DNA of 64,000 nt from Longitalea arenae. Its GTDB lineage: Bacteria > Bacteroidota > Bacteroidia > Chitinophagales > Chitinophagaceae. Positions 1-64,000 of the stretch are shown here, piece by piece. Position 1 is the stretch's first letter, and each line of letters opens with the position of its first letter. Both the position numbers and the translations under genes were made by a program. Where the stretch lies: the NCBI RefSeq assembly GCF_016924755.1, contig NZ_JAFFJX010000012.1, forward strand, positions 62,001-126,000, read 5' to 3'. Below the pieces are notes generated by a model that saw nothing but the letters and a program-made list of their open reading frames with translations, made no database searches and was not told where the DNA came from.

Positions 1-32
1 CGTGAAACTATAAGTAAGCGATCTTACGGATT

Positions 33-78
33 TTGTTTTCATTAGCACATTGGCAAATTATCGCATCAGCGCATTGCT
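33..78. repeat. Short word repeat (cattagcacattggcaaatt family)
   Basis: Degenerate direct repetition of a word like CATTAGCACATTGGC. The same family recurs at 1459-1495, so mnmD and the glycosylase gene are bracketed by it. No coding signal is seen. Confidence 0.5.
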
Positions 79-740
79 CGTATCATTTCCCTTTTGCCGG
101 GCGGTCCCGGAATTTTCTCCACGCTGAAACCCGCTGCTATCATAGCCCGTCGTACATCTCCCTTGCTACAATAGGTTACAAGGATACCATCCGGCGCCAG
201 CATATTCAGCAATTGCTCAAATACTGTTTTCGTCCATAATTCAGGCTGTGCAGCCGGGGCAAAGGCGTCGTAGAAAATAACATTTACCGGTTCCCCGGGT
301 GTATAGTCGGCGAGTGCGGTTTTCATCTTTTTAAAAGAGAAGAATTTGGTGAGGGTTTGCGTTGAGTTCCATTCAGCGGAATGCAGCGATTCAAATACCG
401 GTTGCCACTCCGCCTGCTCCAGCGCCTCACAATAATTCAGTTGTTGAGTTATAGCAGGCTCCAGGGGAAAGGCTTCTATCGTTTCATATAGTACACTTCG
501 TTCAAGGCGTTTGGCCTCCATGGCCGTCAGCAGGGCATTGAGCCCGGTACCAAAACCCATTTCGAATAGCACGCAGCGGCTGGCAGTTTCATGCCGGCTG
601 AACCAGTACCGCAAGCCGGCTTCGATAAATACATGCAACGACTCCTGTACAGCACCATGTACCGAATGATAGGTGACCTGCCATTCCGGAATACCAATAG
701 TATGAGACCCATCCTTTGTAAGGATCAAATTTCGTTGCAT
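66..740 (-). CDS. mnmD: tRNA 5-methylaminomethyl-2-thiouridine methyltransferase (MnmD-type)
   Basis: SAM-dependent methyltransferase of the MnmC N-terminal/DUF752 family, expected to methylate nm5(s2)U34 of tRNA to mnm5(s2)U in the cytoplasm. The SAM-binding motif reads [13 protein letters not shown], and the family segments [15 protein letters not shown] and [14 protein letters not shown] follow, ending in the typical [12 protein letters not shown]. Length 224 aa fits stand-alone MnmD; the FAD oxidase half of enterobacterial MnmC is absent, as is usual in Bacteroidota. I chose the ATG at 740 ([14 protein letters not shown]); a start at 782 would add 14 residues without family similarity. 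Divergent from the glycosylase gene on the right. Confidence 0.88.
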
Positions 741-828
741 GAGAACAAAATTAACCGGTAAATTGCAAATGAGCCGGAACAAACGCCATCAAAAGAATCA
801 GAGGCAAGCCCGGGCAAACAGCAATCAT

Positions 829-1452
829 ATGGCCAGCGAATACACCTTACACCTTTCAAAAGATAAAAAACTCAAAAAGCTTATAGAGCAGAACGGTGTT
901 TTTAAGCTCAGGAAGCAAAAGAATGTATGCACATGGCTTTGTGCATCTATTATGAGCCAGCAGCTCTCAGTGAAAGTGGCCGACGTGATCTATAGACGCT
1001 TCCTGAACCTGTACCAGGGCAGTGAGCCTACACCGGAGCAGATCGTTGCTACCCCGCCGGAAACCCTGCGCAGCATTGGCCTGTCGAACGCCAAGGTAAG
1101 TTATGTGCTGAATGTAGCGCGCTTTACATTGGAACAGGGTATGGACCACCGTAAGCTGCATAAAATGGATGATGAAGAAGTTATTGAGTACTTGACGCAG
1201 ATCAAAGGAGTAGGCCGCTGGACGGTTGAAATGCTGCTGATCTTTGCGCTGAGCCGCGAAGATGTATTTGCTATAGATGATCTTGGTATTCAGAATGCCA
1301 TGATCGCGCTGTATAAACTCGATCGTACCGATAAAAAACAATTTCGCCAAGACATGCTGCGTATCGCTAAAAAATGGAGCCCTTACCGCTCCTATGCATG
1401 TATGTATCTGTGGCGTTATAAAGACAATGCACCCCCCTTAAAGAAAGCATAG
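829..1452 (+). CDS. DNA-3-methyladenine glycosylase, AlkA-like (HhH-GPD)
   Basis: Base-excision repair glycosylase of the HhH-GPD superfamily, predicted to remove alkylated purines. The helix-hairpin-helix reads LTQIKGVGRWTVEMLLIFAL and is followed by the catalytic Asp region VFAIDDLGIQNAM; SIMSQQLSVKVADVIYRRF is the conserved N-terminal helix of the fold. There is no [4Fe-4S] cysteine cluster, so it is not endonuclease III. I take the start as the ATG at 829 (MASEYTLHL), giving 207 aa; in-frame ATGs at 769 and 739 would add a basic tail and cannot be excluded. Divergently arranged with mnmD. Confidence 0.83.
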   Translation: MASEYTLHLSKDKKLKKLIEQNGVFKLRKQKNVCTWLCASIMSQQLSVKVADVIYRRFLNLYQGSEPTPEQIVATPPETLRSIGLSNAKVSYVLNVARFTLEQGMDHRKLHKMDDEEVIEYLTQIKGVGRWTVEMLLIFALSREDVFAIDDLGIQNAMIALYKLDRTDKKQFRQDMLRIAKKWSPYRSYACMYLWRYKDNAPPLKKA

Positions 1453-1458
1453 CCGGAT

Positions 1459-1495
1459 TCATTAGCCCATTAGCCAATTAGCACATTGCCTATAC
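1459..1495. repeat. Short word repeat (cattagcccattagccaatt family)
   Basis: Three to four degenerate copies of CATTAGCCCATTAGCC between the convergent ends of the glycosylase and reverse transcriptase genes; same family as 33-78. Confidence 0.5.
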
Positions 1496-3004
1496 CACGT
1501 TCCACCAGGGTTTATCGTTATCCTCTTTCTTAGGCGTGCCGTTATTATTTTGAACCGGTGGTGTTTGTTGTTTACTTTTTGCATTGGTAGTTACTGCAAC
1601 CGGATATGGCAGGCGGTTCGTTTGCAACAGGCTCAGGATTTGCTGCTGAAAGGCGGCGCCCTGTGCCGGTTTTACCATCTTTACAAAATTGGCATAACCG
1701 GTTACCGCACTCGCCAGGTTGCCCTGGCCCCACTTAAGGGTATCGGCTTCTTTGGTTTTTAACTGGTGCAGCACGGCGCGGAACTGCCGCAGCTTCTTAC
1801 GCGGGATACCGGCTTTTTCATTGACAACAATGCCCGTTACTTCCTGGCAGGCTCCCTTTCGCATAATACGGATCTTTTCGGGATGCACCGTAAAGCCTTC
1901 ATCGGCCAGTATTTTTTTAATGCGCCACACCAATTGCTGCGCATTGGTAGCGGGGTTATTAAAGGAGAAGGTGATATCATCGGCATACCGGGTGAAACTG
2001 CATTGGTTTTGAACAGCCAGGCCTTGCAGCCTTTTATCCAGCTGATAACAAAGGATATTCGTAATGGCCGGACTGGTTGGTGCTCCCTGCGGTAATACCC
2101 GGTTTCCCTTCTGCACAAAATAATTTTTACCGTCAATGCTCACCTCTTCTGTTACTGCTTCGGTGCATATCAATGCCAGGATCACCGCGATCTTTTCAGA
2201 AAATCCTAACTGTTGTAATAATCCTTTTACCCTTTTATAATGAATAGAAGGGAAGAAATCTTTCACGTCGATATTCACCACAACAGCTTTGCCAATATGC
2301 GGCTGGGCATTGCTGACGATCGACCGTTGCAGGGTAAAACCATGCACAGCCGGGTGAACAGCGATCTTATTGAAAATATTTTCCAGGATCCAGTATTGTA
2401 CCTGTTTCAAGCGGGGCATGGGCGCCGAGATCAATCTTTTGCCGCCCGATTTTTTAGGAATGTAAAATTTGCGGTAGTGCGATACGGTAGATACTTTGCG
2501 GGAGAATGATAAAAAGCGCAGCTCTTTTAAAGGAATGCCAATTGCCTGCGCCAGTTCGTTCTCATTATTAAAAACAGGCAGATGGTGTTTTTGTAAAGCC
2601 GCTACATTGTTATCGGTGTTGTTCAGTCCAACAGATACGCCTTCGCCCAGATAGATGATCTCTTTTTCTTTTTGCTTTTTCCAGGCTTCTGCTTTTTCGA
2701 AACGTTCCTTTTCTTTTTTCTTTTTGTTTTCCTCGCGCCTCAGTTTGGCTTCCGCCATCCGCTTCATGCGCATTTCCTTCAATACGGCTTCCTTATGCTG
2801 GTACTTCCGTTTCTCTTCATAAAGTTTGTTAAGCTCTTTATTAAGCTCAGCTTCTTTTTTGATCAACAGCTCGGGAACGGTAGGCCCTTTGTCGTTTTTA
2901 TTCCAAAAGCCCATTCGCTTCATTTCTTCCAGTACCACTTCGTCTTTCGAAGCTGCGCGGATGCGGTCATATAACTCCTGCCGGATATTTCTGTTATCTG
3001 CCAT
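1490..3004 (-). CDS. Retron reverse transcriptase (type XIII-like)
   Basis: Retron-type reverse transcriptase, 504 aa, expected to copy the msd part of the adjacent RNA into a branched RNA-DNA molecule. Motifs in order: IPKKSGGKR (182-190), the retron-specific NAxxH as NAQPH (232-236), motif A IDVKDFFPSI (245-254), PQGAPTSPAITN (305-316), catalytic YADD (340-343) and the VTG of motif Y (389-391). An unusual N-terminal extension of about 115 residues is very rich in Lys and Glu and predicts a coiled coil; the C-terminal 35 residues are low complexity. The start lies 20 nt after the a2 end of the RNA, the normal retron order. Neighbouring WHSWIM and ARM genes on the same strand suggest type XIII. 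Confidence 0.92.
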   Translation of the reverse strand: MADNRNIRQELYDRIRAASKDEVVLEEMKRMGFWNKNDKGPTVPELLIKKEAELNKELNKLYEEKRKYQHKEAVLKEMRMKRMAEAKLRREENKKKKEKERFEKAEAWKKQKEKEIIYLGEGVSVGLNNTDNNVAALQKHHLPVFNNENELAQAIGIPLKELRFLSFSRKVSTVSHYRKFYIPKKSGGKRLISAPMPRLKQVQYWILENIFNKIAVHPAVHGFTLQRSIVSNAQPHIGKAVVVNIDVKDFFPSIHYKRVKGLLQQLGFSEKIAVILALICTEAVTEEVSIDGKNYFVQKGNRVLPQGAPTSPAITNILCYQLDKRLQGLAVQNQCSFTRYADDITFSFNNPATNAQQLVWRIKKILADEGFTVHPEKIRIMRKGACQEVTGIVVNEKAGIPRKKLRQFRAVLHQLKTKEADTLKWGQGNLASAVTGYANFVKMVKPAQGAAFQQQILSLLQTNRLPYPVAVTTNAKSKQQTPPVQNNNGTPKKEDNDKPWWNVV

Positions 3005-3024
3005 GTTGGGTGAGGAAAAGAGAT

Positions 3025-3287
3025 CATGTTCTGACAGAGGGAAGCATGCTGCCTTCGTGCCTGCTGGTGACCAGATTAATCAACGCAAGGCATATGGGTA
3101 CCATTGTACTATTTAGGCACATAGTGCCAGTACTGAAAATAGTACAATGGTACCTATATGCCATAGTAAAGATTACATTTGGTGATGCATGAAATATTCA
3201 TGTTGCATGAGCGACGAAACATCGCTCTTTCCTTTCGGAAGCAAGGTGCATGTTGTTATTTCCCCTCTGTCAAAGAACACGAAATGT
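3025..3287 (-). ncRNA. Retron msr-msd non-coding RNA
   Basis: Read on the minus strand, the a1 end (3263-3281) and a2 end (3025-3041) pair over 17 bp with one G-U and a 2-nt bulge. Between them lie three msr stem-loops: 3229-3240 (TTCC/GGAA with a GAAA loop), 3209-3227 (GAGCGA/TCGCTC) and 3185-3208 (CATGAA/TTCATG with an extension). The msd hairpin follows, with arms 3089-3114 and 3137-3162: 26 bp with a single G-T(U) position, capped by a small GGCAC-ATA-GTGCC hairpin at 3116-3128. This is the order expected for a retron (a1, msr, msd, a2, RT). Ends are set by the promoter at 3294-3325 and by the a2 pairing; the branching G is not assigned. Confidence 0.85.
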
Positions 3288-3293
3288 GGTTAA

Positions 3294-3325
3294 CAAATAT
3301 AATTTCCTATTTTTTAAATTCTAAA
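3294..3325 (-). promoter_or_regulatory. Promoter of the retron RNA
   Basis: On the minus strand TATATTTG (3294-3301) matches the Bacteroidota -7 consensus TAnnTTTG exactly, and TTTA 20 nt upstream (3322-3325) is one base from the -33 TTTG. Transcription would begin near 3287, about six bases before a1, so the RNA and RT can be transcribed independently of the WHSWIM gene. Confidence 0.6.
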
Positions 3326-3366
3326 TAATTCAGCCTTCTTTTTTTATTACTTATTCACGTTCTTCC

Positions 3367-5028
3367 TCACCTGAAACCTTCGTTTATTCTCGTTTTATTA
3401 AACGACTGGCGAATTGCCAGCATATGTTCACAAGGCCCCTTGTATAATTTATTTTCTATATAGTAACTGCAGTCGCAACTGGCCGATCTTATTTTTTCGT
3501 CGGCATCTATCAGCAATTGTATATTATACGTTTTACGGCTGGCTTTCACAGTTCCGTTTAGCTGTATGCTGCCATCGGCCTGCGGCTGAGCCGTGTATTT
3601 TATTTCCTGCGATTGCAGCAGGGCCGCCGCCATTTCTTCCCTTGGGTTATCGAACCGGAGTTTGTCAAATGGCAATGGCTCGCGGCTCAATTCGCGCAGG
3701 CGGTATACATTGCGGTTAAGGTCATAGATCACCCGGCCGGCCTGCGTATAAGCGCTTAAAGCACCCGACACCTGGGCGGTATCGAGGTTCAGTTGTTTGG
3801 CAAATTGCTGTGAAGTGCCAAACCAGTCTTTTTGAATGGCACTGAAAACTTTTGCTTTGATGGCATCATCTACCTGAAGCCTCGGCGCCAGCAGATCAAA
3901 ATTACCTGCATGACTCCAGTCGTTGGTCGTCCACCCGCTTAAGCCCAGGGTGAAATTCATATCACCCAGGTCAGCTATATAAAAGGAAGGTAAACCGGTG
4001 CCCAGCAAATGAACGGTGAATTTTCTGGCAACGGGGATCAGTCTCTCCATTATCAGTAACCGCCTTCTGCCCCAGGTTCTTACTTCCTGTTTGGTTGGCC
4101 CGGGATAAATACTGCGCGCGCAAATAATTTCCCTGCCCCAGGGCTCCAGGATGATCTTTACCGGTTGACCGGGTTCGAGCACATAGCGCAGAGAGCGCGG
4201 GCCTCTCTTTTCTTTAAAGCGGCGCAGCAATAAACAGATATTGTAAATATCCATCGGGTGCAGGTCGAACTGAATGGTGGGCAGGGTCATGGCGCTGCTC
4301 ACCTGTAAAAATCCACGCACCCAGCTATCGGGCAGATCGATCTTTACTTCCTTGTACTGCTCCTCGTGGCTGGTTTGCACGGTGAACCCGCTGGGATCCA
4401 CTTTCAATTCTGTTTCCTTATAATCGCGGATCTTCTGAAATTCTTCATACAGGGCAGAAGAATAATCAACATTGGTAGTACCGCATTTATAATCGTCTAT
4501 TTCCTTGAACACATTGTAATTGCAGCCCAGCTTTCCATAGGTAGATTCATCCTGGCTAAAGCATTCGAAGAACAGCTCGTCGGGATGAATGGTGATCACG
4601 GGGTCAAGCACGATCCAGGCTTCCCGGTTCTTTTCATACAGGTAATTGAAATATTTTGACCGGGCGTTGTAAAAAGGCGCCAGTAATTTTTCTTTCTGTG
4701 CACGAACTTCGTTCAGTTCCTGCCTTAATTGTTCAATGCGGTTATTGGCCGCATCGGCATCATAACCGGCCATATATTCGGCCAGGAACAAGGCCTCATT
4801 TTGCGCCACCCATTCTTTATAGGCGGTCTTATCTTTCGGTTTAAAGCGCAGATCGCTTATCACCACATCGTGCAGGGCGGAGATCGCTTCGCGAAAGGCG
4901 AGCTTTTTGTGCAGTTTGCCTACAAACCAGGCGCTTTCCCGAAGGGTATCGGGCGCAAACGACAATCCGGTCTTATGCGATGTACTGGTTACAGTACTGT
5001 TACCTGCAAACCTGTAATTAAATAACAT
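3367..5028 (-). CDS. Winged-helix/SWIM zinc-finger protein (retron WHSWIM partner)
   Basis: A 553-aa protein ending in a SWIM zinc finger: the Cys-x-Cys (518, 520) and Cys-x-His (533, 535) pairs are both present (ASCDCSYY, KGPCEHML). Before it, residues of about 390-470 look like a winged helix (TSQQFAKQLNLDTAQVSGAL). The N-terminal two thirds show no enzyme motif that I recognise. SWIM domains bind zinc and usually contact DNA or protein. It lies 85 nt upstream of the retron RNA and downstream of the ARM gene on the same strand, the partner set I recall for type XIII retrons. Its exact role in defence is not readable from sequence. Confidence 0.8.
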   Translation of the reverse strand: MLFNYRFAGNSTVTSTSHKTGLSFAPDTLRESAWFVGKLHKKLAFREAISALHDVVISDLRFKPKDKTAYKEWVAQNEALFLAEYMAGYDADAANNRIEQLRQELNEVRAQKEKLLAPFYNARSKYFNYLYEKNREAWIVLDPVITIHPDELFFECFSQDESTYGKLGCNYNVFKEIDDYKCGTTNVDYSSALYEEFQKIRDYKETELKVDPSGFTVQTSHEEQYKEVKIDLPDSWVRGFLQVSSAMTLPTIQFDLHPMDIYNICLLLRRFKEKRGPRSLRYVLEPGQPVKIILEPWGREIICARSIYPGPTKQEVRTWGRRRLLIMERLIPVARKFTVHLLGTGLPSFYIADLGDMNFTLGLSGWTTNDWSHAGNFDLLAPRLQVDDAIKAKVFSAIQKDWFGTSQQFAKQLNLDTAQVSGALSAYTQAGRVIYDLNRNVYRLRELSREPLPFDKLRFDNPREEMAAALLQSQEIKYTAQPQADGSIQLNGTVKASRKTYNIQLLIDADEKIRSASCDCSYYIENKLYKGPCEHMLAIRQSFNKTRINEGFR

Positions 5029-5079
5029 GAACGATATTTTAGTGCTATGAGTGCTTTGTTTCAGTTGTTCCTCGTTTTA

Positions 5080-5185
5080 ACTTGCGTCACCGGTTACCAG
5101 TTACCAGTCACCGGAAAAGGAAACATTTGATGAGCTGTTTGTAATAAATTCCCGGCAACCGGTGCCCGGTAACCGGTAACTTTAA
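5080..5185. repeat. Inverted pair of CCGGTTACC word repeats
   Basis: Between the ARM and WHSWIM genes, copies of GTTACCAGT/CACCGG (about 5089-5115) face copies of CCGGCAACCGGTGCCCGGTAACC (about 5153-5178) in inverted orientation, so a transcript could fold into an imperfect long hairpin. The same word family recurs at 63800-63890. Confidence 0.55.
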
Positions 5186-5200
5186 ACCACTCACCATTAA

Positions 5201-8200
5201 CTACCTCGTTTCAATTTCTTTAACCAATAACGGTGATTCCACCTCATACAAGGACTTCAGTTGCAGCAAGACCTCAATACATTTGGCCTTGTCGCCGATG
5301 GCGGCTATGGCCGAAATATCGGAAAGCAGGGCGCTGATCACTTTGGCAGCGGCTTCTGATTTGCGCCCCTCGGTTAGGAGGAACTGATACAGCCTGTTCT
5401 TGGCGATCCGACTTTTGTTCACCCGCGTTAATACCGAACGGAAATAAAATTCCAGCGATTGTATTCTCTCCACGTCATCAGCCGCAAACCGCTCCAGGTA
5501 ATTGGTGGCGAACAGCTGCATATTTTCGCTGGGGTGCTGGCTTAGTTTTAATAAATAGGTTAAGCCATTTTCACTGGTGAAGAATTTTGTGATCAGCTCA
5601 CGGCCATAGGCTTCCACATCGGGTTTTACTGAATCTGCCAGGGCGATCAGGGCTTCCGGCGACCAGTCATCAGCGTTAAACTGTTCCCGGAAATACTGCA
5701 TGGCAAACTGGCGGCTATCGCCCCACTTGCTATCGAGTAATTTAACGGCAGCATCTTTTTCATATTTGATCCGGGCGACCTGTTCTTTATAAAATTTCCA
5801 GCACCAGTTACGTACGTTCAGGTTCTCATGACCTCCCAGGGCAATTACCTGCGGTATGGTCAATTGAGAAGGATCAGTATATTTTTCCAGGATGATAATG
5901 CCTACCTGTTGTGCGGCAGTATAATTGCCGTACAGCAGGTTTAAGGCCGTTTCCTTATTGGCATTTTGTAAATAATTGCTCAGTTCATTGCATAAGAGCC
6001 TGCTTACATCATCGTGCAGGCCTTCGCTGCTTTCTTTTCTCAGCAGGAATGGCATTAACAGGTCGGCTGCTTTTTCACCAAAGGTCCTGTCTTTTTGCGC
6101 CAGGCGGTAAACGACCGGCGCTATACCGCGCCGCACCTGCTGGAAAGGAGATGTACAACTGAGTATGATCTCATCCGCATATTTAAACAGGATCTCTTCT
6201 GGCAGATCGTATAATAAAGTAAGTCCAGCCTCGCGTACCGGTGCATAGCTGTGTTGCAGCAAACCGAATAACAAAGAACTGTTCAGGTGCTGCAGGTTGA
6301 GGGATGGCTGTCTGGCTTTTAACAATTGCAAGCCGAACAGCAACACCGGCGGTACATCGTGTTGCAGCAGATCGCTGATTATTGTAAGCGGAACCTCGTT
6401 CAGTTCCTCGTTGAAATGTTCCTTTAAGGCATGGGAAACCCGGTTGATGATCTCCTCATGCTCGCTGGTCATCTCCCTAAATGACATCAGGGCTGCAATG
6501 GATTTGCCAACGACCACTTTTTTTATTTCGTTACCAGGCTTGTTTTTCGCGATCAGGTCCAGTGCCCAGCTGAAAATATCGGCATCCGCCGCAAAGATCA
6601 GGTCTTTGACAAAATCACTTTGCTGCAGGTAATGCTGAAGGTATTGAGTGGTCCATTCTTTTCCTTTCTGGCGCGCATCGGCATGGCGGGAATTCAGCAG
6701 GGCGCTTAGCAGGTCGGCATCGACCTGTGTGCCGGAGAATTTTTCCGTGGTAATGCGAAAGCCAAAAGCCGCCGGTATAGTAAATGGAGACAGGAGGAGC
6801 TTTTTGCAGGCATGTTTGTCGAGCTTTTCCCTGATGGCAGGCCATTGCGGATGGCTGGTTAAACCACCCTGTGCAAATTCATGGATCTCTTCCAGCTGCG
6901 CTTCCATAAGCAGCTGTACATACGACTGCGGCAGTTTATTCCATAAATGCAGAAAGGGTGTTCCATTTTCATTAACCGCCGAACTGGCTGCATCAGCTGT
7001 CTTGTCTGCAGGAGCTTGCGCTGCTTCTTTCTTTTTCCCAAAAAGACCGGTGATCTTCTTTAATAAACCGGAACTATCTTTTTTGCCAGCAGCTGCATTA
7101 TTCTTCGCCCTGGCCGCCAATAACTCATGTTCTGTTTTAATTCGCCAGATATCATTGCGCAGTAAGACCAGTTCGGGATGATCGCCGCTTAATATTTTAT
7201 GCAGAAAAAAAGCATGTGCATTCTGTGGGAACCGGAGCTCCGTTCTAACATAATTGCGGCCATTCCATTTATAATCGGAAGTGGAATAGGCCTCTTTGAT
7301 ATCGGTGTTCTTATAAGAAAGCAGGATACCGGTAGCCAGTTTTACATAATCCAGGCTGTTCACTTGCCCATACATTTGTAAACGGCGGTTCACCCGGTGG
7401 CGCAAATAACGGCGGGTTCTTTGTGAATAAGCAAGCCGGCTGTTCTTTTTGCGCAGTTCTACGTTTGGATTTACATATCCATTCACCTGAACAAAATAAT
7501 TTTCTGCTTGCAGGTTTGTATTGGTGAAGTGGTGAACAAATTGTTCCCGCTCCCGCTCAAAGCGCAGGGCCAGCATGCCCGAAAATTCGAAATCATCTAA
7601 CAGCTCTGCCTGTTTGAAGATGGCGCGGATATGTTTAAAAAAGCCGGCTTTTAAAGGCACTTCCAACAACAGATTTTTCAGCACCGGGCGCATCCATCTC
7701 TTTTCCGTGCCAATGAGATAAAGGGCTTCGAGCCAGTTATATTGCGGTTCCTGCTGTTTGATCCTTTCCATTACAATTGGCTCCAGCGCATCCGCTTTAT
7801 TGGCATCAACAGCCGCTTTTATCGTTTCAGGTAACGATTTCAAAAAGATACCGAGGTGATCCTCCTTTGCAGTTCCATTTAATACCTGCAATAAGCCGGC
7901 GCCTGCTACTTTCCTGATCACCGGCGATGTATGTTCCAGGAAAATTTGTTGTAACGCCGAAGCTGCGGATCCATTGCCACAGCGCGCCAGGGCCCAGGTA
8001 CAACAGTATTGATGAACAAGGTCGTCGGCATTGTTATACAACCTGATTATGTATTGGGCTGCCTCGGGGATCCTGTATTCTCCGGCTTTCCAGATCACCC
8101 GGGAGAGTTTCCAACCGCTGCGGTAAGCAGTGGTATTGCCCTGTACAGCATTATATAAGCGCTGCAGTATTGCTTTGGTACGGCCGGGCGGCATCGACAT

Positions 8201-8512
8201 AAAGTCGGCGCCAATGGTCGTTTCTGTCGTTAATTTGAATGTGCTGGTCTGCGGGGCGGAAGAAACGCCGCTTTCTGAAGCAGTATAGCCTTTTGATAAC
8301 TTTTCATTTTCCACTTCATGAAAAAGTCTTTCTGCTTCGGTGAGCGCAACGGGCACCGGGGTTTTACTGCCTTCTTTTAATTTGGAATACCTTCGACCAT
8401 ACCGGAAGTTCACCACGTATTTATCATTGCCTACATCGCAAAGGTCGATCTCATATACTTTGTCGGAATTCCCTTCTTTAAAATATAGAATACTTTGTTT
8501 AACAAGGCGCAT
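5201..8512 (-). CDS. WGR-domain ARM/HEAT-repeat protein (retron ARM partner)
   Basis: A 1103-aa protein. Residues 1-80 form a WGR domain (SDKVYEIDL, FRYGRRYS, KEGSKTPVPV, EKLSKGY), a nucleic-acid-binding module known from PARPs and MolR. Nearly all the rest is alpha-helical HEAT/ARM-like repeats, broken at about residues 475-520 by a Lys/Ala-rich linker. No catalytic motif is visible. It is the first gene of the minus-strand series WGR-ARM, WHSWIM, retron RNA, RT. By comparison with type XIII retrons it is a candidate effector or regulator held by the reverse transcriptase-msDNA complex; that role is inference. A WGR plus SWIM pairing also occurs in other bacterial conflict systems with MoxR/VWA proteins, but none of those is here. 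Confidence 0.8.
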   Translation of the reverse strand: MRLVKQSILYFKEGNSDKVYEIDLCDVGNDKYVVNFRYGRRYSKLKEGSKTPVPVALTEAERLFHEVENEKLSKGYTASESGVSSAPQTSTFKLTTETTIGADFMSMPPGRTKAILQRLYNAVQGNTTAYRSGWKLSRVIWKAGEYRIPEAAQYIIRLYNNADDLVHQYCCTWALARCGNGSAASALQQIFLEHTSPVIRKVAGAGLLQVLNGTAKEDHLGIFLKSLPETIKAAVDANKADALEPIVMERIKQQEPQYNWLEALYLIGTEKRWMRPVLKNLLLEVPLKAGFFKHIRAIFKQAELLDDFEFSGMLALRFEREREQFVHHFTNTNLQAENYFVQVNGYVNPNVELRKKNSRLAYSQRTRRYLRHRVNRRLQMYGQVNSLDYVKLATGILLSYKNTDIKEAYSTSDYKWNGRNYVRTELRFPQNAHAFFLHKILSGDHPELVLLRNDIWRIKTEHELLAARAKNNAAAGKKDSSGLLKKITGLFGKKKEAAQAPADKTADAASSAVNENGTPFLHLWNKLPQSYVQLLMEAQLEEIHEFAQGGLTSHPQWPAIREKLDKHACKKLLLSPFTIPAAFGFRITTEKFSGTQVDADLLSALLNSRHADARQKGKEWTTQYLQHYLQQSDFVKDLIFAADADIFSWALDLIAKNKPGNEIKKVVVGKSIAALMSFREMTSEHEEIINRVSHALKEHFNEELNEVPLTIISDLLQHDVPPVLLFGLQLLKARQPSLNLQHLNSSLLFGLLQHSYAPVREAGLTLLYDLPEEILFKYADEIILSCTSPFQQVRRGIAPVVYRLAQKDRTFGEKAADLLMPFLLRKESSEGLHDDVSRLLCNELSNYLQNANKETALNLLYGNYTAAQQVGIIILEKYTDPSQLTIPQVIALGGHENLNVRNWCWKFYKEQVARIKYEKDAAVKLLDSKWGDSRQFAMQYFREQFNADDWSPEALIALADSVKPDVEAYGRELITKFFTSENGLTYLLKLSQHPSENMQLFATNYLERFAADDVERIQSLEFYFRSVLTRVNKSRIAKNRLYQFLLTEGRKSEAAAKVISALLSDISAIAAIGDKAKCIEVLLQLKSLYEVESPLLVKEIETR

Positions 8513-8810
8513 GGATAAGCTACAAATTAGGTGCGGGTAAGATAGATAAAAACATTTGATAAAACCAGTCCCCTAATTATATTTAATATGATTAAAAATG
8601 GAAAGTGAAAATACCCATTGCTATTTTATTTTTTGCAGGAAGAAAGTCACAATGGCCCGTCATTCGGGTAAATGGGTACTGTATTATTAATTATAAGCAC
8701 AGGAATTTATACACAGTACGGGGAGATATTAGGGAAGGGAATTTGAATAATTGCCCTATTTTAGGCCCTGCTGCTGGATGAACCTGAAAATCATTACAGG
8801 AGTTGTGAAT
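8513..8810. other. Divergent intergenic region between the retron and Jet-like operons
   Basis: 298 bp that must hold promoters for both divergent gene sets. It contains an 8-bp inverted repeat TACCCATT (8612-8619) / AATGGGTA (8671-8678) and a good ribosome-binding site AGGAG (8798-8802) before the jetA-like start. No perfect TAnnTTTG element was found. Confidence 0.5.
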
Positions 8811-10274
8811 ATGAAACAGGAAGACATTCTGTATTTGCTTACTGCCAATCCTGCCATACAAATGATCCGGTCACGGAGTGCCCGTTGGTATTTACCGTTT
8901 TTATATCATGTATATAAAGAGGAGAACCGCTTTGTTATCGGGGAAGATACGCTCATACAGTTATTATCAGAAACCCTGTCACACCAGGAAGATGGTACCG
9001 AAGATTTTGAAGAAGCTAAAATAGTTTTTGGGGAAGATGAAGAAACCCGAAGCCGCAAATACATTTTGAGCTGGGTACAGAAAAGAATTCTGCAGGACCT
9101 GCAGGATGCGGAAGGTAATATTCAATACCAGTTGAGCGCCCATACTGAAAAAGTGTTTCAGTGGCTGCTTACGCTGCAGGCCCGCAATCATGTTGGAACG
9201 GAAAGCCGGTTTAAATTATTGTTCAACTCATTACAGGATATTGTAGAAAAAACCGAAGACGACCGGCCCAAACGCCTGCAAATGTTAAAAGACCGCCGTG
9301 CAGAGATCGATAAAGAGATCAAGGCCATAGAACTGGGTGTAGCGCCCGATAATTACAGCAATGCGCAGGTGCAGGAAAGGCTCGATCTGTTCACCCGGCT
9401 TTGTTATGAGCTCATCAGCGACTTCAGGGAAGTGGAAGACAATTTCAAACAGATCCACCGCGCGATTGTAGAGCAACATACAAAAGCGGAGCAGAACAAA
9501 GGCGCTATCGTTGGGTTTGCCTTTGCTGCGTATGATGCCCTGCGTAATAGCAACCAGGGCAAAAGCTTCTATTCATTCTGGGACTTCCTGATCTCCCGGG
9601 CGGGTCAGCAGGACTGGAAAGAACTAACCGAACAATTGCTCGATCTGTTAAAAGACCGCGGCATTGAAGCCGATGAGCAGTTCCTGCAAAACATAAAATC
9701 CCTGCTGCTTGAGCAGGGTAAGACCGTGTACGATGCCAACGATAAAATGGCCGAAAAGCTCAGCCGGATCATTTCTGAAAAAGAAATAGCGCGGCACAAA
9801 CGCCTGCGGCAGCAGATCGGCAATATCAAGGAACTGATCTTTGATCTCATGGATGAAGAAGTAAATGGTGGCATTCATTTGGATGAAGGCGTGGAAATAA
9901 AAATGCTGATGGAGCGGAAGCTGCAGTTCGAACAGAAAAAAGCAACCGCATCGGTCAAACAACCAGTGACCGCCACTGAAAAGATCGCCGATCCCGAAAG
10001 GTTCAGCCGCATCATGAACACAAAACATATTGATAAAAAAAGGTTATGGCAAAAAGTGGAGCACGCGTTAAAGGAAAAGCAAACGGCCACCCTCAAAGAA
10101 GTGCTGGAACAGCAGCCGCTTGAGAATGGCATTGCCGAGATTGTAAGTTACTTTGGTTTTTTGCGCGATAAAGCAAGCCGCGTTCAGGTGATCCATAATA
10201 CCAGTGAGCATATTCCGTTAAATGAGGCTGCCACCAAATTTGTAGAAGTACCTTATTTATTATTCAGCAAATAA
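8811..10274 (+). CDS. jetA: JetA-like condensin subunit (DUF3375, MksF/kleisin-type)
   Basis: A 487-aa protein of the DUF3375 family, the kleisin-like subunit of Wadjet type I/MksBEF SMC complexes. It opens with LTANPAIQMIRSRSARWYLPFLYHVY, the family hallmark, followed by winged-helix and long coiled-coil segments. The ATG at 8811 is chosen because AGGAG lies 8 nt upstream and the family similarity starts there; an upstream ATG at 8751 adds 20 unrelated residues. The next gene begins 5 bp after the stop, so translation is probably coupled. It should bridge the JetC ATPase heads and hold JetB. Confidence 0.85.
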   Translation: MKQEDILYLLTANPAIQMIRSRSARWYLPFLYHVYKEENRFVIGEDTLIQLLSETLSHQEDGTEDFEEAKIVFGEDEETRSRKYILSWVQKRILQDLQDAEGNIQYQLSAHTEKVFQWLLTLQARNHVGTESRFKLLFNSLQDIVEKTEDDRPKRLQMLKDRRAEIDKEIKAIELGVAPDNYSNAQVQERLDLFTRLCYELISDFREVEDNFKQIHRAIVEQHTKAEQNKGAIVGFAFAAYDALRNSNQGKSFYSFWDFLISRAGQQDWKELTEQLLDLLKDRGIEADEQFLQNIKSLLLEQGKTVYDANDKMAEKLSRIISEKEIARHKRLRQQIGNIKELIFDLMDEEVNGGIHLDEGVEIKMLMERKLQFEQKKATASVKQPVTATEKIADPERFSRIMNTKHIDKKRLWQKVEHALKEKQTATLKEVLEQQPLENGIAEIVSYFGFLRDKASRVQVIHNTSEHIPLNEAATKFVEVPYLLFSK

Positions 10275-10279
10275 CCGAT

Positions 10280-10921
10280 ATGAGCACTCAGCAAAGAATA
10301 TTACCATATACCTCTGTATTTATAAAACTCCTCAAAGGGCCCGTTGAATATGTAGAGAAAAGCACCTGGGAAAAACTGATCCAATATAAGGTCGAATTGA
10401 CCGGTTTCCTGCTGCAAATGGGCCTGGCCCTTGTACTCGATGAACAGGATGGTTACGCTTACATAAAACATTACCCGTTTGAAGAAGATGAGAACCCGGT
10501 AAGCTGGATCCAAAGAAGGGCGCTTACCTATGAAGAAAGCGTGATGCTGGTATTGCTGCGCGAAATGATGGCAGAATTTGAAGTAGGTGAAGCGACCAAC
10601 CGGGAACTGATAAAAAAACGCCGCGAAATAAAGGAATATGCAGAGCTCTTCTTTAAAGAAAATGCGAGCCGGGTGAAATTCCTAAAAGAAATAGACCGGC
10701 TGATCGATAAGGCGGAAGAAAATGGTTTCCTCGATAAAACAGAGACCAGTGACCTGGCCGATGAACAGAAGTTCCGTATAAAGAAGATCATCAAAGCAAA
10801 GGTCAGCAGCGAAGAGCTGGATCATTTCTACCAGCAATTGGTAAAGATCAAGGAAGAAAAGGATAATAAAGCTGACCAGGAACAATTGGAAGGCCATAAG
10901 GAATACCTAAGGTCTGAATAG
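10280..10921 (+). CDS. jetB: JetB-like condensin subunit (DUF4194, MksE-type)
   Basis: A 213-aa protein of the DUF4194/JetB family, the KITE-like winged-helix dimer of MksBEF/Wadjet complexes. Diagnostic stretches are GFLLQMGLALVLDEQDGYAYIKH, WIQRRALTYEESVMLVLLREMMAEFE and a C-terminal charged helix. It lies 5 bp after jetA and 92 bp before the SMC-like gene. Family assignment rests on size, position and these motifs. Confidence 0.82.
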   Translation: MSTQQRILPYTSVFIKLLKGPVEYVEKSTWEKLIQYKVELTGFLLQMGLALVLDEQDGYAYIKHYPFEEDENPVSWIQRRALTYEESVMLVLLREMMAEFEVGEATNRELIKKRREIKEYAELFFKENASRVKFLKEIDRLIDKAEENGFLDKTETSDLADEQKFRIKKIIKAKVSSEELDHFYQQLVKIKEEKDNKADQEQLEGHKEYLRSE

Positions 10922-11013
10922 TTAGAGGTTCTAAAAGTAAGCCAGGACCTGGCAGGCTTAAATACCAGATCTGACAGGCATGGCGGTTCGATATAAAATC
11001 AGGAATAACATTT

Positions 11014-14000
11014 ATGCAGTTAAGCGTTTTTAGTACTGATAGTCAAAAGAGCGGATTCCGGTTGCAATACATGGAGATCTTTAACTGGGGTACCTTCGAC
11101 GATGTGGTGCATAGCATCAGGCCGATGGGTGAAACCTGTTTACTTACTGGCGCTAACGGAAGCGGTAAGACCACTTTTGTAGATGCCCTGCTTACCCTCA
11201 TCGTTCCCGAGAAAAAGTACCGTTTTTACAACCAGAGCAGTGGTAGTGAAAAAAAGGGCGATCGTACGGAGGAAACCTATGTTATGGGCGGCTACGGCAC
11301 TATGAACAGTGAAAGTACCGGTTCCCTGAAAACCCTGTATCTCCGCGAAAATAAAGAGGAGGCCTACAGCATCCTGCTGGCGCATTTTGCCAATGAAGCG
11401 GATCAGGCTGTCACACTTTTCCAGGTTCGCTATTTCTCCAATGGCGATATGAAAAAGCTTTTCGGTATTGCCCATAAAGCCTTGCGCATCGATGAAGACT
11501 TTAAACCTTTCGACTTGAACGGCCAGTGGAAAAAGACATTGGATCAACGGTACAACAAGGGAAGCCGTAAACAAATTGAATGGTTCGATGCCGCCAGCAA
11601 ATATGCCCAGCAATTAGTGCATGTATTGGGTATGCAGAGCGTGCAGGCCTTGCAGTTGTTCAACCAGACCGTAGGTATTAAGGTGCTGGGTAACCTCGAT
11701 GAATTCATACGCACCCATATGCTGGAGCCCAGGAATATGGAAGAATCTTTCCAGGACCTGAAAAAACACCTGGCTACCCTGCTCGATGCCCGCCGGAATA
11801 TTGAAAAAGCCGAAGAGCAAATAAAGCTGCTACAACCGGTGGAACAACATTTCAAAGCATTTAATACTTTAAAGAATGATATTGATCTAACGGAGCAGTT
11901 GTTACAAACTGCCCGCATCTGGAACAGTTATACCCGCAACAAATTGCTGCACCAGGCCATTGAAGAGAGCGATGCAACCATCAAAGACATTCAGCAAAAA
12001 CAACAGGTTGTAAAACTCACTTATGATCAGTTGCAGGAAGAAGAGCGGGTTATAAAAAATCAGATCGATCAGAACAAGGCAGGGCAGCGGATGCAACAGC
12101 TGGAAAAAGAAGCGCAGGAGCTGGAATTGGAAAAGCAGGAAGCGACCGCTGACCTCGCTTTATTTGCCAGCTGGTGTGAGGAGCTGCATCTGGAAGAAAA
12201 ACTACCTGCCGATGAAGCCGCTTATCACCGCATCGTAAAGGAAGTAAATCGCAAAAGACTCGAGCTGGAGACGAAACAAAGGCTCAATGAAGAAGATGAA
12301 TACAGCGCTAAACGTAATAAAGAGAAGGCGGATGCAGAGAGGAAGAAAGTTGAAGATGAATTGAATAACCTGCTGCAAAGTAAGAACAATATTCCGGCCA
12401 ACCTCATTCATGTGCGCAGGCAGCTCTGCGATGCATTGAATATAGATCAGAATGATCTTCCCTATTGCGGCGAATTGATGCAAGTGAGAAGCGATAGCAT
12501 AGAATGGCAGCCGGCCCTGGAAAAACTGCTGCGGGCATTCTCACTTCGCCTGCTGGTGCCCGATAAATACTACAAAAAAGTGAACAGGTATGTGAACAAT
12601 AACAACCTGGGCATCCGCCTGGTATATGAACACGTTACCGATAATCCGCTGCAGCTGAATCCGCAAAAGGATACAGTTTGTGAAAAGCTGGAATTTCATC
12701 CCGACAACGTCTTAAGCAAATGGGTTGAACAGCAGATCATCATGTACTTCGACCATGTATGCATCAACGACGAAAAGACGCTCGACCGTTATGATAAAGC
12801 CATTACGCTGAACGGGTTGACCAAGAACAAATCGCGGCATGAGAAGGACGACCGAACCGGTAAAAACGATCCGGGCAAGTATGTCATGGGCTGGAACAAT
12901 GAGAAGAAAAGGGAATTCCTGATAAAACGGAGAAACCAGTGGGCCGATCAGTCGGTCAGGGCGAATGAAACACTGGAAAAATGTAAAACCAAATCAGACC
13001 GCCTGCAAAAGCAGTTCTATGCGGTAACCCGTATCCGTGAACATAAGGGTTTTGCCGCCCTGGATATTGCCGGCATTCAACGCAGCATTCACAAATTACA
13101 AGAGCAGATAAACGGCTTGCGCAAGGCCAATAAAGAGCTGGATAACCTGAAAGCGCAGTTGCTCGAGATCCAGAAGAAGAAAGAAGAAGCAGAAGCACAG
13201 CGCGGCCAGTTGCTGATCGACGAAACCCGGTTGAAAGACAGGATGGAACAGTATCACCAGCAACAGGAAGCCTTGCAGCCGCTCCTGCAACATATCGGCG
13301 AAACGGATAAAGACGGCTTGCTGCAGTTCCAGCAACAACAGGCGGCATTGTTATCAAACATAACCCTGGAAAATATTGATGAAATATACGAAGGGCTGAA
13401 GGCGGAAAAGACCCGTTTGCACGAAAAGCAAAAGGATGAGCTGCACCGCGAAGAAACGCAGCTGAACAAATGCATTAACCGCATCAAGAACCCATCTACT
13501 GAACTGAAAAGTAAATTCTCGCCCGAATGGGATGGCGATGTACAACACCTGCCTGAAGATGCAGCTTATGCCAATGAATACATCGATTGGCTGAACAAAC
13601 TGGTGCATGAGAACCTGCCCAAATACAAACGGGATTTTGAAAGTTATATCAATGATACCATTACGTATAAGATCGGTGGATTGAATGAGGAAATGGAAAA
13701 ATGGGAGCGCGATATCAATAACAGCGTTCAACGCCTGAATCAATCGCTGAGTGGGATCAACTTCAACCGACTCCCCGATACTTATATTCAATTGGGAAAA
13801 AGGCCAGTGCCTGCGGGAACCGATATCAAAGAGTTCAGGGGCCGCCTGCTGGATGCATTGCCACAATCGGCGAACTGGCAGCAAAGCAGTTTCGAAGAAA
13901 AATCAAAACATTTTACGCAGAAGGTACAGCCGCTGATCGATGAGCTGGATAAAAACGAGAGCTATCGCAACAAGGTGATGGATGTACGTAACTGGTTCGA

Positions 14001-14421
14001 GTTCTGGGCCGATGAAAAGTTTCGTAATACCGATGAGCTGAAGAAAACCTACCGGCAGATGGGACAATTATCGGGTGGGGAAAAAGCGCAGCTCACCTAT
14101 ACCATTTTGTGCAGCGCCATCGCCTACCAGTTTGGTATTACCCGCGAAGGGAAGAACAGCCGGAGTCTTCGGTTCATTGCGGTGGATGAAAGTTTCAGCA
14201 ACCAGGATGAAGAGAAGGCAACCTACTTGATGGAGCTGTGTAAACAGCTGCACCTGCAATTGCTGGTGGTTACGCCAAGCGATAAGATCCAGATCGTGCA
14301 GAACTTTATTGCCCATGTGCACCTGGTGCAGCGGGTAAATAACCGCCATAGCGTGTTGTACAATATGACCATTAAAGAGTTGAAAGAAAAGATCGAAGAA
14401 GTGAATGCGGTATTATCCTGA
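11014..14421 (+). CDS. jetC: JetC-like SMC ATPase (MksB/MukB type)
   Basis: A 1135-aa SMC-like ATPase, the motor of the JetABC complex, predicted to extrude DNA loops. Walker A is GANGSGKTT (46-54), the ABC signature LSGGEKAQ (1019-1026), and Walker B FIAVDESFSNQDEE (1054-1067), so the ATPase looks intact. Between the head halves are two long coiled coils and a hinge-like region at about 480-650. Third gene of the operon. In Wadjet type I a JetD toprim-like nuclease gene should follow; here the next feature is a terminator-like dyad and a convergent glycosidase gene, so the set is either a JetD-less derivative or a housekeeping MksBEF-type condensin. Confidence 0.88.
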   Translation: MQLSVFSTDSQKSGFRLQYMEIFNWGTFDDVVHSIRPMGETCLLTGANGSGKTTFVDALLTLIVPEKKYRFYNQSSGSEKKGDRTEETYVMGGYGTMNSESTGSLKTLYLRENKEEAYSILLAHFANEADQAVTLFQVRYFSNGDMKKLFGIAHKALRIDEDFKPFDLNGQWKKTLDQRYNKGSRKQIEWFDAASKYAQQLVHVLGMQSVQALQLFNQTVGIKVLGNLDEFIRTHMLEPRNMEESFQDLKKHLATLLDARRNIEKAEEQIKLLQPVEQHFKAFNTLKNDIDLTEQLLQTARIWNSYTRNKLLHQAIEESDATIKDIQQKQQVVKLTYDQLQEEERVIKNQIDQNKAGQRMQQLEKEAQELELEKQEATADLALFASWCEELHLEEKLPADEAAYHRIVKEVNRKRLELETKQRLNEEDEYSAKRNKEKADAERKKVEDELNNLLQSKNNIPANLIHVRRQLCDALNIDQNDLPYCGELMQVRSDSIEWQPALEKLLRAFSLRLLVPDKYYKKVNRYVNNNNLGIRLVYEHVTDNPLQLNPQKDTVCEKLEFHPDNVLSKWVEQQIIMYFDHVCINDEKTLDRYDKAITLNGLTKNKSRHEKDDRTGKNDPGKYVMGWNNEKKREFLIKRRNQWADQSVRANETLEKCKTKSDRLQKQFYAVTRIREHKGFAALDIAGIQRSIHKLQEQINGLRKANKELDNLKAQLLEIQKKKEEAEAQRGQLLIDETRLKDRMEQYHQQQEALQPLLQHIGETDKDGLLQFQQQQAALLSNITLENIDEIYEGLKAEKTRLHEKQKDELHREETQLNKCINRIKNPSTELKSKFSPEWDGDVQHLPEDAAYANEYIDWLNKLVHENLPKYKRDFESYINDTITYKIGGLNEEMEKWERDINNSVQRLNQSLSGINFNRLPDTYIQLGKRPVPAGTDIKEFRGRLLDALPQSANWQQSSFEEKSKHFTQKVQPLIDELDKNESYRNKVMDVRNWFEFWADEKFRNTDELKKTYRQMGQLSGGEKAQLTYTILCSAIAYQFGITREGKNSRSLRFIAVDESFSNQDEEKATYLMELCKQLHLQLLVVTPSDKIQIVQNFIAHVHLVQRVNNRHSVLYNMTIKELKEKIEEVNAVLS

Positions 14422-14440
14422 TTCGAATTGAATGTAGCAG

Positions 14441-14520
14441 TTGCAAGTGACAGGTTGCCGGTTTCAGGATGTCGGATCGCCGGCTTTCTTTGTGCCCGTA
14501 ACCTGAAACCTGTACCTGTA
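14441..14520. repeat. Inverted pair of CAGGTT/CCTGAAACC word repeats
   Basis: Copies of CAGGTTGCCGGTTTCAGG and their near reverse complement GTAACCTGAAACCTGTACCTG lie between two convergent genes and could fold into an imperfect hairpin upstream of the terminator at 14529-14557. Confidence 0.5.
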
Positions 14521-14528
14521 TAACATAC

Positions 14529-14557
14529 GAATGCCACACCATAACGATGTGGCATTC
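14529..14557. terminator. Bidirectional terminator-like hairpin
   Basis: GAATGCCACA (14529-14538) and TGTGGCATTC (14548-14557) form a perfect 10-bp stem with a 9-nt loop between the convergent jetC-like and glycosidase genes. Only a short T run follows. Confidence 0.6.
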
Positions 14558-14575
14558 TTTAGTGATAAAATGAAA

Positions 14576-16921
14576 TTATCGTCCCAGCCTGATCAGCTTG
14601 ATCGTCTCTTTTATATCTCCCTGTTTTACTTCCAGGTAATAAACGCCCGGTGTATAACCGGCGCCCAGGTAAAATAAGCCGGTTGCCGGCACACCGCTTC
14701 TTGATTCTATCAGCGCTCCTGCATTGTTAACTACAGTAATACTGAGTGGCTTAGGCGATGTGCTCAGTGTCATAATGATGAACTGGCCCGGTGAAGGATT
14801 AGGAAATGCCTTCACCGTGAGGATACCATCGTTTTCGCCCGGTAAGCTGGATACTCTTACGGTAGTAGAACCGGTGCTCGTATTGCCTGCGCTATCGGTA
14901 GCCGTGATAGCAATGGTATAGGTTCTGTCTTTATTGAAATGTGATTTTTCAGCCCTTAATTTAACATGATGGTTGTCTACGATCACCCAGTCAGGCTCAA
15001 AATGATTAGCCGGTTCATCGCTGCTAACAGTCAATGAACTGGTCACGCCGCCGCAACTGTCACTAAGTTGGTAATTGATGGTAACATCGCGCAATTGGTG
15101 GTTTGGTGGCCATAACACCTGGGGAGTGGCTGATACATTCGTGATAAGCGGAGCAGTATGGTCAACTGTTCGTACCACGAAGCTGCAGGTGTCGGCATTG
15201 CCGGCGATATCTGTAGCGATAAGGGTAATAATGGTGTTCAATTGGCCATTTATGATGCTACCCGCTGCCGGCAGCTGCGTAATGGTAACGGGTGATGAAG
15301 CCTCTACGCTGGCTGCGCGGGTGAAATCGGGCAACACAAGCGAGCAATCGTTGTTGAGCACGAGCAGCGTATCGCCCGGGCAGGCAATAACCGGCGCCAG
15401 GTTGGAAACGGTGGCCGAGGCGACGCTTTCGTTGTGAAAACGGTCGGTAGTGGTAACTGTGTAATAGTAGGTCGTATCAGGGCCAACCGATCGGTCGGTA
15501 TAAGCGGTAGTGTCGTTATTGGTTATATACAGGATGTTTTCAGCCAGGTTAATATCGATCACCGGGTTGGTGGAGCGATAGACCACAAACTGCCAGGCCT
15601 TATTCAGGGGATCGCTGCTAACGGGTTTGGTCCATTTCAATACAACCGAATCATTGCCATACTTAACTGCGCTTACATCCACAGGTTTCTCAGGCGCAAC
15701 ACTGTCGCGCCAGGGCATACTCGGCAGCAGGGCCGGTTTGTTATAAAAGAACAGGCGTAAGGAATCGCGAAAGCCCAGTTTGGAAGCGCTGCGCATGCTG
15801 CTGGTATTGTAAACCGCTTGTCCGTGAATATTGGCCAGCGAACGGTTCAAACGTACTTCATTGGGGATCATTGACGGGTTTGCCCAGTTCACGCCCTGCG
15901 CAGGATCATTTACTTTATAACCGGCAAGGCCTATATACATATGCCGGCCATACGTGTTGTTGTTCCACCAGGGAACTACTACGCCGTAATTGGCGCCGGG
16001 CTGACCGATATACCAGTAAACCTGCGGACATAAATAATCAACCCAGCCCTGTTGTATCCATTTGCGGGTGTCGGCAAATAAAGAAGTGTAATGTTCAAGG
16101 CCGCTGGTGGCTGAACCGATCTCCGGATTGGTACTATTGCGGTAGATACCAGAAGGGGACACGCCGAATTTTACCCAGGGTTTTATGCTCCTGATGCTAT
16201 CATATACCCGGGCGATCAGCAGGTTCACATTATCCCTGCGCCAGTCGGCCTTCACCGTAAAGCCGCGCGGATCTGCAGCAAAGGAAGCACTATCATTGAT
16301 AGGTGTAACACCGGCGCCGGGCGGTGAAGGATAAAAATAATCATCGAAATGGATGCCGTCCACATCATAACGGTGTACGATATCTGTGATCACACTGGTC
16401 ACGTAATCGCGTACCGCTGGTAAACCCGGGTCCAGGATGCGCAAGGTGCTTTGGCTTAACAACCATTCAGGATGGGTTTTAGTTACATGGTTCGCCGCAA
16501 AGGAGGGAATATTGTTCGAATTACCCGCCGCACGGTAAGGGTTTAACCAGGCGTGAAATTCAATGCCCCGTTTATGGCATTCTTCGATGGCGAATTGCAT
16601 CGGGTCCCAGTAAGGCTCGGGCATTTTGCCCTGGGTGCCGGTGAGATCGGCCGACCAGGGTTCAATGGCGCTGGCATACATGGCATCGCATTGGCTGCGT
16701 ACCTGGATGAACAGGGCCGTTAAACCGGTTGCTTTGTGATGATCGAGAATGTTTAATAAAGCCGCCTGTTGTTGGGCCGGGGTCTGACTGCGGTTGGGCC
16801 AGTCGATATTGGAGTAAGTGGCGATCCAGGCGCCTCTGAATTCCCGTTTCGGCGTATTTTGTGCAAATGCAGCAACACATAGCAAACAAGTTGCATAAAC
16901 AGTTAGTAGATTTTTTAACAT
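14576..16921 (-). CDS. Secreted family 10-like glycosyl hydrolase with sorting domain
   Basis: A 781-aa exported protein. A signal peptide (LLTVYATCLLCVAAFAQ) precedes a GHL10/DUF187 TIM-barrel (EFRGAWIATYSNIDWP, FIQVRSQCDAMYAS, FHAWLNPYRA, DGIHFDDYFYP), with conserved acidic residues in the last motif. After about residue 400 come fibronectin-III-like and HYR-like beta modules, then a C-terminal type IX secretion-type sorting domain (AFPNPSPGQF ... YLEVKQGDIKETIKLIRLGR). Predicted to be secreted across the outer membrane and to act on polysaccharide or peptidoglycan-like glycans; the substrate is not readable. Convergent with the Jet-like operon. Confidence 0.85.
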   Translation of the reverse strand: MLKNLLTVYATCLLCVAAFAQNTPKREFRGAWIATYSNIDWPNRSQTPAQQQAALLNILDHHKATGLTALFIQVRSQCDAMYASAIEPWSADLTGTQGKMPEPYWDPMQFAIEECHKRGIEFHAWLNPYRAAGNSNNIPSFAANHVTKTHPEWLLSQSTLRILDPGLPAVRDYVTSVITDIVHRYDVDGIHFDDYFYPSPPGAGVTPINDSASFAADPRGFTVKADWRRDNVNLLIARVYDSIRSIKPWVKFGVSPSGIYRNSTNPEIGSATSGLEHYTSLFADTRKWIQQGWVDYLCPQVYWYIGQPGANYGVVVPWWNNNTYGRHMYIGLAGYKVNDPAQGVNWANPSMIPNEVRLNRSLANIHGQAVYNTSSMRSASKLGFRDSLRLFFYNKPALLPSMPWRDSVAPEKPVDVSAVKYGNDSVVLKWTKPVSSDPLNKAWQFVVYRSTNPVIDINLAENILYITNNDTTAYTDRSVGPDTTYYYTVTTTDRFHNESVASATVSNLAPVIACPGDTLLVLNNDCSLVLPDFTRAASVEASSPVTITQLPAAGSIINGQLNTIITLIATDIAGNADTCSFVVRTVDHTAPLITNVSATPQVLWPPNHQLRDVTINYQLSDSCGGVTSSLTVSSDEPANHFEPDWVIVDNHHVKLRAEKSHFNKDRTYTIAITATDSAGNTSTGSTTVRVSSLPGENDGILTVKAFPNPSPGQFIIMTLSTSPKPLSITVVNNAGALIESRSGVPATGLFYLGAGYTPGVYYLEVKQGDIKETIKLIRLGR

Positions 16922-17128
16922 GGTAGGTTATTTTTGCAGGTGTTGCCGAATTTACAGCCTCCCTTGCAAATATGGCCGCACTTTATAGCCGCAAAAACTT
17001 GCAAGTGCAGGCATTTCATAAATAATTCATGGAGCAGCTTACTTTTGTGCGGAAGCAATCGATTGCATAAGCGGGTTATAGTAGATACGGCCACCGGTAG
17101 GTGAAGCCAAATAAGGAAACTGACTAAT

Positions 17129-17554
17129 ATGTATCGGAAAAAAATAGATGTAGACGTTGTGATGGACATCCTGAAAGCTTTGCTGGAAGCACAGCCGCAT
17201 TCCACCTTTGTGGCCAGCCTGTACCAGCAGTACCAGGAGCGTGGCGGCTTAAGTAAAAAGCAGCTGGAAGGATTGTATAATAAATCACTCAAAGTGCCTT
17301 CCATTCCCGCCAACAAGCTGGCTACGCTGGAAGCAATGATCCTGAAAAGGCCTACCCGGTATAAATCAGCGCCGCCGCCGCCGAAGCCACTGTATGAAAA
17401 AGATGAAAAGATCGGTCAAATGATGGATTCGATACTGGCGAAATACCCCCAGCACAAGCGGGTTTTATTTTTGAAATCGAAATATGATAACAACGAAACA
17501 CTCTCGTCGGCTGAAGTATTGGAGATAGAACGGTTTACTAAGGTGCTCAAGTAG
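17129..17554 (+). CDS. Hypothetical protein, 141 aa
   Basis: I do not recognise a family. The protein is soluble and helical with a Pro-rich stretch (APPPPKP, about residues 85-91) separating two similar halves, each containing a YxxY/K...LS.K..L-type segment (QYQERGGLSKKQLEGLYNKS and KSKYDNNETLSSAEVLEIER), so it may be an internal duplication. The short distance to the glycosidase start on the opposite strand (207 bp) would allow a shared promoter region. Codon use looks like the neighbours. Confidence 0.65.
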   Translation: MYRKKIDVDVVMDILKALLEAQPHSTFVASLYQQYQERGGLSKKQLEGLYNKSLKVPSIPANKLATLEAMILKRPTRYKSAPPPPKPLYEKDEKIGQMMDSILAKYPQHKRVLFLKSKYDNNETLSSAEVLEIERFTKVLK

Positions 17555-17580
17555 CGTTATGGGTTGCGTTGTTCGTAAAA

Positions 17581-17710
17581 CGTTTATGGTTTGATGTTTA
17601 TGGTTTATGGTTACAAAAACCCGCTGATGAAGGAAAAGACTGCAGAAGATAAGTAATGAATGCGGAACCAAAATAACCACAAACAACAAACCATAAACCA
17701 CAAACCGTAA
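17581..17710. repeat. Inverted pair of GGTTTATGGTTT word repeats
   Basis: Tandem degenerate copies of GGTTTATGGTTT (17581-17614) are mirrored by AACAAACCATAAACCACAAACC (17671-17707) between two convergent genes. A transcript from either side could form a long imperfect hairpin. The same word occurs at 49030-49065 and 61924-61960. Confidence 0.6.
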
Positions 17711-18757
17711 CTAGCTTTCTTCATCAAAGAACAGCTTATAATATTTCTTCCCGCTCATTTCATCAACCCCCTTTTCAATGAGGTCGCGGCGGCCATGGAT
17801 ATAGATGTGAAAGTTCTTATCGAGCTTCAAAACGGTTTTAAATGCACGCTGTTGCTGTTTAACGGCCGACACATGGATGGCGAACTCGTCCTGGATCTCA
17901 AAATTGCGCGATGATTCAAAGTTCTTTTTATAATCCATAAAGGTATCAACCACTTCCTGGTGATGGATCACCTCATTGGTGAATTCTTCTATACTGAACT
18001 GCTCTTTGGTTTTAAAGTATTCCATAGAGCGGTTGAGCATATCTATCTGATCACTTTTCGATACATCAAATTTTTCTGGATATTCATTGGTGATAAAGCT
18101 CTTGCAAAGGCTCAGGTATTTGTCGGTATGATGGAAGCTGTCGGAATAGGGCTGCACCTGCAAAAAATCGGTGACCCAGTATTGGGCATCATTTTGTTTA
18201 TTGGTAGCATCCACTACACATACTTTATACCCTTCATTGGTATTGGTGTTGAAGATGAGGCAGCCTTTATCAAGTTTATTGATGTTCACGCCTTCTTCCT
18301 GGATCACTTCCCAGCTTTGGCCATGTTGAAATACTTTCAGAAACGTTTCTTTGGTTTCTGACTTGAAAAGACCCACGGCGCGGATAAAATCTCCTTCAAA
18401 AGGCACGTCCTCGAACAGCACAACGTAAAATTCACCTTCCTTCACTTTTACATGGGTCGATTTGCTGTACAGGAATTGCGCCAGTAAGGCGGATTGTTGC
18501 AGAAAGCTTTCCCTGTCTTCAAAGATCTTCCGTACAAAACTGTATACTTCATTCATTTGTACGTCGCTGATATGGGTAAAGTGGTAAACTTCATTCTCAT
18601 TGAAAGGCCCCAGGAAATACTTGGTGAGCAAGGCCCTTACGATATCGTCGTTCAGGGTGAGCGGGTTGGCAGAAAGCTTTAGATCTTCGCCTCTGGACGG
18701 ATTCCCAACTTTATGAACAATCACCTGTTGCAACTGTACGCTGTCAATGCCGGTCAT
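17711..18757 (-). CDS. Nucleoid-associated protein, NdpA/YejK family
   Basis: A 348-aa protein of the 37-kDa nucleoid-associated family (NA37). Family segments are VIHKVGNPSRGEDLKLS at the N terminus, EGEFYVVLFEDVPFEGDFIRAVGLFKSE in the middle, YWVTDFLQVQPYSDSFHHT, and KLDKNFHIYIHGRRDLIEKGVDE at the end. E. coli YejK binds nucleoid DNA and the family is also found near phage and mobile-element genes. Here it stands alone on the minus strand, 106 bp downstream of paaE. Confidence 0.8.
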   Translation of the reverse strand: MTGIDSVQLQQVIVHKVGNPSRGEDLKLSANPLTLNDDIVRALLTKYFLGPFNENEVYHFTHISDVQMNEVYSFVRKIFEDRESFLQQSALLAQFLYSKSTHVKVKEGEFYVVLFEDVPFEGDFIRAVGLFKSETKETFLKVFQHGQSWEVIQEEGVNINKLDKGCLIFNTNTNEGYKVCVVDATNKQNDAQYWVTDFLQVQPYSDSFHHTDKYLSLCKSFITNEYPEKFDVSKSDQIDMLNRSMEYFKTKEQFSIEEFTNEVIHHQEVVDTFMDYKKNFESSRNFEIQDEFAIHVSAVKQQQRAFKTVLKLDKNFHIYIHGRRDLIEKGVDEMSGKKYYKLFFDEES

Positions 18758-18863
18758 AACCTGTTTTTGAGGCCGCGAAGATAAAAGGAAGAAAGTGAAA
18801 ATGAGAGGTGGTAAAACCGGAAAGTTTTGCTAAGGAAGGACGGGATGTTAATAAGTTTTGGCG

Positions 18864-19952
18864 TTATTTAATATCAAAGTCGATCACCACTTTTTCCGTG
18901 CGCGGGTGGCTTTGGCAGGTAAGGATATAACCGGCATCTACCTCCTCCTGCTCCAATGCATAGTTGGTGTCCATATCAACCTTGCCTTCCATCAGTTTGG
19001 CCTTGCAGGTGCTGCATACGCCGCCTTTACAGGAAAAGGGAAGATCCGCACCCTGCTGCAGGGCTGCTTCCAGGATGGTTTCACCATCGTACGGCAGCTT
19101 GAAGTCAAAAGCAATACCATCCAGTTTCACCGTAACCTTACTTTCGGGCGTGCCTTCTTCTTCTTTTCTTAGCTCCGGCTTCTTAGTTCTTACTTCGGCT
19201 TTTTCTCCCGGTGTAGTGAACAGTTCATAATGGATCTTCTTTTTTTCTATACCATGCCCCTGCAGCCAGTTCATTGCCGTGAAGATCATTTGTTCAGGAC
19301 CACAGACAAAGATCTCATCCATGCCCTGTACATTGATGAGTTTTTCACTCAGCTGGTCCAGCTTTTCGGCATCGATACGGCCTGAATAGATAGCGGCATC
19401 GGTTTGCTCGCGGCTCAACAGGAAATGAACGGCGAGCCGCCTGATGAATTTATTCTTTAATGCTTCCAGCTGTTCTTTAAATATGATACTATTGCGGTTC
19501 TGGTTGCCGTATACCAGGGTGAAAGAACTGCCGGGCTCCGTTAACAGGGTTGTCTTGATAATGGAGATCAACGGAGTAATACCGCTGCCTGCAGCAAAAG
19601 CCAAATATTTTTTATTGTGTGCGGGATCCAGTTCAGTAAAGAAAGTGCCGGTGGGCGGCATTACTTCCAGCACATCGCCTTTCTTCAGCATATTATTCGC
19701 CCATACAGAGAATTTTCCATAAGGCGCTTTTTTGATCGCTACGCGAAGTTCATTATCGGCCGGACAGCTACAGATAGAATAGGACCGGCGTACCTCTTCA
19801 TTATTGATTACTGTGCGTAATGTGAGGTTTTGCCCCTGTTTAAAGCGGTAAGTCGCCTTGAGGTCATCGGGCACCTCGAATGCGATGGACACACAATCGG
19901 GCGTTTCTTTTCTGATATCAGCAATCGTCAATGGATGAAAATGCGTAGCCAA
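18864..19952 (-). CDS. paaE: PaaE-like ferredoxin reductase (phenylacetyl-CoA epoxidase reductase)
   Basis: A 362-aa flavin/iron-sulphur electron-transfer protein. An FAD-binding FNR domain (RRSYSICSCP, PPTGTFF), an NAD(P)-binding domain (AAGSGITPLISI, FVCGPEQMI) and a C-terminal [2Fe-2S] ferredoxin domain with Cys motif CKGGVCSTC plus a distal Cys (YILTCQSHP) are in PaaE order. In phenylacetate catabolism PaaE feeds electrons to the PaaABCD monooxygenase, but no paaABCD gene is in this window, so it could serve another oxygenase or desaturase. It lies 20 bp after the TetR gene, clearly as one transcription unit. Confidence 0.85.
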   Translation of the reverse strand: MATHFHPLTIADIRKETPDCVSIAFEVPDDLKATYRFKQGQNLTLRTVINNEEVRRSYSICSCPADNELRVAIKKAPYGKFSVWANNMLKKGDVLEVMPPTGTFFTELDPAHNKKYLAFAAGSGITPLISIIKTTLLTEPGSSFTLVYGNQNRNSIIFKEQLEALKNKFIRRLAVHFLLSREQTDAAIYSGRIDAEKLDQLSEKLINVQGMDEIFVCGPEQMIFTAMNWLQGHGIEKKKIHYELFTTPGEKAEVRTKKPELRKEEEGTPESKVTVKLDGIAFDFKLPYDGETILEAALQQGADLPFSCKGGVCSTCKAKLMEGKVDMDTNYALEQEEVDAGYILTCQSHPRTEKVVIDFDIK

Positions 19953-19972
19953 ACGGGCGAATTTTTAGTGAA

Positions 19973-20572
19973 CTATGCTTGTTTTCGGAGGCCGTCAACC
20001 AGTATCTGCACCATATTGTCTTCCAGTACTTCGCCGGCAATTTTTTTCTTACTGCGATGCCAGGATTCGATACCGCTGACAGCATGCAACATGATCAATA
20101 CGGCGGTGGGTGCGTCTATTGGTTTAATTTCTCCCTTGCGGATCCCTTCTTCAATAACGGAAGCGATGCGTTGCCGGTAAGCCCTGCGCTGGCTTTGCAT
20201 GTTCGATAAGTAAGGATCGGTGAGGTGTTTCCACTCGCGATCGCTTACATATACCTCTTCATAGTTATCGAGCATTTGCTTTATATGGAACCGAAGGATG
20301 GCCTGGATCTTTTCAATGGCGGTTTTATTGGGCGTGGCATCCACTTCCTCAATATGCGACATGAAGTTATTAGCCGTCTTAAAACAGATCTCCTGCAGGA
20401 TCTCGGCTTTTGAACTGATATGGTTGTACAGGCTCGCTGCTTCAACACCTACATGTTCGGCCAGGTCGCGCATGGAGGTTGCGCTGAAGCCTTTCTCGCG
20501 GAACAGCTTGGCTGCTTTGGCGATGATAACGTCTTTCCGTGTACCGTTTCTGTTTCTTTTAATTTTAGCCAT
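19973..20572 (-). CDS. TetR-family transcriptional regulator
   Basis: A 199-aa repressor-type protein. The N-terminal helix-turn-helix reads FSATSMRDLAEHVGVEAASLYNHISSKAEIL; the remaining helices form the ligand domain. It is the first gene of a two-gene unit with paaE, and a palindromic operator lies 29 nt before its start, so autoregulation and control of paaE are likely. The inducer is unknown; an acyl-CoA or aryl-CoA such as phenylacetyl-CoA is an inference from paaE. Confidence 0.85.
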   Translation of the reverse strand: MAKIKRNRNGTRKDVIIAKAAKLFREKGFSATSMRDLAEHVGVEAASLYNHISSKAEILQEICFKTANNFMSHIEEVDATPNKTAIEKIQAILRFHIKQMLDNYEEVYVSDREWKHLTDPYLSNMQSQRRAYRQRIASVIEEGIRKGEIKPIDAPTAVLIMLHAVSGIESWHRSKKKIAGEVLEDNMVQILVDGLRKQA

Positions 20573-20600
20573 ATAAATCGGGGGTCAAAGATAATAAAAT

Positions 20601-20616
20601 GCTAACAAATGTTAGC
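20601..20616. promoter_or_regulatory. Palindromic operator for the TetR regulator
   Basis: GCTAACA-AA-TGTTAGC has perfect 7-bp arms and is typical in size for a TetR-family operator. It sits just upstream of the tetR-paaE start; a half-site-like TTTGTTAGCG occurs at about 20777-20786. Confidence 0.65.
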
Positions 20617-20868
20617 GTGAATTACTTGATATAAGGTTAAAAAATAAAAATAGCCTACTAACGAATAATCGGCAATAACACTAAGTGGGCAGTAGTACGG
20701 AAACAGGTCATAATCATGGCGGCCGTATAACGGCTGCAGTAGTCAATGTAGTTTAGCGTTCTATATATTAACGCAATTTGTTAGCGATCAGGTGTAACAA
20801 GATGCCGGCAAGTTAATAAATAGTCCGTCAAAACCGGCTGGTTGTTTCAACACTTGCAGAATTTCGCG
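20617..20868. other. Intergenic region left of the pfkB promoter
   Basis: No gene seen. The stretch holds the second TTAGC half-site and otherwise unremarkable sequence between the divergent tetR and pfkB-type genes. Confidence 0.4.
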
Positions 20869-20876
20869 TACGTTTG
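20869..20876 (+). promoter_or_regulatory. -7 promoter element for the PfkB kinase gene
   Basis: TACGTTTG followed by CAC matches the Bacteroidota -7 element exactly. No -33 TTTG is found at the ideal distance, so the start of transcription near 20883 is tentative. Confidence 0.5.
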
Positions 20877-21003
20877 CACGCCGCAGCAACCCGGTTTCAA
20901 CCAATGGCAGGGCCAGCAGCGGTTTTATCTGATTCCTTCATTAATAATTAATTAGTCACCCGGTACCCCCGTTATGGAAGGGCTATGGGTTAAAAATTTA
21001 CTT

Positions 21004-21927
21004 ATGTCATTGATCGTTGTAGGCACCATGGCCTTTGATGCAATTGAAACGCCTTTTGCTAAAATAGACCGGATTGTTGGCGGATCTGCCACTTATGTTG
21101 CGTATGCAGCCAGCAATTTCATTCAGCCAATACAGCAGATCTCTATCGTGGGATTCGATTTCCCGAAAGAAGAGATGCAGGAGCTGCAAGGCAGAGGGGT
21201 TGAATTGGAGGGCGTTAAAGTGGTGCCTGATAAGAAATCCTTTTTCTGGAGCGGCCGCTATCATATGGATATGAACAGCCGCGACACATTGGTGACCGAC
21301 CTGAACGTACTGCTCGATTTTGATCCGGTTGTACCTAATTCCTACCAAACTGCCGAGTTCCTGATGCTGGGCAATCTAGATCCAAAGATCCAGATGAGTG
21401 TGATTAGGCAAATGAAGACCCGTCCGCGCCTGATCGTGATGGATACCATGAACTTCTGGATGGAAAGCACCATGCCTGAGCTGGAAGCTGTATTGAAAGA
21501 AGTAGATGTGCTGATGCTGAACGACAGTGAGGCCCGTCAGCTGAGCGCCCAGTTCTCACTGGTTAAAGCCGCCAAAGAGATCTTAAAGATGGGGCCCCGG
21601 TACCTGATCATTAAGAAAGGGGAACATGGCGCCCTGTTATTCCACGGCGACCAGGTGTTCTTTGCGCCCGCCCTGCCACTCGAAGAAGTTTTCGACCCAA
21701 CTGGCGCCGGAGACACTTTTGCCGGTGGATTCATCGGTCATATTGCCCGCACCAAAGATATTTCTTTCGACAACATGAAAACAGCCATCATTGTAGGTTC
21801 AGCCATGGCATCGTTCTGCGTGGAGAAGTTTGGTCCGCAACGTCTGAAAGAGATCACCCGCGCCGATATCGATACCCGTATTCAACAGTTTGTTGACCTG
21901 GTGAACTTTGATATCGAGTTGGTATAA
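21004..21927 (+). CDS. PfkB-family sugar kinase
   Basis: A 307-aa kinase of the ribokinase/PfkB family. The glycine-rich N-terminal motif is GGSATYVAYAAS and the ATP-binding/catalytic signature is DPTGAGDTFAGGFIGH, with the catalytic Asp. LMLNDSEARQLS is the conserved segment before the nucleotide site. The ATG at 21004 (MSLIVVGTMAFD) is chosen because beta-strand 1 of the fold starts there; 20974 would add 10 residues. Substrate not determined: adenosine-, ribo- or fructokinase-like activities all occur in this group. It stands alone and ends in a strong terminator. Confidence 0.85.
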   Translation: MSLIVVGTMAFDAIETPFAKIDRIVGGSATYVAYAASNFIQPIQQISIVGFDFPKEEMQELQGRGVELEGVKVVPDKKSFFWSGRYHMDMNSRDTLVTDLNVLLDFDPVVPNSYQTAEFLMLGNLDPKIQMSVIRQMKTRPRLIVMDTMNFWMESTMPELEAVLKEVDVLMLNDSEARQLSAQFSLVKAAKEILKMGPRYLIIKKGEHGALLFHGDQVFFAPALPLEEVFDPTGAGDTFAGGFIGHIARTKDISFDNMKTAIIVGSAMASFCVEKFGPQRLKEITRADIDTRIQQFVDLVNFDIELV

Positions 21928-21961
21928 TAAAAACATATTCAGCTAAAATTATAATAAGAGA

Positions 21962-21982
21962 CCCTGCCAGCGGCAGGGTTTT
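21962..21982. terminator. Rho-independent terminator
   Basis: CCCTGCC-AGC-GGCAGGG followed by TTTT lies between the convergent pfkB-type and lamin-tail genes and could serve the plus strand fully. Confidence 0.8.
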
Positions 21983-21992
21983 GCTTTATCTA

Positions 21993-23723
21993 TTATTGCC
22001 TTCTCGCCAGGGTAACTACCTGTTTAAATTTTCTTGTTTTGCCCTGCCCATTAAAGAGTTCGGTTAGTACCACGTAAATGCCAACGGGTAGCTTATTCAG
22101 TTTGTCGTCCAGTCCATCCCAGCGAAAGCGGCCCGTTACCGCCAGTGTGGCGTTTTGCGCCAGGTGGCGAACGGTACGGCCATTGGCATCGAAGATGCGG
22201 ATATTGGCCACATAACCAGGTTCGTTCAACTGGTAGTCAATGGCCGCAAAATCATTGAATCCATCATTGTCGGGGGAAAAAACGGCGGGTGTCACTGCCA
22301 CCTGGCCGGAAGGCTGGCCGTCGCTCATGCGCTGTGAATTGGCATAACCCGGGGTGCCGAAACCGGCCGTAGAAGCGGCCGACGACCAATTCGATCTTTC
22401 CTGGGTGGGCTGGTTGTAATTAATGCGTTCAAGCGCAATGCCTTCTTTATTGCCAATGAGCCCGAAATGCCAGCTATGGTCATAGTGTAGCTCATCAACA
22501 ACAGTTCCCTGTACATTCAGTAATACAACGCTGCCCTTATCATCGGGCAGGGATGGAAGGGCCGGCAATTCCATGATCAGGGCCGGATCCTTAATGAGGT
22601 AGCGTTGCTGTAACCAACGCCTGTTCTCAGTAAGAACGAGGTGATCGCCGGGAAAAAATAAACGGGGAACAGCGCTTGCCGGTATAGCGCCGCTTAACTG
22701 CCCGGTGGCATTGCGGGTAGCGAGGTAGAGCTGTTTCAGATCAATTACCCGCTTACTGCGATTGTAGATTTCGAGGTAATCAAAACCGTCGGGTTCGGGG
22801 TTGAACAGCACTTCATTAATAATGATGTCCTGGCTGCCGGCCGCCACCGGCAATCCGGTTTTTACGCTATTCAATTGATGAATGGTGTTGCCTGCGCAGT
22901 CTTTGACCTGCTGAACGCTTAATTCATATAAAGTAGCATGCTGCAGGGCGGCGCCCAGTTTTAATACAACTTCTGTGCATAAGGGCATGAGAACGGCAGC
23001 GGCAACCGGATGTGCTATTCCGTTATTTATAGTATAGTTGTAGGGGGAAGCAGCGGAAGCGCTATCGAGCGGTTCGTCAAAGAGCAGTGAGACGGTGAGG
23101 CTGTCTGGAGTAAAGCTTCTTAATAAAGCCGGCGGCTGCACATCGGCATTATTGTCGTTTACGGCGTTTGGTGCTGCAGGTGAACCACCCTGTACGTTCG
23201 TGCTGGCTTTCCAGTTGTTCATGCCGGTGCAGGGGTTTTTGGTATCTACCATTTCGAGGCTCCAGCCGCCATCGCTTTTGACGGCGTTCTGATACCAGCT
23301 ATTATCATAACCAACCGCATGAATGAGGCTGCCGTCGGGGCCATACAGGGAGATGATATCGGCATCATTGTTCAGGGAAGGGAAATTGCTTACGCCGATG
23401 GCCGGTCCATATGCGGCAAAAGCGGCAACCGCGCTGGCCGCACAAATAACAACAAAACTATCGGGTTGCAGAACGAAGGAGCTTGTTATCGTAGCCGTAG
23501 TGCTGCCGTCGCTCAGCTTCCAGTTGCGCATATTAAAAGCCGTTGCAGAAACATTTTTCAGTTCAATGAATTCAGCATTAGGTAATTGAACGGGCGGAGC
23601 GGGATCGGGCAGCAGTTCGTCAATGACCACATCGAAGCGTTTTGGCAACTGGGCCATGGAGCCGGCCATACAACAAAGTAAGCAGGCGGCCGGAAATAGC
23701 AGCCGGAATACAGGTAGCATCAT
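21993..23723 (-). CDS. Exported lamin-tail domain protein
   Basis: A 576-aa surface or secreted protein. A signal peptide (LLFPAACLLCCMAGSMAQ) is followed by a first lamin-tail (LTD) domain (VVIDELLPDPAPPVQLPNAEF, FIELKNVSATAFNMRNWKLSDG), an Ig-like Big-type domain at about 195-290, a second LTD (IIINEVLFNPEPDGFDYLEIYN) and a C-terminal FlgD-like/gliding-motility C-terminal module (FSPDNDGFNDF ... NIRIFDANGRTVRHL ... FRWDGLDDK) of the kind exported by the type IX system. No enzyme motif is present; such proteins are usually structural or adhesive. Confidence 0.8.
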   Translation of the reverse strand: MMLPVFRLLFPAACLLCCMAGSMAQLPKRFDVVIDELLPDPAPPVQLPNAEFIELKNVSATAFNMRNWKLSDGSTTATITSSFVLQPDSFVVICAASAVAAFAAYGPAIGVSNFPSLNNDADIISLYGPDGSLIHAVGYDNSWYQNAVKSDGGWSLEMVDTKNPCTGMNNWKASTNVQGGSPAAPNAVNDNNADVQPPALLRSFTPDSLTVSLLFDEPLDSASAASPYNYTINNGIAHPVAAAVLMPLCTEVVLKLGAALQHATLYELSVQQVKDCAGNTIHQLNSVKTGLPVAAGSQDIIINEVLFNPEPDGFDYLEIYNRSKRVIDLKQLYLATRNATGQLSGAIPASAVPRLFFPGDHLVLTENRRWLQQRYLIKDPALIMELPALPSLPDDKGSVVLLNVQGTVVDELHYDHSWHFGLIGNKEGIALERINYNQPTQERSNWSSAASTAGFGTPGYANSQRMSDGQPSGQVAVTPAVFSPDNDGFNDFAAIDYQLNEPGYVANIRIFDANGRTVRHLAQNATLAVTGRFRWDGLDDKLNKLPVGIYVVLTELFNGQGKTRKFKQVVTLARRQ

Positions 23724-23866
23724 GGTTCTAGATAGATTTAATACTACCTAAGCAGAGCCATGATCGAATGCGGGCAAATATATTGGATATTAACATGATA
23801 ACAGGGGGGCCGCGCGGCGAACATTCATTTGTTGATGATGATTAAGTGCCGGAAAGCAAAAATTAA

Positions 23867-23898
23867 TTTGGGGATAAAGCGTTTGGTGACTAATTTTG
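23867..23898 (+). promoter_or_regulatory. Promoter of the asd leader
   Basis: TTTG (23867-23870), 20 nt, TAATTTTG (23891-23898) matches both halves of the Bacteroidota housekeeping promoter. The predicted start near 23905 is only about two bases before the leader ATG. Confidence 0.7.
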
Positions 23899-23906
23899 GC
23901 CACGAA

Positions 23907-23969
23907 ATGCAAAGAATAAAGAAATATACAAAGGTTACCAAGACAAGCTCCATACACGGGGAAGGTTGA
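23907..23969 (+). CDS. Putative leader peptide of the asd attenuator
   Basis: A 20-codon reading frame encoding MQRIKKYTKVTKTSSIHGEG and ending at TGA 23967-23969. Four Lys, three Thr and two Ile codons are aspartate-family amino acids made downstream of Asd. It begins almost at the transcription start, so translation would be essentially leaderless. The GGGGAAGG near its end is complementary to the left arm of the terminator downstream. Too short for a normal gene prediction; evidence is layout and composition. Confidence 0.55.
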   Translation: MQRIKKYTKVTKTSSIHGEG

Positions 23970-24007
23970 GGACTACTTTGTACATCAACATATTCAGGAG
24001 CCTTCCC
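23958..24007 (+). promoter_or_regulatory. Candidate antiterminator of the asd leader
   Basis: GGGAAGG within 23958-23965 can pair with CCTTCCC at 24001-24007, which would block the terminator hairpin. The first strand overlaps the last codons of the leader peptide, so a ribosome reaching the stop codon would hide it. Confidence 0.55.
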
Positions 24008-24029
24008 ACAGAACGGGAAGGCTTTTTTT
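23999..24029 (+). terminator. Intrinsic terminator in the asd leader (attenuator)
   Basis: AGCCTTCCC (23999-24007) and GGGAAGGCT (24015-24023) form a perfect 9-bp stem with a 7-nt loop followed by a run of T to 24029. It lies about 95 nt after the promoter and 66 nt before the asd start, where only premature termination makes sense. Confidence 0.8.
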
Positions 24030-24094
24030 ATTTAAACATACGCTGCCTGTAAAGGGGAGTGTTCAACCAAAAAACAAAACAAAAGGAGCAAAAC

Positions 24095-25105
24095 ATGAAA
24101 GTCGCGGTTGTAGGCGCCACCGGTTTAGTGGGCACCAAAATGTTACAGGTTTTAGCAGAACGGAATTTCCCGGTTACAGAACTTCTTCCGGTAGCCTCTG
24201 AAAGGTCAGTTGGAAAAGAAGTAAGCTTTAAAGGAAAGAAATTCAAAGTGGTGAGCATGACAGATGCTATTGCCGCAAAACCTGCCGTGGCTTTATTTTC
24301 AGCCGGTGGCAGCACTTCGCTGGAATGGGCGCCGAAATTTGCTGAAGCCGGTATTACCGTTATTGATAACTCTTCAGCCTGGCGTATGGACCCTACCAAA
24401 AAACTGGTAGTTCCTGAAGTGAATGCACATGTGCTGGGCAAAGATGACAAGATCATTGCCAACCCGAATTGCTCCACGATCCAAATGGTTGTGGCCTTAC
24501 AACCTTTGCATAAGAAATATAACATCAGCCGTATTGTGGTTTCAACCTATCAAAGTGTTACCGGTACTGGTAAAAAAGCGGTTGACCAGTTGATGGGCGA
24601 ACGTAGTAAAGCGCTTCAGCAAGCTAATGGCGAATATCCCATGGCGTATAAATATCCTATTGACCTCAATGTAATTCCACAGATCGACGTGTTCCTCGAT
24701 AATGGCTATACGAAAGAGGAGATGAAAATGGTGAATGAGACCAAAAAGATCATGGGGGATGATTCCATCAGGGTAACTTCTACGACTGTGCGTATTCCGG
24801 TAATGGGCGGGCATAGTGAGAGCGTGAATGTTGAGTTCACCAAAGATTATGAGCTGAATGAAGTTAAACAATTGCTGGCTTCGGCGCCTGGCGTTGTTGT
24901 GGTAGATGATCCGGCCAACCAGCAATACCCTATGCCGATGGATGCGCATGAAAAAGATGAAGTATTTGTAGGAAGATTGCGCCGTGACGAAACACAGCCC
25001 AATACCCTTAACATGTGGATCGTTAGCGACAACCTGCGTAAAGGTGCGGCTACCAATGCCGTTCAGATCGCTGAGTACCTGATGAGCAAAGGCTTGTTGA
25101 ACTAG
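24095..25105 (+). CDS. asd: Aspartate-semialdehyde dehydrogenase
   Basis: NADPH-dependent enzyme that reduces aspartyl phosphate to aspartate semialdehyde, the branch-point to Lys/diaminopimelate, Thr, Met and Ile. The Rossmann motif is VVGATGLVGTKML, the catalytic cysteine lies in NPNCSTIQMV, and RIPVMGGHSESVNVEF is the conserved substrate-binding part. 336 aa is the usual length. The ATG at 24095 is preceded by AAAAGGAGCA, a good ribosome-binding site. It stands alone, under the attenuator described here, and ends in a terminator at 25168-25215. Confidence 0.95.
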   Translation: MKVAVVGATGLVGTKMLQVLAERNFPVTELLPVASERSVGKEVSFKGKKFKVVSMTDAIAAKPAVALFSAGGSTSLEWAPKFAEAGITVIDNSSAWRMDPTKKLVVPEVNAHVLGKDDKIIANPNCSTIQMVVALQPLHKKYNISRIVVSTYQSVTGTGKKAVDQLMGERSKALQQANGEYPMAYKYPIDLNVIPQIDVFLDNGYTKEEMKMVNETKKIMGDDSIRVTSTTVRIPVMGGHSESVNVEFTKDYELNEVKQLLASAPGVVVVDDPANQQYPMPMDAHEKDEVFVGRLRRDETQPNTLNMWIVSDNLRKGAATNAVQIAEYLMSKGLLN

Positions 25106-25167
25106 TCGGTAAAGTATATTGGATCAAATAAGTGAGGTAAGTTAGTAAGTAAGTGTATTCAATATAT

Positions 25168-25215
25168 GGTCCGGAAGATCGTTAGCATAAACGCAACTTT
25201 CTTTCGGACCTTTTT
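25168..25215 (+). terminator. Terminator after asd
   Basis: GGTCCGGAAGA and TCTTTCGGACC form an 11-bp stem with one G-T position, followed by TTTTT. Confidence 0.75.
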
Positions 25216-25265
25216 GTTGACTGCTTTAACTCTTTTGACTGATTTGACTTTTTTGACTGCTTTGC
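25216..25265. repeat. Short word repeat (TTTTGACTGATTTGACT)
   Basis: Several degenerate copies of TTGACTG/TTTTGACT directly before the end of the DUF2461 gene. Confidence 0.45.
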
Positions 25266-25934
25266 CTAATCTTCCATCGTGCGGTTAATGAACCGGATCA
25301 TGGGCAGCAGGGTCTCAAAAGCGGTGAGGGTCTTTTTAACGAGGTCTTTGGCGGTGAGCTCTGTATCTTTCAGCGATTGCATGGCGATCCAGCTTTTCAG
25401 CTTCAAATACTCGGCAGCCGGATTGTCTTTATCGAAGCCCTGGGGCACCCGGCTTAAGCCGATACCGTCTTCTTTGTACAGGTCGCCATAAACGGTTACG
25501 AACTTCTTCGACTGAACGATCTTTTTAAACTCGTTGTAGCAATAATCGATCTCCTGTCTTACCTTTTTCATTTCTGCAGGCATGGGCATCCATATGCCGC
25601 CTCCTACAAAGCTCTGGCCGGGTTCCAGGTGAAAGTAATAACCGGCAAAGATCGACTTGCGGCCGCCGCGGTTTATGCTGGCGCCCATATTTGTCTTGTA
25701 AGGTGATTTGTCTTTCGAGAAGCGCACATCGCGGTTAATGCGGAATAAACATTTTTTGGCTTCCTGTTCGCGAATGGTCTCGTCTTTTTTGGCATGCCGG
25801 TCAATAACAGCCTGAATAAAGGTTTCAAAATCTTTTTTCGCATCCTCGTATTGTTTACGGTGCGCATCGAACCAGGGCTTGTTATTGTTCTTTGATAGGT
25901 CTTTAAGGAATTTGAGTGTGGATGGTTGCAGCAT
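25266..25934 (-). CDS. DUF2461 family protein
   Basis: A 222-aa member of the TIGR02453/DUF2461 family. It begins LKFLKDLSKNNNKPWFDAHRKQYEDAKKDF and contains RINRDVRFSKDKSPYKTNMGA and the GYYFHLEPGQSFVGGGIWMP segment typical of the family. The function is not known. The open frame continues upstream to 26360 only because the adjacent purine-rich and 7-nt repeats lack stops in this frame; family similarity starts at the ATG at 25934 (MLQPST), which I use. Confidence 0.85.
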   Translation of the reverse strand: MLQPSTLKFLKDLSKNNNKPWFDAHRKQYEDAKKDFETFIQAVIDRHAKKDETIREQEAKKCLFRINRDVRFSKDKSPYKTNMGASINRGGRKSIFAGYYFHLEPGQSFVGGGIWMPMPAEMKKVRQEIDYCYNEFKKIVQSKKFVTVYGDLYKEDGIGLSRVPQGFDKDNPAAEYLKLKSWIAMQSLKDTELTAKDLVKKTLTAFETLLPMIRFINRTMED

Positions 25935-25939
25935 AGCCA

Positions 25940-26096
25940 AAGATAGTGCAAGGAGGCAAAAAGGCAAAGAGCAAGAAGGCAAGGAGGCAAAGAGGCTAGG
26001 AGGCAAGAAGGCAACAAGGCAAGGAGGCAAGGAGGCAAAGAGCAAGAAGGTAAGAAGGCAAGGAGGCAAAGAGGCAAGAGGCGGCGCAAGTTTGGT
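25940..26096. repeat. Purine-rich degenerate tandem repeat (AAGGAGGCAAAG)
   Basis: About 157 bp of imperfect 8-11-nt words such as AAGGAGGCAAAG, all purine-rich on the plus strand. The same word family appears at 51131-51190 and, as its complement, at 62034-62290. It lies directly upstream of the DUF2461 start, inside its probable leader. Confidence 0.75.
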
Positions 26097-26118
26097 TATT
26101 GATCTCAAATCCTGATAA

Positions 26119-26515
26119 GCCATTGACCATTGACGATGTCTATTGTTCATTGACCATTGCCCATTGCCTATTGCCCATTGACCATTGCCCATTGCCCATT
26201 GCCGATTGTCCATTGCCCATTGTCCATTGCCCATCGCCCATTGCCGATTGTCCATTGCCCATTGTCCATTGCCCATCGCCCATTGCCGATTGTCCATTGC
26301 CCATTGTCCATTGTCCATTGTCCATTGTCCATTGACCATTGACGATTGTCCATTGACCATTCACCATTGCCCATCGCCCATTGCCAATTGTCCATTTACT
26401 ATTGACCATTGTCCATTGCCCATTGCCCATTGACGATGTCTATTGTCCATTGACCATTGCCCATTGTCCATTGCCCATTGTCCATTGCCCATTGACTATT
26501 GACCGTTCACCATCC
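26119..26515. repeat. 7-nt tandem repeat array (xCCATTG)
   Basis: Close to 400 bp built from roughly 55 units of xCCATTG with x mostly C, T or A, and variants such as CCGATTG and CCCATCG. A higher-order 42-nt pattern (CCGATTG-TCCATTG-CCCATTG-TCCATTG-CCCATCG-CCCATTG) repeats. Because the period is not a multiple of three and stops are rare, both strands show long frames of Q/W/N/G/M or P/C/H/I residues; these are not genes. Confidence 0.9.
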
Positions 26516-26527
26516 ACCAGTGATCCC

Positions 26528-26577
26528 CCAAAAAAACAAGTGGTGTGAGTCGCTAGCCTTATGCGATCACACCACTT
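26528..26577 (-). terminator. Terminator after the NUMOD4/HNH gene
   Basis: On the minus strand AAGTGGTGTGA pairs with TCACACCACTT (26567-26577 with 26538-26548), with further pairing TCGC/GCGA inside, followed by a run of seven T. Confidence 0.8.
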
Positions 26578-26603
26578 ATTATGTCTGCATCAATTACCGG
26601 GCA

Positions 26604-27167
26604 CTATTTGATCCTGCCCCAGTTTTCACCACTCTTAATGCGGTACATGGTCATCTCAGAGACGCCAAATTTTTCCGCTAATTTTTTAATGGTGATCTTC
26701 CGGTTCTTGTCGTTGAGGATCTTCTTAATGCCCTTGACCTGACTCGCATTCAGCTTCAGACCTTCGGTTCTGTTTGCCTGTACTTTTTTGTACGCAATTT
26801 TCGCCGGGCTGTGTTGCTGATGTTCAATCATTTCTTCAAGTGTAGCCCATTTCAGGTTCTTCACTGCGTTGTCAAGTTTATTGTGATTGATGTGAATCAC
26901 GTACTTGTTCTTGAGTGAAGGTTTTTTAAGAAACAAACGGGCAATCTCACGGTGAATGTACAAAGTACCGTTGTTGCCTGGACGATGGAGATTCAAAGTT
27001 CTGTAACCGGTAGTCAGGGAGCCTTGAAGCAATTTACCGTCTTCAACAACGTCTTCTGTGTAGCTGGCTATGCGTCCCATGGAGGATAACGCATACTTTT
27101 TTCGGAGGTGCTTCCAGCCTGGAAACTGCAGGGGTTTCCACACCTCATTGGGGAGTTTTTTTATCAT
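26604..27167 (-). CDS. NUMOD4/HNH endonuclease-like protein with C-terminal HTH
   Basis: A 187-aa protein with the order of a homing-type nuclease: NUMOD4 DNA-binding motif (EVWKPLQFPGWKHLRKKYALS), an HNH-like core (YIHREIARLFLKKPSLKN, VIHINHNKLDNAVKNLKWAT) and a C-terminal helix-turn-helix (ITIKKLAEKFGVSEMTMYRIKSG). The HNH core shows H..N..DN as in related phage and chromosomal proteins. I use the ATG at 27167 (MIKKLPNEVW); 27203 adds 12 residues. It lies 68 bp downstream of ligA on the same strand and ends in a strong terminator. No intron or intein is seen in ligA, so homing activity is unproven. Confidence 0.8.
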   Translation of the reverse strand: MIKKLPNEVWKPLQFPGWKHLRKKYALSSMGRIASYTEDVVEDGKLLQGSLTTGYRTLNLHRPGNNGTLYIHREIARLFLKKPSLKNKYVIHINHNKLDNAVKNLKWATLEEMIEHQQHSPAKIAYKKVQANRTEGLKLNASQVKGIKKILNDKNRKITIKKLAEKFGVSEMTMYRIKSGENWGRIK

Positions 27168-27235
27168 CGCCTTTTCCTTTTGGCTAAAGTTACAAAAAAA
27201 CAAATGTGAAATTCAAACAATTGATAAGAATCATA

Positions 27236-29335
27236 TCAATGATGTATAAGGGACAGGAATTCGGCTTCGGTTATGATCTTGATGGAGGTTATCTTTTTGG
27301 CCTTTTCGAGCTTGCTCCCTGCCTCTTCTCCCGCTACCAGATAGTTTAAGTTGGCGCTAACGCTGCTCAACAGCTTGCCTCCGTTAGCTTCTACCATTGC
27401 CTCGGCATCACTGCGTTTGAGCGTAGGCAAGGTGCCCGTAAATAAAAACGTTTGACCGCTCAGGTTGCCTCCGGTGCTCAGGTCTCTTTTGTCGTTTTTC
27501 AGCTTCAGACCTAACGCTTCGAGCTTTTGAAGGGTTTCTATATTGTCCCAATTATGGAAAAACTGATGCACACTTCCGGCCACTTTGGGCCCTATATCTT
27601 CCAGCTTTAACAGGTCTTCGAGTGAGTAGTCTTTTAATTCCAACAAATGCTTAACAGCATGGGCAAGCGTTTTCGCAGTTGTTTCTCCTACATACCGGAT
27701 GCCCAGGGCAAAGATCAGGCGATGGATGGGTTGTGCTTTCGAGTTTTCAATGGCCGTTTGCAGGTTGGTGATGCTTTTCTTACCAAACCCTTCCAATGTT
27801 CCTATTTTATCGAAGGGCAGCTGATAAATACCAGGTACATCTTTCAGAAAACCTAACGTATAGAACTTACGAATGTTGGCTTCCCCGAGGCCCCTGATGT
27901 CCATGGCATCCTTGCTGGTGAAGTGAATGATGCGCTCTACCACCTGCGCTTCGCAGTTGATATTGCTGCAACGCCAAACAGCTTCTTCCTCTGGCTTTTC
28001 AAGCTTGTCGCCACATACCGGGCAATGGGTAGGAAATTCTATTTTCTTTTCGCCGCCATTGCGTAATTCTGGTAAGGATTTCACAATGTAGGGTATAACA
28101 TCCCCTGCCCGCTCAACCAATACCGTATCGCCGATCATAAGGTCTTTGTCCCTGATCACTTCTTCATTAAATAATGAAATAGAACCCACTGTAACACCGC
28201 CGATAGGCACCGGATCAATTTTCGCTACCGGGGTAACCGAACCGGTACGCCCAACCTGGAACTCAACCGCTTTCAGCTTGCTGGTAGCCTGGCGGGCCTT
28301 GAACTTGTAAGCAATTGCCCAGCGGGGATGGTGTGTGGTCATACCCAGTTGCTCCTGCTGGTGGATGTCATTCACCTTGATCACCATACCATCGATCTCG
28401 TAAGGCAGATCGTCGCGCTGGCTTTCAAATTCATGGCAATATTCAATAACCGCTTGAATACCTTTCAATACCTTTTTTTCTTTGACCGGACTGCGAAAGC
28501 CCAGCTCCCATAACATATTCAAACAACCGCTGTGGCTCTCCAGCGAATTGTCAAGGATCTCATTGGGTAATTGGGTATAATGGCTCACCTGGTATAAGAA
28601 AGCTTCCAGGTTTCGTTTACTCACTTCCTTGGGGTCTTTGATGCGCAGGGTGCCGGCAGCGGCATTGCGCGGATTGGCCAGTGGCGGCAGATTTTGTTCG
28701 GCCAGCTGATCGTTATATTTCTTGAAGTTCTGCTTGCTCATTAACACTTCTCCCCTGATCTCGATCTGCTCGAGCCCATATTTGGAAATGTTAGCCCTTA
28801 AGGGAATCGATCTGATCTGCCGGATATTGGTCGTTATATCGTCGCCCTGCACGCCGTTGCCGCGGGTGGCGCCACGCACCAGCATATCCTTTTCGTATAT
28901 GAGGGAAATACTGGCTCCATCAAACTTGGGCTCCACACAATATTCCAGCTCGTTGGTCCTGGTTAGTTCCCGGGCCCGCCGGTCGAAGTCGATGAGGTCA
29001 TCGGCATTGTAGGAGTTATCGAGCGATAACATGGGCACGAGGTGCGATACGGTTGGAAATTCCTTAGTAAGCTCTTTGGCCACCCGCTGGGTGGGTGAGT
29101 CGGATGTACGCAGGGCAGGGTTCGCCTGCTCCAGTTTATCAAGCGCTTTATATAATTGATCGTACTCATAATCGGCAATCAACGGATCATTCATGATGTA
29201 ATACCGGTGTTCATGAAAGCGAAGCACCTCGCGCAGGGTGTCGATATCCTTCTCGGTTATATGACCCTGCGCGTTCTTCTCCATTAAACCGGTAGTAAGC
29301 TTTTGGATAGCTTTTGTTTGGTCGGGCGAATACAT
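27236..29335 (-). CDS. ligA: NAD-dependent DNA ligase
   Basis: Essential replicative ligase that seals nicks using NAD. Domain Ia (HEHRYYIMNDPLIADYEYDQLYKAL), the adenylation motif with the nucleophilic lysine in EPKFDGASISL, the OB fold, the four-cysteine zinc finger (CPVCGD ... CSNINC), helix-hairpin-helix repeats and the C-terminal BRCT domain (GNLSGQTFLFTGTL) are all present in order. 699 aa is slightly longer than E. coli LigA (671). No sign of truncation. Confidence 0.97.
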   Translation of the reverse strand: MYSPDQTKAIQKLTTGLMEKNAQGHITEKDIDTLREVLRFHEHRYYIMNDPLIADYEYDQLYKALDKLEQANPALRTSDSPTQRVAKELTKEFPTVSHLVPMLSLDNSYNADDLIDFDRRARELTRTNELEYCVEPKFDGASISLIYEKDMLVRGATRGNGVQGDDITTNIRQIRSIPLRANISKYGLEQIEIRGEVLMSKQNFKKYNDQLAEQNLPPLANPRNAAAGTLRIKDPKEVSKRNLEAFLYQVSHYTQLPNEILDNSLESHSGCLNMLWELGFRSPVKEKKVLKGIQAVIEYCHEFESQRDDLPYEIDGMVIKVNDIHQQEQLGMTTHHPRWAIAYKFKARQATSKLKAVEFQVGRTGSVTPVAKIDPVPIGGVTVGSISLFNEEVIRDKDLMIGDTVLVERAGDVIPYIVKSLPELRNGGEKKIEFPTHCPVCGDKLEKPEEEAVWRCSNINCEAQVVERIIHFTSKDAMDIRGLGEANIRKFYTLGFLKDVPGIYQLPFDKIGTLEGFGKKSITNLQTAIENSKAQPIHRLIFALGIRYVGETTAKTLAHAVKHLLELKDYSLEDLLKLEDIGPKVAGSVHQFFHNWDNIETLQKLEALGLKLKNDKRDLSTGGNLSGQTFLFTGTLPTLKRSDAEAMVEANGGKLLSSVSANLNYLVAGEEAGSKLEKAKKITSIKIITEAEFLSLIHH

Positions 29336-29860
29336 AAATTATTATTCAGTTTTAGGCGAAGTTAACTCAATGACCTGTTTCATGTACAGGCCTGACTGGC
29401 ACAGTTAGGGAAATGCGATATTGACGAATATCAATTACTGAGAATTTGAAAACCGGCTGCTACAGCCGTTTTATGCAATAAAAATGCTATGTCAGGAATC
29501 CCTAAACGGCCATGAAACTTGTTAATATGCAATGAGTTGCATATGTGTTACCGCTTAAGGAACAGGTATGGTATTTAAAACATGTCCATCGTCAAAAAGT
29601 GGCGGAAAAAATTTGGAAGCGTTCGGGAGTGAAACAATCAGTATATCTTTACCTGTAAGTTAATATGATAACCGGTTTTACCGGCCCATTAGGATCGAAG
29701 AATGAAGCGCTGTATTACGATTGCGTGTCAATGGAGCTCCTTCCGGTTACATCATTTGCTTCGGAATTTTGTGTTTACTTAACCTGCCTGCTATTTTTCA
29801 GGATAGGTTGGCCTGATATAAATTCAAGTATTTATTAACCCTGACAATCTGCTCATAGCC
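29336..29860. other. 525-bp intergenic region between ligA and the Nudix regulator
   Basis: No gene recognised. It contains a perfect palindrome ATATGCAA-TGAG-TTGCATAT (29525-29544), a possible operator, and TATCTTTA at about 29644-29651, one base from the -7 promoter consensus, for the regulator gene downstream. Confidence 0.45.
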
Positions 29861-30577
29861 ATGGGAACAGCATTACAACGGACCATTCAGCAATTACGCT
29901 CTGAAGACAGCGAGTTTTTTCAGATAGCGATCTCTGTTGATTGTGTGATCTTTGGATTCGATAAGAACGAACTGAAAGTATTACTGATCAAATCTGATCT
30001 CGAAGAATTTAAAGACCAGTGGTCTTTACTCGGCGACCTCGTCAGGCCCGATGAAAACCTCGACAGCGCCTCTTACCGCGTATTGAAACATCGTACCGGT
30101 CTCGATGATGTATACCTCGAACAGGTGTATACTTTTGGCGAAGTGACCAGGCACCCGGCCGGCCGGGTGATCAGCACCGCCTATTATTCATTGATAAATA
30201 TCAAAGACCACCAGCCTGTGTTATCAGACAATGAACTGCACTGGCATCCGGTGAATGAGATCACCACCCTGGCTTTTGATCACAAGATCATCCTCGATAC
30301 CTGCTTGCAACGCCTGCAATCAAAGATTGAAGAACATCCCATCGTATTCAACCTCCTGCCTGAAAAGTTCTCCCTCCGCGAGTTACAGAACCTGTATGAG
30401 GCCATCCTGGGCGTAAAAATGGACCGCCGCAACTTCAGGAAAAAATTCTTCCTCATGAACTGGCTGGAGGATATGAATGAGCTGGAACAGGACGTTCCGC
30501 ACCGGCCAGGCAAGTTATACCGGTTTAATACTTCCCGCTTCCCCAACGGCAAGATGAAGACCCCAATGCCGGTATAA
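29861..30577 (+). CDS. NrtR/AraR-like Nudix-domain transcriptional regulator
   Basis: A 238-aa protein with an N-terminal Nudix fold (FFQIAISVDCVIFGFDKNELKVLLI) and a C-terminal winged helix (FSLRELQNLYEAILGVKMDRRNFRKKF). The Nudix box is degenerate: the segment GDLVRPDENLDSASYRVLKHRTGL lacks the REUxEE catalytic core, so ligand sensing rather than hydrolysis is expected, as in NrtR and in Bacteroides AraR, which binds arabinose. It lies directly upstream of susC on the same strand, so control of the SusC/D locus is a reasonable inference. Confidence 0.83.
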   Translation: MGTALQRTIQQLRSEDSEFFQIAISVDCVIFGFDKNELKVLLIKSDLEEFKDQWSLLGDLVRPDENLDSASYRVLKHRTGLDDVYLEQVYTFGEVTRHPAGRVISTAYYSLINIKDHQPVLSDNELHWHPVNEITTLAFDHKIILDTCLQRLQSKIEEHPIVFNLLPEKFSLRELQNLYEAILGVKMDRRNFRKKFFLMNWLEDMNELEQDVPHRPGKLYRFNTSRFPNGKMKTPMPV

Positions 30578-30821
30578 TTAAGATTTATCATTTAAAAACA
30601 CCCTCTAAGCAGCATTTTAATGTTTCACCTGTCTATCTAATCAGAAGGATACACTAATCACTACATACCAGTCAATCCGGTGCATGGTTACAAGCTTCTA
30701 TACCGTGGCGTCGGAGCTATAATCCCTTGAGTCAGGCACTAATTGCGTAGCATTAAGTTTTTGGAGAACAATGGCTAATTGGCTTTAATTTTTTTTGGAA
30801 GTCTTGAAAATTAAGTATAAT

Positions 30822-30838
30822 TGTGTATAGGTTACACA
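30822..30838. promoter_or_regulatory. Candidate operator upstream of susC
   Basis: TGTGTA-TAGGT-TACACA, 6-bp arms with a 5-nt spacer, 40 bp before the susC start. It is a possible site for the NrtR/AraR-like regulator encoded just upstream. Confidence 0.45.
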
Positions 30839-30877
30839 GTGGTATCATTTGTTTCTTAACCAATAACTACTTCTATT

Positions 30878-33856
30878 ATGCCCTCAAAACGATTGCTAAA
30901 GGCAATACTGCCTTTATTGACTGTCATGTATTCTCTCACCGTTTACGCACAAACCAAACAAGTTACGGGAAACATCAAAGACAGCAAGGGCGCCGGCATT
31001 GTTGGTGCTTCTGTTGTCATTAAAGGTTCCCAAGGAGGAACTACTACAGGTACTGAAGGATTTTTCCGGCTCACGGTGCCGGAAGCAACGAGAACGCTCA
31101 CCGTGAGCGCCGTTGGCTATGCTACCCAGGATGTTGACATTTCAGCCACAAACACCGTGAATCTTACATTGGCTGAAAGTACCGCCGATCTTGGCGAAAT
31201 TATCGTCGTTGGCTATGGAACGGCCAGAAGAAGGGATGTTACCGGTTCCGTTCAGTCTGTAAAGGCAAAGGACTTTAACAGAGGTGTGATCGTATCCCCC
31301 GACCAGGCCATCCAGGGTAAGGCTGCCGGCGTGATGGTGATCAGTAACAGCGGACAGCCAGGGGCTCCCACCACCGTTCGCATTCGGGGTAACGCCTCAA
31401 TCCGCTCAGGGCAACAGCCACTATATGTATTAGATGGGGTGCCGCTTTCAGGCAGCTCCGCCCGCCCAAATGCCATCAGTAATGGTATCGGAACCTCCAC
31501 ACCCGGTACCAACCCGTTGAACTTCATTAATGCAAATGATATTGCTTCCATGGAGATCCTGAAGGATGCTTCGGCCACAGCCATTTATGGTTCCAGAGGC
31601 GCCAATGGAGTGATATACATCGTTACTAAAAAAGGACAAACCGGCAATCCTGTAGTGGAAGCAGGCGCTTCTTTCGGGGTAAGCCGGATGATGCGGCAAT
31701 TAGAGGTGCTGGATGGTAACGAGTACAGGGACGCGCTCCAAAAGTATAATCTGACCGGCGGAAATTTCGGAGGTAATTATGATGCCATGGATGAAATTAC
31801 CCGCACCGGCTACACGCAGAATTACAATGCGGCCATAGGCGGTGGTTCAGAAAATGCCAAATACCGCGTTTCTTTCAGTTACCTCGACCAACAGGGCGTT
31901 GTGAAAGAATCGAATTTTAAGAAATACACCGCCAACCTGAACAGTAGCTTCAAACTGCTGAACAACCGGAAACTGAATGTTGACTTCAGTTTGTTTACAA
32001 CGGGTACAAATGAACAGTTGGCTCCCATCTCAAATGACGCCGGTTTTACCGGAAGTTTGATCGGTCAGGCATTACAGTGGAATCCAACGCATGCGTTTTA
32101 TAAACCCGGTACTGACTCTGTGTGGATTGACCCCGCTGTTGGTGAAACAACCGTTAACCCGGTGGCCATGCTGGAAGCATACGATGCAAGAACCAACGAG
32201 AATATAACTTTGGCAACCATCGTGCCCTCCTATAAGTTCACTGATTGGCTGGAGTACAGGCTTCAATACAGCATCACCCGGCGTACCGGCAGATCCAGAG
32301 GCGAATTGAAAAGATGGATCAATATCGAGGGAATTAAAGACAAGGGTGTAGCAGGTATTTTTAACGCCGAAGAAACTGCGCAACAGGTGACCAATTACCT
32401 GCAGTTTACCAGGGAGATCGGGAACAATATCAACCTGAATGCAACAGTCGGCCATGAATACCTGAAATACGTATCCACAAATTCCGGTGAATCAGCAACC
32501 GATTTTACCGATGCCGGTGGTTTACGTTATTATGATATGATGCAGTATTCAACGCAGGGTAACAGGCAGATCTACTCTTTCCTGACACCTACCACTGAAC
32601 TGCAATCTTTTTTTGGCAGAGCCATCTTCAATTTCAATGACCGGTACCTGTTAACAGCTACCCTACGTGCCGATGGTAGTACCAAATTTGGTGAGAACAA
32701 AAAATATGGTTACTTCCCTTCACTGGCATTCGCATGGAACCTTTCCAATGAAAATTTCATGAAAGGAGTGGATGTTGTAAAGAACCTGAAATTGCGCATT
32801 GGCTGGGGTAGAACCGGCAACCAGGAATTCCCCTCAGGCGCTTCTTTACGCAGGTATGCACTTGGCCAGCAATCGATATCCCAGCTGAACATCGAAAATC
32901 CTGATCTGAAATGGGAAACTGCTACCACTACCAATGGTGGTATCGATTTCAGTGTACTGGGCGACCGGATCACTGGTTCACTCGACTATTTCTATAAGAA
33001 AACAACCGATGTATTGTTTGAACAGATCGTGCCTCAACCGGGTCCTGCAGGTACCAAGTTCTGGGTGAATTTACCAGGTAATATCGTGAACAAGGGCGTT
33101 GAGTTATCACTGTACGGCGGCATTATCAGGAACAGGGATATCAACTGGAACATCGGCGTGAATGCATCCTTCCTGCGCAATAAAGTACGGGGCATATTGG
33201 GTTATTACGAAACAGGCGCTTTGCATGGTCAGGGTATTTCAGGCGCTACATCCCAACGCCTCGTAAGCGATCAGCCGCTGAATGTGTTCTACCTGGCTAA
33301 TTATGAAGGATTAGACAAAGCAACAGGTCAGGCTATCTATACAGGTGGCGACCCCTCGATCAACAGGTTCTACCAGGGCAGCCCCAATCCCAAAACGTTA
33401 CTGGGTATCAGCACCGATTTTTCTTACAAGAACTTTTCGGCTGTTGTTAATATGAACGGAAACTTCGGGCACTATATATATAATAATACCGCTAACACCG
33501 TATTGCCGATCGGTAACCTCGGAACACGTAACATAGCGAAAAATCTCATTGGCGGTGACGTACAGGAAGATCCTTCCAACCCCATTACACCATCTACCAG
33601 GTATCTCGAGAAAGGAAATTACCTGAAGATGGCCAATGCGACCATTAGTTATTCGTTCGACAATCTGGGCAAGACCTTTAGAAGCTTAACGGTATCCTTA
33701 ACCGGCCAGAACCTGTTTGTAATAACCGACTTTACCGGTTTTGACCCCGAAGTGAATACCGATAAAGCGGTGGGAGGTATCCCATCCCTGGGTATTGAAT
33801 ATACGCCTTACCCAACGGCAAGAACCTTCCTGTTAGGGGTAGCAATGTCATTATAA
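30878..33856 (+). CDS. SusC/RagA-family TonB-linked outer-membrane transporter
   Basis: A 992-aa outer-membrane transporter for oligosaccharides or similar nutrients, powered by TonB. Signal peptide (LLPLLTVMYSLTVYAQ), a carboxypeptidase-D regulatory-like barrel-plug extension (VTGNIKDSKGAGIVGASVVIKG ... TVSAVGYATQDVDI), the SusC box GEIIVVGYGTARRRDVTGS, the plug (AIQGKAAGVMVISNSGQPG, VRIRGNASI, PLYVLDGVP) and a 22-strand barrel ending in RTFLLGVAMSL. There is no STN domain, so no FecR-type signalling. The SusD partner follows after 19 bp. Confidence 0.95.
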   Translation: MPSKRLLKAILPLLTVMYSLTVYAQTKQVTGNIKDSKGAGIVGASVVIKGSQGGTTTGTEGFFRLTVPEATRTLTVSAVGYATQDVDISATNTVNLTLAESTADLGEIIVVGYGTARRRDVTGSVQSVKAKDFNRGVIVSPDQAIQGKAAGVMVISNSGQPGAPTTVRIRGNASIRSGQQPLYVLDGVPLSGSSARPNAISNGIGTSTPGTNPLNFINANDIASMEILKDASATAIYGSRGANGVIYIVTKKGQTGNPVVEAGASFGVSRMMRQLEVLDGNEYRDALQKYNLTGGNFGGNYDAMDEITRTGYTQNYNAAIGGGSENAKYRVSFSYLDQQGVVKESNFKKYTANLNSSFKLLNNRKLNVDFSLFTTGTNEQLAPISNDAGFTGSLIGQALQWNPTHAFYKPGTDSVWIDPAVGETTVNPVAMLEAYDARTNENITLATIVPSYKFTDWLEYRLQYSITRRTGRSRGELKRWINIEGIKDKGVAGIFNAEETAQQVTNYLQFTREIGNNINLNATVGHEYLKYVSTNSGESATDFTDAGGLRYYDMMQYSTQGNRQIYSFLTPTTELQSFFGRAIFNFNDRYLLTATLRADGSTKFGENKKYGYFPSLAFAWNLSNENFMKGVDVVKNLKLRIGWGRTGNQEFPSGASLRRYALGQQSISQLNIENPDLKWETATTTNGGIDFSVLGDRITGSLDYFYKKTTDVLFEQIVPQPGPAGTKFWVNLPGNIVNKGVELSLYGGIIRNRDINWNIGVNASFLRNKVRGILGYYETGALHGQGISGATSQRLVSDQPLNVFYLANYEGLDKATGQAIYTGGDPSINRFYQGSPNPKTLLGISTDFSYKNFSAVVNMNGNFGHYIYNNTANTVLPIGNLGTRNIAKNLIGGDVQEDPSNPITPSTRYLEKGNYLKMANATISYSFDNLGKTFRSLTVSLTGQNLFVITDFTGFDPEVNTDKAVGGIPSLGIEYTPYPTARTFLLGVAMSL

Positions 33857-33875
33857 GAATATAAATACAGCCTAT

Positions 33876-35378
33876 ATGAAACAATATAAAGTAATAATAT
33901 ATAGTTGTCTTTTCATGCTGGTTTTGGGCGCCTGTACAAAACTGGAAGAAAAATTTGAATCGGAACTGGAACAAACATCTGCTATTCCGGTCAATGACCT
34001 GCTAAGAAGTGCATACAATTCACTGCAGAGCCCGTTCATGGATCAATCGAGATTATGGGCAGCCCAGGAGCACACCACCGACGAGGTGATTGGACCCACC
34101 AGGGGGCCCGACTGGGATGATAACGGTGTATGGCGGGTATTGCACAGCCATGCCTGGACCGCCGAACATACTTTCTTAAGAGAAACTTTCAGGGAACTGT
34201 TGCAGGCAGAATATGCAGCTACAAACGTGTTGCAATTCAATCCTTCTGCGCAGCAGGCTGCAGAAGCAAGATTTATCAGGGCGCTTACCATGTTCGTAGT
34301 TGCCGATGGATGGAACCAGGTGCCTTTCCGCGATGACCTGCAGGATCTGAAAAAAACGCCGAGGGTGATGACAGGAACCGAAGCAGTGGATTTTGTAATC
34401 AGCGAGCTCAATGCCATTATGAGTGCACTGCCCGACGGACCAGCAAACGTTGCCAATAAAGATGGCGCCCGGGTATTACTGATGAAATGTTATCTTAACA
34501 AAGGCACATTTGCCAACCGGCAGAACCCTACATATCCTGCCGCCGATATGAACCAGGTAATTACGCTCGCCGATCAGATCATAGCCAGTAATAAATATAC
34601 CCTGGCAGATAACGTATTCGATAATTTCGCGCCTGATAATGATGCCCGCTCAACAGAGAACATCTTTACATTGTACAATAAAGATGGCGACAGAGGTGGT
34701 AACGTACGCTCAAGATGGTTCCTGGGATTACACTACAATCAAAAGCCAAGTGGCTGGAACGGGTTTACCACATTGTCAGATTTTTACAACAAGTTCGGCG
34801 CTACCGATCAACGCCGCGGTGGTTCCTATCCGGGCATGACCGATGTAGGTGGCGTTCGCACCGGCTTCCTCGTAGGGCAGCAATTCAATGAAAAAGGAGA
34901 AGCCTTAAAAGACAGGAAAGGAAATCCCCTTGCCTTTACGCCTGAAGTTAAACTGAAGGAAACGGGCCCCAACCTGGAAATAACCGGGATCCGGGTAATG
35001 AAATATCCGATCGACTATACCGGTGGCGACCAGGCCGATAATGATTATGTAATATTCCGTTATGCCGATGTGCTGTTAATGAGAGCCGAAGCCTTGCTGC
35101 GAACAGGCAGTGCCGGCCCTGCATTGACAATCGTAAATACGATCCGGGCAAAACGCGGCGCTACACCCCTGCTTTCATTAGACCTGCAGACATTGCTCGA
35201 TGAAAGAGGACGGGAATTATATTGGGAAGGATGGAGAAGGCAGGATCTGATCAGGTTTGGCAAATTCCTGGAACCCTGGCAGGAAAAACCTACAGACGAT
35301 CCCAAATACCTCATATTCCCGATTCCGGCTGAACAGCTTGCTGTTAATCCAAATCTCACACAAAACGAAGGCTATTAA
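33876..35378 (+). CDS. SusD/RagB-family nutrient-binding lipoprotein
   Basis: A 500-aa surface lipoprotein that forms the lid of the SusC transporter. The lipobox is LGAC with Cys20 as the acylated residue; TPR-like helices follow (ARFIRALTMFVVADGWNQVPF, VNKDGARVLLMKCYLNKG) and the SusD C-terminal domain ends with YWEGWRRQDLIRFGKF and a FPIPAEQLAVNPNLTQNEGY tail, the canonical family ending. Co-transcribed with susC; a terminator lies 27 bp after it. Confidence 0.95.
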   Translation: MKQYKVIIYSCLFMLVLGACTKLEEKFESELEQTSAIPVNDLLRSAYNSLQSPFMDQSRLWAAQEHTTDEVIGPTRGPDWDDNGVWRVLHSHAWTAEHTFLRETFRELLQAEYAATNVLQFNPSAQQAAEARFIRALTMFVVADGWNQVPFRDDLQDLKKTPRVMTGTEAVDFVISELNAIMSALPDGPANVANKDGARVLLMKCYLNKGTFANRQNPTYPAADMNQVITLADQIIASNKYTLADNVFDNFAPDNDARSTENIFTLYNKDGDRGGNVRSRWFLGLHYNQKPSGWNGFTTLSDFYNKFGATDQRRGGSYPGMTDVGGVRTGFLVGQQFNEKGEALKDRKGNPLAFTPEVKLKETGPNLEITGIRVMKYPIDYTGGDQADNDYVIFRYADVLLMRAEALLRTGSAGPALTIVNTIRAKRGATPLLSLDLQTLLDERGRELYWEGWRRQDLIRFGKFLEPWQEKPTDDPKYLIFPIPAEQLAVNPNLTQNEGY

Positions 35379-35404
35379 CAGATCTTATAAATTAATTTCA
35401 ATGC

Positions 35405-35434
35405 AAAAAGGTCATTCGATGTAATGACCTTTTT
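35405..35434 (+). terminator. Terminator after susD
   Basis: AAAAAGGTCAT and ATGACCTTTTT form an 11-bp stem with an 8-nt loop and a T-rich tail. The VCBS genes downstream start 46 bp later, so they may be read through at a lower level or have their own promoter. Confidence 0.75.
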
Positions 35435-35479
35435 GTTTTTACTTAAATTGTATATGGGTGTTAACAACCCCTTTTCAGC

Positions 35480-38400
35480 ATGAGCATGCCCCTCAAAATT
35501 ATTCACGGTTGCGCCTTGGCCATTTTGCTGTTTTCCTGTGGCGGCAAAAAGAATAACGAGCCTGTGCTTTTTCAGTTAATGGAAAATACCGGTATCCGTT
35601 TCTCCAACGATGTGCAGCAGACAAAAGACTTTAATATTTTAACCTTTCGCAATTTTTACAATGGCGGCGGGGTTGCCATTGGTGATGTCAATAACGATGG
35701 ACTGGCCGATGTTTTTTTTACGGCCAATATGGGCGGTAACCGGCTCTACCTCAATAAAGGCAACTGGCAATTCGAAGATATATCTGTTAAGGCCGGCTTT
35801 CCCGAAAAAGCGCAATGGAGCACCGGCACAGTTATGGTTGACATTAATCACGATGGCTGGCTCGATATCTTTGTAGCAAACTCCGGTCATATCAACGATG
35901 GCGTATCAAGGGCCAACCAGCTTTTCATCAACAACCGGAATTTAACTTTTACCGATTCGGCACAGGCCTATGGCCTCGCTGATAGCGGTTATACGACACA
36001 GGCCTCCTTCTTTGATTACGACCTCGACGGTGATCTGGATTGTTTCCTGGTAAATAACAGTCCGATCCCGGTGAACACCCTGAACTATGCCAATAAAAGG
36101 GATGTTCCTACCCAGGATTGGGCCATAGCCGATTATCTCAAAGGTGGTGGCGATCATTTGCTGCGGAATGACCATGGAAAATTCATTGAAGTGACCCGTG
36201 AAGCAGGTATCCATGGCGGATTGATCAGTTTAGGACTGGGCGTAACAGTAGGCGATGTAAATAATGATGGATATCCCGACATTTATGTGTCGAACGATTT
36301 TTTCGAACGCGATTACCTGTACATCAACCAGCAGAACGGCACCTTTAAAGACAGGCTGGAAGATTGTATGCAACATACCAGCCTTGCATCGATGGGTGCT
36401 GATATCGCCGATATAAATAACGACGGTTATCCTGATATTTTTACGACCGATATGCTGCCTGATGACGATTACCGCCTAAAAACAACTTCCTCTTTTGATA
36501 ATATCGACGTATATCGTTTAAAGGAAAAGAATGGATTCTATCGCCAGTACATGCAAAATACCCTGCAGCTGAATAACCGGCATGGCGAGTTTATGGACAT
36601 CGCCCAATACAGCGGGGTGGCGGCCTCTGACTGGAGCTGGGGCGCGCTCATGTTTGATGCTGATAACGATGGACTAAGCGATATCTATGTTTGCAACGGC
36701 ATTTACCTGGATGTTACCGACCAGGACTTCATTGATTTTTTTGCCAATGAGGTTATCCAAAGAATGGTAATGACGGGTAACAAAGAAGAAGTGGATTCCA
36801 TTCTCAAAAGAATGCCCTCGCGTCCGCTGGTCAACAAAGCCTATAAAAATGAAGGGAACCTGAAATTTACCGACGCTGCAGAGACCTGGGGCTTCAAACA
36901 GGCTTCCTTTTCGAATGGTGCGGCCTATGGCGATCTTGATAATGATGGTGATCTCGATCTTATAGTGAGTAATGTAAATCAACCGGCATTTATCTATCGC
37001 AACCAAAGCAGGGAAACAGCAAAGAATCATTACCTGGGATTAACAGTAAAAGGGAACGGCCAGAACACATTTGCGGTGGGCACTAAGATCAATGTATATG
37101 TGGGTAACCAGGTCATTAGCCGCGAAGTAATGCCAAGCCGGGGTTTTCAGTCATCGGTAGATTATAAAGTGATCATAGGCCTGGGCCAGGCCCGGCAGGT
37201 AGATTCCATGGTCATAACATGGCCCGATCGTTCGCTGTCGAAATATGAACGGCCGGCAATAGACACGGTGCTTACTGTAACGCCATCTGCCATAAAGATC
37301 TGGAACACCGCTCAAACAACCATGCAGCCAGATGCAGCGATCACTCTGTTTGAATTGGCGAAACATCCTTTTGAAAAACATCGCGAGGATGATCATATCG
37401 ATTTTTATTACGAGCGAAATATACCGAGGATGCTTTCACGTGAAGGGCCGAAAGCCGCTTCTGGTGATGTAAATGGCGATGGATTGGTGGATATTTATAT
37501 CGGGGGCGCAACCGGACAGGGCGGGCAATTGTACCTGCAAACTGCCAGCGGCAGTTTCGTTAAAAAGGAAGAACAGCTATTTAAGCAGTTGTCCGACTTT
37601 GAAGATGCAGCTGTGCTGTTCTTTGATTGCGATAACGACAAAGACCTTGACCTGTTTGTAGGCGCAGGGGGAAATAACGTACCACAAAATCAACGGCAGT
37701 TGCAGCACCGTTTATACATAAATGACGGGAAAGGTAATTTTGATATTCAATCAGGCGCTTTCCCGCCGAACAGTATGAATATTTCAACAGTAGCGGGCGA
37801 TGATTTTGACAGGGATGGTGATATCGATCTATTTGTGGGTGCTTTGAATGTTCCTTATAACTATGGAATGGATCCTGTTAGCTACCTGTATGTAAACGAT
37901 GGCAATGGCCGTTTTACAGAGATGGCTAAAGAAAAGATTTCCGATATCGCTCATATTGGAATGGTAACCGGCGCCGTGTGGACCAACCTCAGCGGCGACG
38001 AGCAGAAAGAGTTGGTTATTGTAGGTGAATGGATGGCGCCCCGCATCTTCTCCTGGACCGGTGCTCAATTCAAAGAAGTTAAAACCGATTTGATGGATCT
38101 TTCCGGCTGGTGGAAATCAATAGCCGCAACCGATCTTGATGGCGATGGCGACCAGGACCTGGTATTGGGCAATATGGGTGAGAACTTTTATTTGCATCCC
38201 AACCGGCAAAACCCGGTGAAAATGTGGATCAATGATTTTGACCAGAACGGTTCTGTCGAGAAAATAATCACCCGTTCCATTGCAGGAAAAGATAAACCGG
38301 TATTCTTAAAGCGTGAAATGACCGATCAGCTGCCTTCGCTTAAAAAGCAGAATTTACAGCATCGTGAGTTTGCGAAGAAAAGTGTACAGGAGTTGTTTGA

Positions 38401-38821
38401 CGCCGAACAGATAGATAAGGCAACAGTGAAAGAAATTAATTATACCGCCTCCTGTATAGCGATCAATGAAGGCGATGGAAAATTCAGGATTCAGGAGTTG
38501 CCCCTGCCCGTTCAATTTTCTTGTGTGAATACTATTAAGTGCACCGATATCAACAACGACGGGAAAACCGATCTTATCCTTGGCGGCAATGAATTTGGCT
38601 TTCAACCGCAATTCGGCCGGCTCGATGCCTGTGGGCTTACCGTATTATTGAATACCGGTGGTAAAGGAAAATTACAGTTCATTGATACCCGTAAAAGCGG
38701 TCTGCAGGTGAACGGTGCGGTAAGAGATATTGCGGAGATCAGGGGCGCAAAAGATACTTATTTTCTTATACTTCAAAACGACAGTGTACCGGCTTTATAC
38801 GTATCGAAAACGAAACCATGA
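35480..38821 (+). CDS. CRTAC1-like VCBS-repeat lipoprotein (first copy)
   Basis: A 1113-aa predicted lipoprotein (lipobox LFSC, Cys near residue 20). It carries many FG-GAP/VCBS beta-propeller blades with calcium-binding loops such as DVNNDGLADVFF, DINHDGWLDIFV and DLDNDGDLDLIV, an ASPIC/UnbV domain in the middle (GTKINVYVGNQVISREVMPSRGFQSS) and a second set of blades to the end. No catalytic site. Proteins of this type are commonly encoded beside SusC/D pairs in Chitinophagaceae, suggesting a role in binding or display at the surface. It overlaps the next gene by 4 bp. Confidence 0.87.
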   Translation: MSMPLKIIHGCALAILLFSCGGKKNNEPVLFQLMENTGIRFSNDVQQTKDFNILTFRNFYNGGGVAIGDVNNDGLADVFFTANMGGNRLYLNKGNWQFEDISVKAGFPEKAQWSTGTVMVDINHDGWLDIFVANSGHINDGVSRANQLFINNRNLTFTDSAQAYGLADSGYTTQASFFDYDLDGDLDCFLVNNSPIPVNTLNYANKRDVPTQDWAIADYLKGGGDHLLRNDHGKFIEVTREAGIHGGLISLGLGVTVGDVNNDGYPDIYVSNDFFERDYLYINQQNGTFKDRLEDCMQHTSLASMGADIADINNDGYPDIFTTDMLPDDDYRLKTTSSFDNIDVYRLKEKNGFYRQYMQNTLQLNNRHGEFMDIAQYSGVAASDWSWGALMFDADNDGLSDIYVCNGIYLDVTDQDFIDFFANEVIQRMVMTGNKEEVDSILKRMPSRPLVNKAYKNEGNLKFTDAAETWGFKQASFSNGAAYGDLDNDGDLDLIVSNVNQPAFIYRNQSRETAKNHYLGLTVKGNGQNTFAVGTKINVYVGNQVISREVMPSRGFQSSVDYKVIIGLGQARQVDSMVITWPDRSLSKYERPAIDTVLTVTPSAIKIWNTAQTTMQPDAAITLFELAKHPFEKHREDDHIDFYYERNIPRMLSREGPKAASGDVNGDGLVDIYIGGATGQGGQLYLQTASGSFVKKEEQLFKQLSDFEDAAVLFFDCDNDKDLDLFVGAGGNNVPQNQRQLQHRLYINDGKGNFDIQSGAFPPNSMNISTVAGDDFDRDGDIDLFVGALNVPYNYGMDPVSYLYVNDGNGRFTEMAKEKISDIAHIGMVTGAVWTNLSGDEQKELVIVGEWMAPRIFSWTGAQFKEVKTDLMDLSGWWKSIAATDLDGDGDQDLVLGNMGENFYLHPNRQNPVKMWINDFDQNGSVEKIITRSIAGKDKPVFLKREMTDQLPSLKKQNLQHREFAKKSVQELFDAEQIDKATVKEINYTASCIAINEGDGKFRIQELPLPVQFSCVNTIKCTDINNDGKTDLILGGNEFGFQPQFGRLDACGLTVLLNTGGKGKLQFIDTRKSGLQVNGAVRDIAEIRGAKDTYFLILQNDSVPALYVSKTKP

Positions 38822-41800
38822 AACGATCCAATTTATTATATAATCCAGGCCTTTCCTTAATTCTTTTTTATTGCACGATAATGGCCCTGTTGCCAGGCTG
38901 CTCTTCGAGGCCGGCTGAACCTGCCTTGTTCGAAGCGCTCGATCATCAACAAACGGGATTGCATTTTTCGAATCAGCTGGCTGCTCAAGGCCAATTTAAC
39001 CTGTTCACCTATATGTATTTTTACAATGGGGCAGGTATCGGGGCCGGCGATTTTAATAATGACGGCCTCATTGATCTATTTTTTGCAAGCAACCAGCAAC
39101 AAAACAAATTGTATTTGAATGCAGGCGGGTTACAGTTCAAAGACATTACTGCCGCCGCTGGCATTCCGAATGATGGCGGCTGGTCCACCGGAGTTTCAGT
39201 GGTGGATATCAACAACGATGGACTGTTGGATCTTTATGTATGCCGGGTAGGCAATTATGAAGTGCTGCATAGCAGGAACCAGCTTTTGATCTGCCAGGGC
39301 ATTGACAAAAATGGTATTCCTGTATATAAAGACAAAGCGGGCGAATATGGGCTCGATTTTTCTGGCTTCAGCACCCAGGCTGCTTTTTTGGATTATGATA
39401 ACGACGGTGATGTAGACATGTTCCTGCTTAATCATTCCGTACATGCCAATAGCAATTTTCGCCCCCGGAAAACATTTGCAGGAACCTATGATGCATTATC
39501 AGGTGACCGGTTTTACCGCAATGATGGAAACAGGTTTACCGATGTGACCCGCGAAACCGGTATCAATAGTAGTGTTATAGGGTATGGACTGGGCGTAACG
39601 GTAGCTGATATCAATCTGGATGGTTATCCTGACATATATATCGGTAATGACTTTCATGAAAACGATTATGTATACATTAATCAGCGTAACGGCACTTTTA
39701 AGGACGATATCGATTCCTGTATGATGCATACCAGCCAGTTTTCGATGGGTGTTGATGTGGCAGATGTAAACAATGATGGTCTGGCAGAAGTCATTTCCAT
39801 GGATATGCTGCCGTCTGACCCCTATATCCTCAAACGCTCATTGGGCGAAGATGCCTATGATATCTTCTTTGAAAAGATAAGGAATGGCTACAACTATCAA
39901 TACACGCGCAATAATTTTCAGCTGAACCGCGGAAACGGAATGTTCAGTGAGGTGGGTTTATACAGCGGCGTGCATGCAACCGACTGGTCATGGGCGGCCT
40001 TGTGGATGGATTTTAATAATGACGGCCTGAAGGATCTTTTTGTTTCGAATGGTATCCCCAAAAGGATGAATGATATTGACTACATCAATTATGTCTCTAA
40101 CCAGGAGATCCAGGGAAAGATCCGGGCTAACAAAGTGAATGAGACCGACATGGCCTTGCTGGAGAAATTTCCTGAAATAAAAATACCCAATAAGTTTTTT
40201 GTAAATACCGGCCAGGGCCAGTTTAAAGATGATGAGAAAAAGATCCATAATAATGAATCAACGTTTTCCAACGGCGCCATATACGCAGATCTCGACAATG
40301 ATGGCGATCTCGATGTAGTGGTAAACAATATTAATGAACCCGCTATTCTGTATCAGAATAAGAACAATGACCCCGGTAATAAGCGGTATGTTCAGATAAA
40401 ACTACAGGGCCCGGAAAAGAACATCAATGCACTGGGTGCGAAAGTAGTTGTATTTGCCGGCCAGGAGATCTGCTTGTATGAAAAGCAACCGGTGCATGGA
40501 TTTTTATCGGCCATGGAAATACCCATTCATATCGGGTTGGAAAGAATAAAACCGGATTCTGCATTCCTGGTATGGCCGGATAACACCTGTCAAAGGTTAG
40601 CGTTCCCAAAAGACAGCACGGTATTGCATCTTCGCTACCAGCAGGGATTACCACGATTCAACTACGAGATGATCACCAGTCGCCACAAGTACAACAGCAA
40701 GCCAATGGAAAATATTACCCAGGCCGTTAACTTAAAGCACCGCCATATAGAGAATCCTTTTGTTGAATTCGACCGGGAACCGTTGATCCCGCATATGCTT
40801 AGTTCGGAAGGACCTGCCCTTGCGGTGGCAGATATCAATAAAGACGGCCTGGAAGATGTTTTTATCGGTTCAGCCAAAAGAGAAAAAAGCGTCATTTATA
40901 TTCAACAAGCGGCCGGTAAATTTAGTAAGCTGGAACAGCCGGCGCTCGAGGCCGACAGCATGTATGAGGATGTGGATGCCTGTTGGGTAGACGTGAACAA
41001 TGATGGTAATATAGACCTTGTGGTGGCCAGCGGCGGCAACGAATATTTTGGCGAGGATGAAAATTTATTATCACGGGTTTATCTGAATGATGGCAAGGGC
41101 CGCTTCAGCAGGCTTAAAAATGCTATTGAAAACGTGTATATAACTGCATCCTGCGTTGTTCCGTATGACTTTAACAAGGATGGTTTTGTCGATCTGTTCC
41201 TGGGCGGAAGAGCGGTTCCCTGGGAGTATGGGCATGCGCCCCGTTCCTATCTCTTGCAAAATGATGGAACCGGTAAATTTAAAGATGTAACCGCCCAGCG
41301 TGCAAAGGAACTGGCGGATGCCGGTTTTGTAACGCGGGCTGCCTGGTGCGATCTGGATAAAGATGGTGATGAAGACCTAATCGTTTCATTGGAATGGGGT
41401 GGCATCGATGCCTATCTCAATACGAATGGTGTTTTCAGCAGGAAAGAGCTCATCACTAAAAAAGGCTGGTGGAATTTTATATTGCCATATGATCTTGACG
41501 GCGACGGTGATCTTGATCTGGTGGCGGGGAACCTGGGACTGAACAGCCGCTTAAAGGCTTCCGACAAAGAACCGGTGCGTTTGTATTACAACGACTTTGA
41601 CGACAATGGCAAAAAAGAACAGGTACTTACCTATTACGTTGGTGGCAAGGAACTGCCATTTGCCAACAAATCGGAATTGGAAAAAAAGATGCCTGTTTTG
41701 AAAAAGCGCTTCCTGTATGCAGAAGATTTCGCAAAAGCATCCCTGAAAGATCTTTTTACGGCCGATAAGCTGGAAAAAGCAAGTGTATTGTCGGCCGATT

Positions 41801-42165
41801 ATTTTTCAAATGCAGTTTTAGTGAATGATGGGAAAATGAATTTCTCATTGCAGGCCCTTCCCTGGCAAGGGCAGTTAAGCTCTTTTCGCGATGCCGTGGT
41901 GGTAAATGCAAACAACGACTCTTTGCCCGATCTCTTATTGATGGGTAATTACTACGAGAACAATATAGAAATGGGACGTTATGATGCCGATTTTGGAACC
42001 GTATTAGTTAACAAAGGTAAAGCTTCTTTTGCCTGTGAATCCATCAACGGCCTCACCATTAAAGGACAAACCCGTCGAATAAGACCAATAACAATCGGGA
42101 AAAAGGAGGCGTTTATACTTGCAAGGAACAATGACAGTACCATGATCATCCGCTATAAAGAATAG
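38818..42165 (+). CDS. CRTAC1-like VCBS-repeat lipoprotein (second copy)
   Basis: A 1115-aa paralogue of the preceding protein with the same layout: lipobox LPGC, N-terminal VCBS blades (DFNNDGLIDLFF, DINNDGLLDLYV, DYDNDGDVDMFL), an ASPIC/UnbV segment (GAKVVVFAGQEICLYEKQPVHGF), then further blades. The ATGA overlap with the upstream stop shows translational coupling. It probably arose by tandem duplication, but divergence is considerable, so the pair is not recent. Confidence 0.87.
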   Translation: MKRSNLLYNPGLSLILFYCTIMALLPGCSSRPAEPALFEALDHQQTGLHFSNQLAAQGQFNLFTYMYFYNGAGIGAGDFNNDGLIDLFFASNQQQNKLYLNAGGLQFKDITAAAGIPNDGGWSTGVSVVDINNDGLLDLYVCRVGNYEVLHSRNQLLICQGIDKNGIPVYKDKAGEYGLDFSGFSTQAAFLDYDNDGDVDMFLLNHSVHANSNFRPRKTFAGTYDALSGDRFYRNDGNRFTDVTRETGINSSVIGYGLGVTVADINLDGYPDIYIGNDFHENDYVYINQRNGTFKDDIDSCMMHTSQFSMGVDVADVNNDGLAEVISMDMLPSDPYILKRSLGEDAYDIFFEKIRNGYNYQYTRNNFQLNRGNGMFSEVGLYSGVHATDWSWAALWMDFNNDGLKDLFVSNGIPKRMNDIDYINYVSNQEIQGKIRANKVNETDMALLEKFPEIKIPNKFFVNTGQGQFKDDEKKIHNNESTFSNGAIYADLDNDGDLDVVVNNINEPAILYQNKNNDPGNKRYVQIKLQGPEKNINALGAKVVVFAGQEICLYEKQPVHGFLSAMEIPIHIGLERIKPDSAFLVWPDNTCQRLAFPKDSTVLHLRYQQGLPRFNYEMITSRHKYNSKPMENITQAVNLKHRHIENPFVEFDREPLIPHMLSSEGPALAVADINKDGLEDVFIGSAKREKSVIYIQQAAGKFSKLEQPALEADSMYEDVDACWVDVNNDGNIDLVVASGGNEYFGEDENLLSRVYLNDGKGRFSRLKNAIENVYITASCVVPYDFNKDGFVDLFLGGRAVPWEYGHAPRSYLLQNDGTGKFKDVTAQRAKELADAGFVTRAAWCDLDKDGDEDLIVSLEWGGIDAYLNTNGVFSRKELITKKGWWNFILPYDLDGDGDLDLVAGNLGLNSRLKASDKEPVRLYYNDFDDNGKKEQVLTYYVGGKELPFANKSELEKKMPVLKKRFLYAEDFAKASLKDLFTADKLEKASVLSADYFSNAVLVNDGKMNFSLQALPWQGQLSSFRDAVVVNANNDSLPDLLLMGNYYENNIEMGRYDADFGTVLVNKGKASFACESINGLTIKGQTRRIRPITIGKKEAFILARNNDSTMIIRYKE

Positions 42166-42174
42166 GATCGGTCA

Positions 42175-43125
42175 TTAAAATACAGGGTAATTGATCCGGG
42201 TGACCCATTTGGTGGTATCTGTTTCTGTCAGCCGGTTTGTTACCAATGAATAGAATGGGATGGCAGGTGATTCATAACGATGGTCTGCCAGGTAATTTTC
42301 CATTTGGGAAAATGCATGGGCAGCCGTAAGATCACCGCCGCTGACTTCCGCAACCAGGATATAGCCCGGAACCATCTTTTTTATAACCATATCATTTGTC
42401 TCCTTAACCGCTTTATTAATGGGAATAGCCACCATGGTCTCAAAAGGCCGGCTGTTTTTTGGCTGAACGTTCAGCATGGGATAGCCGGTTTCTATGGCGC
42501 CCTCTTGTTGAATGTAGGTCTTCAGTTTATTAATTAGGCTGTAGATGTTTTGCGTGGAAGGCCGGGCGTTGAACACCTGCCGGGTAGACAGCAGCAAGGT
42601 ATCTTTAACAGTGGTTTTTTGAATCGCAATCCCATATACATTCTCGGTTTTTTCAAGGAATTGTTTCAGTCCATACATGATCTCATCAATATGTTGTTCA
42701 AGGGTCCCTGCCTGCAGGTATCGTTGCACCCTCGTAACAGGGTTCATGCCCGTGTTGTATTCATAATTCCATTGAATGGATACCGAATCTTTATGTTTCG
42801 GTATTAAGATGATCTTGCTGTCAATAGTAAGATCATCGGCAGTGATGTGTACGCCAATAGCGTCGAACATCCTTTGCCGGGGCTGAAAAGAATAATCTTT
42901 ATAAAAAAAGGAATTGATCTTTCCTTCCCGCTTTGCTGAGACCGATGTAGTTGATGGCCACCATTTGAACCAGTTGGAATCATTCACAAGGAACCGGTTG
43001 ACCGCTCCATGGGGGCAGTGAATCGTGACGGCACGCGCCAGCTTCATTTTTTTGGGCACTACGATATAAATAGCAACAAGGATTACCGCGATGAGGGCGG
43101 TTGGTACAATGATCCATTTTTTCAT
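42175..43125 (-). CDS. SRPBCC/GyrI-like ligand-binding protein
   Basis: A 316-aa membrane-anchored protein: one N-terminal transmembrane helix (WIIVPTALIAVILVAIYIVV), an SRPBCC (START-like) domain at about residues 25-150 with the WFKWWPS motif, and a GyrI-like/AraC-effector-binding domain at about 155-316 (GYILVAEVSGGDLTAAHAFSQMENYL). Such domains bind small hydrophobic ligands. There is no DNA-binding part, so it is not a regulator itself. Convergent with the VCBS genes, with 9 bp between stops. Confidence 0.75.
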   Translation of the reverse strand: MKKWIIVPTALIAVILVAIYIVVPKKMKLARAVTIHCPHGAVNRFLVNDSNWFKWWPSTTSVSAKREGKINSFFYKDYSFQPRQRMFDAIGVHITADDLTIDSKIILIPKHKDSVSIQWNYEYNTGMNPVTRVQRYLQAGTLEQHIDEIMYGLKQFLEKTENVYGIAIQKTTVKDTLLLSTRQVFNARPSTQNIYSLINKLKTYIQQEGAIETGYPMLNVQPKNSRPFETMVAIPINKAVKETNDMVIKKMVPGYILVAEVSGGDLTAAHAFSQMENYLADHRYESPAIPFYSLVTNRLTETDTTKWVTRINYPVF

Positions 43126-43191
43126 ACATTAAATAACAAGCAGGGTGAATATACATAAAATCGGCAAAGAATTACCGCTTTGGAAGGCCGG

Positions 43192-43794
43192 TTATTGAAT
43201 GTCTTTTTGATGATCGATAATAAACTTGATGATCTCTTCCAGCGGGGTATTGATCTGTGCGATGGCATCGGTAATATCATCGCGGTTTACCTGGGCGGCA
43301 AAAGAGGGTGTTTTTAGTTTTTTCAGTACGCTTTTGACGTCCATGCCATCATACCGTGTTGGCCGTATAAGGGCGGCCGCGTGAATAAAGCCAGATAATT
43401 CGTCGAACACATAGATCATTTTATCCATGGTATTATTGGGCTGCACCCCAAAATAGCGCGGGCCGTGTGAGGCAATACAATGAATGACTTCAGGGTCCTG
43501 CCGGCGGCGTTCCAGTTCTTCAATGATGATGCGGCAATGGTCGTCGGGATATTTTTCCCAGTCCGCATCGTGCAGGAGACCGGCCAGTTCCCATTTGCGG
43601 GCGGTGAGTTCGTCGGCCTGTTCTTTTTCAAGGGCCCAGGCTTTCATTACGGCGGCTACCTGTTTCATATGCAGGCGCAGCCGTTCATTAGGTACCCATT
43701 CATTGAGTAATTGGTGAGCTTCTTCAACAGGCATCAGGTTTCCGGTATTGGCAACATCACCAAACTTGTTGCGGCCGAGTAAGTGGGTGGACAT
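43192..43794 (-). CDS. HD-domain protein
   Basis: A 200-aa predicted metal-dependent phosphohydrolase. The HD signature is LAGLLHDADWEKYP, with an upstream His (LRLHMKQVAAVMKAW) and a later conserved His/Asp (CIASHGPRYFG, DKMIYVFDELSGF). Family members of this size act on nucleotides or small phosphate esters; the substrate is unknown. The start is at 43794, but the frame stays open upstream into an antitoxin-like remnant, so the N terminus is not certain. Confidence 0.75.
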   Translation of the reverse strand: MSTHLLGRNKFGDVANTGNLMPVEEAHQLLNEWVPNERLRLHMKQVAAVMKAWALEKEQADELTARKWELAGLLHDADWEKYPDDHCRIIIEELERRRQDPEVIHCIASHGPRYFGVQPNNTMDKMIYVFDELSGFIHAAALIRPTRYDGMDVKSVLKKLKTPSFAAQVNRDDITDAIAQINTPLEEIIKFIIDHQKDIQ

Positions 43795-43941
43795 GGTTAT
43801 TTGGATGATTGTTTTTTTTCTGGGCTTGTTCTTGTTTGTTCTGGTTATGCGGGTTTCCTTAATAGTGACTTCAAGACCAATAGCATCGAGGAACCGCAGC
43901 AGGTTCTTAAAGGTAACACTTCTGAAGTTATCGGCTTTGTC
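43795..43941 (-). pseudogene. Remnant of an XRE/HipB-like antitoxin C terminus
   Basis: In frame with the HD gene, upstream of its ATG, the minus strand reads NFRSVTFKNLLRFLDAIGLEVTI, close to the end of HTH_XRE antitoxins (pattern xxxTLLKILDALGLEL). A TAG at 43942-43944 cuts it from anything upstream, and a GCAGTGGGCAGTGGGC word repeat lies just beyond. No HTH part or toxin gene remains. Alternatively it is a chance frame or an N-terminal extension of the HD protein. Confidence 0.4.
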
Positions 43942-43944
43942 CTA

Positions 43945-44297
43945 TTGCCCACTGCCCACTGCCCATTGGAAAACACTGCAACAGCAACGAAAAAACAGAT
44001 TAAGGGAAGATCCGGGGCAAAATAAGAGCCAGGTGGAGGAATACAAAGGGCGAACATCCTAAACGACTGGTAACTGCAGGCTCTGTCTGTCACCAACTGT
44101 TTAAAATGGCCGGCTCTTGGCCGGCAGATCAAGGTTTGTTCCATACCGTTAGAGCAGTTTGGCGGAAGACCTGCCCCAGCGCCTGCCAATTCAAAGTGAA
44201 TTCATCACAATGATTTAATATTTGCATAATATAGGGTGCGCCTTGCATTTAGTAAATTGGACCTTAAACCTTATTTCGTTAACCAAAAAGCCTTATT
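43945..44297. other. Intergenic region before the metalloprotease
   Basis: No gene recognised. A short word repeat (CCCACTGCCCACTGCCCATTGG, 43948-43969) belongs to the same family as the 26119-26515 array. The promoter of the metalloprotease gene is not obvious. Confidence 0.4.
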
Positions 44298-45431
44298 ATG
44301 CAAAGAATTTCAGCATGGGTGATCCTCATCCTGGTCACTACATTTATTTCCTGCCGTAAAAACGATCTTTCTTCAAACACAAACGGATCTTCTTCTACCA
44401 CCGACAAGGAGTTATATAATACTTTGTTACAGGCTGGTATTCCTGCGAACAGGATCGAGGATAAGGGAGAACACTACGTTGTGTCAGGCGATTTGTATTT
44501 TAAAAAAGGGAGCACCGACCTTAACCAGGTAAAGGCTTATTTCAAAAAAGGCCCCCGGGAAGAACAGCGGCAATTCCATACACTCAATACAGATATTGCC
44601 GAATCGCTCAGAACAAGAATTGATCTCTCTTTGTTTCATACCTGGGAATTTCCTGCACGTCTTGCCATGCAGGCATGGGCAAACGTTCCGAACTGTAAGG
44701 TCAATTTCCTGTATGTAAATCCTAACGAACCGCCGGGCAGCGAAGATCTCGTGATTGTGCCTGATAATGGTACATTAGATGAAAATGTCATTGCGGCTGC
44801 CGACTTTCCTGCCGGAGGAAATACCTGGAGGATAAGGATCAATACAAATTTCTATGATCAGCCGGGTCAAAATGTTCACCCCGATAACCGTGGCTCAAAT
44901 ATGATCTATAACATGGCGCATGAAATTGGCCATGTTCTTGGATTTCATCATACCAACGAAAGCTGGGGATGGCAGATTCCGGGAACTCCCGGCATTGGCG
45001 GTGATCCCGCTTCTGTTATGAATGGCGGAACCGCTCTTCATCTATGGAATGGGTTATCTGCGAACGATGTGGCCGGTGTTCAGTGGATGCATCCATACAA
45101 TCCATTGGATAACTGGATCACTGCCCCACAGGTAGATTTTCATGCTAACTGGTTACTTCCTATTGAATCGTATGCAGGTATTGAGGTCACCTGGAATGCC
45201 AGCCTCGTAAGTACATCCACGGTAACGCTGCAGATTTACAAGAACAGGGCTTTATTGGGTACGGTTGCATCAGGCATACCGAATAATGGGCACTTTTCTT
45301 TTACCGAAGGTCATTACAACAGCTTCTTTCCGCCCATGTCTGACCATTCCGGCGTTCAGTTCCGCATCATTTCCGATGCCAATGCCAGCCAGTCAGACTA
45401 CAGCTGCATGTTCTTCCTGAACTGGGAATAG
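44298..45431 (+). CDS. M57-like zinc metalloprotease lipoprotein
   Basis: A 377-aa exported protease. Lipobox FISC puts the acylated Cys at residue 19. The zincin motif HEIGHVLGFHH (208-218) supplies three zinc-binding His (208, 212, 218) and the catalytic Glu209; VMNGG a little later is the Met-turn region. This matches the dual-action HEIGH peptidases (M57) of Bacteroidota. The C-terminal about 100 residues form a beta domain without recognised family. Single gene, with a strong terminator after it. Confidence 0.83.
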   Translation: MQRISAWVILILVTTFISCRKNDLSSNTNGSSSTTDKELYNTLLQAGIPANRIEDKGEHYVVSGDLYFKKGSTDLNQVKAYFKKGPREEQRQFHTLNTDIAESLRTRIDLSLFHTWEFPARLAMQAWANVPNCKVNFLYVNPNEPPGSEDLVIVPDNGTLDENVIAAADFPAGGNTWRIRINTNFYDQPGQNVHPDNRGSNMIYNMAHEIGHVLGFHHTNESWGWQIPGTPGIGGDPASVMNGGTALHLWNGLSANDVAGVQWMHPYNPLDNWITAPQVDFHANWLLPIESYAGIEVTWNASLVSTSTVTLQIYKNRALLGTVASGIPNNGHFSFTEGHYNSFFPPMSDHSGVQFRIISDANASQSDYSCMFFLNWE

Positions 45432-45470
45432 ACCGGTTGATCATATTGATTTTTCGAATTTATTGCCACG

Positions 45471-45499
45471 CCGCCGCCCCTTATGGCGGCGGTTTTTTT
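45471..45499 (+). terminator. Terminator after the metalloprotease gene
   Basis: CCGCCGCC (45471-45478) and GGCGGCGG (45485-45492) form an 8-bp GC stem followed by seven T. Confidence 0.85.
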
Positions 45500-45705
45500 G
45501 TAACCGGCCACCCGGGGGTGAGCACCCGGGTTTTGTATACATATGAGTCCCCAAAAATGCTCCCGAGCACGCCATTTACCCATTTCAACCCCTTTGAAGC
45601 GCCCGCCGGGCGGGCCTTTCAGGCAGTAGTAAAATTTATATGTCAAAATATTTATTGTAAATCAAGCAATTATAAAGATGCGATGAAAAATAAATGCTGT
45701 AAATG

Positions 45706-45737
45706 TTTGCCATGCCGGTTTTATCAGCCTATCTTTG
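45706..45737 (+). promoter_or_regulatory. Promoter of the rplM operon
   Basis: TTTG (45706-45709), 20 nt, TATCTTTG (45730-45737): exact match to the Bacteroidota promoter consensus. Predicted transcription start near 45744. Confidence 0.8.
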
Positions 45738-45743
45738 CGACCC

Positions 45744-45852
45744 GTTTTTAGTTACCTGACTATTGGCGGAAACGGCAGGCGGGATGGCGCTGCTGTTTAT
45801 TTCTTAACCGGCTGAAGTTGACAAAACAGCTATCAGCTAAAAGTTTTTTATA
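45744..45852 (+). promoter_or_regulatory. Possible ribosomal-protein leader of rplM
   Basis: The 109-nt leader has GCTGTTT (about 45793-45799) facing AAACAGC (about 45824-45830), then AGCT-ATC-AGCT just before the start. L13 leaders have been described in Bacteroidia; I cannot confirm a match to that motif. Confidence 0.35.
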
Positions 45853-46296
45853 ATGAGCAAACTACATTTCACTACCCAACATGCGAATGCGGCTACCGTA
45901 AAACGCAACTGGTATGTTGTAGACGGTACCAATCAAACCGTGGGACGCATGTGCGCGAAAATAGCAGCTATTCTTCGTGGTAAGAATAAGCCCTATTATA
46001 CGCCACATGTTGATTGCGGAGACTACATCATCGTTATCAATGCCGAGAAAGTAAAATTCACCGGCAACAAGACCGAGGAAAAAGAATACCTGACCTTCTC
46101 AGGTTATCCCGGTGGTCAGAAAGCCGAAACAGCCCGCGAACTGCTGCGCCGTCGTCCGGAAGTAGTAGTAGAAAGAGCTGTAAAAGGTATGTTACCTAAG
46201 AATCGCCTTGGCCGCAAAATGTTCAAGAAATTATTTGTGTATGCCGGCGACCAACACGAGCATGCTGCACAGAAACCTCAATCATTAACTTTCTAA
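45853..46296 (+). CDS. rplM: 50S ribosomal protein L13
   Basis: 147-aa L13. Conserved segments: [48 protein letters not shown] is present across residues of about 21-68 and the C-terminal [38 protein letters not shown] follows. First gene of the L13-S9-S2-EF-Ts series typical of Bacteroidota, 14 bp before rpsI. Transcribed from the promoter at 45706. Confidence 0.97.
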
Positions 46297-46310
46297 TTGT
46301 TTAAACATAC

Positions 46311-46700
46311 ATGGAAAAGCAAAAAAATGCCGTAGGTCGTCGTAAAGAAGCTGTGACAAGAGTTTGGTTGTCACGCGGAACCGGTAAGATCACCGTTAAC
46401 GATAAAGACTACAAAGAATATTTTTCACTGGTATATCTGCAAAATCAGGTTGAACTGCCTTTAAAAGCAACTCAATCGATGGATAAATTTGATGTAAAGA
46501 TCAATGCTGCCGGCGGTGGTATGAAAGGCCAGGCCGAAGCTGCGAAACTGGGCATCGGTCGTGCTTTACTCGAGATCAGCGCTGAATACCGTCCTGCATT
46601 AAAAGCAGTAGGCGTACTGAAACGCGATCCGAGGTCTGTTGAGCGTAAGAAATTCGGTCACAAAAAAGCCCGTCGCAGCTACCAGTTCAGCAAACGTTAA
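46311..46700 (+). CDS. rpsI: 30S ribosomal protein S9
   Basis: 129-aa S9 with the family start AVGRRKEAVTRVWLSRGTG and the strongly basic C-terminal tail ending SYQFSKR, which reaches the P-site tRNA. It follows rplM by 14 bp and is co-transcribed. Confidence 0.97.
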   Translation: MEKQKNAVGRRKEAVTRVWLSRGTGKITVNDKDYKEYFSLVYLQNQVELPLKATQSMDKFDVKINAAGGGMKGQAEAAKLGIGRALLEISAEYRPALKAVGVLKRDPRSVERKKFGHKKARRSYQFSKR

Positions 46701-46787
46701 TCATTTCTTCTGTCTTTTGGCAGCATGTATTTGGAACCGTTTGTGTTTATCATCAAATTATCAAAACACATTTTCAACTTAGTTTAA

Positions 46788-47720
46788 ATGGAAAATAACA
46801 CTTCATTGCAACAGCAACTCCTGGATGCCGGTGTACACTTTGGTCACCTGCGTAAGAAGTGGAACCCAAAAATGTTGCCCTACATTTTTGCTGAAAAGAA
46901 AGGCATTCACATCATCGACCTCAATAAAACGACCGAAAGCCTGCAGGAAGCGGCTGCTGCCTTAAAACAGATCGCCCGCAGCGGTAAGAAGATCATGTTC
47001 GTTGGTACCAAGAAACAAGCTAAAGAGATTGTTACTGAGTGTGCCCGTAAAGTGAACATGCCTTTCGTTACCGAGCGCTGGCTGGGTGGTATGTTGACGA
47101 ACTTCAACACCGTTCGCAAAAGCGTTAAGAAAATGCAGAGCATCGACAAAATGCTGGGCGACGGCAGTGCTGAGTCTCTCACTAAAAAAGAGAAATTAAC
47201 CCTCGGTCGCGACCGCGATAAAATGGATAAAGTACTGGGTGGTATCAGCCAGCTGGGCCGTGTACCTGCCGCTTTGTTCATCATCGATATCGGCCATGAG
47301 CACATTGCGCTGGCAGAGGCCAAAAGACTGGGCATTACCACTTTTGGTATGGTTGATACCAACTGCGATCCTAATAAAGTTGATTTTGCGATCCCCGCAA
47401 ACGACGACGCTACTAAATCTATCGCAATCATCACCCAATACGTTACTGCAGCTATAGCTGAAGGTCTTGCTGAAAGGCAAGCGGCTAAAGATGAAGAAAC
47501 AGAAGAGCAGACAGACGACGAAAAAGAAAAGAAAGCACAACGCCTGCTGGCTGAAGCTGAAGCAGAAGCCGGTCGCGGTAAAGGCGGCGGCGGACGTGGC
47601 CAGGGTGGCGGCGGTGGCCGTGGTCATGGCGGTGGCGGTGGTCATCGCGGTGGCGGTCAGAACAGAGGCGGTGGTAACCGTCCTGGTGGCAACCGTGGAC
47701 CTGGTGGTGGCAGAAGATAG
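46788..47720 (+). CDS. rpsB: 30S ribosomal protein S2 with glycine/arginine-rich tail
   Basis: 310-aa S2. The core (LLDAGVHFGHLRKKWNPKMLPYIF, ERWLGGMLTNFNTVR, FIIDIGHEHIALAEAKRLGI, VDTNCDPNKVDFAIPANDDA) is normal and complete by about residue 228. After a charged helix (about 230-258) the last 50 residues are an RGG-like tail of Gly, Arg, His and Gln. S2 is usually 230-260 aa, so this is a real extension; the DNA of the tail is a degenerate GGTGGC repeat. No frameshift is evident. It is followed by tsf. Confidence 0.95.
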   Translation: MENNTSLQQQLLDAGVHFGHLRKKWNPKMLPYIFAEKKGIHIIDLNKTTESLQEAAAALKQIARSGKKIMFVGTKKQAKEIVTECARKVNMPFVTERWLGGMLTNFNTVRKSVKKMQSIDKMLGDGSAESLTKKEKLTLGRDRDKMDKVLGGISQLGRVPAALFIIDIGHEHIALAEAKRLGITTFGMVDTNCDPNKVDFAIPANDDATKSIAIITQYVTAAIAEGLAERQAAKDEETEEQTDDEKEKKAQRLLAEAEAEAGRGKGGGGRGQGGGGGRGHGGGGGHRGGGQNRGGGNRPGGNRGPGGGRR

Positions 47721-47985
47721 TTCACAGTTCTTGGTTTATAGTTCATAGTTCTTTCAGGTACTGCCCTTCACTGCCTTTGTGCAGTTCGATCGTGCAGCCT
47801 TATTATGAACCCGGCTATAGAACAACTATTGAGCCCCGCTTGCGTCGCACACTTTTACAGTTGTAACGCTGCTGAACAGACAGAATTAATAAAATGAAAA
47901 TGCTTCACAAAGGCGCGATTTGAATAGAATCTGGTTCTTTGTGACGCATTTTCAAATTTTTATAATATTTAAACTATCAAATCAT

Positions 47986-48825
47986 ATGTCAGGTGTTGCT
48001 ATTACTGCCGCTGATATTAACAAGCTGCGCCAGATGACCGGCGCCGGAATGATGGATTGCCGTAAAGCATTGACAGAAACTAATGGCGATTTTGAAGCTG
48101 CTATCGACTGGCTTCGTAAAAAAGGCGCCAAGGTAGCTGCACTGCGTGGCGACCGCGAGGCTAAAGAAGGTGTTGTACTGGCTAAGACCACAGCCGACAA
48201 TAAAACCGGTATCGCCCTTTGCGTTAGCTGCGAAACCGACTTCGTAGGTAAAAATGCCGACTTTATAGCCTTCGCACAAAGCATTATCGATGCTGCCGTT
48301 GCCAACAACGTAAAAAGCCTCGATGAGCTGAATGCTGTATCTATCAATGGTGCTAAAATAGCCGACCTGGTGAACGATAAACTCGCCAGCATTGGTGAAA
48401 AGATCGGGATCACCAAGTTCGAACGTGTTGATGCTGATTATGTAGCTTCTTATATTCACGGCGCTAACCGTATTGGCGTACTGGTAGGTTTGAACAAAGC
48501 CGCTGCTGAAGCCGGTAAAGACGTAGCTATGCAAATCGCTGCGATGAACCCGGTAGCTGTTGATGCCAGCTCAGTGCCTGCCGCTACTATCGAGCGTGAG
48601 CGCGCCATCGTTACCGAGCAGATCAAAACCGATCCGAAAATGGCCGGTAAACCCGATGAAATGATCAATAAGATCGCTGAAGGTAAACTGAATGCATTTT
48701 TCAAAGAAAGCACCCTGGTTAACCAGGCTTTCGTAAAAGACAATGGTAAAACCGTTGGCGATTACCTGAAAAGTGTTGACGGTGGCTTACAGGTTACCGA
48801 ATTCAAACGCGTAGCTTTAGGGTAA
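47986..48825 (+). CDS. tsf: Elongation factor Ts
   Basis: 279-aa nucleotide exchange factor for EF-Tu. The N-terminal UBA-like domain carries the signature LRQMTGAGMMDCRKALTETNGDFEAAIDWLRKKG, followed by the two core subdomains (GIALCVSCETDFVGKNADF, MNPVAVDASSVP) and KTVGDYLKSVDGGLQVTEFKRVALG at the end. I use the ATG at 47986 (MSGVAITAAD); the upstream ATG at 47920 adds 22 non-family residues. It follows rpsB after 265 bp and ends in a strong terminator. Confidence 0.96.
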   Translation: MSGVAITAADINKLRQMTGAGMMDCRKALTETNGDFEAAIDWLRKKGAKVAALRGDREAKEGVVLAKTTADNKTGIALCVSCETDFVGKNADFIAFAQSIIDAAVANNVKSLDELNAVSINGAKIADLVNDKLASIGEKIGITKFERVDADYVASYIHGANRIGVLVGLNKAAAEAGKDVAMQIAAMNPVAVDASSVPAATIERERAIVTEQIKTDPKMAGKPDEMINKIAEGKLNAFFKESTLVNQAFVKDNGKTVGDYLKSVDGGLQVTEFKRVALG

Positions 48826-48849
48826 GAGATCATCCGATCAAAATAAATG

Positions 48850-48884
48850 AAAGGGAAACTGCTTATGGCGGTTTCCCTTTTTTT
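48850..48884 (+). terminator. Terminator after tsf
   Basis: AAAGGGAAAC (48850-48859) and GTTTCCCTTT (48871-48880) form a 10-bp stem followed by TTTTTTT. A weaker similar dyad (GGGAAACCA/GGTTTCTC) follows at about 48967-48991. Confidence 0.85.
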
Positions 48885-49155
48885 AGGCCTGCGTGGCAGA
48901 CAAAGAAGGCCGTGGCTGCCAATGTAGACAACTCATTTTAGTGGTGATCTTCTTTCCAATGAATTAAGGGAAACCAGTTTACGGTTTCTCTTTATGTTTT
49001 AATAAAAAGTCCTTTCTTTGCACAGCCTTAATGGTTTGTGGTTTATGGTTTGTAGTTTGTGGTTGCTGCCAAAGGCGTAGGCTCACTATCGCTGGCGGCC
49101 TGAAGCAAAAGCAGCAATCTGTTTACCATTAACCGTTCACGAAAATCAGTCATAC
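48885..49155. other. Region between tsf terminator and pyrH
   Basis: No gene seen. TTTCTTTG (49013-49020) is one base from the -7 promoter consensus and may drive pyrH. A GGTTTGTGGTTTATGG word repeat lies at about 49030-49065. Confidence 0.45.
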
Positions 49156-49869
49156 ATGGTACCAAAGTACAAGCGCATCTTAGTAAAGCTCTCCGGTGAA
49201 TCGTTGATGGGCGATAAAAGTTTTGGAATGGACCCCGCTATCCTGGCACAATATGCACACGATATCAAAGAAGTAGCAGATCTGGGCGTTCAGGTGGCTA
49301 TTGTAATTGGTGGTGGAAATATATACCGGGGTATGAATGAGGCGGAAACTGGTATTGAACGCGCTCACGGCGATTATATGGGCATGCTGGCCACCGTGAT
49401 CAATGGAATGGCCATGCAGGCCATGCTTGAAAAAATTGGGGTTTTTACGCGGTTACAAAGCGCCATTAAAATGGAGCAGATCGCTGAACCTTATATCCGC
49501 CGCCGCGCTATCCGCCATGTAGAGAAAGGCCGGGTGGTCATTTTCGGTGCGGGTACCGGTAATCCTTACTTTACCACCGATACTGCCGGTTCACTGCGGG
49601 CCATAGAAATTCAGGCCGATGTGATCCTGAAGGGAACCCGGGTGGATGGCATATACACGGCTGATCCGGAAAAAGATCCTACTGCCAAAAAATACGAGAC
49701 CATCACCTTCCAGGAATGTATCTCCAAGAACCTGCGGGTAATGGATATGACGGCTTTCACCCTTTGTATGGAAAATAAACTGCCGATCATTGTATTTGAC
49801 ATGAACAAACCGGGCAACCTGCGCCGCGTAGCCTGCGGCGAAAAAGTGGGTACCCTGGTAAAAGGCTAG
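49156..49869 (+). CDS. pyrH: UMP kinase
   Basis: 237-aa bacterial UMP kinase of the amino-acid-kinase family, making UDP. The start [14 protein letters not shown], the glycine loop [27 protein letters not shown] and the [16 protein letters not shown] substrate loop are all conserved. In many bacteria frr follows pyrH; here an unrelated coiled-coil gene follows after a terminator, so frr must be elsewhere. Confidence 0.96.
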
Positions 49870-49951
49870 TATTTGGCTGGTATACAGTTGCTTAAATTTA
49901 TTAAGCCCCCTTTTTGCAATTATCGAATTAACGTATTAAATTTCCTACATG

Positions 49952-49977
49952 AAAAACCACCTGCCGGGTGGTTTTTT
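49952..49977 (+). terminator. Terminator after pyrH
   Basis: AAACCACC and GGTGGTTT form an 8-bp stem with loop TGCCG, followed by a T run. Confidence 0.8.
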
Positions 49978-50070
49978 CATTGTCTTATCTCAAGATCCCA
50001 TGAAAAAATAGTGCTGTGCTTGAAAGATTACTTTCTGTGATGCGGTGTATCTTCTAATTCCGAAGCCGTT

Positions 50071-51132
50071 ATGAACTATTTATTGTCGGTGATACTGGGG
50101 TATCAGATGTACGTTGGGTTTATTGAAATAATTGTTTTCCTGCTGGGCGGGGTGGTCCTGGGCTTTTTTATTCATTTCTTCCTGGTAAGCCGAAGGACCA
50201 TGTCATTAAAGCTGCCAGAACCCGAACCTCCCATCATTGCCGACGCCGCTTTTCAAAATACCGACGAATGGCGCGTAAAATATTACGAGGATATGGAACT
50301 GCAGGAGAAAGTACAAATGCAGTTGCGCCGCGAGCTCGATGAAGTACGCGATAATGAAGAATTGCTCACTATCGAAGTGGAAGAGCTGCAAAAAGAATTA
50401 AAACGCCGGCATGCAGCCCCACCGCCCCCCGAGCCGGTAGCCAAACCTGCCCTTTCCCAGGAAGAACAATCTGAAGAATACCTGCTTCGCCTGCAAAAGA
50501 CCCAGGAAAGCCTTATTGAACAAAACCAGCAGATCACCTTATTGCTCGATCAGATAGAGCTGTTGAAGCAAACAGAATACAAACACATTGATACGCTGAA
50601 GACCAATGAGGCCCTGAATGCCCGATTGAACGAAATGCTCACGGTGCTTGCCAATAAAGATGCCCGTATCCTGGAGCTGGAACAAAGCCAGCTCTTATCC
50701 GGCGAAATGGAAGAGCGCCTGACCAAAGCCTATGAGGAATTCAACGCCCTGCGCGAGAAGTTGTCGAAAGTAGAGAACCTTTCTAACCCGCCCAGCCGCC
50801 AGTATGAGTTTGAGGAACTGCAACAAACGCATTTCAAACTCATCAGAGAATTTGATGAATATAAACAGAAACATCTTGGCCTGCTGGAAGAGAACCAGCG
50901 CCTGTCGCGGCTGCTGGCCGATACGGAAGAGAAATTGCGCGAATCGAATTTCCAGCGCCAGCAATTGCTGAAAAAGATCAGCTTCCTCGAAGAACTGAAC
51001 CGCGATCTGCAACTGATATCTGAGCATAATAAAAAGCTCGAAAGCCAGCTGCGCCGGATGAGTGAAATAGAAGTGATGCTGGCCCGGGTGCAGGGTAAGG
51101 ATAGCAATAAAGGGAATGAACCTCCGGAATAG
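50071..51132 (+). CDS. Membrane-anchored coiled-coil protein, unknown function
   Basis: A 353-aa protein with one N-terminal transmembrane helix (about 15-37, IVFLLGGVVLGFFIHFFLV) and then almost continuous coiled coil rich in Glu, Leu, Gln and Arg to the C terminus. No family motif recognised. An in-frame ATG at 50107 would still keep the membrane helix and could be the true start. The layout resembles structural or cell-envelope scaffold proteins; no assignment is made. Confidence 0.7.
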   Translation: MNYLLSVILGYQMYVGFIEIIVFLLGGVVLGFFIHFFLVSRRTMSLKLPEPEPPIIADAAFQNTDEWRVKYYEDMELQEKVQMQLRRELDEVRDNEELLTIEVEELQKELKRRHAAPPPPEPVAKPALSQEEQSEEYLLRLQKTQESLIEQNQQITLLLDQIELLKQTEYKHIDTLKTNEALNARLNEMLTVLANKDARILELEQSQLLSGEMEERLTKAYEEFNALREKLSKVENLSNPPSRQYEFEELQQTHFKLIREFDEYKQKHLGLLEENQRLSRLLADTEEKLRESNFQRQQLLKKISFLEELNRDLQLISEHNKKLESQLRRMSEIEVMLARVQGKDSNKGNEPPE

Positions 51133-51190
51133 GCAACGAGGCAACAAGGCAACGAGGCGACAAGGCAACGAGGCAACGATGAAACAAGGC
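51131..51190. repeat. Word repeat (GGCAACGAGGCAACAAGG)
   Basis: Five to six degenerate copies of GGCAACGA/GGCAACAA directly after the coiled-coil gene; same family as 25940-26096 and, inverted, 62034-62290. Confidence 0.6.
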
Positions 51191-51269
51191 GAGGCATACA
51201 GGCAAGTGCAGCTCGCTATATCTCCAGGATGGCTCAGCTACATTCAAACTGATATCATTCAAAAATAAG

Positions 51270-51298
51270 CACCCCGCAATACCTGGTATGGCGGGGTG
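51270..51298. terminator. Bidirectional terminator-like hairpin
   Basis: CACCCCGC (51270-51277) and GCGGGGTG (51291-51298) form a perfect stem; ATACC and GGTAT extend pairing inside. Lies between convergent genes. Confidence 0.7.
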
Positions 51299-51327
51299 AT
51301 TTCGTTTATGATGGGGGCTTTCTTTGA

Positions 51328-52410
51328 TCAATTGATTCCAACCAGCTTTTTAAAAGCTGGGTTTAAACAATTGCTCAGTTCTTTAAACGGAATATATACC
51401 TGAACGTTTCCTAACGCATAGGCGCCGACCTCATACGGATTATAATGGAAACCAATACCTTTCGAAGTAAGGAAGAAATTGTCTGTGAGCGGAATATCGT
51501 CCGCAAAAAGCACCTCAGATAGTTTTTCATCCGGTTTGAGCTTGTAAGCAGCGCGAAACTTTTTAACCAATAAACTATGCAGGTTTTTCCGGCATGTCAA
51601 AGTATCCAGCACATCGGTGATAGCAAGCTTGCGGTTATTTATGAGATCTATGCAAACGTATACTGTACCATAAATGCCATGGGCGCCACCTCCGTCAGTA
51701 TAGCCAAAGTCGGAAATGGTAAGTAATTGCGCATTTTGATATTCCACTTTTGCTTTGGAACTAAGCGCATATTCAGTAATTTCTTTGTCTTTTTCGTAGT
51801 TAAGAAAGCTGTTTTTCCGTGCGATCATGATCTTGCCGATCTCATCTTCCCCTTCCTTTACACCAAATGTTTCACGGATGACCTGCTTTATCAGGTTCGT
51901 TGCAGGATGTGTTGACGATGCTGCCGGCCATATAGCGGCAGCGTCATATGAAAGTTCAGGCCGGCTATAGTCATCTCCTTTTGGCAATTTTTTTGAACCG
52001 GTGGTGTAGATATAATCAAAGGCCAAGCCGTTATTCTCTTTTTTCTGCGTGATTCGAAATGATAAAAGTTTGCCATTATATGACCAGGTACCTGCATAGG
52101 AACTATCCTTAAAGTTCCCGGAAAGTATTTCTGATTCATTGTATTCACTGTCGTAATGCACCAGTTTCAAGAAATTGTCCTTTCCTATTTCTCCCGATAG
52201 TTCAATCGGTTCCTCAGCGCTGTTATAATAATAATTGCCTGTAAATTTTTCATTGATTCTGTACAAATGAAAAGTGACCGGGTATTTGTCGATGGTGCCG
52301 GTAAAATAGTAATAACGGCTTATAACAGGGCCCGTGGCCGGTTTGCTTTTTTGCGAAAATGCGGCATTGTAACTGCTTAATACGAACAGCAAAATAAATG
52401 TATATCTCAT
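51328..52410 (-). CDS. Exported DUF3298-containing protein
   Basis: A 360-aa periplasmic or surface protein with signal peptide (FILLFVLSSYNAAFSQ). The C-terminal part carries the DUF3298 motif (GIGFHYNPYEVGAYALGNVQVYIPFKEL) and DFGYTDGGGAHGIYG of the DUF4163/RsiV-type region; the N-terminal 120 residues resemble a lipocalin-like barrel (FTGNYYYNS, SGNFKDSSYAGTWSYNGK). Function unknown. No transmembrane anchor and no anti-sigma domain, so it is not RsiV itself. Confidence 0.75.
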   Translation of the reverse strand: MRYTFILLFVLSSYNAAFSQKSKPATGPVISRYYYFTGTIDKYPVTFHLYRINEKFTGNYYYNSAEEPIELSGEIGKDNFLKLVHYDSEYNESEILSGNFKDSSYAGTWSYNGKLLSFRITQKKENNGLAFDYIYTTGSKKLPKGDDYSRPELSYDAAAIWPAASSTHPATNLIKQVIRETFGVKEGEDEIGKIMIARKNSFLNYEKDKEITEYALSSKAKVEYQNAQLLTISDFGYTDGGGAHGIYGTVYVCIDLINNRKLAITDVLDTLTCRKNLHSLLVKKFRAAYKLKPDEKLSEVLFADDIPLTDNFFLTSKGIGFHYNPYEVGAYALGNVQVYIPFKELSNCLNPAFKKLVGIN

Positions 52411-52501
52411 ACGGGTAGTAAGTTAATCTGTAAATGCGGATGATCAAAATCAGTGGGGGGAATGAACGATGCTATTACCTTTGTGTTATAAAACAAAGGC
52501 C

Positions 52502-53146
52502 ATGTCATCGACAATCGCTGATATAAGGAAAGATTACAAGCTGAAATCGCTTCTCGAAAATGATGTAGATCCCAATGCCATCCGCCAGTTTGATACCTGG
52601 TGGCAGGAGGCATTGAACAGTGCGATTGATGAGGTGAATGCCATGACCCTCGCAACGGCATCTGCCGACGGGGTACCGGCTGCCCGCATCGTGTTATTAA
52701 AAGGCTACGATGAACGGGGATTTGTGTTTTTTACCAATTATGAAAGCTTTAAAGGCCTGCAGCTGGCCGAGAATCCAAGGGCCTGCCTGGTATTTTTCTG
52801 GAAAGAGCTGGAAAGGCAGGTGCGCATTACCGGATTGGTGGAGAAAGTAAGCGCCGGGGAAAGCGATCTTTATTTTAACAGCCGCCCTGAAGGCAGCCGT
52901 ATTGGCGCCTGGGCCTCGCCGCAAAGCCAGGTAATTGCGAATCGCGAATGGCTGGAGGAACGGGAGAAAAAGTTCCGTACCGATTTTGGCTCGCAAGCCC
53001 TCATACGGCCCGCTAACTGGGGCGGTTACCGGGTAAAACCCATAACTATCGAATTCTGGCAGGGGCGTCCCAGCCGCCTGCATGACCGTTTGTTATACAC
53101 GTTACAGCGTGATAATACGTGGACAATTGAACGATTGGCGCCATAA
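52502..53146 (+). CDS. pdxH: Pyridoxamine 5'-phosphate oxidase
   Basis: 214-aa FMN enzyme that makes pyridoxal phosphate. Family segments: [69 protein letters not shown], and the C-terminal [27 protein letters not shown] with the substrate-binding Arg and His. I use the ATG at 52502 ([12 protein letters not shown]). Confidence 0.95.
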
Positions 53147-53275
53147 TAACCGAGATTACTGGTAAACGTTGGAAACGAGGGCCGGCAACTTATGAAAATG
53201 AAGTTAGCCGGTGCCCGATAAAATGATATAACCTGCGGCGTGAAGTACTGGGGGGAAGGAAGTGTAAGGAGTGTC

Positions 53276-53325
53276 GAGATAAGAAGTAACAATTAAATGA
53301 CAGGATAATTCTTACTTCTTATCTC
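53276..53325. terminator. Inverted repeat between pdxH and the bTHX gene
   Basis: GAGATAAGAAGTAA (53276-53289) and TTACTTCTTATCTC (53312-53325) are perfect 14-bp inverted arms with a 22-nt loop, between convergent genes. Built from a word repeat (CTTACTTCTT) rather than a classical GC stem. Confidence 0.55.
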
Positions 53326-53343
53326 TTACTTCTTTGGCCTTAA

Positions 53344-53451
53344 TTAGGCTTTCTTTTTGGCAGCAGCCTTTTTTACCCTTGCAGGGCGGCTTTTTCCGAA
53401 TGAACCTTTAAAGGTTTTACCTTTTTTCGTTTTTTTATCTCCTCTACCCAT
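53344..53451 (-). CDS. 30S ribosomal protein bTHX
   Basis: A 35-codon gene: it starts MGRGDKKTKKGKTF and continues KGSFGKSRPARVKKAAAKKKA. The MGKGDKK.K.GK...GS.G..RP pattern is the small basic ribosomal protein THX found in Thermus and Bacteroidota, which sits in the 30S head. It is next to the HU gene and ends just before the inverted repeat. Easy to miss because of its size. Confidence 0.9.
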   Translation of the reverse strand: MGRGDKKTKKGKTFKGSFGKSRPARVKKAAAKKKA

Positions 53452-53491
53452 GTTATTTGTTTATGAATGTGAATTATTAGTTACGCAAAAA

Positions 53492-53533
53492 TAAAAAAAG
53501 CTCCGATACTTCGCATGCAGTAACGGAGCTTTC
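53492..53533 (-). terminator. Terminator after the HU gene
   Basis: On the minus strand AAAGCTCCG and CGGAGCTTT pair around a 15-20-nt loop followed by a T run. Confidence 0.75.
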
Positions 53534-53549
53534 CTGTGTAAGGCAGTAA

Positions 53550-53819
53550 TTATAATTTAGCCTGCAATTCTTTACCAGCTTTGAAACGGGCAACTTTTTT
53601 AGCTTTAATCTTAATCACAGCACCGGTTTGCGGATTACGACCATTGCGAGCTGCTCTTTTTGATACAGAGAAAGTACCAAAACCAACCAGGGTAACTTTA
53701 CCTCCACCTTTTAATGTTTTGGTAACTGCTTCAATAAAAGAATCGAGCGCAGTGTTAGCCTGTGTTTTAGTGATGCCTGAATCATCGGCAATTTTCGCAA
53801 TTAATTCAGCTTTGTTCAT
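53550..53819 (-). CDS. hup: HU-family DNA-binding protein
   Basis: 89-aa histone-like protein: MNKAELIAKIADDSGITKTQ, VTLVGFGTFSV, RAARNGRNPQTG, and the C-terminal IKIKAKKVARFKAGKELQAKL. The DNA-binding arm RNGRNPQTG is intact with its intercalating Pro. The ATG at 53819 is the conserved family start; upstream ATGs are not used. Confidence 0.96.
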   Translation of the reverse strand: MNKAELIAKIADDSGITKTQANTALDSFIEAVTKTLKGGGKVTLVGFGTFSVSKRAARNGRNPQTGAVIKIKAKKVARFKAGKELQAKL

Positions 53820-54107
53820 AGTGTGATTTTTTAAGAATTTATGCAGGGACAAATTTAGCCGGTTTTTGCTTGAAACAAAATTTTTTGGTCGAAAAATTAA
53901 CATTTGATAAAGTGCTGAAAACCGCTCGGGGCAAGGATTTTAGCAAATTGCAATGTTTTGTAATGTGTTTTGTGAATTGATGTTACACGCTGGAACGCTG
54001 TACTGCCTTATGTTTCATGCGATACCGGCTGAAATGCTGATCAGCAAAGGGTTTCATGGAATGCACTATAAGTGTGTGCCGCACGGAATTAAATTTATTA
54101 TCCACAC

Positions 54108-54413
54108 TCAGTTAACAACCTCCATTACTGTGCGGAATGCTATAAAGCGATCGCCCCACCTGTCAAATGCTTTCTTGTTTAATACAGGTGCAAATTCCTC
54201 TATGAATTGATAGTAATTCTCCAATGCAGGTGCAAAAAATTGCATCACAAAGGTCATTCCTTCCGAATCATCCTGCTCCAATAACCTGAACATAGTATGC
54301 GCTGTGAACAGTCCCAATGCCATTATCTCGGGTATATGTTGCTGCTGCTGCCATTGCAGCCAGGCTTCTTCTATCGCAGGATCAACCTTATAGGTGATAT
54401 TATAGGCAATCAT
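54108..54413 (-). CDS. DUF4286 family protein
   Basis: A 101-aa small soluble protein of the Bacteroidota-typical DUF4286 family (YNITYKVDPAIEEAWLQWQQQQHIPEIM). Dimeric alpha-beta barrel fold is likely. Function unknown. It lies 65 bp downstream of xth on the same strand. Confidence 0.8.
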   Translation of the reverse strand: MIAYNITYKVDPAIEEAWLQWQQQQHIPEIMALGLFTAHTMFRLLEQDDSEGMTFVMQFFAPALENYYQFIEEFAPVLNKKAFDRWGDRFIAFRTVMEVVN

Positions 54414-54478
54414 GGAAATAGATAAAACAAAAATGAGAAAAAAACGTTGCGTGGAATAAGGTGTAAAATCTACAATTG

Positions 54479-55249
54479 TCAGGACGGGTGCAGCTCCAGG
54501 AAAACCGGGCAGTGATCGCTGTAATTTATGTCATGATATATATCTGCACTTTTTAAACGGCTGCGCAACGGATCTGTAGCGTTAATGTAATCGAGCCGCC
54601 ACCCTTTGTTTTGCGCCCGTACCGTAGGGAAACGCTGACTCCACCAACTGTACCGGTGCGGTTCGGGATGAAAAGCACGGAAGGTATCGATCCAGCCATT
54701 CCGAAAAAATTTGTCCATCCATGCCCTTTCTTCCGGTAAAAAACCAGAACTGTTCTTGTTGCCTTTCGGATCATGGATATCTATATCGGTATGGGCAATG
54801 TTATAATCGCCGCACAGGATCAGTTTGGGATGCTTTTTTTTCAGGTCTTGCAGGTACAAATAAAAGTCATCGAGCCATTGGTATTTAAATGTCTGCCGTA
54901 CATCACCCGATGAGCCCGAGGGGAAATAGGCATTGATCAGCCGGATATCGCCGAAATCGAGCTGAATGATCCTGCCCTCATCATCACTTACGGCGTGTTG
55001 ATTACCGTATTCCACATGGTCGGGTTTTATTTTGGTAAATACAGCAACTCCGCTGTATCCTTTTTTCGATGCAGAGAACCAGTAATCATGATAGCCGCAA
55101 TCGGTGACCAATTGGCGGTTCACATTGTCTTTGGTGGCCTTTGTTTCCTGCAGGCAAATGATATCTGCCGGGTCGGTCTTTAACCATTCGCAAAACCCTT
55201 TTGTCATGGCTGCTCGGATGCCATTCACATTATAACTTATAATGCGCAT
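54479..55249 (-). CDS. xth: Exodeoxyribonuclease III
   Basis: 256-aa AP endonuclease/exonuclease III of base-excision repair. Motifs: RIISYNVNGIRAA, IICLQETKA (catalytic Glu), LILCGDYNIAHTDIDI, and SDHCPVFLEL with the catalytic His-Asp at the end. Divergent from the LOG-family gene, with 40 bp between start codons. Confidence 0.95.
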   Translation of the reverse strand: MRIISYNVNGIRAAMTKGFCEWLKTDPADIICLQETKATKDNVNRQLVTDCGYHDYWFSASKKGYSGVAVFTKIKPDHVEYGNQHAVSDDEGRIIQLDFGDIRLINAYFPSGSSGDVRQTFKYQWLDDFYLYLQDLKKKHPKLILCGDYNIAHTDIDIHDPKGNKNSSGFLPEERAWMDKFFRNGWIDTFRAFHPEPHRYSWWSQRFPTVRAQNKGWRLDYINATDPLRSRLKSADIYHDINYSDHCPVFLELHPS

Positions 55250-55289
55250 GAATTTTTGTTTAATTTGGCTGGCAATTTACATTTTTGAT

Positions 55290-56036
55290 ATGGAAGCAGC
55301 TTCAGCCAAGAAAAAGATTGAGCCGATAATACCACCCAAGGAACAGGTTTATTTGGAAGGCCCTAAAAGCCGTGGTTATGAACTGGCATTTGCCTGGCGG
55401 GTGTTCAAACAATTCATCAAAGGTTTCAGAACCCTTCACTTTGTTGGTCCCTGTATCACCGTGTTTGGCTCTGCCCGGTTTAAAGAAGACCATCCCTATT
55501 ATGAAAGCGCCCGCGAGTTTGGAAAACGCATTGCCGAGATCGGCTTTACCACGATGACCGGTGGCGGACCTGGCATTATGGAAGCCGCTAACCGCGGCGC
55601 CTTTGAAAATGGCGGCGTTTCGGTTGGTTGCAATATTCAGCTGCCATTTGAACAACATGCCAACAAATACCTCAACCGGTCGATTACCTTCGAACATTTT
55701 TTCGTTCGCAAGGTGCTGCTGGTTAAATACTCGTATGCGTTCATCATTATGCCAGGCGGTTTTGGCACAATGGATGAATTCTTCGAAACACTTACGCTTG
55801 TTCAAACAAAAACCATCACCCAGTTCCCGATCGTATTGTTCGGAAAAGACTATTACAGCAGCTTATGGAACTATGCCGAGTTTATGGCCCAGCAAGGCAC
55901 CATCAGCCGCGAAGACATGAAACTTGTTTTACTGACCGACAGCATCGATGAGGCGATGGAACATATCCATACGTATATCAATCAAAACTTTAAAGTAAGG
56001 CCCCGCAAACGATTCATGTGGTTTGAAAAAAGGTAG
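55290..56036 (+). CDS. LOG-family protein (cytokinin riboside-type nucleosidase-like)
   Basis: A 248-aa protein of the TIGR00730/LOG family. GGGPGIMEAANRGA and PGGFGTMDEFFE are the two diagnostic motifs forming the nucleotide-binding site. Known members hydrolyse nucleoside 5'-monophosphates (AMP, cytokinin nucleotides); the bacterial physiological substrate is unclear. The ATG at 55290 (MEAASAKKKIEP) is used since the earlier 55242 start overlaps the xth start. Confidence 0.88.
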   Translation: MEAASAKKKIEPIIPPKEQVYLEGPKSRGYELAFAWRVFKQFIKGFRTLHFVGPCITVFGSARFKEDHPYYESAREFGKRIAEIGFTTMTGGGPGIMEAANRGAFENGGVSVGCNIQLPFEQHANKYLNRSITFEHFFVRKVLLVKYSYAFIIMPGGFGTMDEFFETLTLVQTKTITQFPIVLFGKDYYSSLWNYAEFMAQQGTISREDMKLVLLTDSIDEAMEHIHTYINQNFKVRPRKRFMWFEKR

Positions 56037-56066
56037 GCAAGCAGATCAATGACAATAAGATTCAGC

Positions 56067-56145
56067 GATCTTGGGATTCAGGGATCTTGAGATTTACCCG
56101 GAACTTCGAAATTGAACAAATCACAAGATCGCTAAATCCAAGATC
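56067..56145. repeat. Inverted pair of GATCTTGGGATT word repeats
   Basis: Arm 56067-56095 (GATCTTGGGATTCAGGGATC...) is mirrored by 56118-56145, near 28 bp imperfectly inverted, between the convergent LOG and beta-barrel genes. A bidirectional hairpin is likely. Confidence 0.6.
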
Positions 56146-56161
56146 AGCCATTCCGGTTACT

Positions 56162-56968
56162 TTACCGCTTCTTACCAGGGATCGTAATACCCAGGTTTAA
56201 GACAAGCTCGTAGGTACCAAAAGCCTGGCGGGCTCTTCCCTTGTAGATATGCAGGTGAGCATACCTGGCATAATCTACTTTGTGGGCGAATTCGAGATAA
56301 ACATACCTGAAGAAGGTAGCTCTTACCGCGTTCTCCACACCTGCGTTCCAACCGCCGATCTGAAAATCGGGATCGTTTTTGTCGCCGTCGAAACTGTTCT
56401 CGACATGCGGGATCACCGGACCGATACCGGCTTTGCCCAGCAGATCTACCTTGATCTTTTCATTGGGATGCTCGTACAGGTTCCAACGTTTTACAATGTT
56501 GAACAATAAGAAGTTGGCGCCGTTGTTCAGGAAATAATAGAAGCCATTGTCTTCAGACCATTCTATCGTTTCATCAACCGGTTTGCCGTCCTTCCTTCCT
56601 TTGCGGTGCGCCTGCTGGTGATCGATAATGTACTTGGTGTGATCGAAGTTGATCTCGATGGCGAGATCGTCTTTGAAGAAATAACCAATCCGGTAATTGT
56701 ACTGGGGAATGGTCATGGCCCGGTCGAAGATCCCTTTATCCCATCCGGGATTATCATGCGCCCGGATGTTTTTAAAGGTGTACTTATTACCAAGCTCGGG
56801 TTGATCTACGTGCAGATCGCTCCTGGTGTACCATTCTTTATTATACCCCCAGGAAAAATAAAATTCTCCTTTACGGTTCGAACGGTTGGATTGGGCTGCT
56901 ACAAATAAGGGCACAAGGGTAACCAAAAATGCTATGGCCGTAATAGCATTTTTACGGGAATTCATCAT
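56162..56968 (-). CDS. Predicted outer-membrane beta-barrel protein
   Basis: A 268-aa exported protein with signal peptide (AITAIAFLVTLVPLFVAAQ). The mature part alternates polar and aromatic residues in beta strands (EFYFSWGYNKEWYT, YNYRIGYFFKDDLAIEINFDHTKY) and ends in YELVLNLGITIPGKKR, consistent with a small porin-like barrel. No specific family identified; could be a DUF-type surface protein. Confidence 0.65.
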   Translation of the reverse strand: MMNSRKNAITAIAFLVTLVPLFVAAQSNRSNRKGEFYFSWGYNKEWYTRSDLHVDQPELGNKYTFKNIRAHDNPGWDKGIFDRAMTIPQYNYRIGYFFKDDLAIEINFDHTKYIIDHQQAHRKGRKDGKPVDETIEWSEDNGFYYFLNNGANFLLFNIVKRWNLYEHPNEKIKVDLLGKAGIGPVIPHVENSFDGDKNDPDFQIGGWNAGVENAVRATFFRYVYLEFAHKVDYARYAHLHIYKGRARQAFGTYELVLNLGITIPGKKR

Positions 56969-57060
56969 GACGCTACAGGATTAAAAAGGCATTTTCAAGG
57001 GACGAAGCCCAAACGAATATGCTTGTTTTGTTATTGTGAAATCAGGCTTAACAAAAATTA

Positions 57061-59805
57061 TTATGCATCATATTCGAGTACAGGGCGCAGCCAACGCTCA
57101 ACATCTTCTACGGGCATGTTCTTGCGATTGGCATAATCAATGACCTGGTCTTTCTGGATCTTCCCTAATCCGAAATACTGGCTTTGCGGATGGGCGAAAT
57201 ACCAGCCGCAAATAGAGGAAGCAGGATACATGGCCAGCGATTCTGTTAATGTAATGCCGGTTGCCTGCTCACCACCCAGCAGATTGAACAGTTTATACTT
57301 TTCAGTATGGTCCGGACAAGCCGGATAACCGGGTGCGGGCCTGATGCCCGAATATGATTCCTTAATTAATTCTTCATTCGTAAAATGTTCGTCTTTTGCA
57401 TAGCCCCAGAATTCTTTGCGCACCCGTTCATGCAAGCATTCAGCAAAAGCCTCGGCAAGCCTGTCTGCTAACACCTGCAGCATGATCTTGTTGTAATCGT
57501 CGTGATTTTCTATGAATTTCTTTATATGCGGCTCTATGCCCTGTATAGTAACGGCAAAGGCTCCCATGTAATCGGCAGCTTCTTTACTTTTTTCATTGGC
57601 AGGTGTTACAGCGGGTTTAACAAAGTCGGCCAAAGAAAAGTTCGGTTGCCCGGCCGCTTTTTTATTCTGCTGGCGTAAATGTTCGAGCCTTACCTTTTCC
57701 TGCCCTCTTTCATCATATATAAACACAGAATCTTTTCCGTTGCTGTTAGCCTGCCAGAAACCGATAACGCCCCGGGCCGTTAACCATTTTTCTGCGATGA
57801 TCTTTTTCAACAGCTCATTGGCATCTTTAAACAATTTCGTAGCTTCTTTACCTACTTTCTCATCCTGTAAGATGGCAGGGAATTTACCGTGTAATTCCCA
57901 GGCAATGAAGAAGGGACCCCAGTCGATATAGTTGGTAAGCTCATTCAGATCGTAATTATCAAAAATGCGCGTGCCGGTGAATGATGGAACCGGCGGCGTA
58001 TAATTCTTCCAGTCGATGGCTACGCGATTCTCCTGCGCCTGTTCAAAAGGCAGGTATTGTTTGGCGGTTTTCTTGCTGCCAAAATCATCGCGTAACTTTT
58101 GATATTCCTTACCAATCGTATCCAGGAAACCGGGTTTTTGTTCTTTGCTCAATAAAGAACCGGCTACGGTAACACTGCGGGAAGCATCCAGCACATGCAC
58201 CACGCCGTTGTCATACTGCGGGGCAATTTTAACCGCTGTATGCATGCGGCTGGTGGTGGCGCCCCCGATCAGCAGGGGCTGGGTCATGTTGCGTCTTTTC
58301 ATTTCATGGGCCACATGCACCATTTCGTCGAGTGAAGGAGTAATAAGACCACTTAAGCCGATGATGTCTACTTTTTCTTTCTGGGCTGTTTCGAGGATCT
58401 TGTCTGCCGGAACCATTACGCCCAGGTCGATAATATCGTAGCCATTACAGCCTAATACCACACCAACAATGTTCTTTCCGATATCATGTACATCGCCTTT
58501 TACGGTGGCCAGCAATATTTTGGCGGCGCCCGCACCTTCTTCATTTGTTGTTCCGGCTGCTAAATGCGCCAGGCGTCGTTCTTCTTTTTCCGCTTCAATG
58601 TATGGGGTAAGAATGGCCACCGATTTTTTCATTACCCGGGCGCTTTTCACTACCTGCGGCAGGAACATCTTACCGCTGCCGAACAGATCGCCCACTACAT
58701 TCATACCGTCCATAAGCGGCCCTTCAATGACGTCTAGCGGTTTTGGGTATTTCTGCCTGGCTTCCTCAGTATCCTGGTCTATATAGTCTGTAATGCCGTT
58801 TATGAGGGCATGTTTCAGGCGCTCTTCTACTGAATTATTCCGCCAAGCTTCATTCTTTATTTCATTCTTGTCTTTTGCCTTAACTGTTTCCGCAAACTGG
58901 ATCAGGCGGTCGGTAGCGTCTTCGCGGCGGTTCTGGATCACATCTTCACACAGTTCCCGCAGCTGGGGCTCAATTTCATCGTATACGACAAGCTGGCCGG
59001 CGTTTACAATACCCATATCCATACCGGCTTTAATGGCATGGTACAGGAATACGGCATGCATGGCTTCGCGCACCGGTTCATTACCGCGGAAGGAGAAAGA
59101 GATATTACTTACCCCGCCGCTTATTTTAGCCAGGGGCATTTTTTGTTTAATGATGCGGGTGGCCTCAATAAAGTCAAGCGCATAATTATTGTGCTCTTCG
59201 ATACCGGTTGCCACTGCAAATATGTTGGGATCGAAGATGATATCCTGCGGATCGAAGCCTACTTCTTCTGTCAGGATCTTATAGGCCCTTTCGCAGATAT
59301 CCACCCGGCGTTGCAGGGTATCGGCCTGTCCCTGTTCATCGAAGGCCATTACGACAACCGAAGCGCCATAGAGTTTACAGATCTTTGCCTCGCGAATGAA
59401 CTTCTCTACTCCTTCTTTCATGGAAATAGAGTTCACGATACACTTGCCCTGCACACATTTCAATCCCGCCTCGATGATCTCGAACTTTGAGCTGTCGATC
59501 ATGATGGGGATCTTGGCAATATCAGGCTCACTTTGCAACAGGTTCAGATAGGTGGTCATGGCCTTTACGCCGTCGAGCAGGGCATCATCCATGTTCACGT
59601 CAAGGACCTGGGCGCCGCTTTCAACCTGTTGGCGGGCTACGCTGAGTGCTTCTTCATACTTGTTCTCGCGGATGAGGCGGGCAAATTTTTTGGAACCGGT
59701 CACGTTGGTACGTTCTCCTACGTTCACAAAATTGGTTTCAGGGCGAATGACCAGGGGTTCTAACCCTGCAAGCCGCAAGTATGGTTTTATCGTGTTCGCT
59801 GACAT
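57061..59805 (-). CDS. metH: Methionine synthase, folate/B12/activation part (MetH C-terminal)
   Basis: A 914-aa polypeptide with the last three MetH modules: a methyltetrahydrofolate-binding (pterin) domain at about 10-290, the B12 cap and Rossmann domain with the cobalt-ligand motif DVHDIGKN, and the AdoMet-binding reactivation domain ([42 protein letters not shown]). The N-terminal homocysteine-binding module is a separate gene 104 bp upstream on the same strand. The two proteins must act together to move the methyl group from folate to homocysteine. Such splits occur in several Bacteroidota. Confidence 0.93.
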
Positions 59806-59825
59806 ATCCTGTTTACATTTTTGGG

Positions 59826-59880
59826 GGAATTACAAAACCAGCCGGTTCCCGGGCAGGGCAAGTCCTGCACCAGTAATTCC
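59826..59880 (-). promoter_or_regulatory. Structured RNA between the two methionine-synthase genes
   Basis: GGAATTAC (59826-59833) and GTAATTCC (59873-59880) form a perfect 8-bp stem enclosing a GCAGG-GCAAGT-CCTGC hairpin (59853-59868). It could set the relative level of the two subunits; no terminator T run follows. Confidence 0.45.
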
Positions 59881-59909
59881 TTTGATATTTTAAAAATTGC
59901 CTGTACTCA

Positions 59910-60938
59910 TTATAACGCCGTTTCCAATACCGGTAATGGTCTTGGTTTAAACTGGCGAACATGTTCGGCAATGTGTTTAATATGATCGGGGGTTGTACCG
60001 CAGCAGCCGCCTACGATGTTTACAAAACCTTCACGCGCCCATTCTTCGAGGAAGTGAGCGGTTTGTTCGGGTTGTTCATCATACTCACCCATGGCATTGG
60101 GTAAGCCCGCGTTGGGATAGGCGGAAGTATAGCAAGCCGCTATCTGGCTTAACTCTTCAATATGCGGCCGCATTTCAGAGGCGCCCAATGCACAGTTCAA
60201 ACCAATGGAAAGCGGTTTGGCATGCATTACCGAGGTATAGAAAGCTTCGAGGGTTTGTCCGCTCAACGTGCGGCCGGAAGCGTCGGTGATGGTGCCGCTG
60301 ATCATGATGGGCAGTTCGGCTTTGGCTTCATCACTGAAATATTTCTTAATGGCGTAAATGGCGGCTTTGGCATTGAGGGTATCAAAGATGGTCTCTATCA
60401 GCAGCAGATCTACTCCACCTTCCACCAGGCCTTTTACCTGTTCGTAATAGGCACTCATCGCCTCGTCGAATGTTAAGGCCCTGAAGCCGGGGTTGTTTAC
60501 GTCGGGTGATAAGGAAAGTGTTTTGTTGAGCGGACCGATAGCGCCGGCTACAAAGGCCCGTTCGCGGCCACCTTTATTGGTGGCAGGGTCGGCAAAGAAT
60601 TCCTGCACGGCTTCCTTGGCGATCCTGGCTGCTGCGAAATTCAGCTCATAGGCCAGCGGTTCCATATGGTAATCGGCCAGCGAAATGCGTTGGGCATTGA
60701 ATGTATTGGTTTCAATGATATCGGCGCCGGCTTCGAGGTATAATTTGTGAATGCCTTTGATAATATCCGGCTGTGTAAGCACCAAGAGGTCATTATTGCC
60801 TTTGAGATCGCTTGCCCAGTCTTTGAACCGATCACCGCGGTAATCAGCTTCTGTAAGTTTGTGCCGCTGGATCATGGTTCCCATAGCGCCATCGATGACA
60901 AGGATCCGTTCCTGCAGGCATTGCTGTATTGTTTTCAT
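59910..60938 (-). CDS. Methionine synthase, homocysteine-binding subunit (MetH N-terminal)
   Basis: A 342-aa zinc-dependent homocysteine S-methyltransferase domain: [22 protein letters not shown] at the start, a Cys in [15 protein letters not shown], and the zinc pair in [13 protein letters not shown] near the end. It corresponds to residues 1-340 of full MetH. It lies first in the minus-strand pair, behind a 260-nt leader with its own promoter. Start at 60938, with AGGAGGG just upstream (60947-60953 on this strand). Confidence 0.93.
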
Positions 60939-61202
60939 TCTACCCTCCTTTTGTTTAGCATAGCAAATAAGTAAATGAGCATAACCGGACGTTCCAATGA
61001 CGATCCAGGACCGCTAAGGCGGACATATACCGCCGGGTGAGAAACCGAACTTGTAAACGTTGGGAAACTGTGAAGAGAGAGTTTCTTATCGTTTATTAGT
61101 TCAGTTTTGGCATCTAATGCCTCCCGGTGTCCAGGATCTCAGATGCCGGTTCCTGCTCAGGATGCACAGGCCGAACAATAAACAAATCTGCCTATGCGGG
61201 TG
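60939..61202 (-). promoter_or_regulatory. Long structured leader of the methionine-synthase genes
   Basis: About 260 nt of untranslated leader. GGCATCT (minus strand, near 61141-61147) pairs with AGATGCC (near 61110-61116) around an inner region, and CCTG-AG-CAGG forms a small hairpin upstream. The layout suggests a riboswitch or other sensor. It does not show the S-box or B12-box cores I know, so no class is assigned. Confidence 0.4.
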
Positions 61203-61210
61203 CAAATTTA
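61203..61210 (-). promoter_or_regulatory. -7 promoter element for the methionine-synthase genes
   Basis: On the minus strand TAAATTTG followed by CACCC matches TAnnTTTG exactly. Transcription would start near 61196, giving the long leader. Confidence 0.6.
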
Positions 61211-61287
61211 CAGCTTGTTATGTTAATTGCAAACTGGGATATTAATAAGGGCTTATAACCGGAGGGAGTTCTGTTACAGGCTGGGGT

Positions 61288-61905
61288 TTAATGTTGTACA
61301 TACTTTTCAACCGGCAGGCGATTGGTAATGCTGCGGGCAAGGGTCATTTCATCGGCATATTCCAACTCGCCGCCAAAGGCAATGCCGCGCGCGATGGTGG
61401 TGATCTTAACTTGTGATGATTGCAGCTTTTTCTGGATATAGTAGATGGTGGTATCGCCCTGGATCGTAGGGTTCAGGGCAAAGATCAGCTCTTCGGTGTT
61501 TTCCTTGTGTACCCGTTGTACCAGGGGTTCAATGGTAAGCTGGTCGGGCCCGATACCATCGAGCGGAGAAATAATGCCGCCCAATACATGGTATACGCCG
61601 CTGAATTGCTGGGTGCTTTCGATGGCAATTACATCGCGGATATTTTCAACTATACAAATGATCTCCTGTTTACGAAGGGGATTGGCGCAGATGGCGCAGG
61701 TGGTAGTGTCGGCTACATTAAAACAACGTTCACAGAATTTGATCTCCCGGCGCATTTTCAGCACGGCTTCGCCAAATGCATCTACATTACCGGGGTCTTG
61801 CTTTAATAAATGCAGCACCAGCCGCAATGCTGTCTTTTTTCCGATCCCGGGCAGTTTGGCAAATTCACTCACCGCATTTTCCAACAAAGAAGAAGAAAAT
61901 TCCAT
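61288..61905 (-). CDS. recR: Recombination mediator RecR
   Basis: 205-aa RecR of the RecFOR gap-repair pathway. Helix-hairpin-helix [18 protein letters not shown], four-cysteine zinc finger [19 protein letters not shown], Toprim domain starting [14 protein letters not shown], and Walker-like [23 protein letters not shown] at the end. Normal length and complete. Stands alone on the minus strand, upstream of the long leader of the methionine-synthase genes. Confidence 0.96.
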
Positions 61906-61923
61906 GGTGCAAAGATACCGAAT

Positions 61924-61960
61924 GGTTTGGGGTTTATGGTTTGTGGTTTGTGGTTATTGC
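61924..61960. repeat. Word repeat (GGTTTATGGTTTGTGG)
   Basis: Three to four degenerate copies right upstream of the recR start on the minus strand; same family as 17581-17710 and 49030-49065. Confidence 0.55.
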
Positions 61961-62033
61961 CGCTGATTTTGCTCACTGGCAAATGGCGGCATACATTAAT
62001 TTCTAATGCTTAATTCCTTACTGGTCACGCCTA

Positions 62034-62290
62034 TTGCCTCGTTGCCTTAACTTTTATGCCTCGTTGCTTCGGGCTTCGCCTCGTTGTCTGGCCTCTTGCC
62101 TCGTTTCCTCGGCCCTTGGCCTCGTTACCTCGGGCTTCGCCTTGTTGTCTCAGGCTTCGCCTCGTTGTCTCAGGCTTCGCCTCGTTGTCTCGGGCTTCGC
62201 CTTGTTGCCTTGCTTCGCCTCGTTTCCTTGGGCTTGGCTTGTTTCCTTGGTCTTCGCCTCGTTGCCTCAGCCTTTACCTTAATGCCTTCT
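62034..62290. repeat. Degenerate tandem repeat (CTTCGCCTCGTTGTCTCAGG)
   Basis: About 250 bp of roughly 20-nt units such as GGCTTCGCCTCGTTGTCTCA, best conserved at about 62125-62195. The CCTCGTTGCCT core is the complement of the AGGCAACGAGG repeat at 51131-51190. The apparent frames rich in L, R, S, P and C are repeat artefacts. Confidence 0.8.
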
Positions 62291-62293
62291 TCC

Positions 62294-63736
62294 TCACTTC
62301 GTGAGTGTAATGTCTACCAAATTGTCCCAGTTGGCTTTTACGTTCAGTTTACGGTTGATGGGTTGTACTTTTTCGGGCTGGTGACGGTCTTTAAAGAAGG
62401 AACCCGGGTCCCAGACGCCGTTCTTATTATCGTCGTATAAAATGCGGAGGTCGTATTCACCGGGCACAAATAATTTGGCATAGAACTCTCTGCCGGTCAT
62501 GGGATAGGCGAATTTTACATTATCACCCTGTACAAATTGTAGGACGGGGTTTCTGCTGAAATCGAGGCCGATGATACGGAGCCTGAGCAGTCCGTAATCG
62601 CTTTGTTTTTTTGAGCGAAAGGCCAGGGTATCGGTACGCGCTATCTTAGCGCCGGCGGTATCCTCGGCAAAATCTTTATCTATGATAAGATTATAGGCGG
62701 TGTTTTCGGTCCAGTTATAGGTGAGCGTCACCTTCTTGTTGCTGGTATCTGTGGTGAAGTGATAATTCGGCAGCGGTTCATACTTTTCATTCGTTAGAAC
62801 AACCTTTGTGCTGTCGAAATATTTGACAGGTGTTTCAAAGCGGAATTCAAATTGGGTTAAGAGGTCCTGCTCATTATTGCTAAGATTGGTCTCGAGTTTC
62901 AGCCGGGGTTCCTGTTTGTCATTTTTTCTTGCAGGCCGCACGGCAGGCACTGCCGGTTTTTTCGTTTTGGCCGTATCTTCTTCATCTTTTTCCAGGTAAG
63001 CGTACAGCGTAACCGGTTTGGGTGTTGTACTGGGGCTTACCAGCTCATCGGCAAAAGCGAAGAGCTGGGTATTGCTGAGGTAACGGCGCTGTCCGCCTTC
63101 ATCTTTCAGCGCATACATGGCAAATGAACCGGAAGGCAGGTTGCTGAAGGCGAAATTGCCATCTTTATCGACCCGGGCAATATAGCGGGGCTTTTCTTTG
63201 ATGACAGCCGAATCATCGGTATTGCTATGCAGCATGACAATCAGGGTGGAATCGGTTTTACCGGTTTCGGCAATGATCACCTTGCCGGTTAGCGCCAGGG
63301 AATCGAGGTTTTCACCGGTGGTGAACAGATAGGTAAAATTCTTTAACACATTGCCCTCGTTAATGTCTTTTATGGCGTTGCCAAAATCGATGGAATAGGT
63401 GGTGTTGGGTTGCAGGGTATCTTTAACGGTGACGGTCACTGTGCGCAACCTTGAATCAACGATGGGATTTATTTTCGGAACCGGTGAAACCAGCAGATTT
63501 TCCTGTACGTTCTCTACCTGAACAAACTCGTCGAATTCGAAGACGATCCTTTTGCCGCTGAAGTTCCTGGCCGAATCGCGGGGATTTACTTTCATAAGCC
63601 GGGGCGCCAGGGAGTCGCGGGGGCCGCCCATGGGGGGCACTATATTGGCGCAACCAGTTTGCACCAGGGTAGGCGGAAGCAGCGCAAGGATCAAAAGGAA
63701 GGGAGAAACTATCTTTAATATACTAGCATACTTCAT
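62294..63736 (-). CDS. Lipoprotein with Ig-like (Big_5) and SpaA-like domains
   Basis: A 480-aa exported protein: signal peptide and lipobox (VQTGC, Cys near residue 29), an N-terminal Big_5 Ig-like domain (RIVFEFDEFVQVENVQENLLVSPVP ... YSIDFGNAIKDINEGN), a SpaA/prealbumin-like domain (ARVDKDGNFAFSNLPSGSFAMYALKDE), a Lys/Pro-rich linker and a last beta domain ending YDLRILYDDNKNGVWDPGSFF. Family members are common in Bacteroidota as surface lipoproteins. Function unknown. Confidence 0.82.
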   Translation of the reverse strand: MKYASILKIVSPFLLILALLPPTLVQTGCANIVPPMGGPRDSLAPRLMKVNPRDSARNFSGKRIVFEFDEFVQVENVQENLLVSPVPKINPIVDSRLRTVTVTVKDTLQPNTTYSIDFGNAIKDINEGNVLKNFTYLFTTGENLDSLALTGKVIIAETGKTDSTLIVMLHSNTDDSAVIKEKPRYIARVDKDGNFAFSNLPSGSFAMYALKDEGGQRRYLSNTQLFAFADELVSPSTTPKPVTLYAYLEKDEEDTAKTKKPAVPAVRPARKNDKQEPRLKLETNLSNNEQDLLTQFEFRFETPVKYFDSTKVVLTNEKYEPLPNYHFTTDTSNKKVTLTYNWTENTAYNLIIDKDFAEDTAGAKIARTDTLAFRSKKQSDYGLLRLRIIGLDFSRNPVLQFVQGDNVKFAYPMTGREFYAKLFVPGEYDLRILYDDNKNGVWDPGSFFKDRHQPEKVQPINRKLNVKANWDNLVDITLTK

Positions 63737-63799
63737 AAGGCCGCAAACTTAAGCCGTTTATCGCCAAATGTTGCTTCAAAATCCGTTAAATTAACACCT

Positions 63800-63895
63800 C
63801 TCTTGCCGGTTACCGGTTGCCGGTCACCAGTTGCCGGTTACCAGTTGCCGGTTGCCGGTTACCGGCGTTCCAGGTTCCAGGTTTCAGGTTGCAGG
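63800..63895. repeat. Tandem word repeat (CCGGTTACCGGTTGCC)
   Basis: Eight or more degenerate copies of CCGGTTACC/CCGGTTGCC/CACCAGTTG, followed by CAGGTTCCAGGTTTCAGG. Same two families as at 5080-5185 and 14441-14520. Confidence 0.65.
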
Positions 63896-64000
63896 GATTC
63901 TGTTCGGCTTATCCTTGTTTCTGCGACCCATCTTCTGGTACCACAAACCCTCTGATGCACTGTTTACAGCTGACATTTAGTTAAGCAGTTTGTGAATAGG

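What the first reader, a model, noticed from the sequence alone, without database searches (positions are those of the whole stretch)
3025..3287. A delimitable msr-msd RNA with a 26-bp msd stem and a1/a2 ends
a1 and a2 pair over 17 bp, three short msr stem-loops follow a1, and the msd is a 26-bp nearly perfect stem capped by GGCAC-ATA-GTGCC. The msd stem has one T in place of C, which is a G-U pair in RNA. Reading the RNA directly gives a usable model for a retron type whose RNA is poorly known.
Basis: seen in the sequence. Interest (0 to 1): 0.85.

Follow-up and report, generated by a model that had tools for sequence, protein, structure and literature searches.

The report
Retron RNA with hypervariable DNA hairpin
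Next to a bacterial reverse transcriptase gene lies the RNA that the enzyme very probably copies into a small DNA hairpin, and comparison with relatives suggests that evolution preserves this hairpin as DNA rather than as RNA, which makes a little-studied type of bacterial immune element (a retron) testable.

Summary
The RNA is real and is the msr-msd of a type XIII retron: WGR/HEAT protein, SWIM protein, RNA, RT, all on the minus strand. A model built from 12 close copies found the RNA in 25 of 31 other type XIII RT loci and in 0 of 24 loci with more distant RTs. Across 64 distinct copies, 81 of 84 pairs show changes on both sides.

On the RNA strand, non-Watson-Crick pairs are G.U in a1/a2 (67 G.U, 21 A.C events) but A.C in the msd stem (4 versus 41). 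A.C on the RNA is G.T on the cDNA, so selection appears to see the DNA copy: comparative evidence for reverse transcription. The same sign in the junction helices suggests an msd of about 3057-3184, larger than the 26-bp stem, though a DNA fold does not form them.

The stem is hypervariable yet TA-rich. 8 of 47 loci with the RNA carry tandem copies. The SWIM protein is predicted to hold a PCNA-like clamp fold (Z 20.9), without sequence support. The retron type is known; no experiment was done.

The parts
3025..3286 (-). msr-msd RNA (262 nt as modelled)
   Evidence: fold z -10.4; CM and covariation
3294..3301 (-). TATATTTG, Bacteroidota-type -7 promoter element 15 nt before the RNA
   Evidence: at -14 or -15 in 16 of 16 closest copies; motif near the RNA start in 26 of 64 copies against 3.8 in shuffles; motif identity recalled
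3261..3281 (-). a1 strand
   Evidence: pairs with 3025-3043; 19 of 19 pairs covary; coordinates
3025..3043 (-). a2 strand
   Evidence: as a1
3241..3246 (-). CCUUGC: inner a1 element CCUU and predicted priming G at 3242
   Evidence: CTTG[CA] in 60 of 64 copies; the base before CTT and the base after CGAAG are Watson-Crick in 37 of 57 copies with both, 25 expected; priming role inferred
3052..3059 (-). CACGAAGG: inner a2 element AAGG and predicted start of the template (about 3056-3057)
   Evidence: CGAAG in 58 of 64 copies; start point inferred by analogy
3229..3240 (-). msr stem-loop 1
   Evidence: gapped in many of the 64 copies
3209..3227 (-). msr stem-loop 2, loop UGUUUCG
   Evidence: 99.0% of cells paired over 64 copies
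3185..3208 (-). msr stem-loop 3
   Evidence: 70-74% paired over 64 copies
3057..3184 (+). predicted msDNA strand (cDNA), about 128 nt, 5' end near 3057
   Evidence: wobble polarity of the stem (p 9e-9) and of junction helices H8/H9 (p 0.008); ends inferred; the DNA fold forms the stem but not H8/H9
3089..3162 (-). 26-position msd stem (3162-3137 / 3114-3089) with cap hairpin 3128-3116; the non-WC pair is 3155/3096
   Evidence: 26 of 26 pairs covary; alignment-free count
3070..3183 (-). junction helices H8 (3183-3180/3073-3070) and H9 (3175-3171/3081-3077) closing the msd
   Evidence: 9 of 9 pairs covary, 95-97% paired; 0 G.U, 8 A.C events
1490..3004 (-). type XIII retron reverse transcriptase, 504 aa, with NAQPH, VTG, YADD
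   Evidence: RT_XIII E 1.1e-186; motifs
3367..5028 (-). SWIM protein: predicted PCNA-like clamp fold (residues 34-371), helix-turn-helix region, SWIM zinc finger
   Evidence: SWIM_XIII E 1.1e-237; model and fold search; Pfam SWIM in 22 of 31 members at E 0.01, the window's own just under the cut-off
5201..8512 (-). WGR domain plus long HEAT/ARM solenoid protein, 1103 aa
   Evidence: WGR_XIII E 0; Pfam WGR in 21 of 26 relatives, not in the window's own at E 0.01; model

Best explanation
It is the msr-msd RNA of a type XIII retron. Proposed working: the RNA starts about 7 nt after its own TATATTTG element (inferred); a1/a2 close it (supported by covariation); the RT recognises the msr, most likely through the UGUUUCG stem-loop (inferred by analogy with Eco1), and primes from the G of CCUUGC (inferred); it copies the msd, probably from about 3057 to about 3184, into cDNA (comparative evidence: wobble polarity, strong for the stem, weaker for the flanking helices); RNase H removes the template (established for retrons). 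The product is an msDNA with a 26-bp DNA hairpin. The SWIM protein (predicted PCNA-like clamp, helix-turn-helix, zinc finger) and the WGR/HEAT protein most likely dock on that hairpin and are held inactive until phage activity disturbs the complex, then harm the host (inferred from other retrons; likelihood about 0.4). Identity as a retron RNA whose msd is reverse transcribed: about 0.93.
For: RT_XIII, SWIM_XIII and WGR_XIII hits in one operon; retron RT motifs. R1 finds the RNA in 25 of 31 type XIII loci outside its training set and in 0 of 24 loci with more distant RTs. Covariation on 64 distinct copies: 91.0% of cells paired against 58.8% shuffled, score 0.740 against 0.183, slid controls at most 0.117; also on a MAFFT alignment not fitted to a model, 28 of 86 pairs. 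Wobble polarity: a1/a2 67 G.U / 21 A.C and SL2 56/2 events, msd stem 4/41, junction 0/8; Fisher p 9e-17 for a1/a2 against the msd helices; alignment-free 34 A.C against 2 G.T in 63 hairpins. The RNA stays with the RT in rearranged operons. Same RNA and operon in an alphaproteobacterium, L079.
Against: No msDNA or transcript was observed. The priming motif is UUGC rather than the common TAGC. No experimental phage defence is known to me for this type. 6 of 31 loci were missed by R1 and 4 of 51 by R2; of these four, L123 and L130 run off the contig, L120 has 368 nt before the RT, and L124 has no such excuse. In the DNA fold of 3057-3186 the 26-bp stem forms but H8/H9 do not, which speaks against the larger msd. 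The wobble test cannot by itself tell cDNA from an antisense RNA, and a positive control on a proven retron was not obtained (uninformative). The clamp fold has no sequence support.
Confidence: 0.85

Rival explanations
1. The RNA works only as RNA, e.g. a structured leader or attenuator that controls the RT gene; nothing is reverse transcribed.
For: It lies directly before the RT start and folds very stably.
Against: The msd stem tolerates A.C (53 cells) but almost no G.U (4 cells), the reverse of an RNA helix, while a1/a2 and SL2 of the same RNA behave as RNA. In L112 and L125 the RNA lies kilobases upstream of the RT.
Confidence: 0.04
2. The stem arms stay complementary by a mutational process (quasi-palindrome correction or hairpin-templated copying) or because the DNA forms a cruciform; covariation there shows no function of RNA or cDNA.
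For: Stems change very fast (64% arm identity in the window's cluster against 91% for the msr) with both arms in step, also between two array copies with 98% identical msr (L118).
Against: A double-stranded DNA process should be strand-symmetric; the mismatches are not (34 A.C to 2 G.T). a1/a2, about 200 nt apart, covary as well. It may still contribute to how both arms change together.
Confidence: 0.05
3. The RT is a DRT-like enzyme that uses the RNA in another way (protein-primed or repetitive cDNA) rather than as a 2'-OH primed retron.
For: Some ncRNA-dependent antiviral RTs make other products (abstracts in the listing); the priming motif is UUGC, not TAGC.
Against: Retron-specific NAXXH and VTG motifs, best family RT_XIII with other retron RT models next, only weaker Drt2/Drt4 matches; a1/a2 closing the RNA with a conserved G at its inner end.
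Confidence: 0.05
4. The complementary strand is transcribed and folds as an antisense RNA, which would also give A.C on the sense strand.
For: The wobble test shows only that the complementary strand is the constrained one.
Against: An RT lies next to it, the flanking helices are sense-strand RNA, and a conserved promoter-like element faces the sense direction. Antisense promoters were not tested.
Confidence: 0.02

Closest known systems
Type XIII retrons (classification of Mestre 2020, paper not held, recalled; PADLOC models RT_XIII, SWIM_XIII, WGR_XIII)
   Same: All three proteins match these models nearly full length and lie in one operon.
   Different: Nothing in this window departs from the type. 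The RNA family, its tandem arrays, its wobble polarity and the clamp fold were worked out here; whether earlier supplements hold an RNA model for the type could not be checked.
Retrons Mx162 / Sa163 / Mx65 of myxobacteria
   Same: RT with an N-terminal extension, large msd; vertical inheritance in a clade (passages of PMC6868368), as the presence in 8 of 9 other congeners suggests here.
   Different: Priming motif CAGC/GAGC there, CUUGC here. No myxobacterial RNA could be compared with the model.
Retron-Eco1 (Ec86)
   Same: RT-msr recognition through a stem with a UUU loop (passage of PMC6868368); here the conserved stem-loop has the loop UGUUUCG.
   Different: Different RT type and accessory genes; the similarity of CCUU-G / CG-AAGG to Eco1's initiation site is recalled.
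Retron-Asa1 / Retron-Squ1 (type II-A)
   Same: Hairpin DNA with a sequence feature (GATC) tied to the trigger, a phage adenine methyltransferase (passages of PMC12548924).
   Different: Here the enriched feature is the TA step, with no known trigger.

Membership tests
Retron | RT with retron-specific region X (NAXXH) and region Y (VTG) and YADD | tested here: met
   NAQPH 232, VTG 389, YADD 340; VTG and YADD defined in PMC6868368 passages, NAXXH recalled
Retron | ncRNA by the RT gene, closed by complementary a1/a2 | tested here: met
   19 of 19 a1/a2 pairs with changes on both sides, 87.5-89.8% paired
Retron | Conserved priming G at the inner end of a1 (usually TAGC) | tested here: inconclusive
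   CTTG[CA] in 60 of 64 copies with a covarying inner a1/a2 base, but the word is not TAGC or a listed variant
Retron | msd hairpin that is reverse transcribed | tested here: inconclusive
   Strong but indirect support: wobble polarity points to the cDNA strand; no DNA was observed and no positive control was obtained
Retron | msDNA with a 2'-5' branched linkage | not testable with these tools
   needs bench work
Type XIII retron | RT_XIII with SWIM_XIII and WGR_XIII partners | tested here: met
   in relatives, tblastn with the window's proteins finds SWIM in 48 and WGR in 42 of 50 loci (L006-L015, L079, L094-L132)
Type XIII retron | Anti-phage defence | not testable with these tools
   inferred from other retrons
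PCNA (sliding clamp) family, for the SWIM protein | PCNA fold | tested here: met
   on a predicted model only (mean pLDDT 75.1): Z 20.9, rmsd 2.7-2.8 A over 230-233 residues; Foldseek E 4.1e-9
PCNA (sliding clamp) family, for the SWIM protein | Sequence relationship to PCNA | tested here: inconclusive
   no PCNA family among the 25 Pfam families shown (of 41) at E up to 10; hhalign against one PCNA sequence probability 0.9%; PCNA_C not found at this locus
PCNA (sliding clamp) family, for the SWIM protein | Ring assembly round DNA | not tested
   no multimer prediction was made
Wadjet type I, for the neighbouring JetABC genes | JetD nuclease subunit | tested here: not met
   no PADLOC hit in the next four ORFs of 180 aa or more; JetD_C PF09983 has 0 matches in the whole genome

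The most novel reading that the evidence does not exclude
Type XIII retrons are clamp-based sensors with a repertoire of DNA hairpins: the RT turns one to four tandem templates into msDNAs whose hypervariable, TA-rich stems are selected as DNA, and a PCNA-fold SWIM protein is seated on the 26-bp stem as a sliding clamp sits on replicating DNA, so that phage attack on clamps, DNA ends or stem sequence releases the WGR/HEAT partner. A bacterial immune element would then have recruited a PCNA-like clamp, with fast-evolving DNA stems as bait.
Probability: 0.2. Interest if true: 0.85.

Novelty: new member of a known kind. Interest (0 to 1): 0.6.

Why it matters
It delimits an RNA (no Rfam hit at gathering threshold) for a retron type whose mechanism I found nowhere described, with predicted priming site, template ends and product, so that an msDNA gel can decide. 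The wobble-polarity test may be a general, sequence-only way to tell a reverse-transcribed hairpin from an RNA hairpin and to find the ends of an msd. Tandem templates with different stems under one RT (search) and a predicted PCNA-like fold in a retron partner are leads I did not find described in the open-licence library held, and each can be tested directly.

Tried and rejected
Dyad symmetry inside the msd stems (operator-like site): not above dinucleotide shuffles, 3.11 against 3.03, z 0.6.

Host-word avoidance as the cause of TA-rich stems: only weak (4-mer Spearman -0.17, p 0.04; mean host log-odds z -4.2) and not general (dinucleotide correlation p 0.26); left unexplained. Against dinucleotide shuffles, which keep the TA step, only part of the tetramer enrichment remains (ACTA z 4.9, GTAC 2.9, GGTA 2.0), so the step itself is the main signal.

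Wobble test on other RTs as a positive control: the best hairpins upstream of 22 more distant RTs gave 6 A.C and 3 G.T; most are too short to be msd stems; uninformative (L040 too short, L042 not included).

DNA fold of the predicted msDNA: the stem forms (-30.8 kcal/mol, z -6.8) but the junction helices H8/H9 do not appear. I keep the larger msd as probable because of the mismatch polarity of H8/H9, not as shown.

Rfam: no hit at gathering. At E up to 10 four of six matches are miRNA precursor families on the stem, and all are far below gathering: a long stem, rejected.

Helix H3 of the covariance model (GCA/UGC) shows no polarity (9 G.U, 11 A.C events) and competes with the inner a1/a2 element; I regard it as a modelling artefact.

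PCNA by sequence: none. A query of phage records with PCNA found nothing. WGR/HEAT protein: only generic HEAT/ARM matches, best Z 12.6 with rmsd near 20 A; no function read from it. Full-length search of the operon DNA in phage records: no match.

The 24 'more distant RT' loci (L016-L019, L023-L042) were not typed one by one; L040 has almost no DNA upstream of its RT. Rows dropped: 5 identical rows of 69; 15 of 61 distinct stems as near-copies before the k-mer test; in the alignment-free count, repeats of a stem and hairpins scoring under 12 among 73 copies; 7 of 64 copies without both inner motifs. In one search, 12 of 58 matches are the opposite strand of training loci, from the stem's self-complementarity. 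L131 was brought in by the RNA search itself and is no independent test. R2's training set (A3) contains many of the loci it then finds; R1's 25 of 31 is the independent count. A -33 promoter element was not tested.

Wider phyla (Pseudomonadota, Nitrospirota) could not be centred, so distribution outside Bacteroidota rests on one plasmid record.

Full report
WHAT IS THERE. The minus strand of window 1490-8512 carries, in order, a WGR/HEAT protein (8512-5201), a SWIM zinc-finger protein (5028-3367), the RNA in question (3286-3025) and a reverse transcriptase (3004-1490). PADLOC models name them WGR_XIII (E 0), SWIM_XIII (1.1e-237) and RT_XIII (1.1e-186). The RT has the retron motifs NAQPH, VTG and YADD. 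This is a type XIII retron. The own genome has one strong RT_XIII match (four others are weak, E 1.8e-16 or more), one SWIM_XIII and one place with the RNA. The nearest named relatives are Longitalea luteola and Niastella species; the RNA is present in 8 of 9 other genomes of the genus, the ninth being 61% complete.

CHECK OF THE OBSERVATION. The fold is as described: -104.4 kcal/mol, z -10.4, with a1/a2, three msr stem-loops, a 26-position stem and its cap. One statement is wrong in an instructive way. The lone imperfect pair of the stem is T3155/G3096 when read on the plus strand; on the transcribed strand it is A.C, not G.U, and in a DNA copy of that RNA it is G.T.

RELATIVES. Twelve close copies (window, L006-L015, L061) align over 272 columns; the msr is almost invariant while the msd stem changes with compensation. 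A covariance model from these 12 (R1) was searched over 67 sources. Outside its training set it hit 25 of 31 loci with a strong RT_XIII match and 0 of 24 loci with more distant RTs (L016-L019, L023-L042; not typed one by one, and L040 has almost no upstream DNA). A second model from 22 copies (R2) hit 47 of 51 type XIII loci (window, L006-L015, L079, L094-L132), again 0 of those 24. Misses: L123 and L130, whose contigs end before the place; L120, with 368 nt before the RT; and L124, where neither SWIM nor WGR was found either. L079 is a plasmid record of the alphaproteobacterium Methylobacterium bullatum (RT 45.6% identical) with the same gene order and the RNA at E 1.8e-22. In L110, L126, L127 and L131 the operon order is RNA-RT-WGR-SWIM, so the RNA moves with the RT. 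In L112 and L125, where no WGR match was found, the RNA lies about 3 kb upstream of SWIM.

COVARIATION. On 64 distinct copies, 91.0% of 5061 cells form standard pairs (shuffled 58.8%), 81 of 84 pairs have a change on both sides, covariation score 0.740 (shuffled 0.183, slid at most 0.117). Msd stem: 26 of 26 pairs, 95.0% paired. a1/a2: 19 of 19 pairs. SL2: 99.0% paired. Two junction helices that close the msd, H8 and H9: 9 of 9 pairs, 95-97%. This alignment was fitted to the model and so leans towards it; the MAFFT alignment of the 12 close copies gives 28 of 86 predicted pairs with two-sided changes.

WHICH STRAND IS THE CONSTRAINED ONE. In an RNA helix the tolerated intermediate is G.U. If the helix matters as cDNA, the tolerated intermediate is G.T in the DNA, which reads A.C on the RNA strand. 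Counted on the RNA strand: a1/a2 99 G.U and 21 A.C cells, SL2 90 and 2, msd stem 4 and 53, junction helices 0 and 10. Reduced to events over 38 sequence clusters: a1/a2 67/21 (p 9e-7), SL2 56/2, msd stem 4/41 (p 9e-9), junction 0/8 (p 0.008); apex helix 1/4, SL3 26/15 and H3 9/11 are not significant. Fisher test of a1/a2 against stem, apex and junction together: p 9e-17. SL2 contains one nearly invariant U.G pair, so a1/a2 is the better control. In the stem columns away from the apex, 22 A.C against 3 G.U cells remain. A count without any alignment, on 63 distinct best hairpins, gives 34 A.C and 2 G.T. A mutational bias of the transcribed strand would act on a1/a2 and stem alike, so it does not explain the switch. 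I conclude that the stem is selected as the complementary strand, most simply as the RT product; an antisense RNA is the formal alternative. The same sign in H8/H9 suggests that both sides of these helices lie inside the copied region, so that the msd runs from about 3184 to about 3057. Against this, the DNA fold of 3057-3186 forms the stem (z -6.8) but not H8/H9. Events within one cluster or between related clusters are not fully independent, so the p-values are optimistic.

PRIMING AND RECOGNITION (inferred). CTTG[CA] occurs in 60 of 64 copies near the 5' end and CGAAG in 58 of 64 near the 3' end; the base before CTT and the base after CGAAG are Watson-Crick in 37 of 57 copies with both (25 expected, 0 of 2000 shuffles as high). 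CCUU/AAGG is therefore probably an inner a1/a2 helix and the G after CCUU (3242) the likely priming G. The review passages say the priming G sits at the inner end of a1, usually in TAGC, and that an RT-Eco1 fragment binds a stem with a UUU loop (PMC6868368, passages). The conserved UGUUUCG stem-loop is the natural counterpart. A TAnnTTTG element lies 14-15 nt before the RNA in the 16 copies most like the window's; a match near the start is found in 26 of 64 copies overall (3.8 expected in shuffles; 423 of 10400 random windows). That this is the Bacteroidota -7 element is recalled.

HYPERVARIABLE, TA-RICH STEMS. In the window's cluster of 16 the msr averages 91% pairwise identity and the stem arms 64%. 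In 46 mutually dissimilar stems the step TA occurs 123 times against 56 expected (0 of 1000 shuffles as high) and TA is in 44 of 46; GGTA, ACTA and GTAC are the most enriched tetramers against single-base shuffles, while GA/TC and AA/TT are depleted. TA odds are 2.24 in stems and on average 0.79 (maximum 0.997) in 45 flanks. The cause is not known; internal dyads are not enriched and host-word avoidance explains it at best in part. Some of the 46 stems are still related by descent.

TANDEM TEMPLATES. 8 of the 47 loci with the RNA hold two or more copies by the model, 22 copies in all; by eye L113, L114, L115 and L116 hold four, L118 and L119 three. In L118 two copies share 98% of the msr but 50% of each stem arm; this is not general, since in L115 (first two copies) and L117 msr and stems differ alike. 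One RT with several templates of different stem sequence was not described in the papers I could search.

THE PARTNERS. An AlphaFold2 model of the SWIM protein from 31 relatives (mean pLDDT 75.1; residues 1-31 and some loops under 50) matches PCNA over residues 34-371: VIA-align Z 20.9, rmsd 2.7-2.8 A, 230-233 residues, 8-11% identity in the four top rows; Foldseek best E 4.1e-9. A helix-turn-helix region (Pfam HTH_65 in 1 of 31 members at E 0.01, 7 of 31 at E up to 10) and a SWIM finger (22 of 31) follow. No sequence method supports PCNA, so this is a predicted fold only. The WGR protein is a WGR domain (Pfam in 21 of 26 relatives, not in the window's own at E 0.01) on a long HEAT/ARM solenoid (mean pLDDT 85.3) with generic matches only. 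In relatives the window's SWIM finds a match in 48 and WGR in 42 of 50 loci.

HOW IT MOST LIKELY WORKS. Shown by comparison: closed RNA, cDNA-strand polarity of the hairpin, RNA tied to the RT, partners kept together. Inferred: promoter, priming G, template ends, recognition through SL2. Inferred from other retrons, about 0.4: the msDNA-RT complex restrains the SWIM and WGR proteins, which bind the DNA hairpin, and phage action on that complex releases a harmful activity. PMC12548924 (passages) describes the general scheme and, for two type II-A retrons, a GATC motif in the RNA or msDNA and a phage methyltransferase as trigger.

NOVELTY. The retron type is known and the locus is an ordinary member. 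New here, as far as I could check, are the wobble-polarity evidence, the probable larger msd, the tandem arrays and the predicted clamp fold. PADLOC holds msr-msd covariance models (PMC9252829, passages); whether one covers type XIII could not be seen. The one paper with 'retron' and 'type XIII' only lists the system in a Variovorax strain (PMC11953036, one passage).

Noticed in passing
window 8751-14421 (+): JetA, JetB and JetC genes lie divergently next to the retron, also in L006, L008, L009 and L010 (JetA and JetB in L007, where the locus ends), but no JetD is found: no PADLOC hit in the next four ORFs of 180 aa or more and no JetD_C match in the whole genome. It is not a complete Wadjet; more like a MksBEF-type condensin without nuclease (recalled).
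   Followed up: partly
window 3370-5028 (-): The SWIM protein of type XIII retrons is predicted to contain a PCNA-like sliding-clamp fold, with a helical insert at residues 68-133; no sequence support.
   Followed up: partly
L113, L114, L115, L116, L117, L118, L119, L125: Two to four tandem msr-msd copies per retron, often with more alike msr than msd stems.
   Followed up: partly
L112, L125 (and L123, L130): A divergent branch with SWIM 31-36% identical to the window's and no WGR match; in L112 and L125 the RNA lies about 3 kb upstream of SWIM. PADLOC's HEAT-ARM_XIII may be the third partner there (not tested).
   Followed up: no
L067, L069, L070, L071 and the G503 match: The RT match region holds in-frame stops as reported by the search; decay or assembly error not decided.
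   Followed up: no
window 739-1449 (+) and 69-782 (-): HhH-GPD DNA glycosylase and MnmC2-like methyltransferase genes border the retron on the other side; the order is kept in L006 and L008 and, with a gap, in L007.
   Followed up: no
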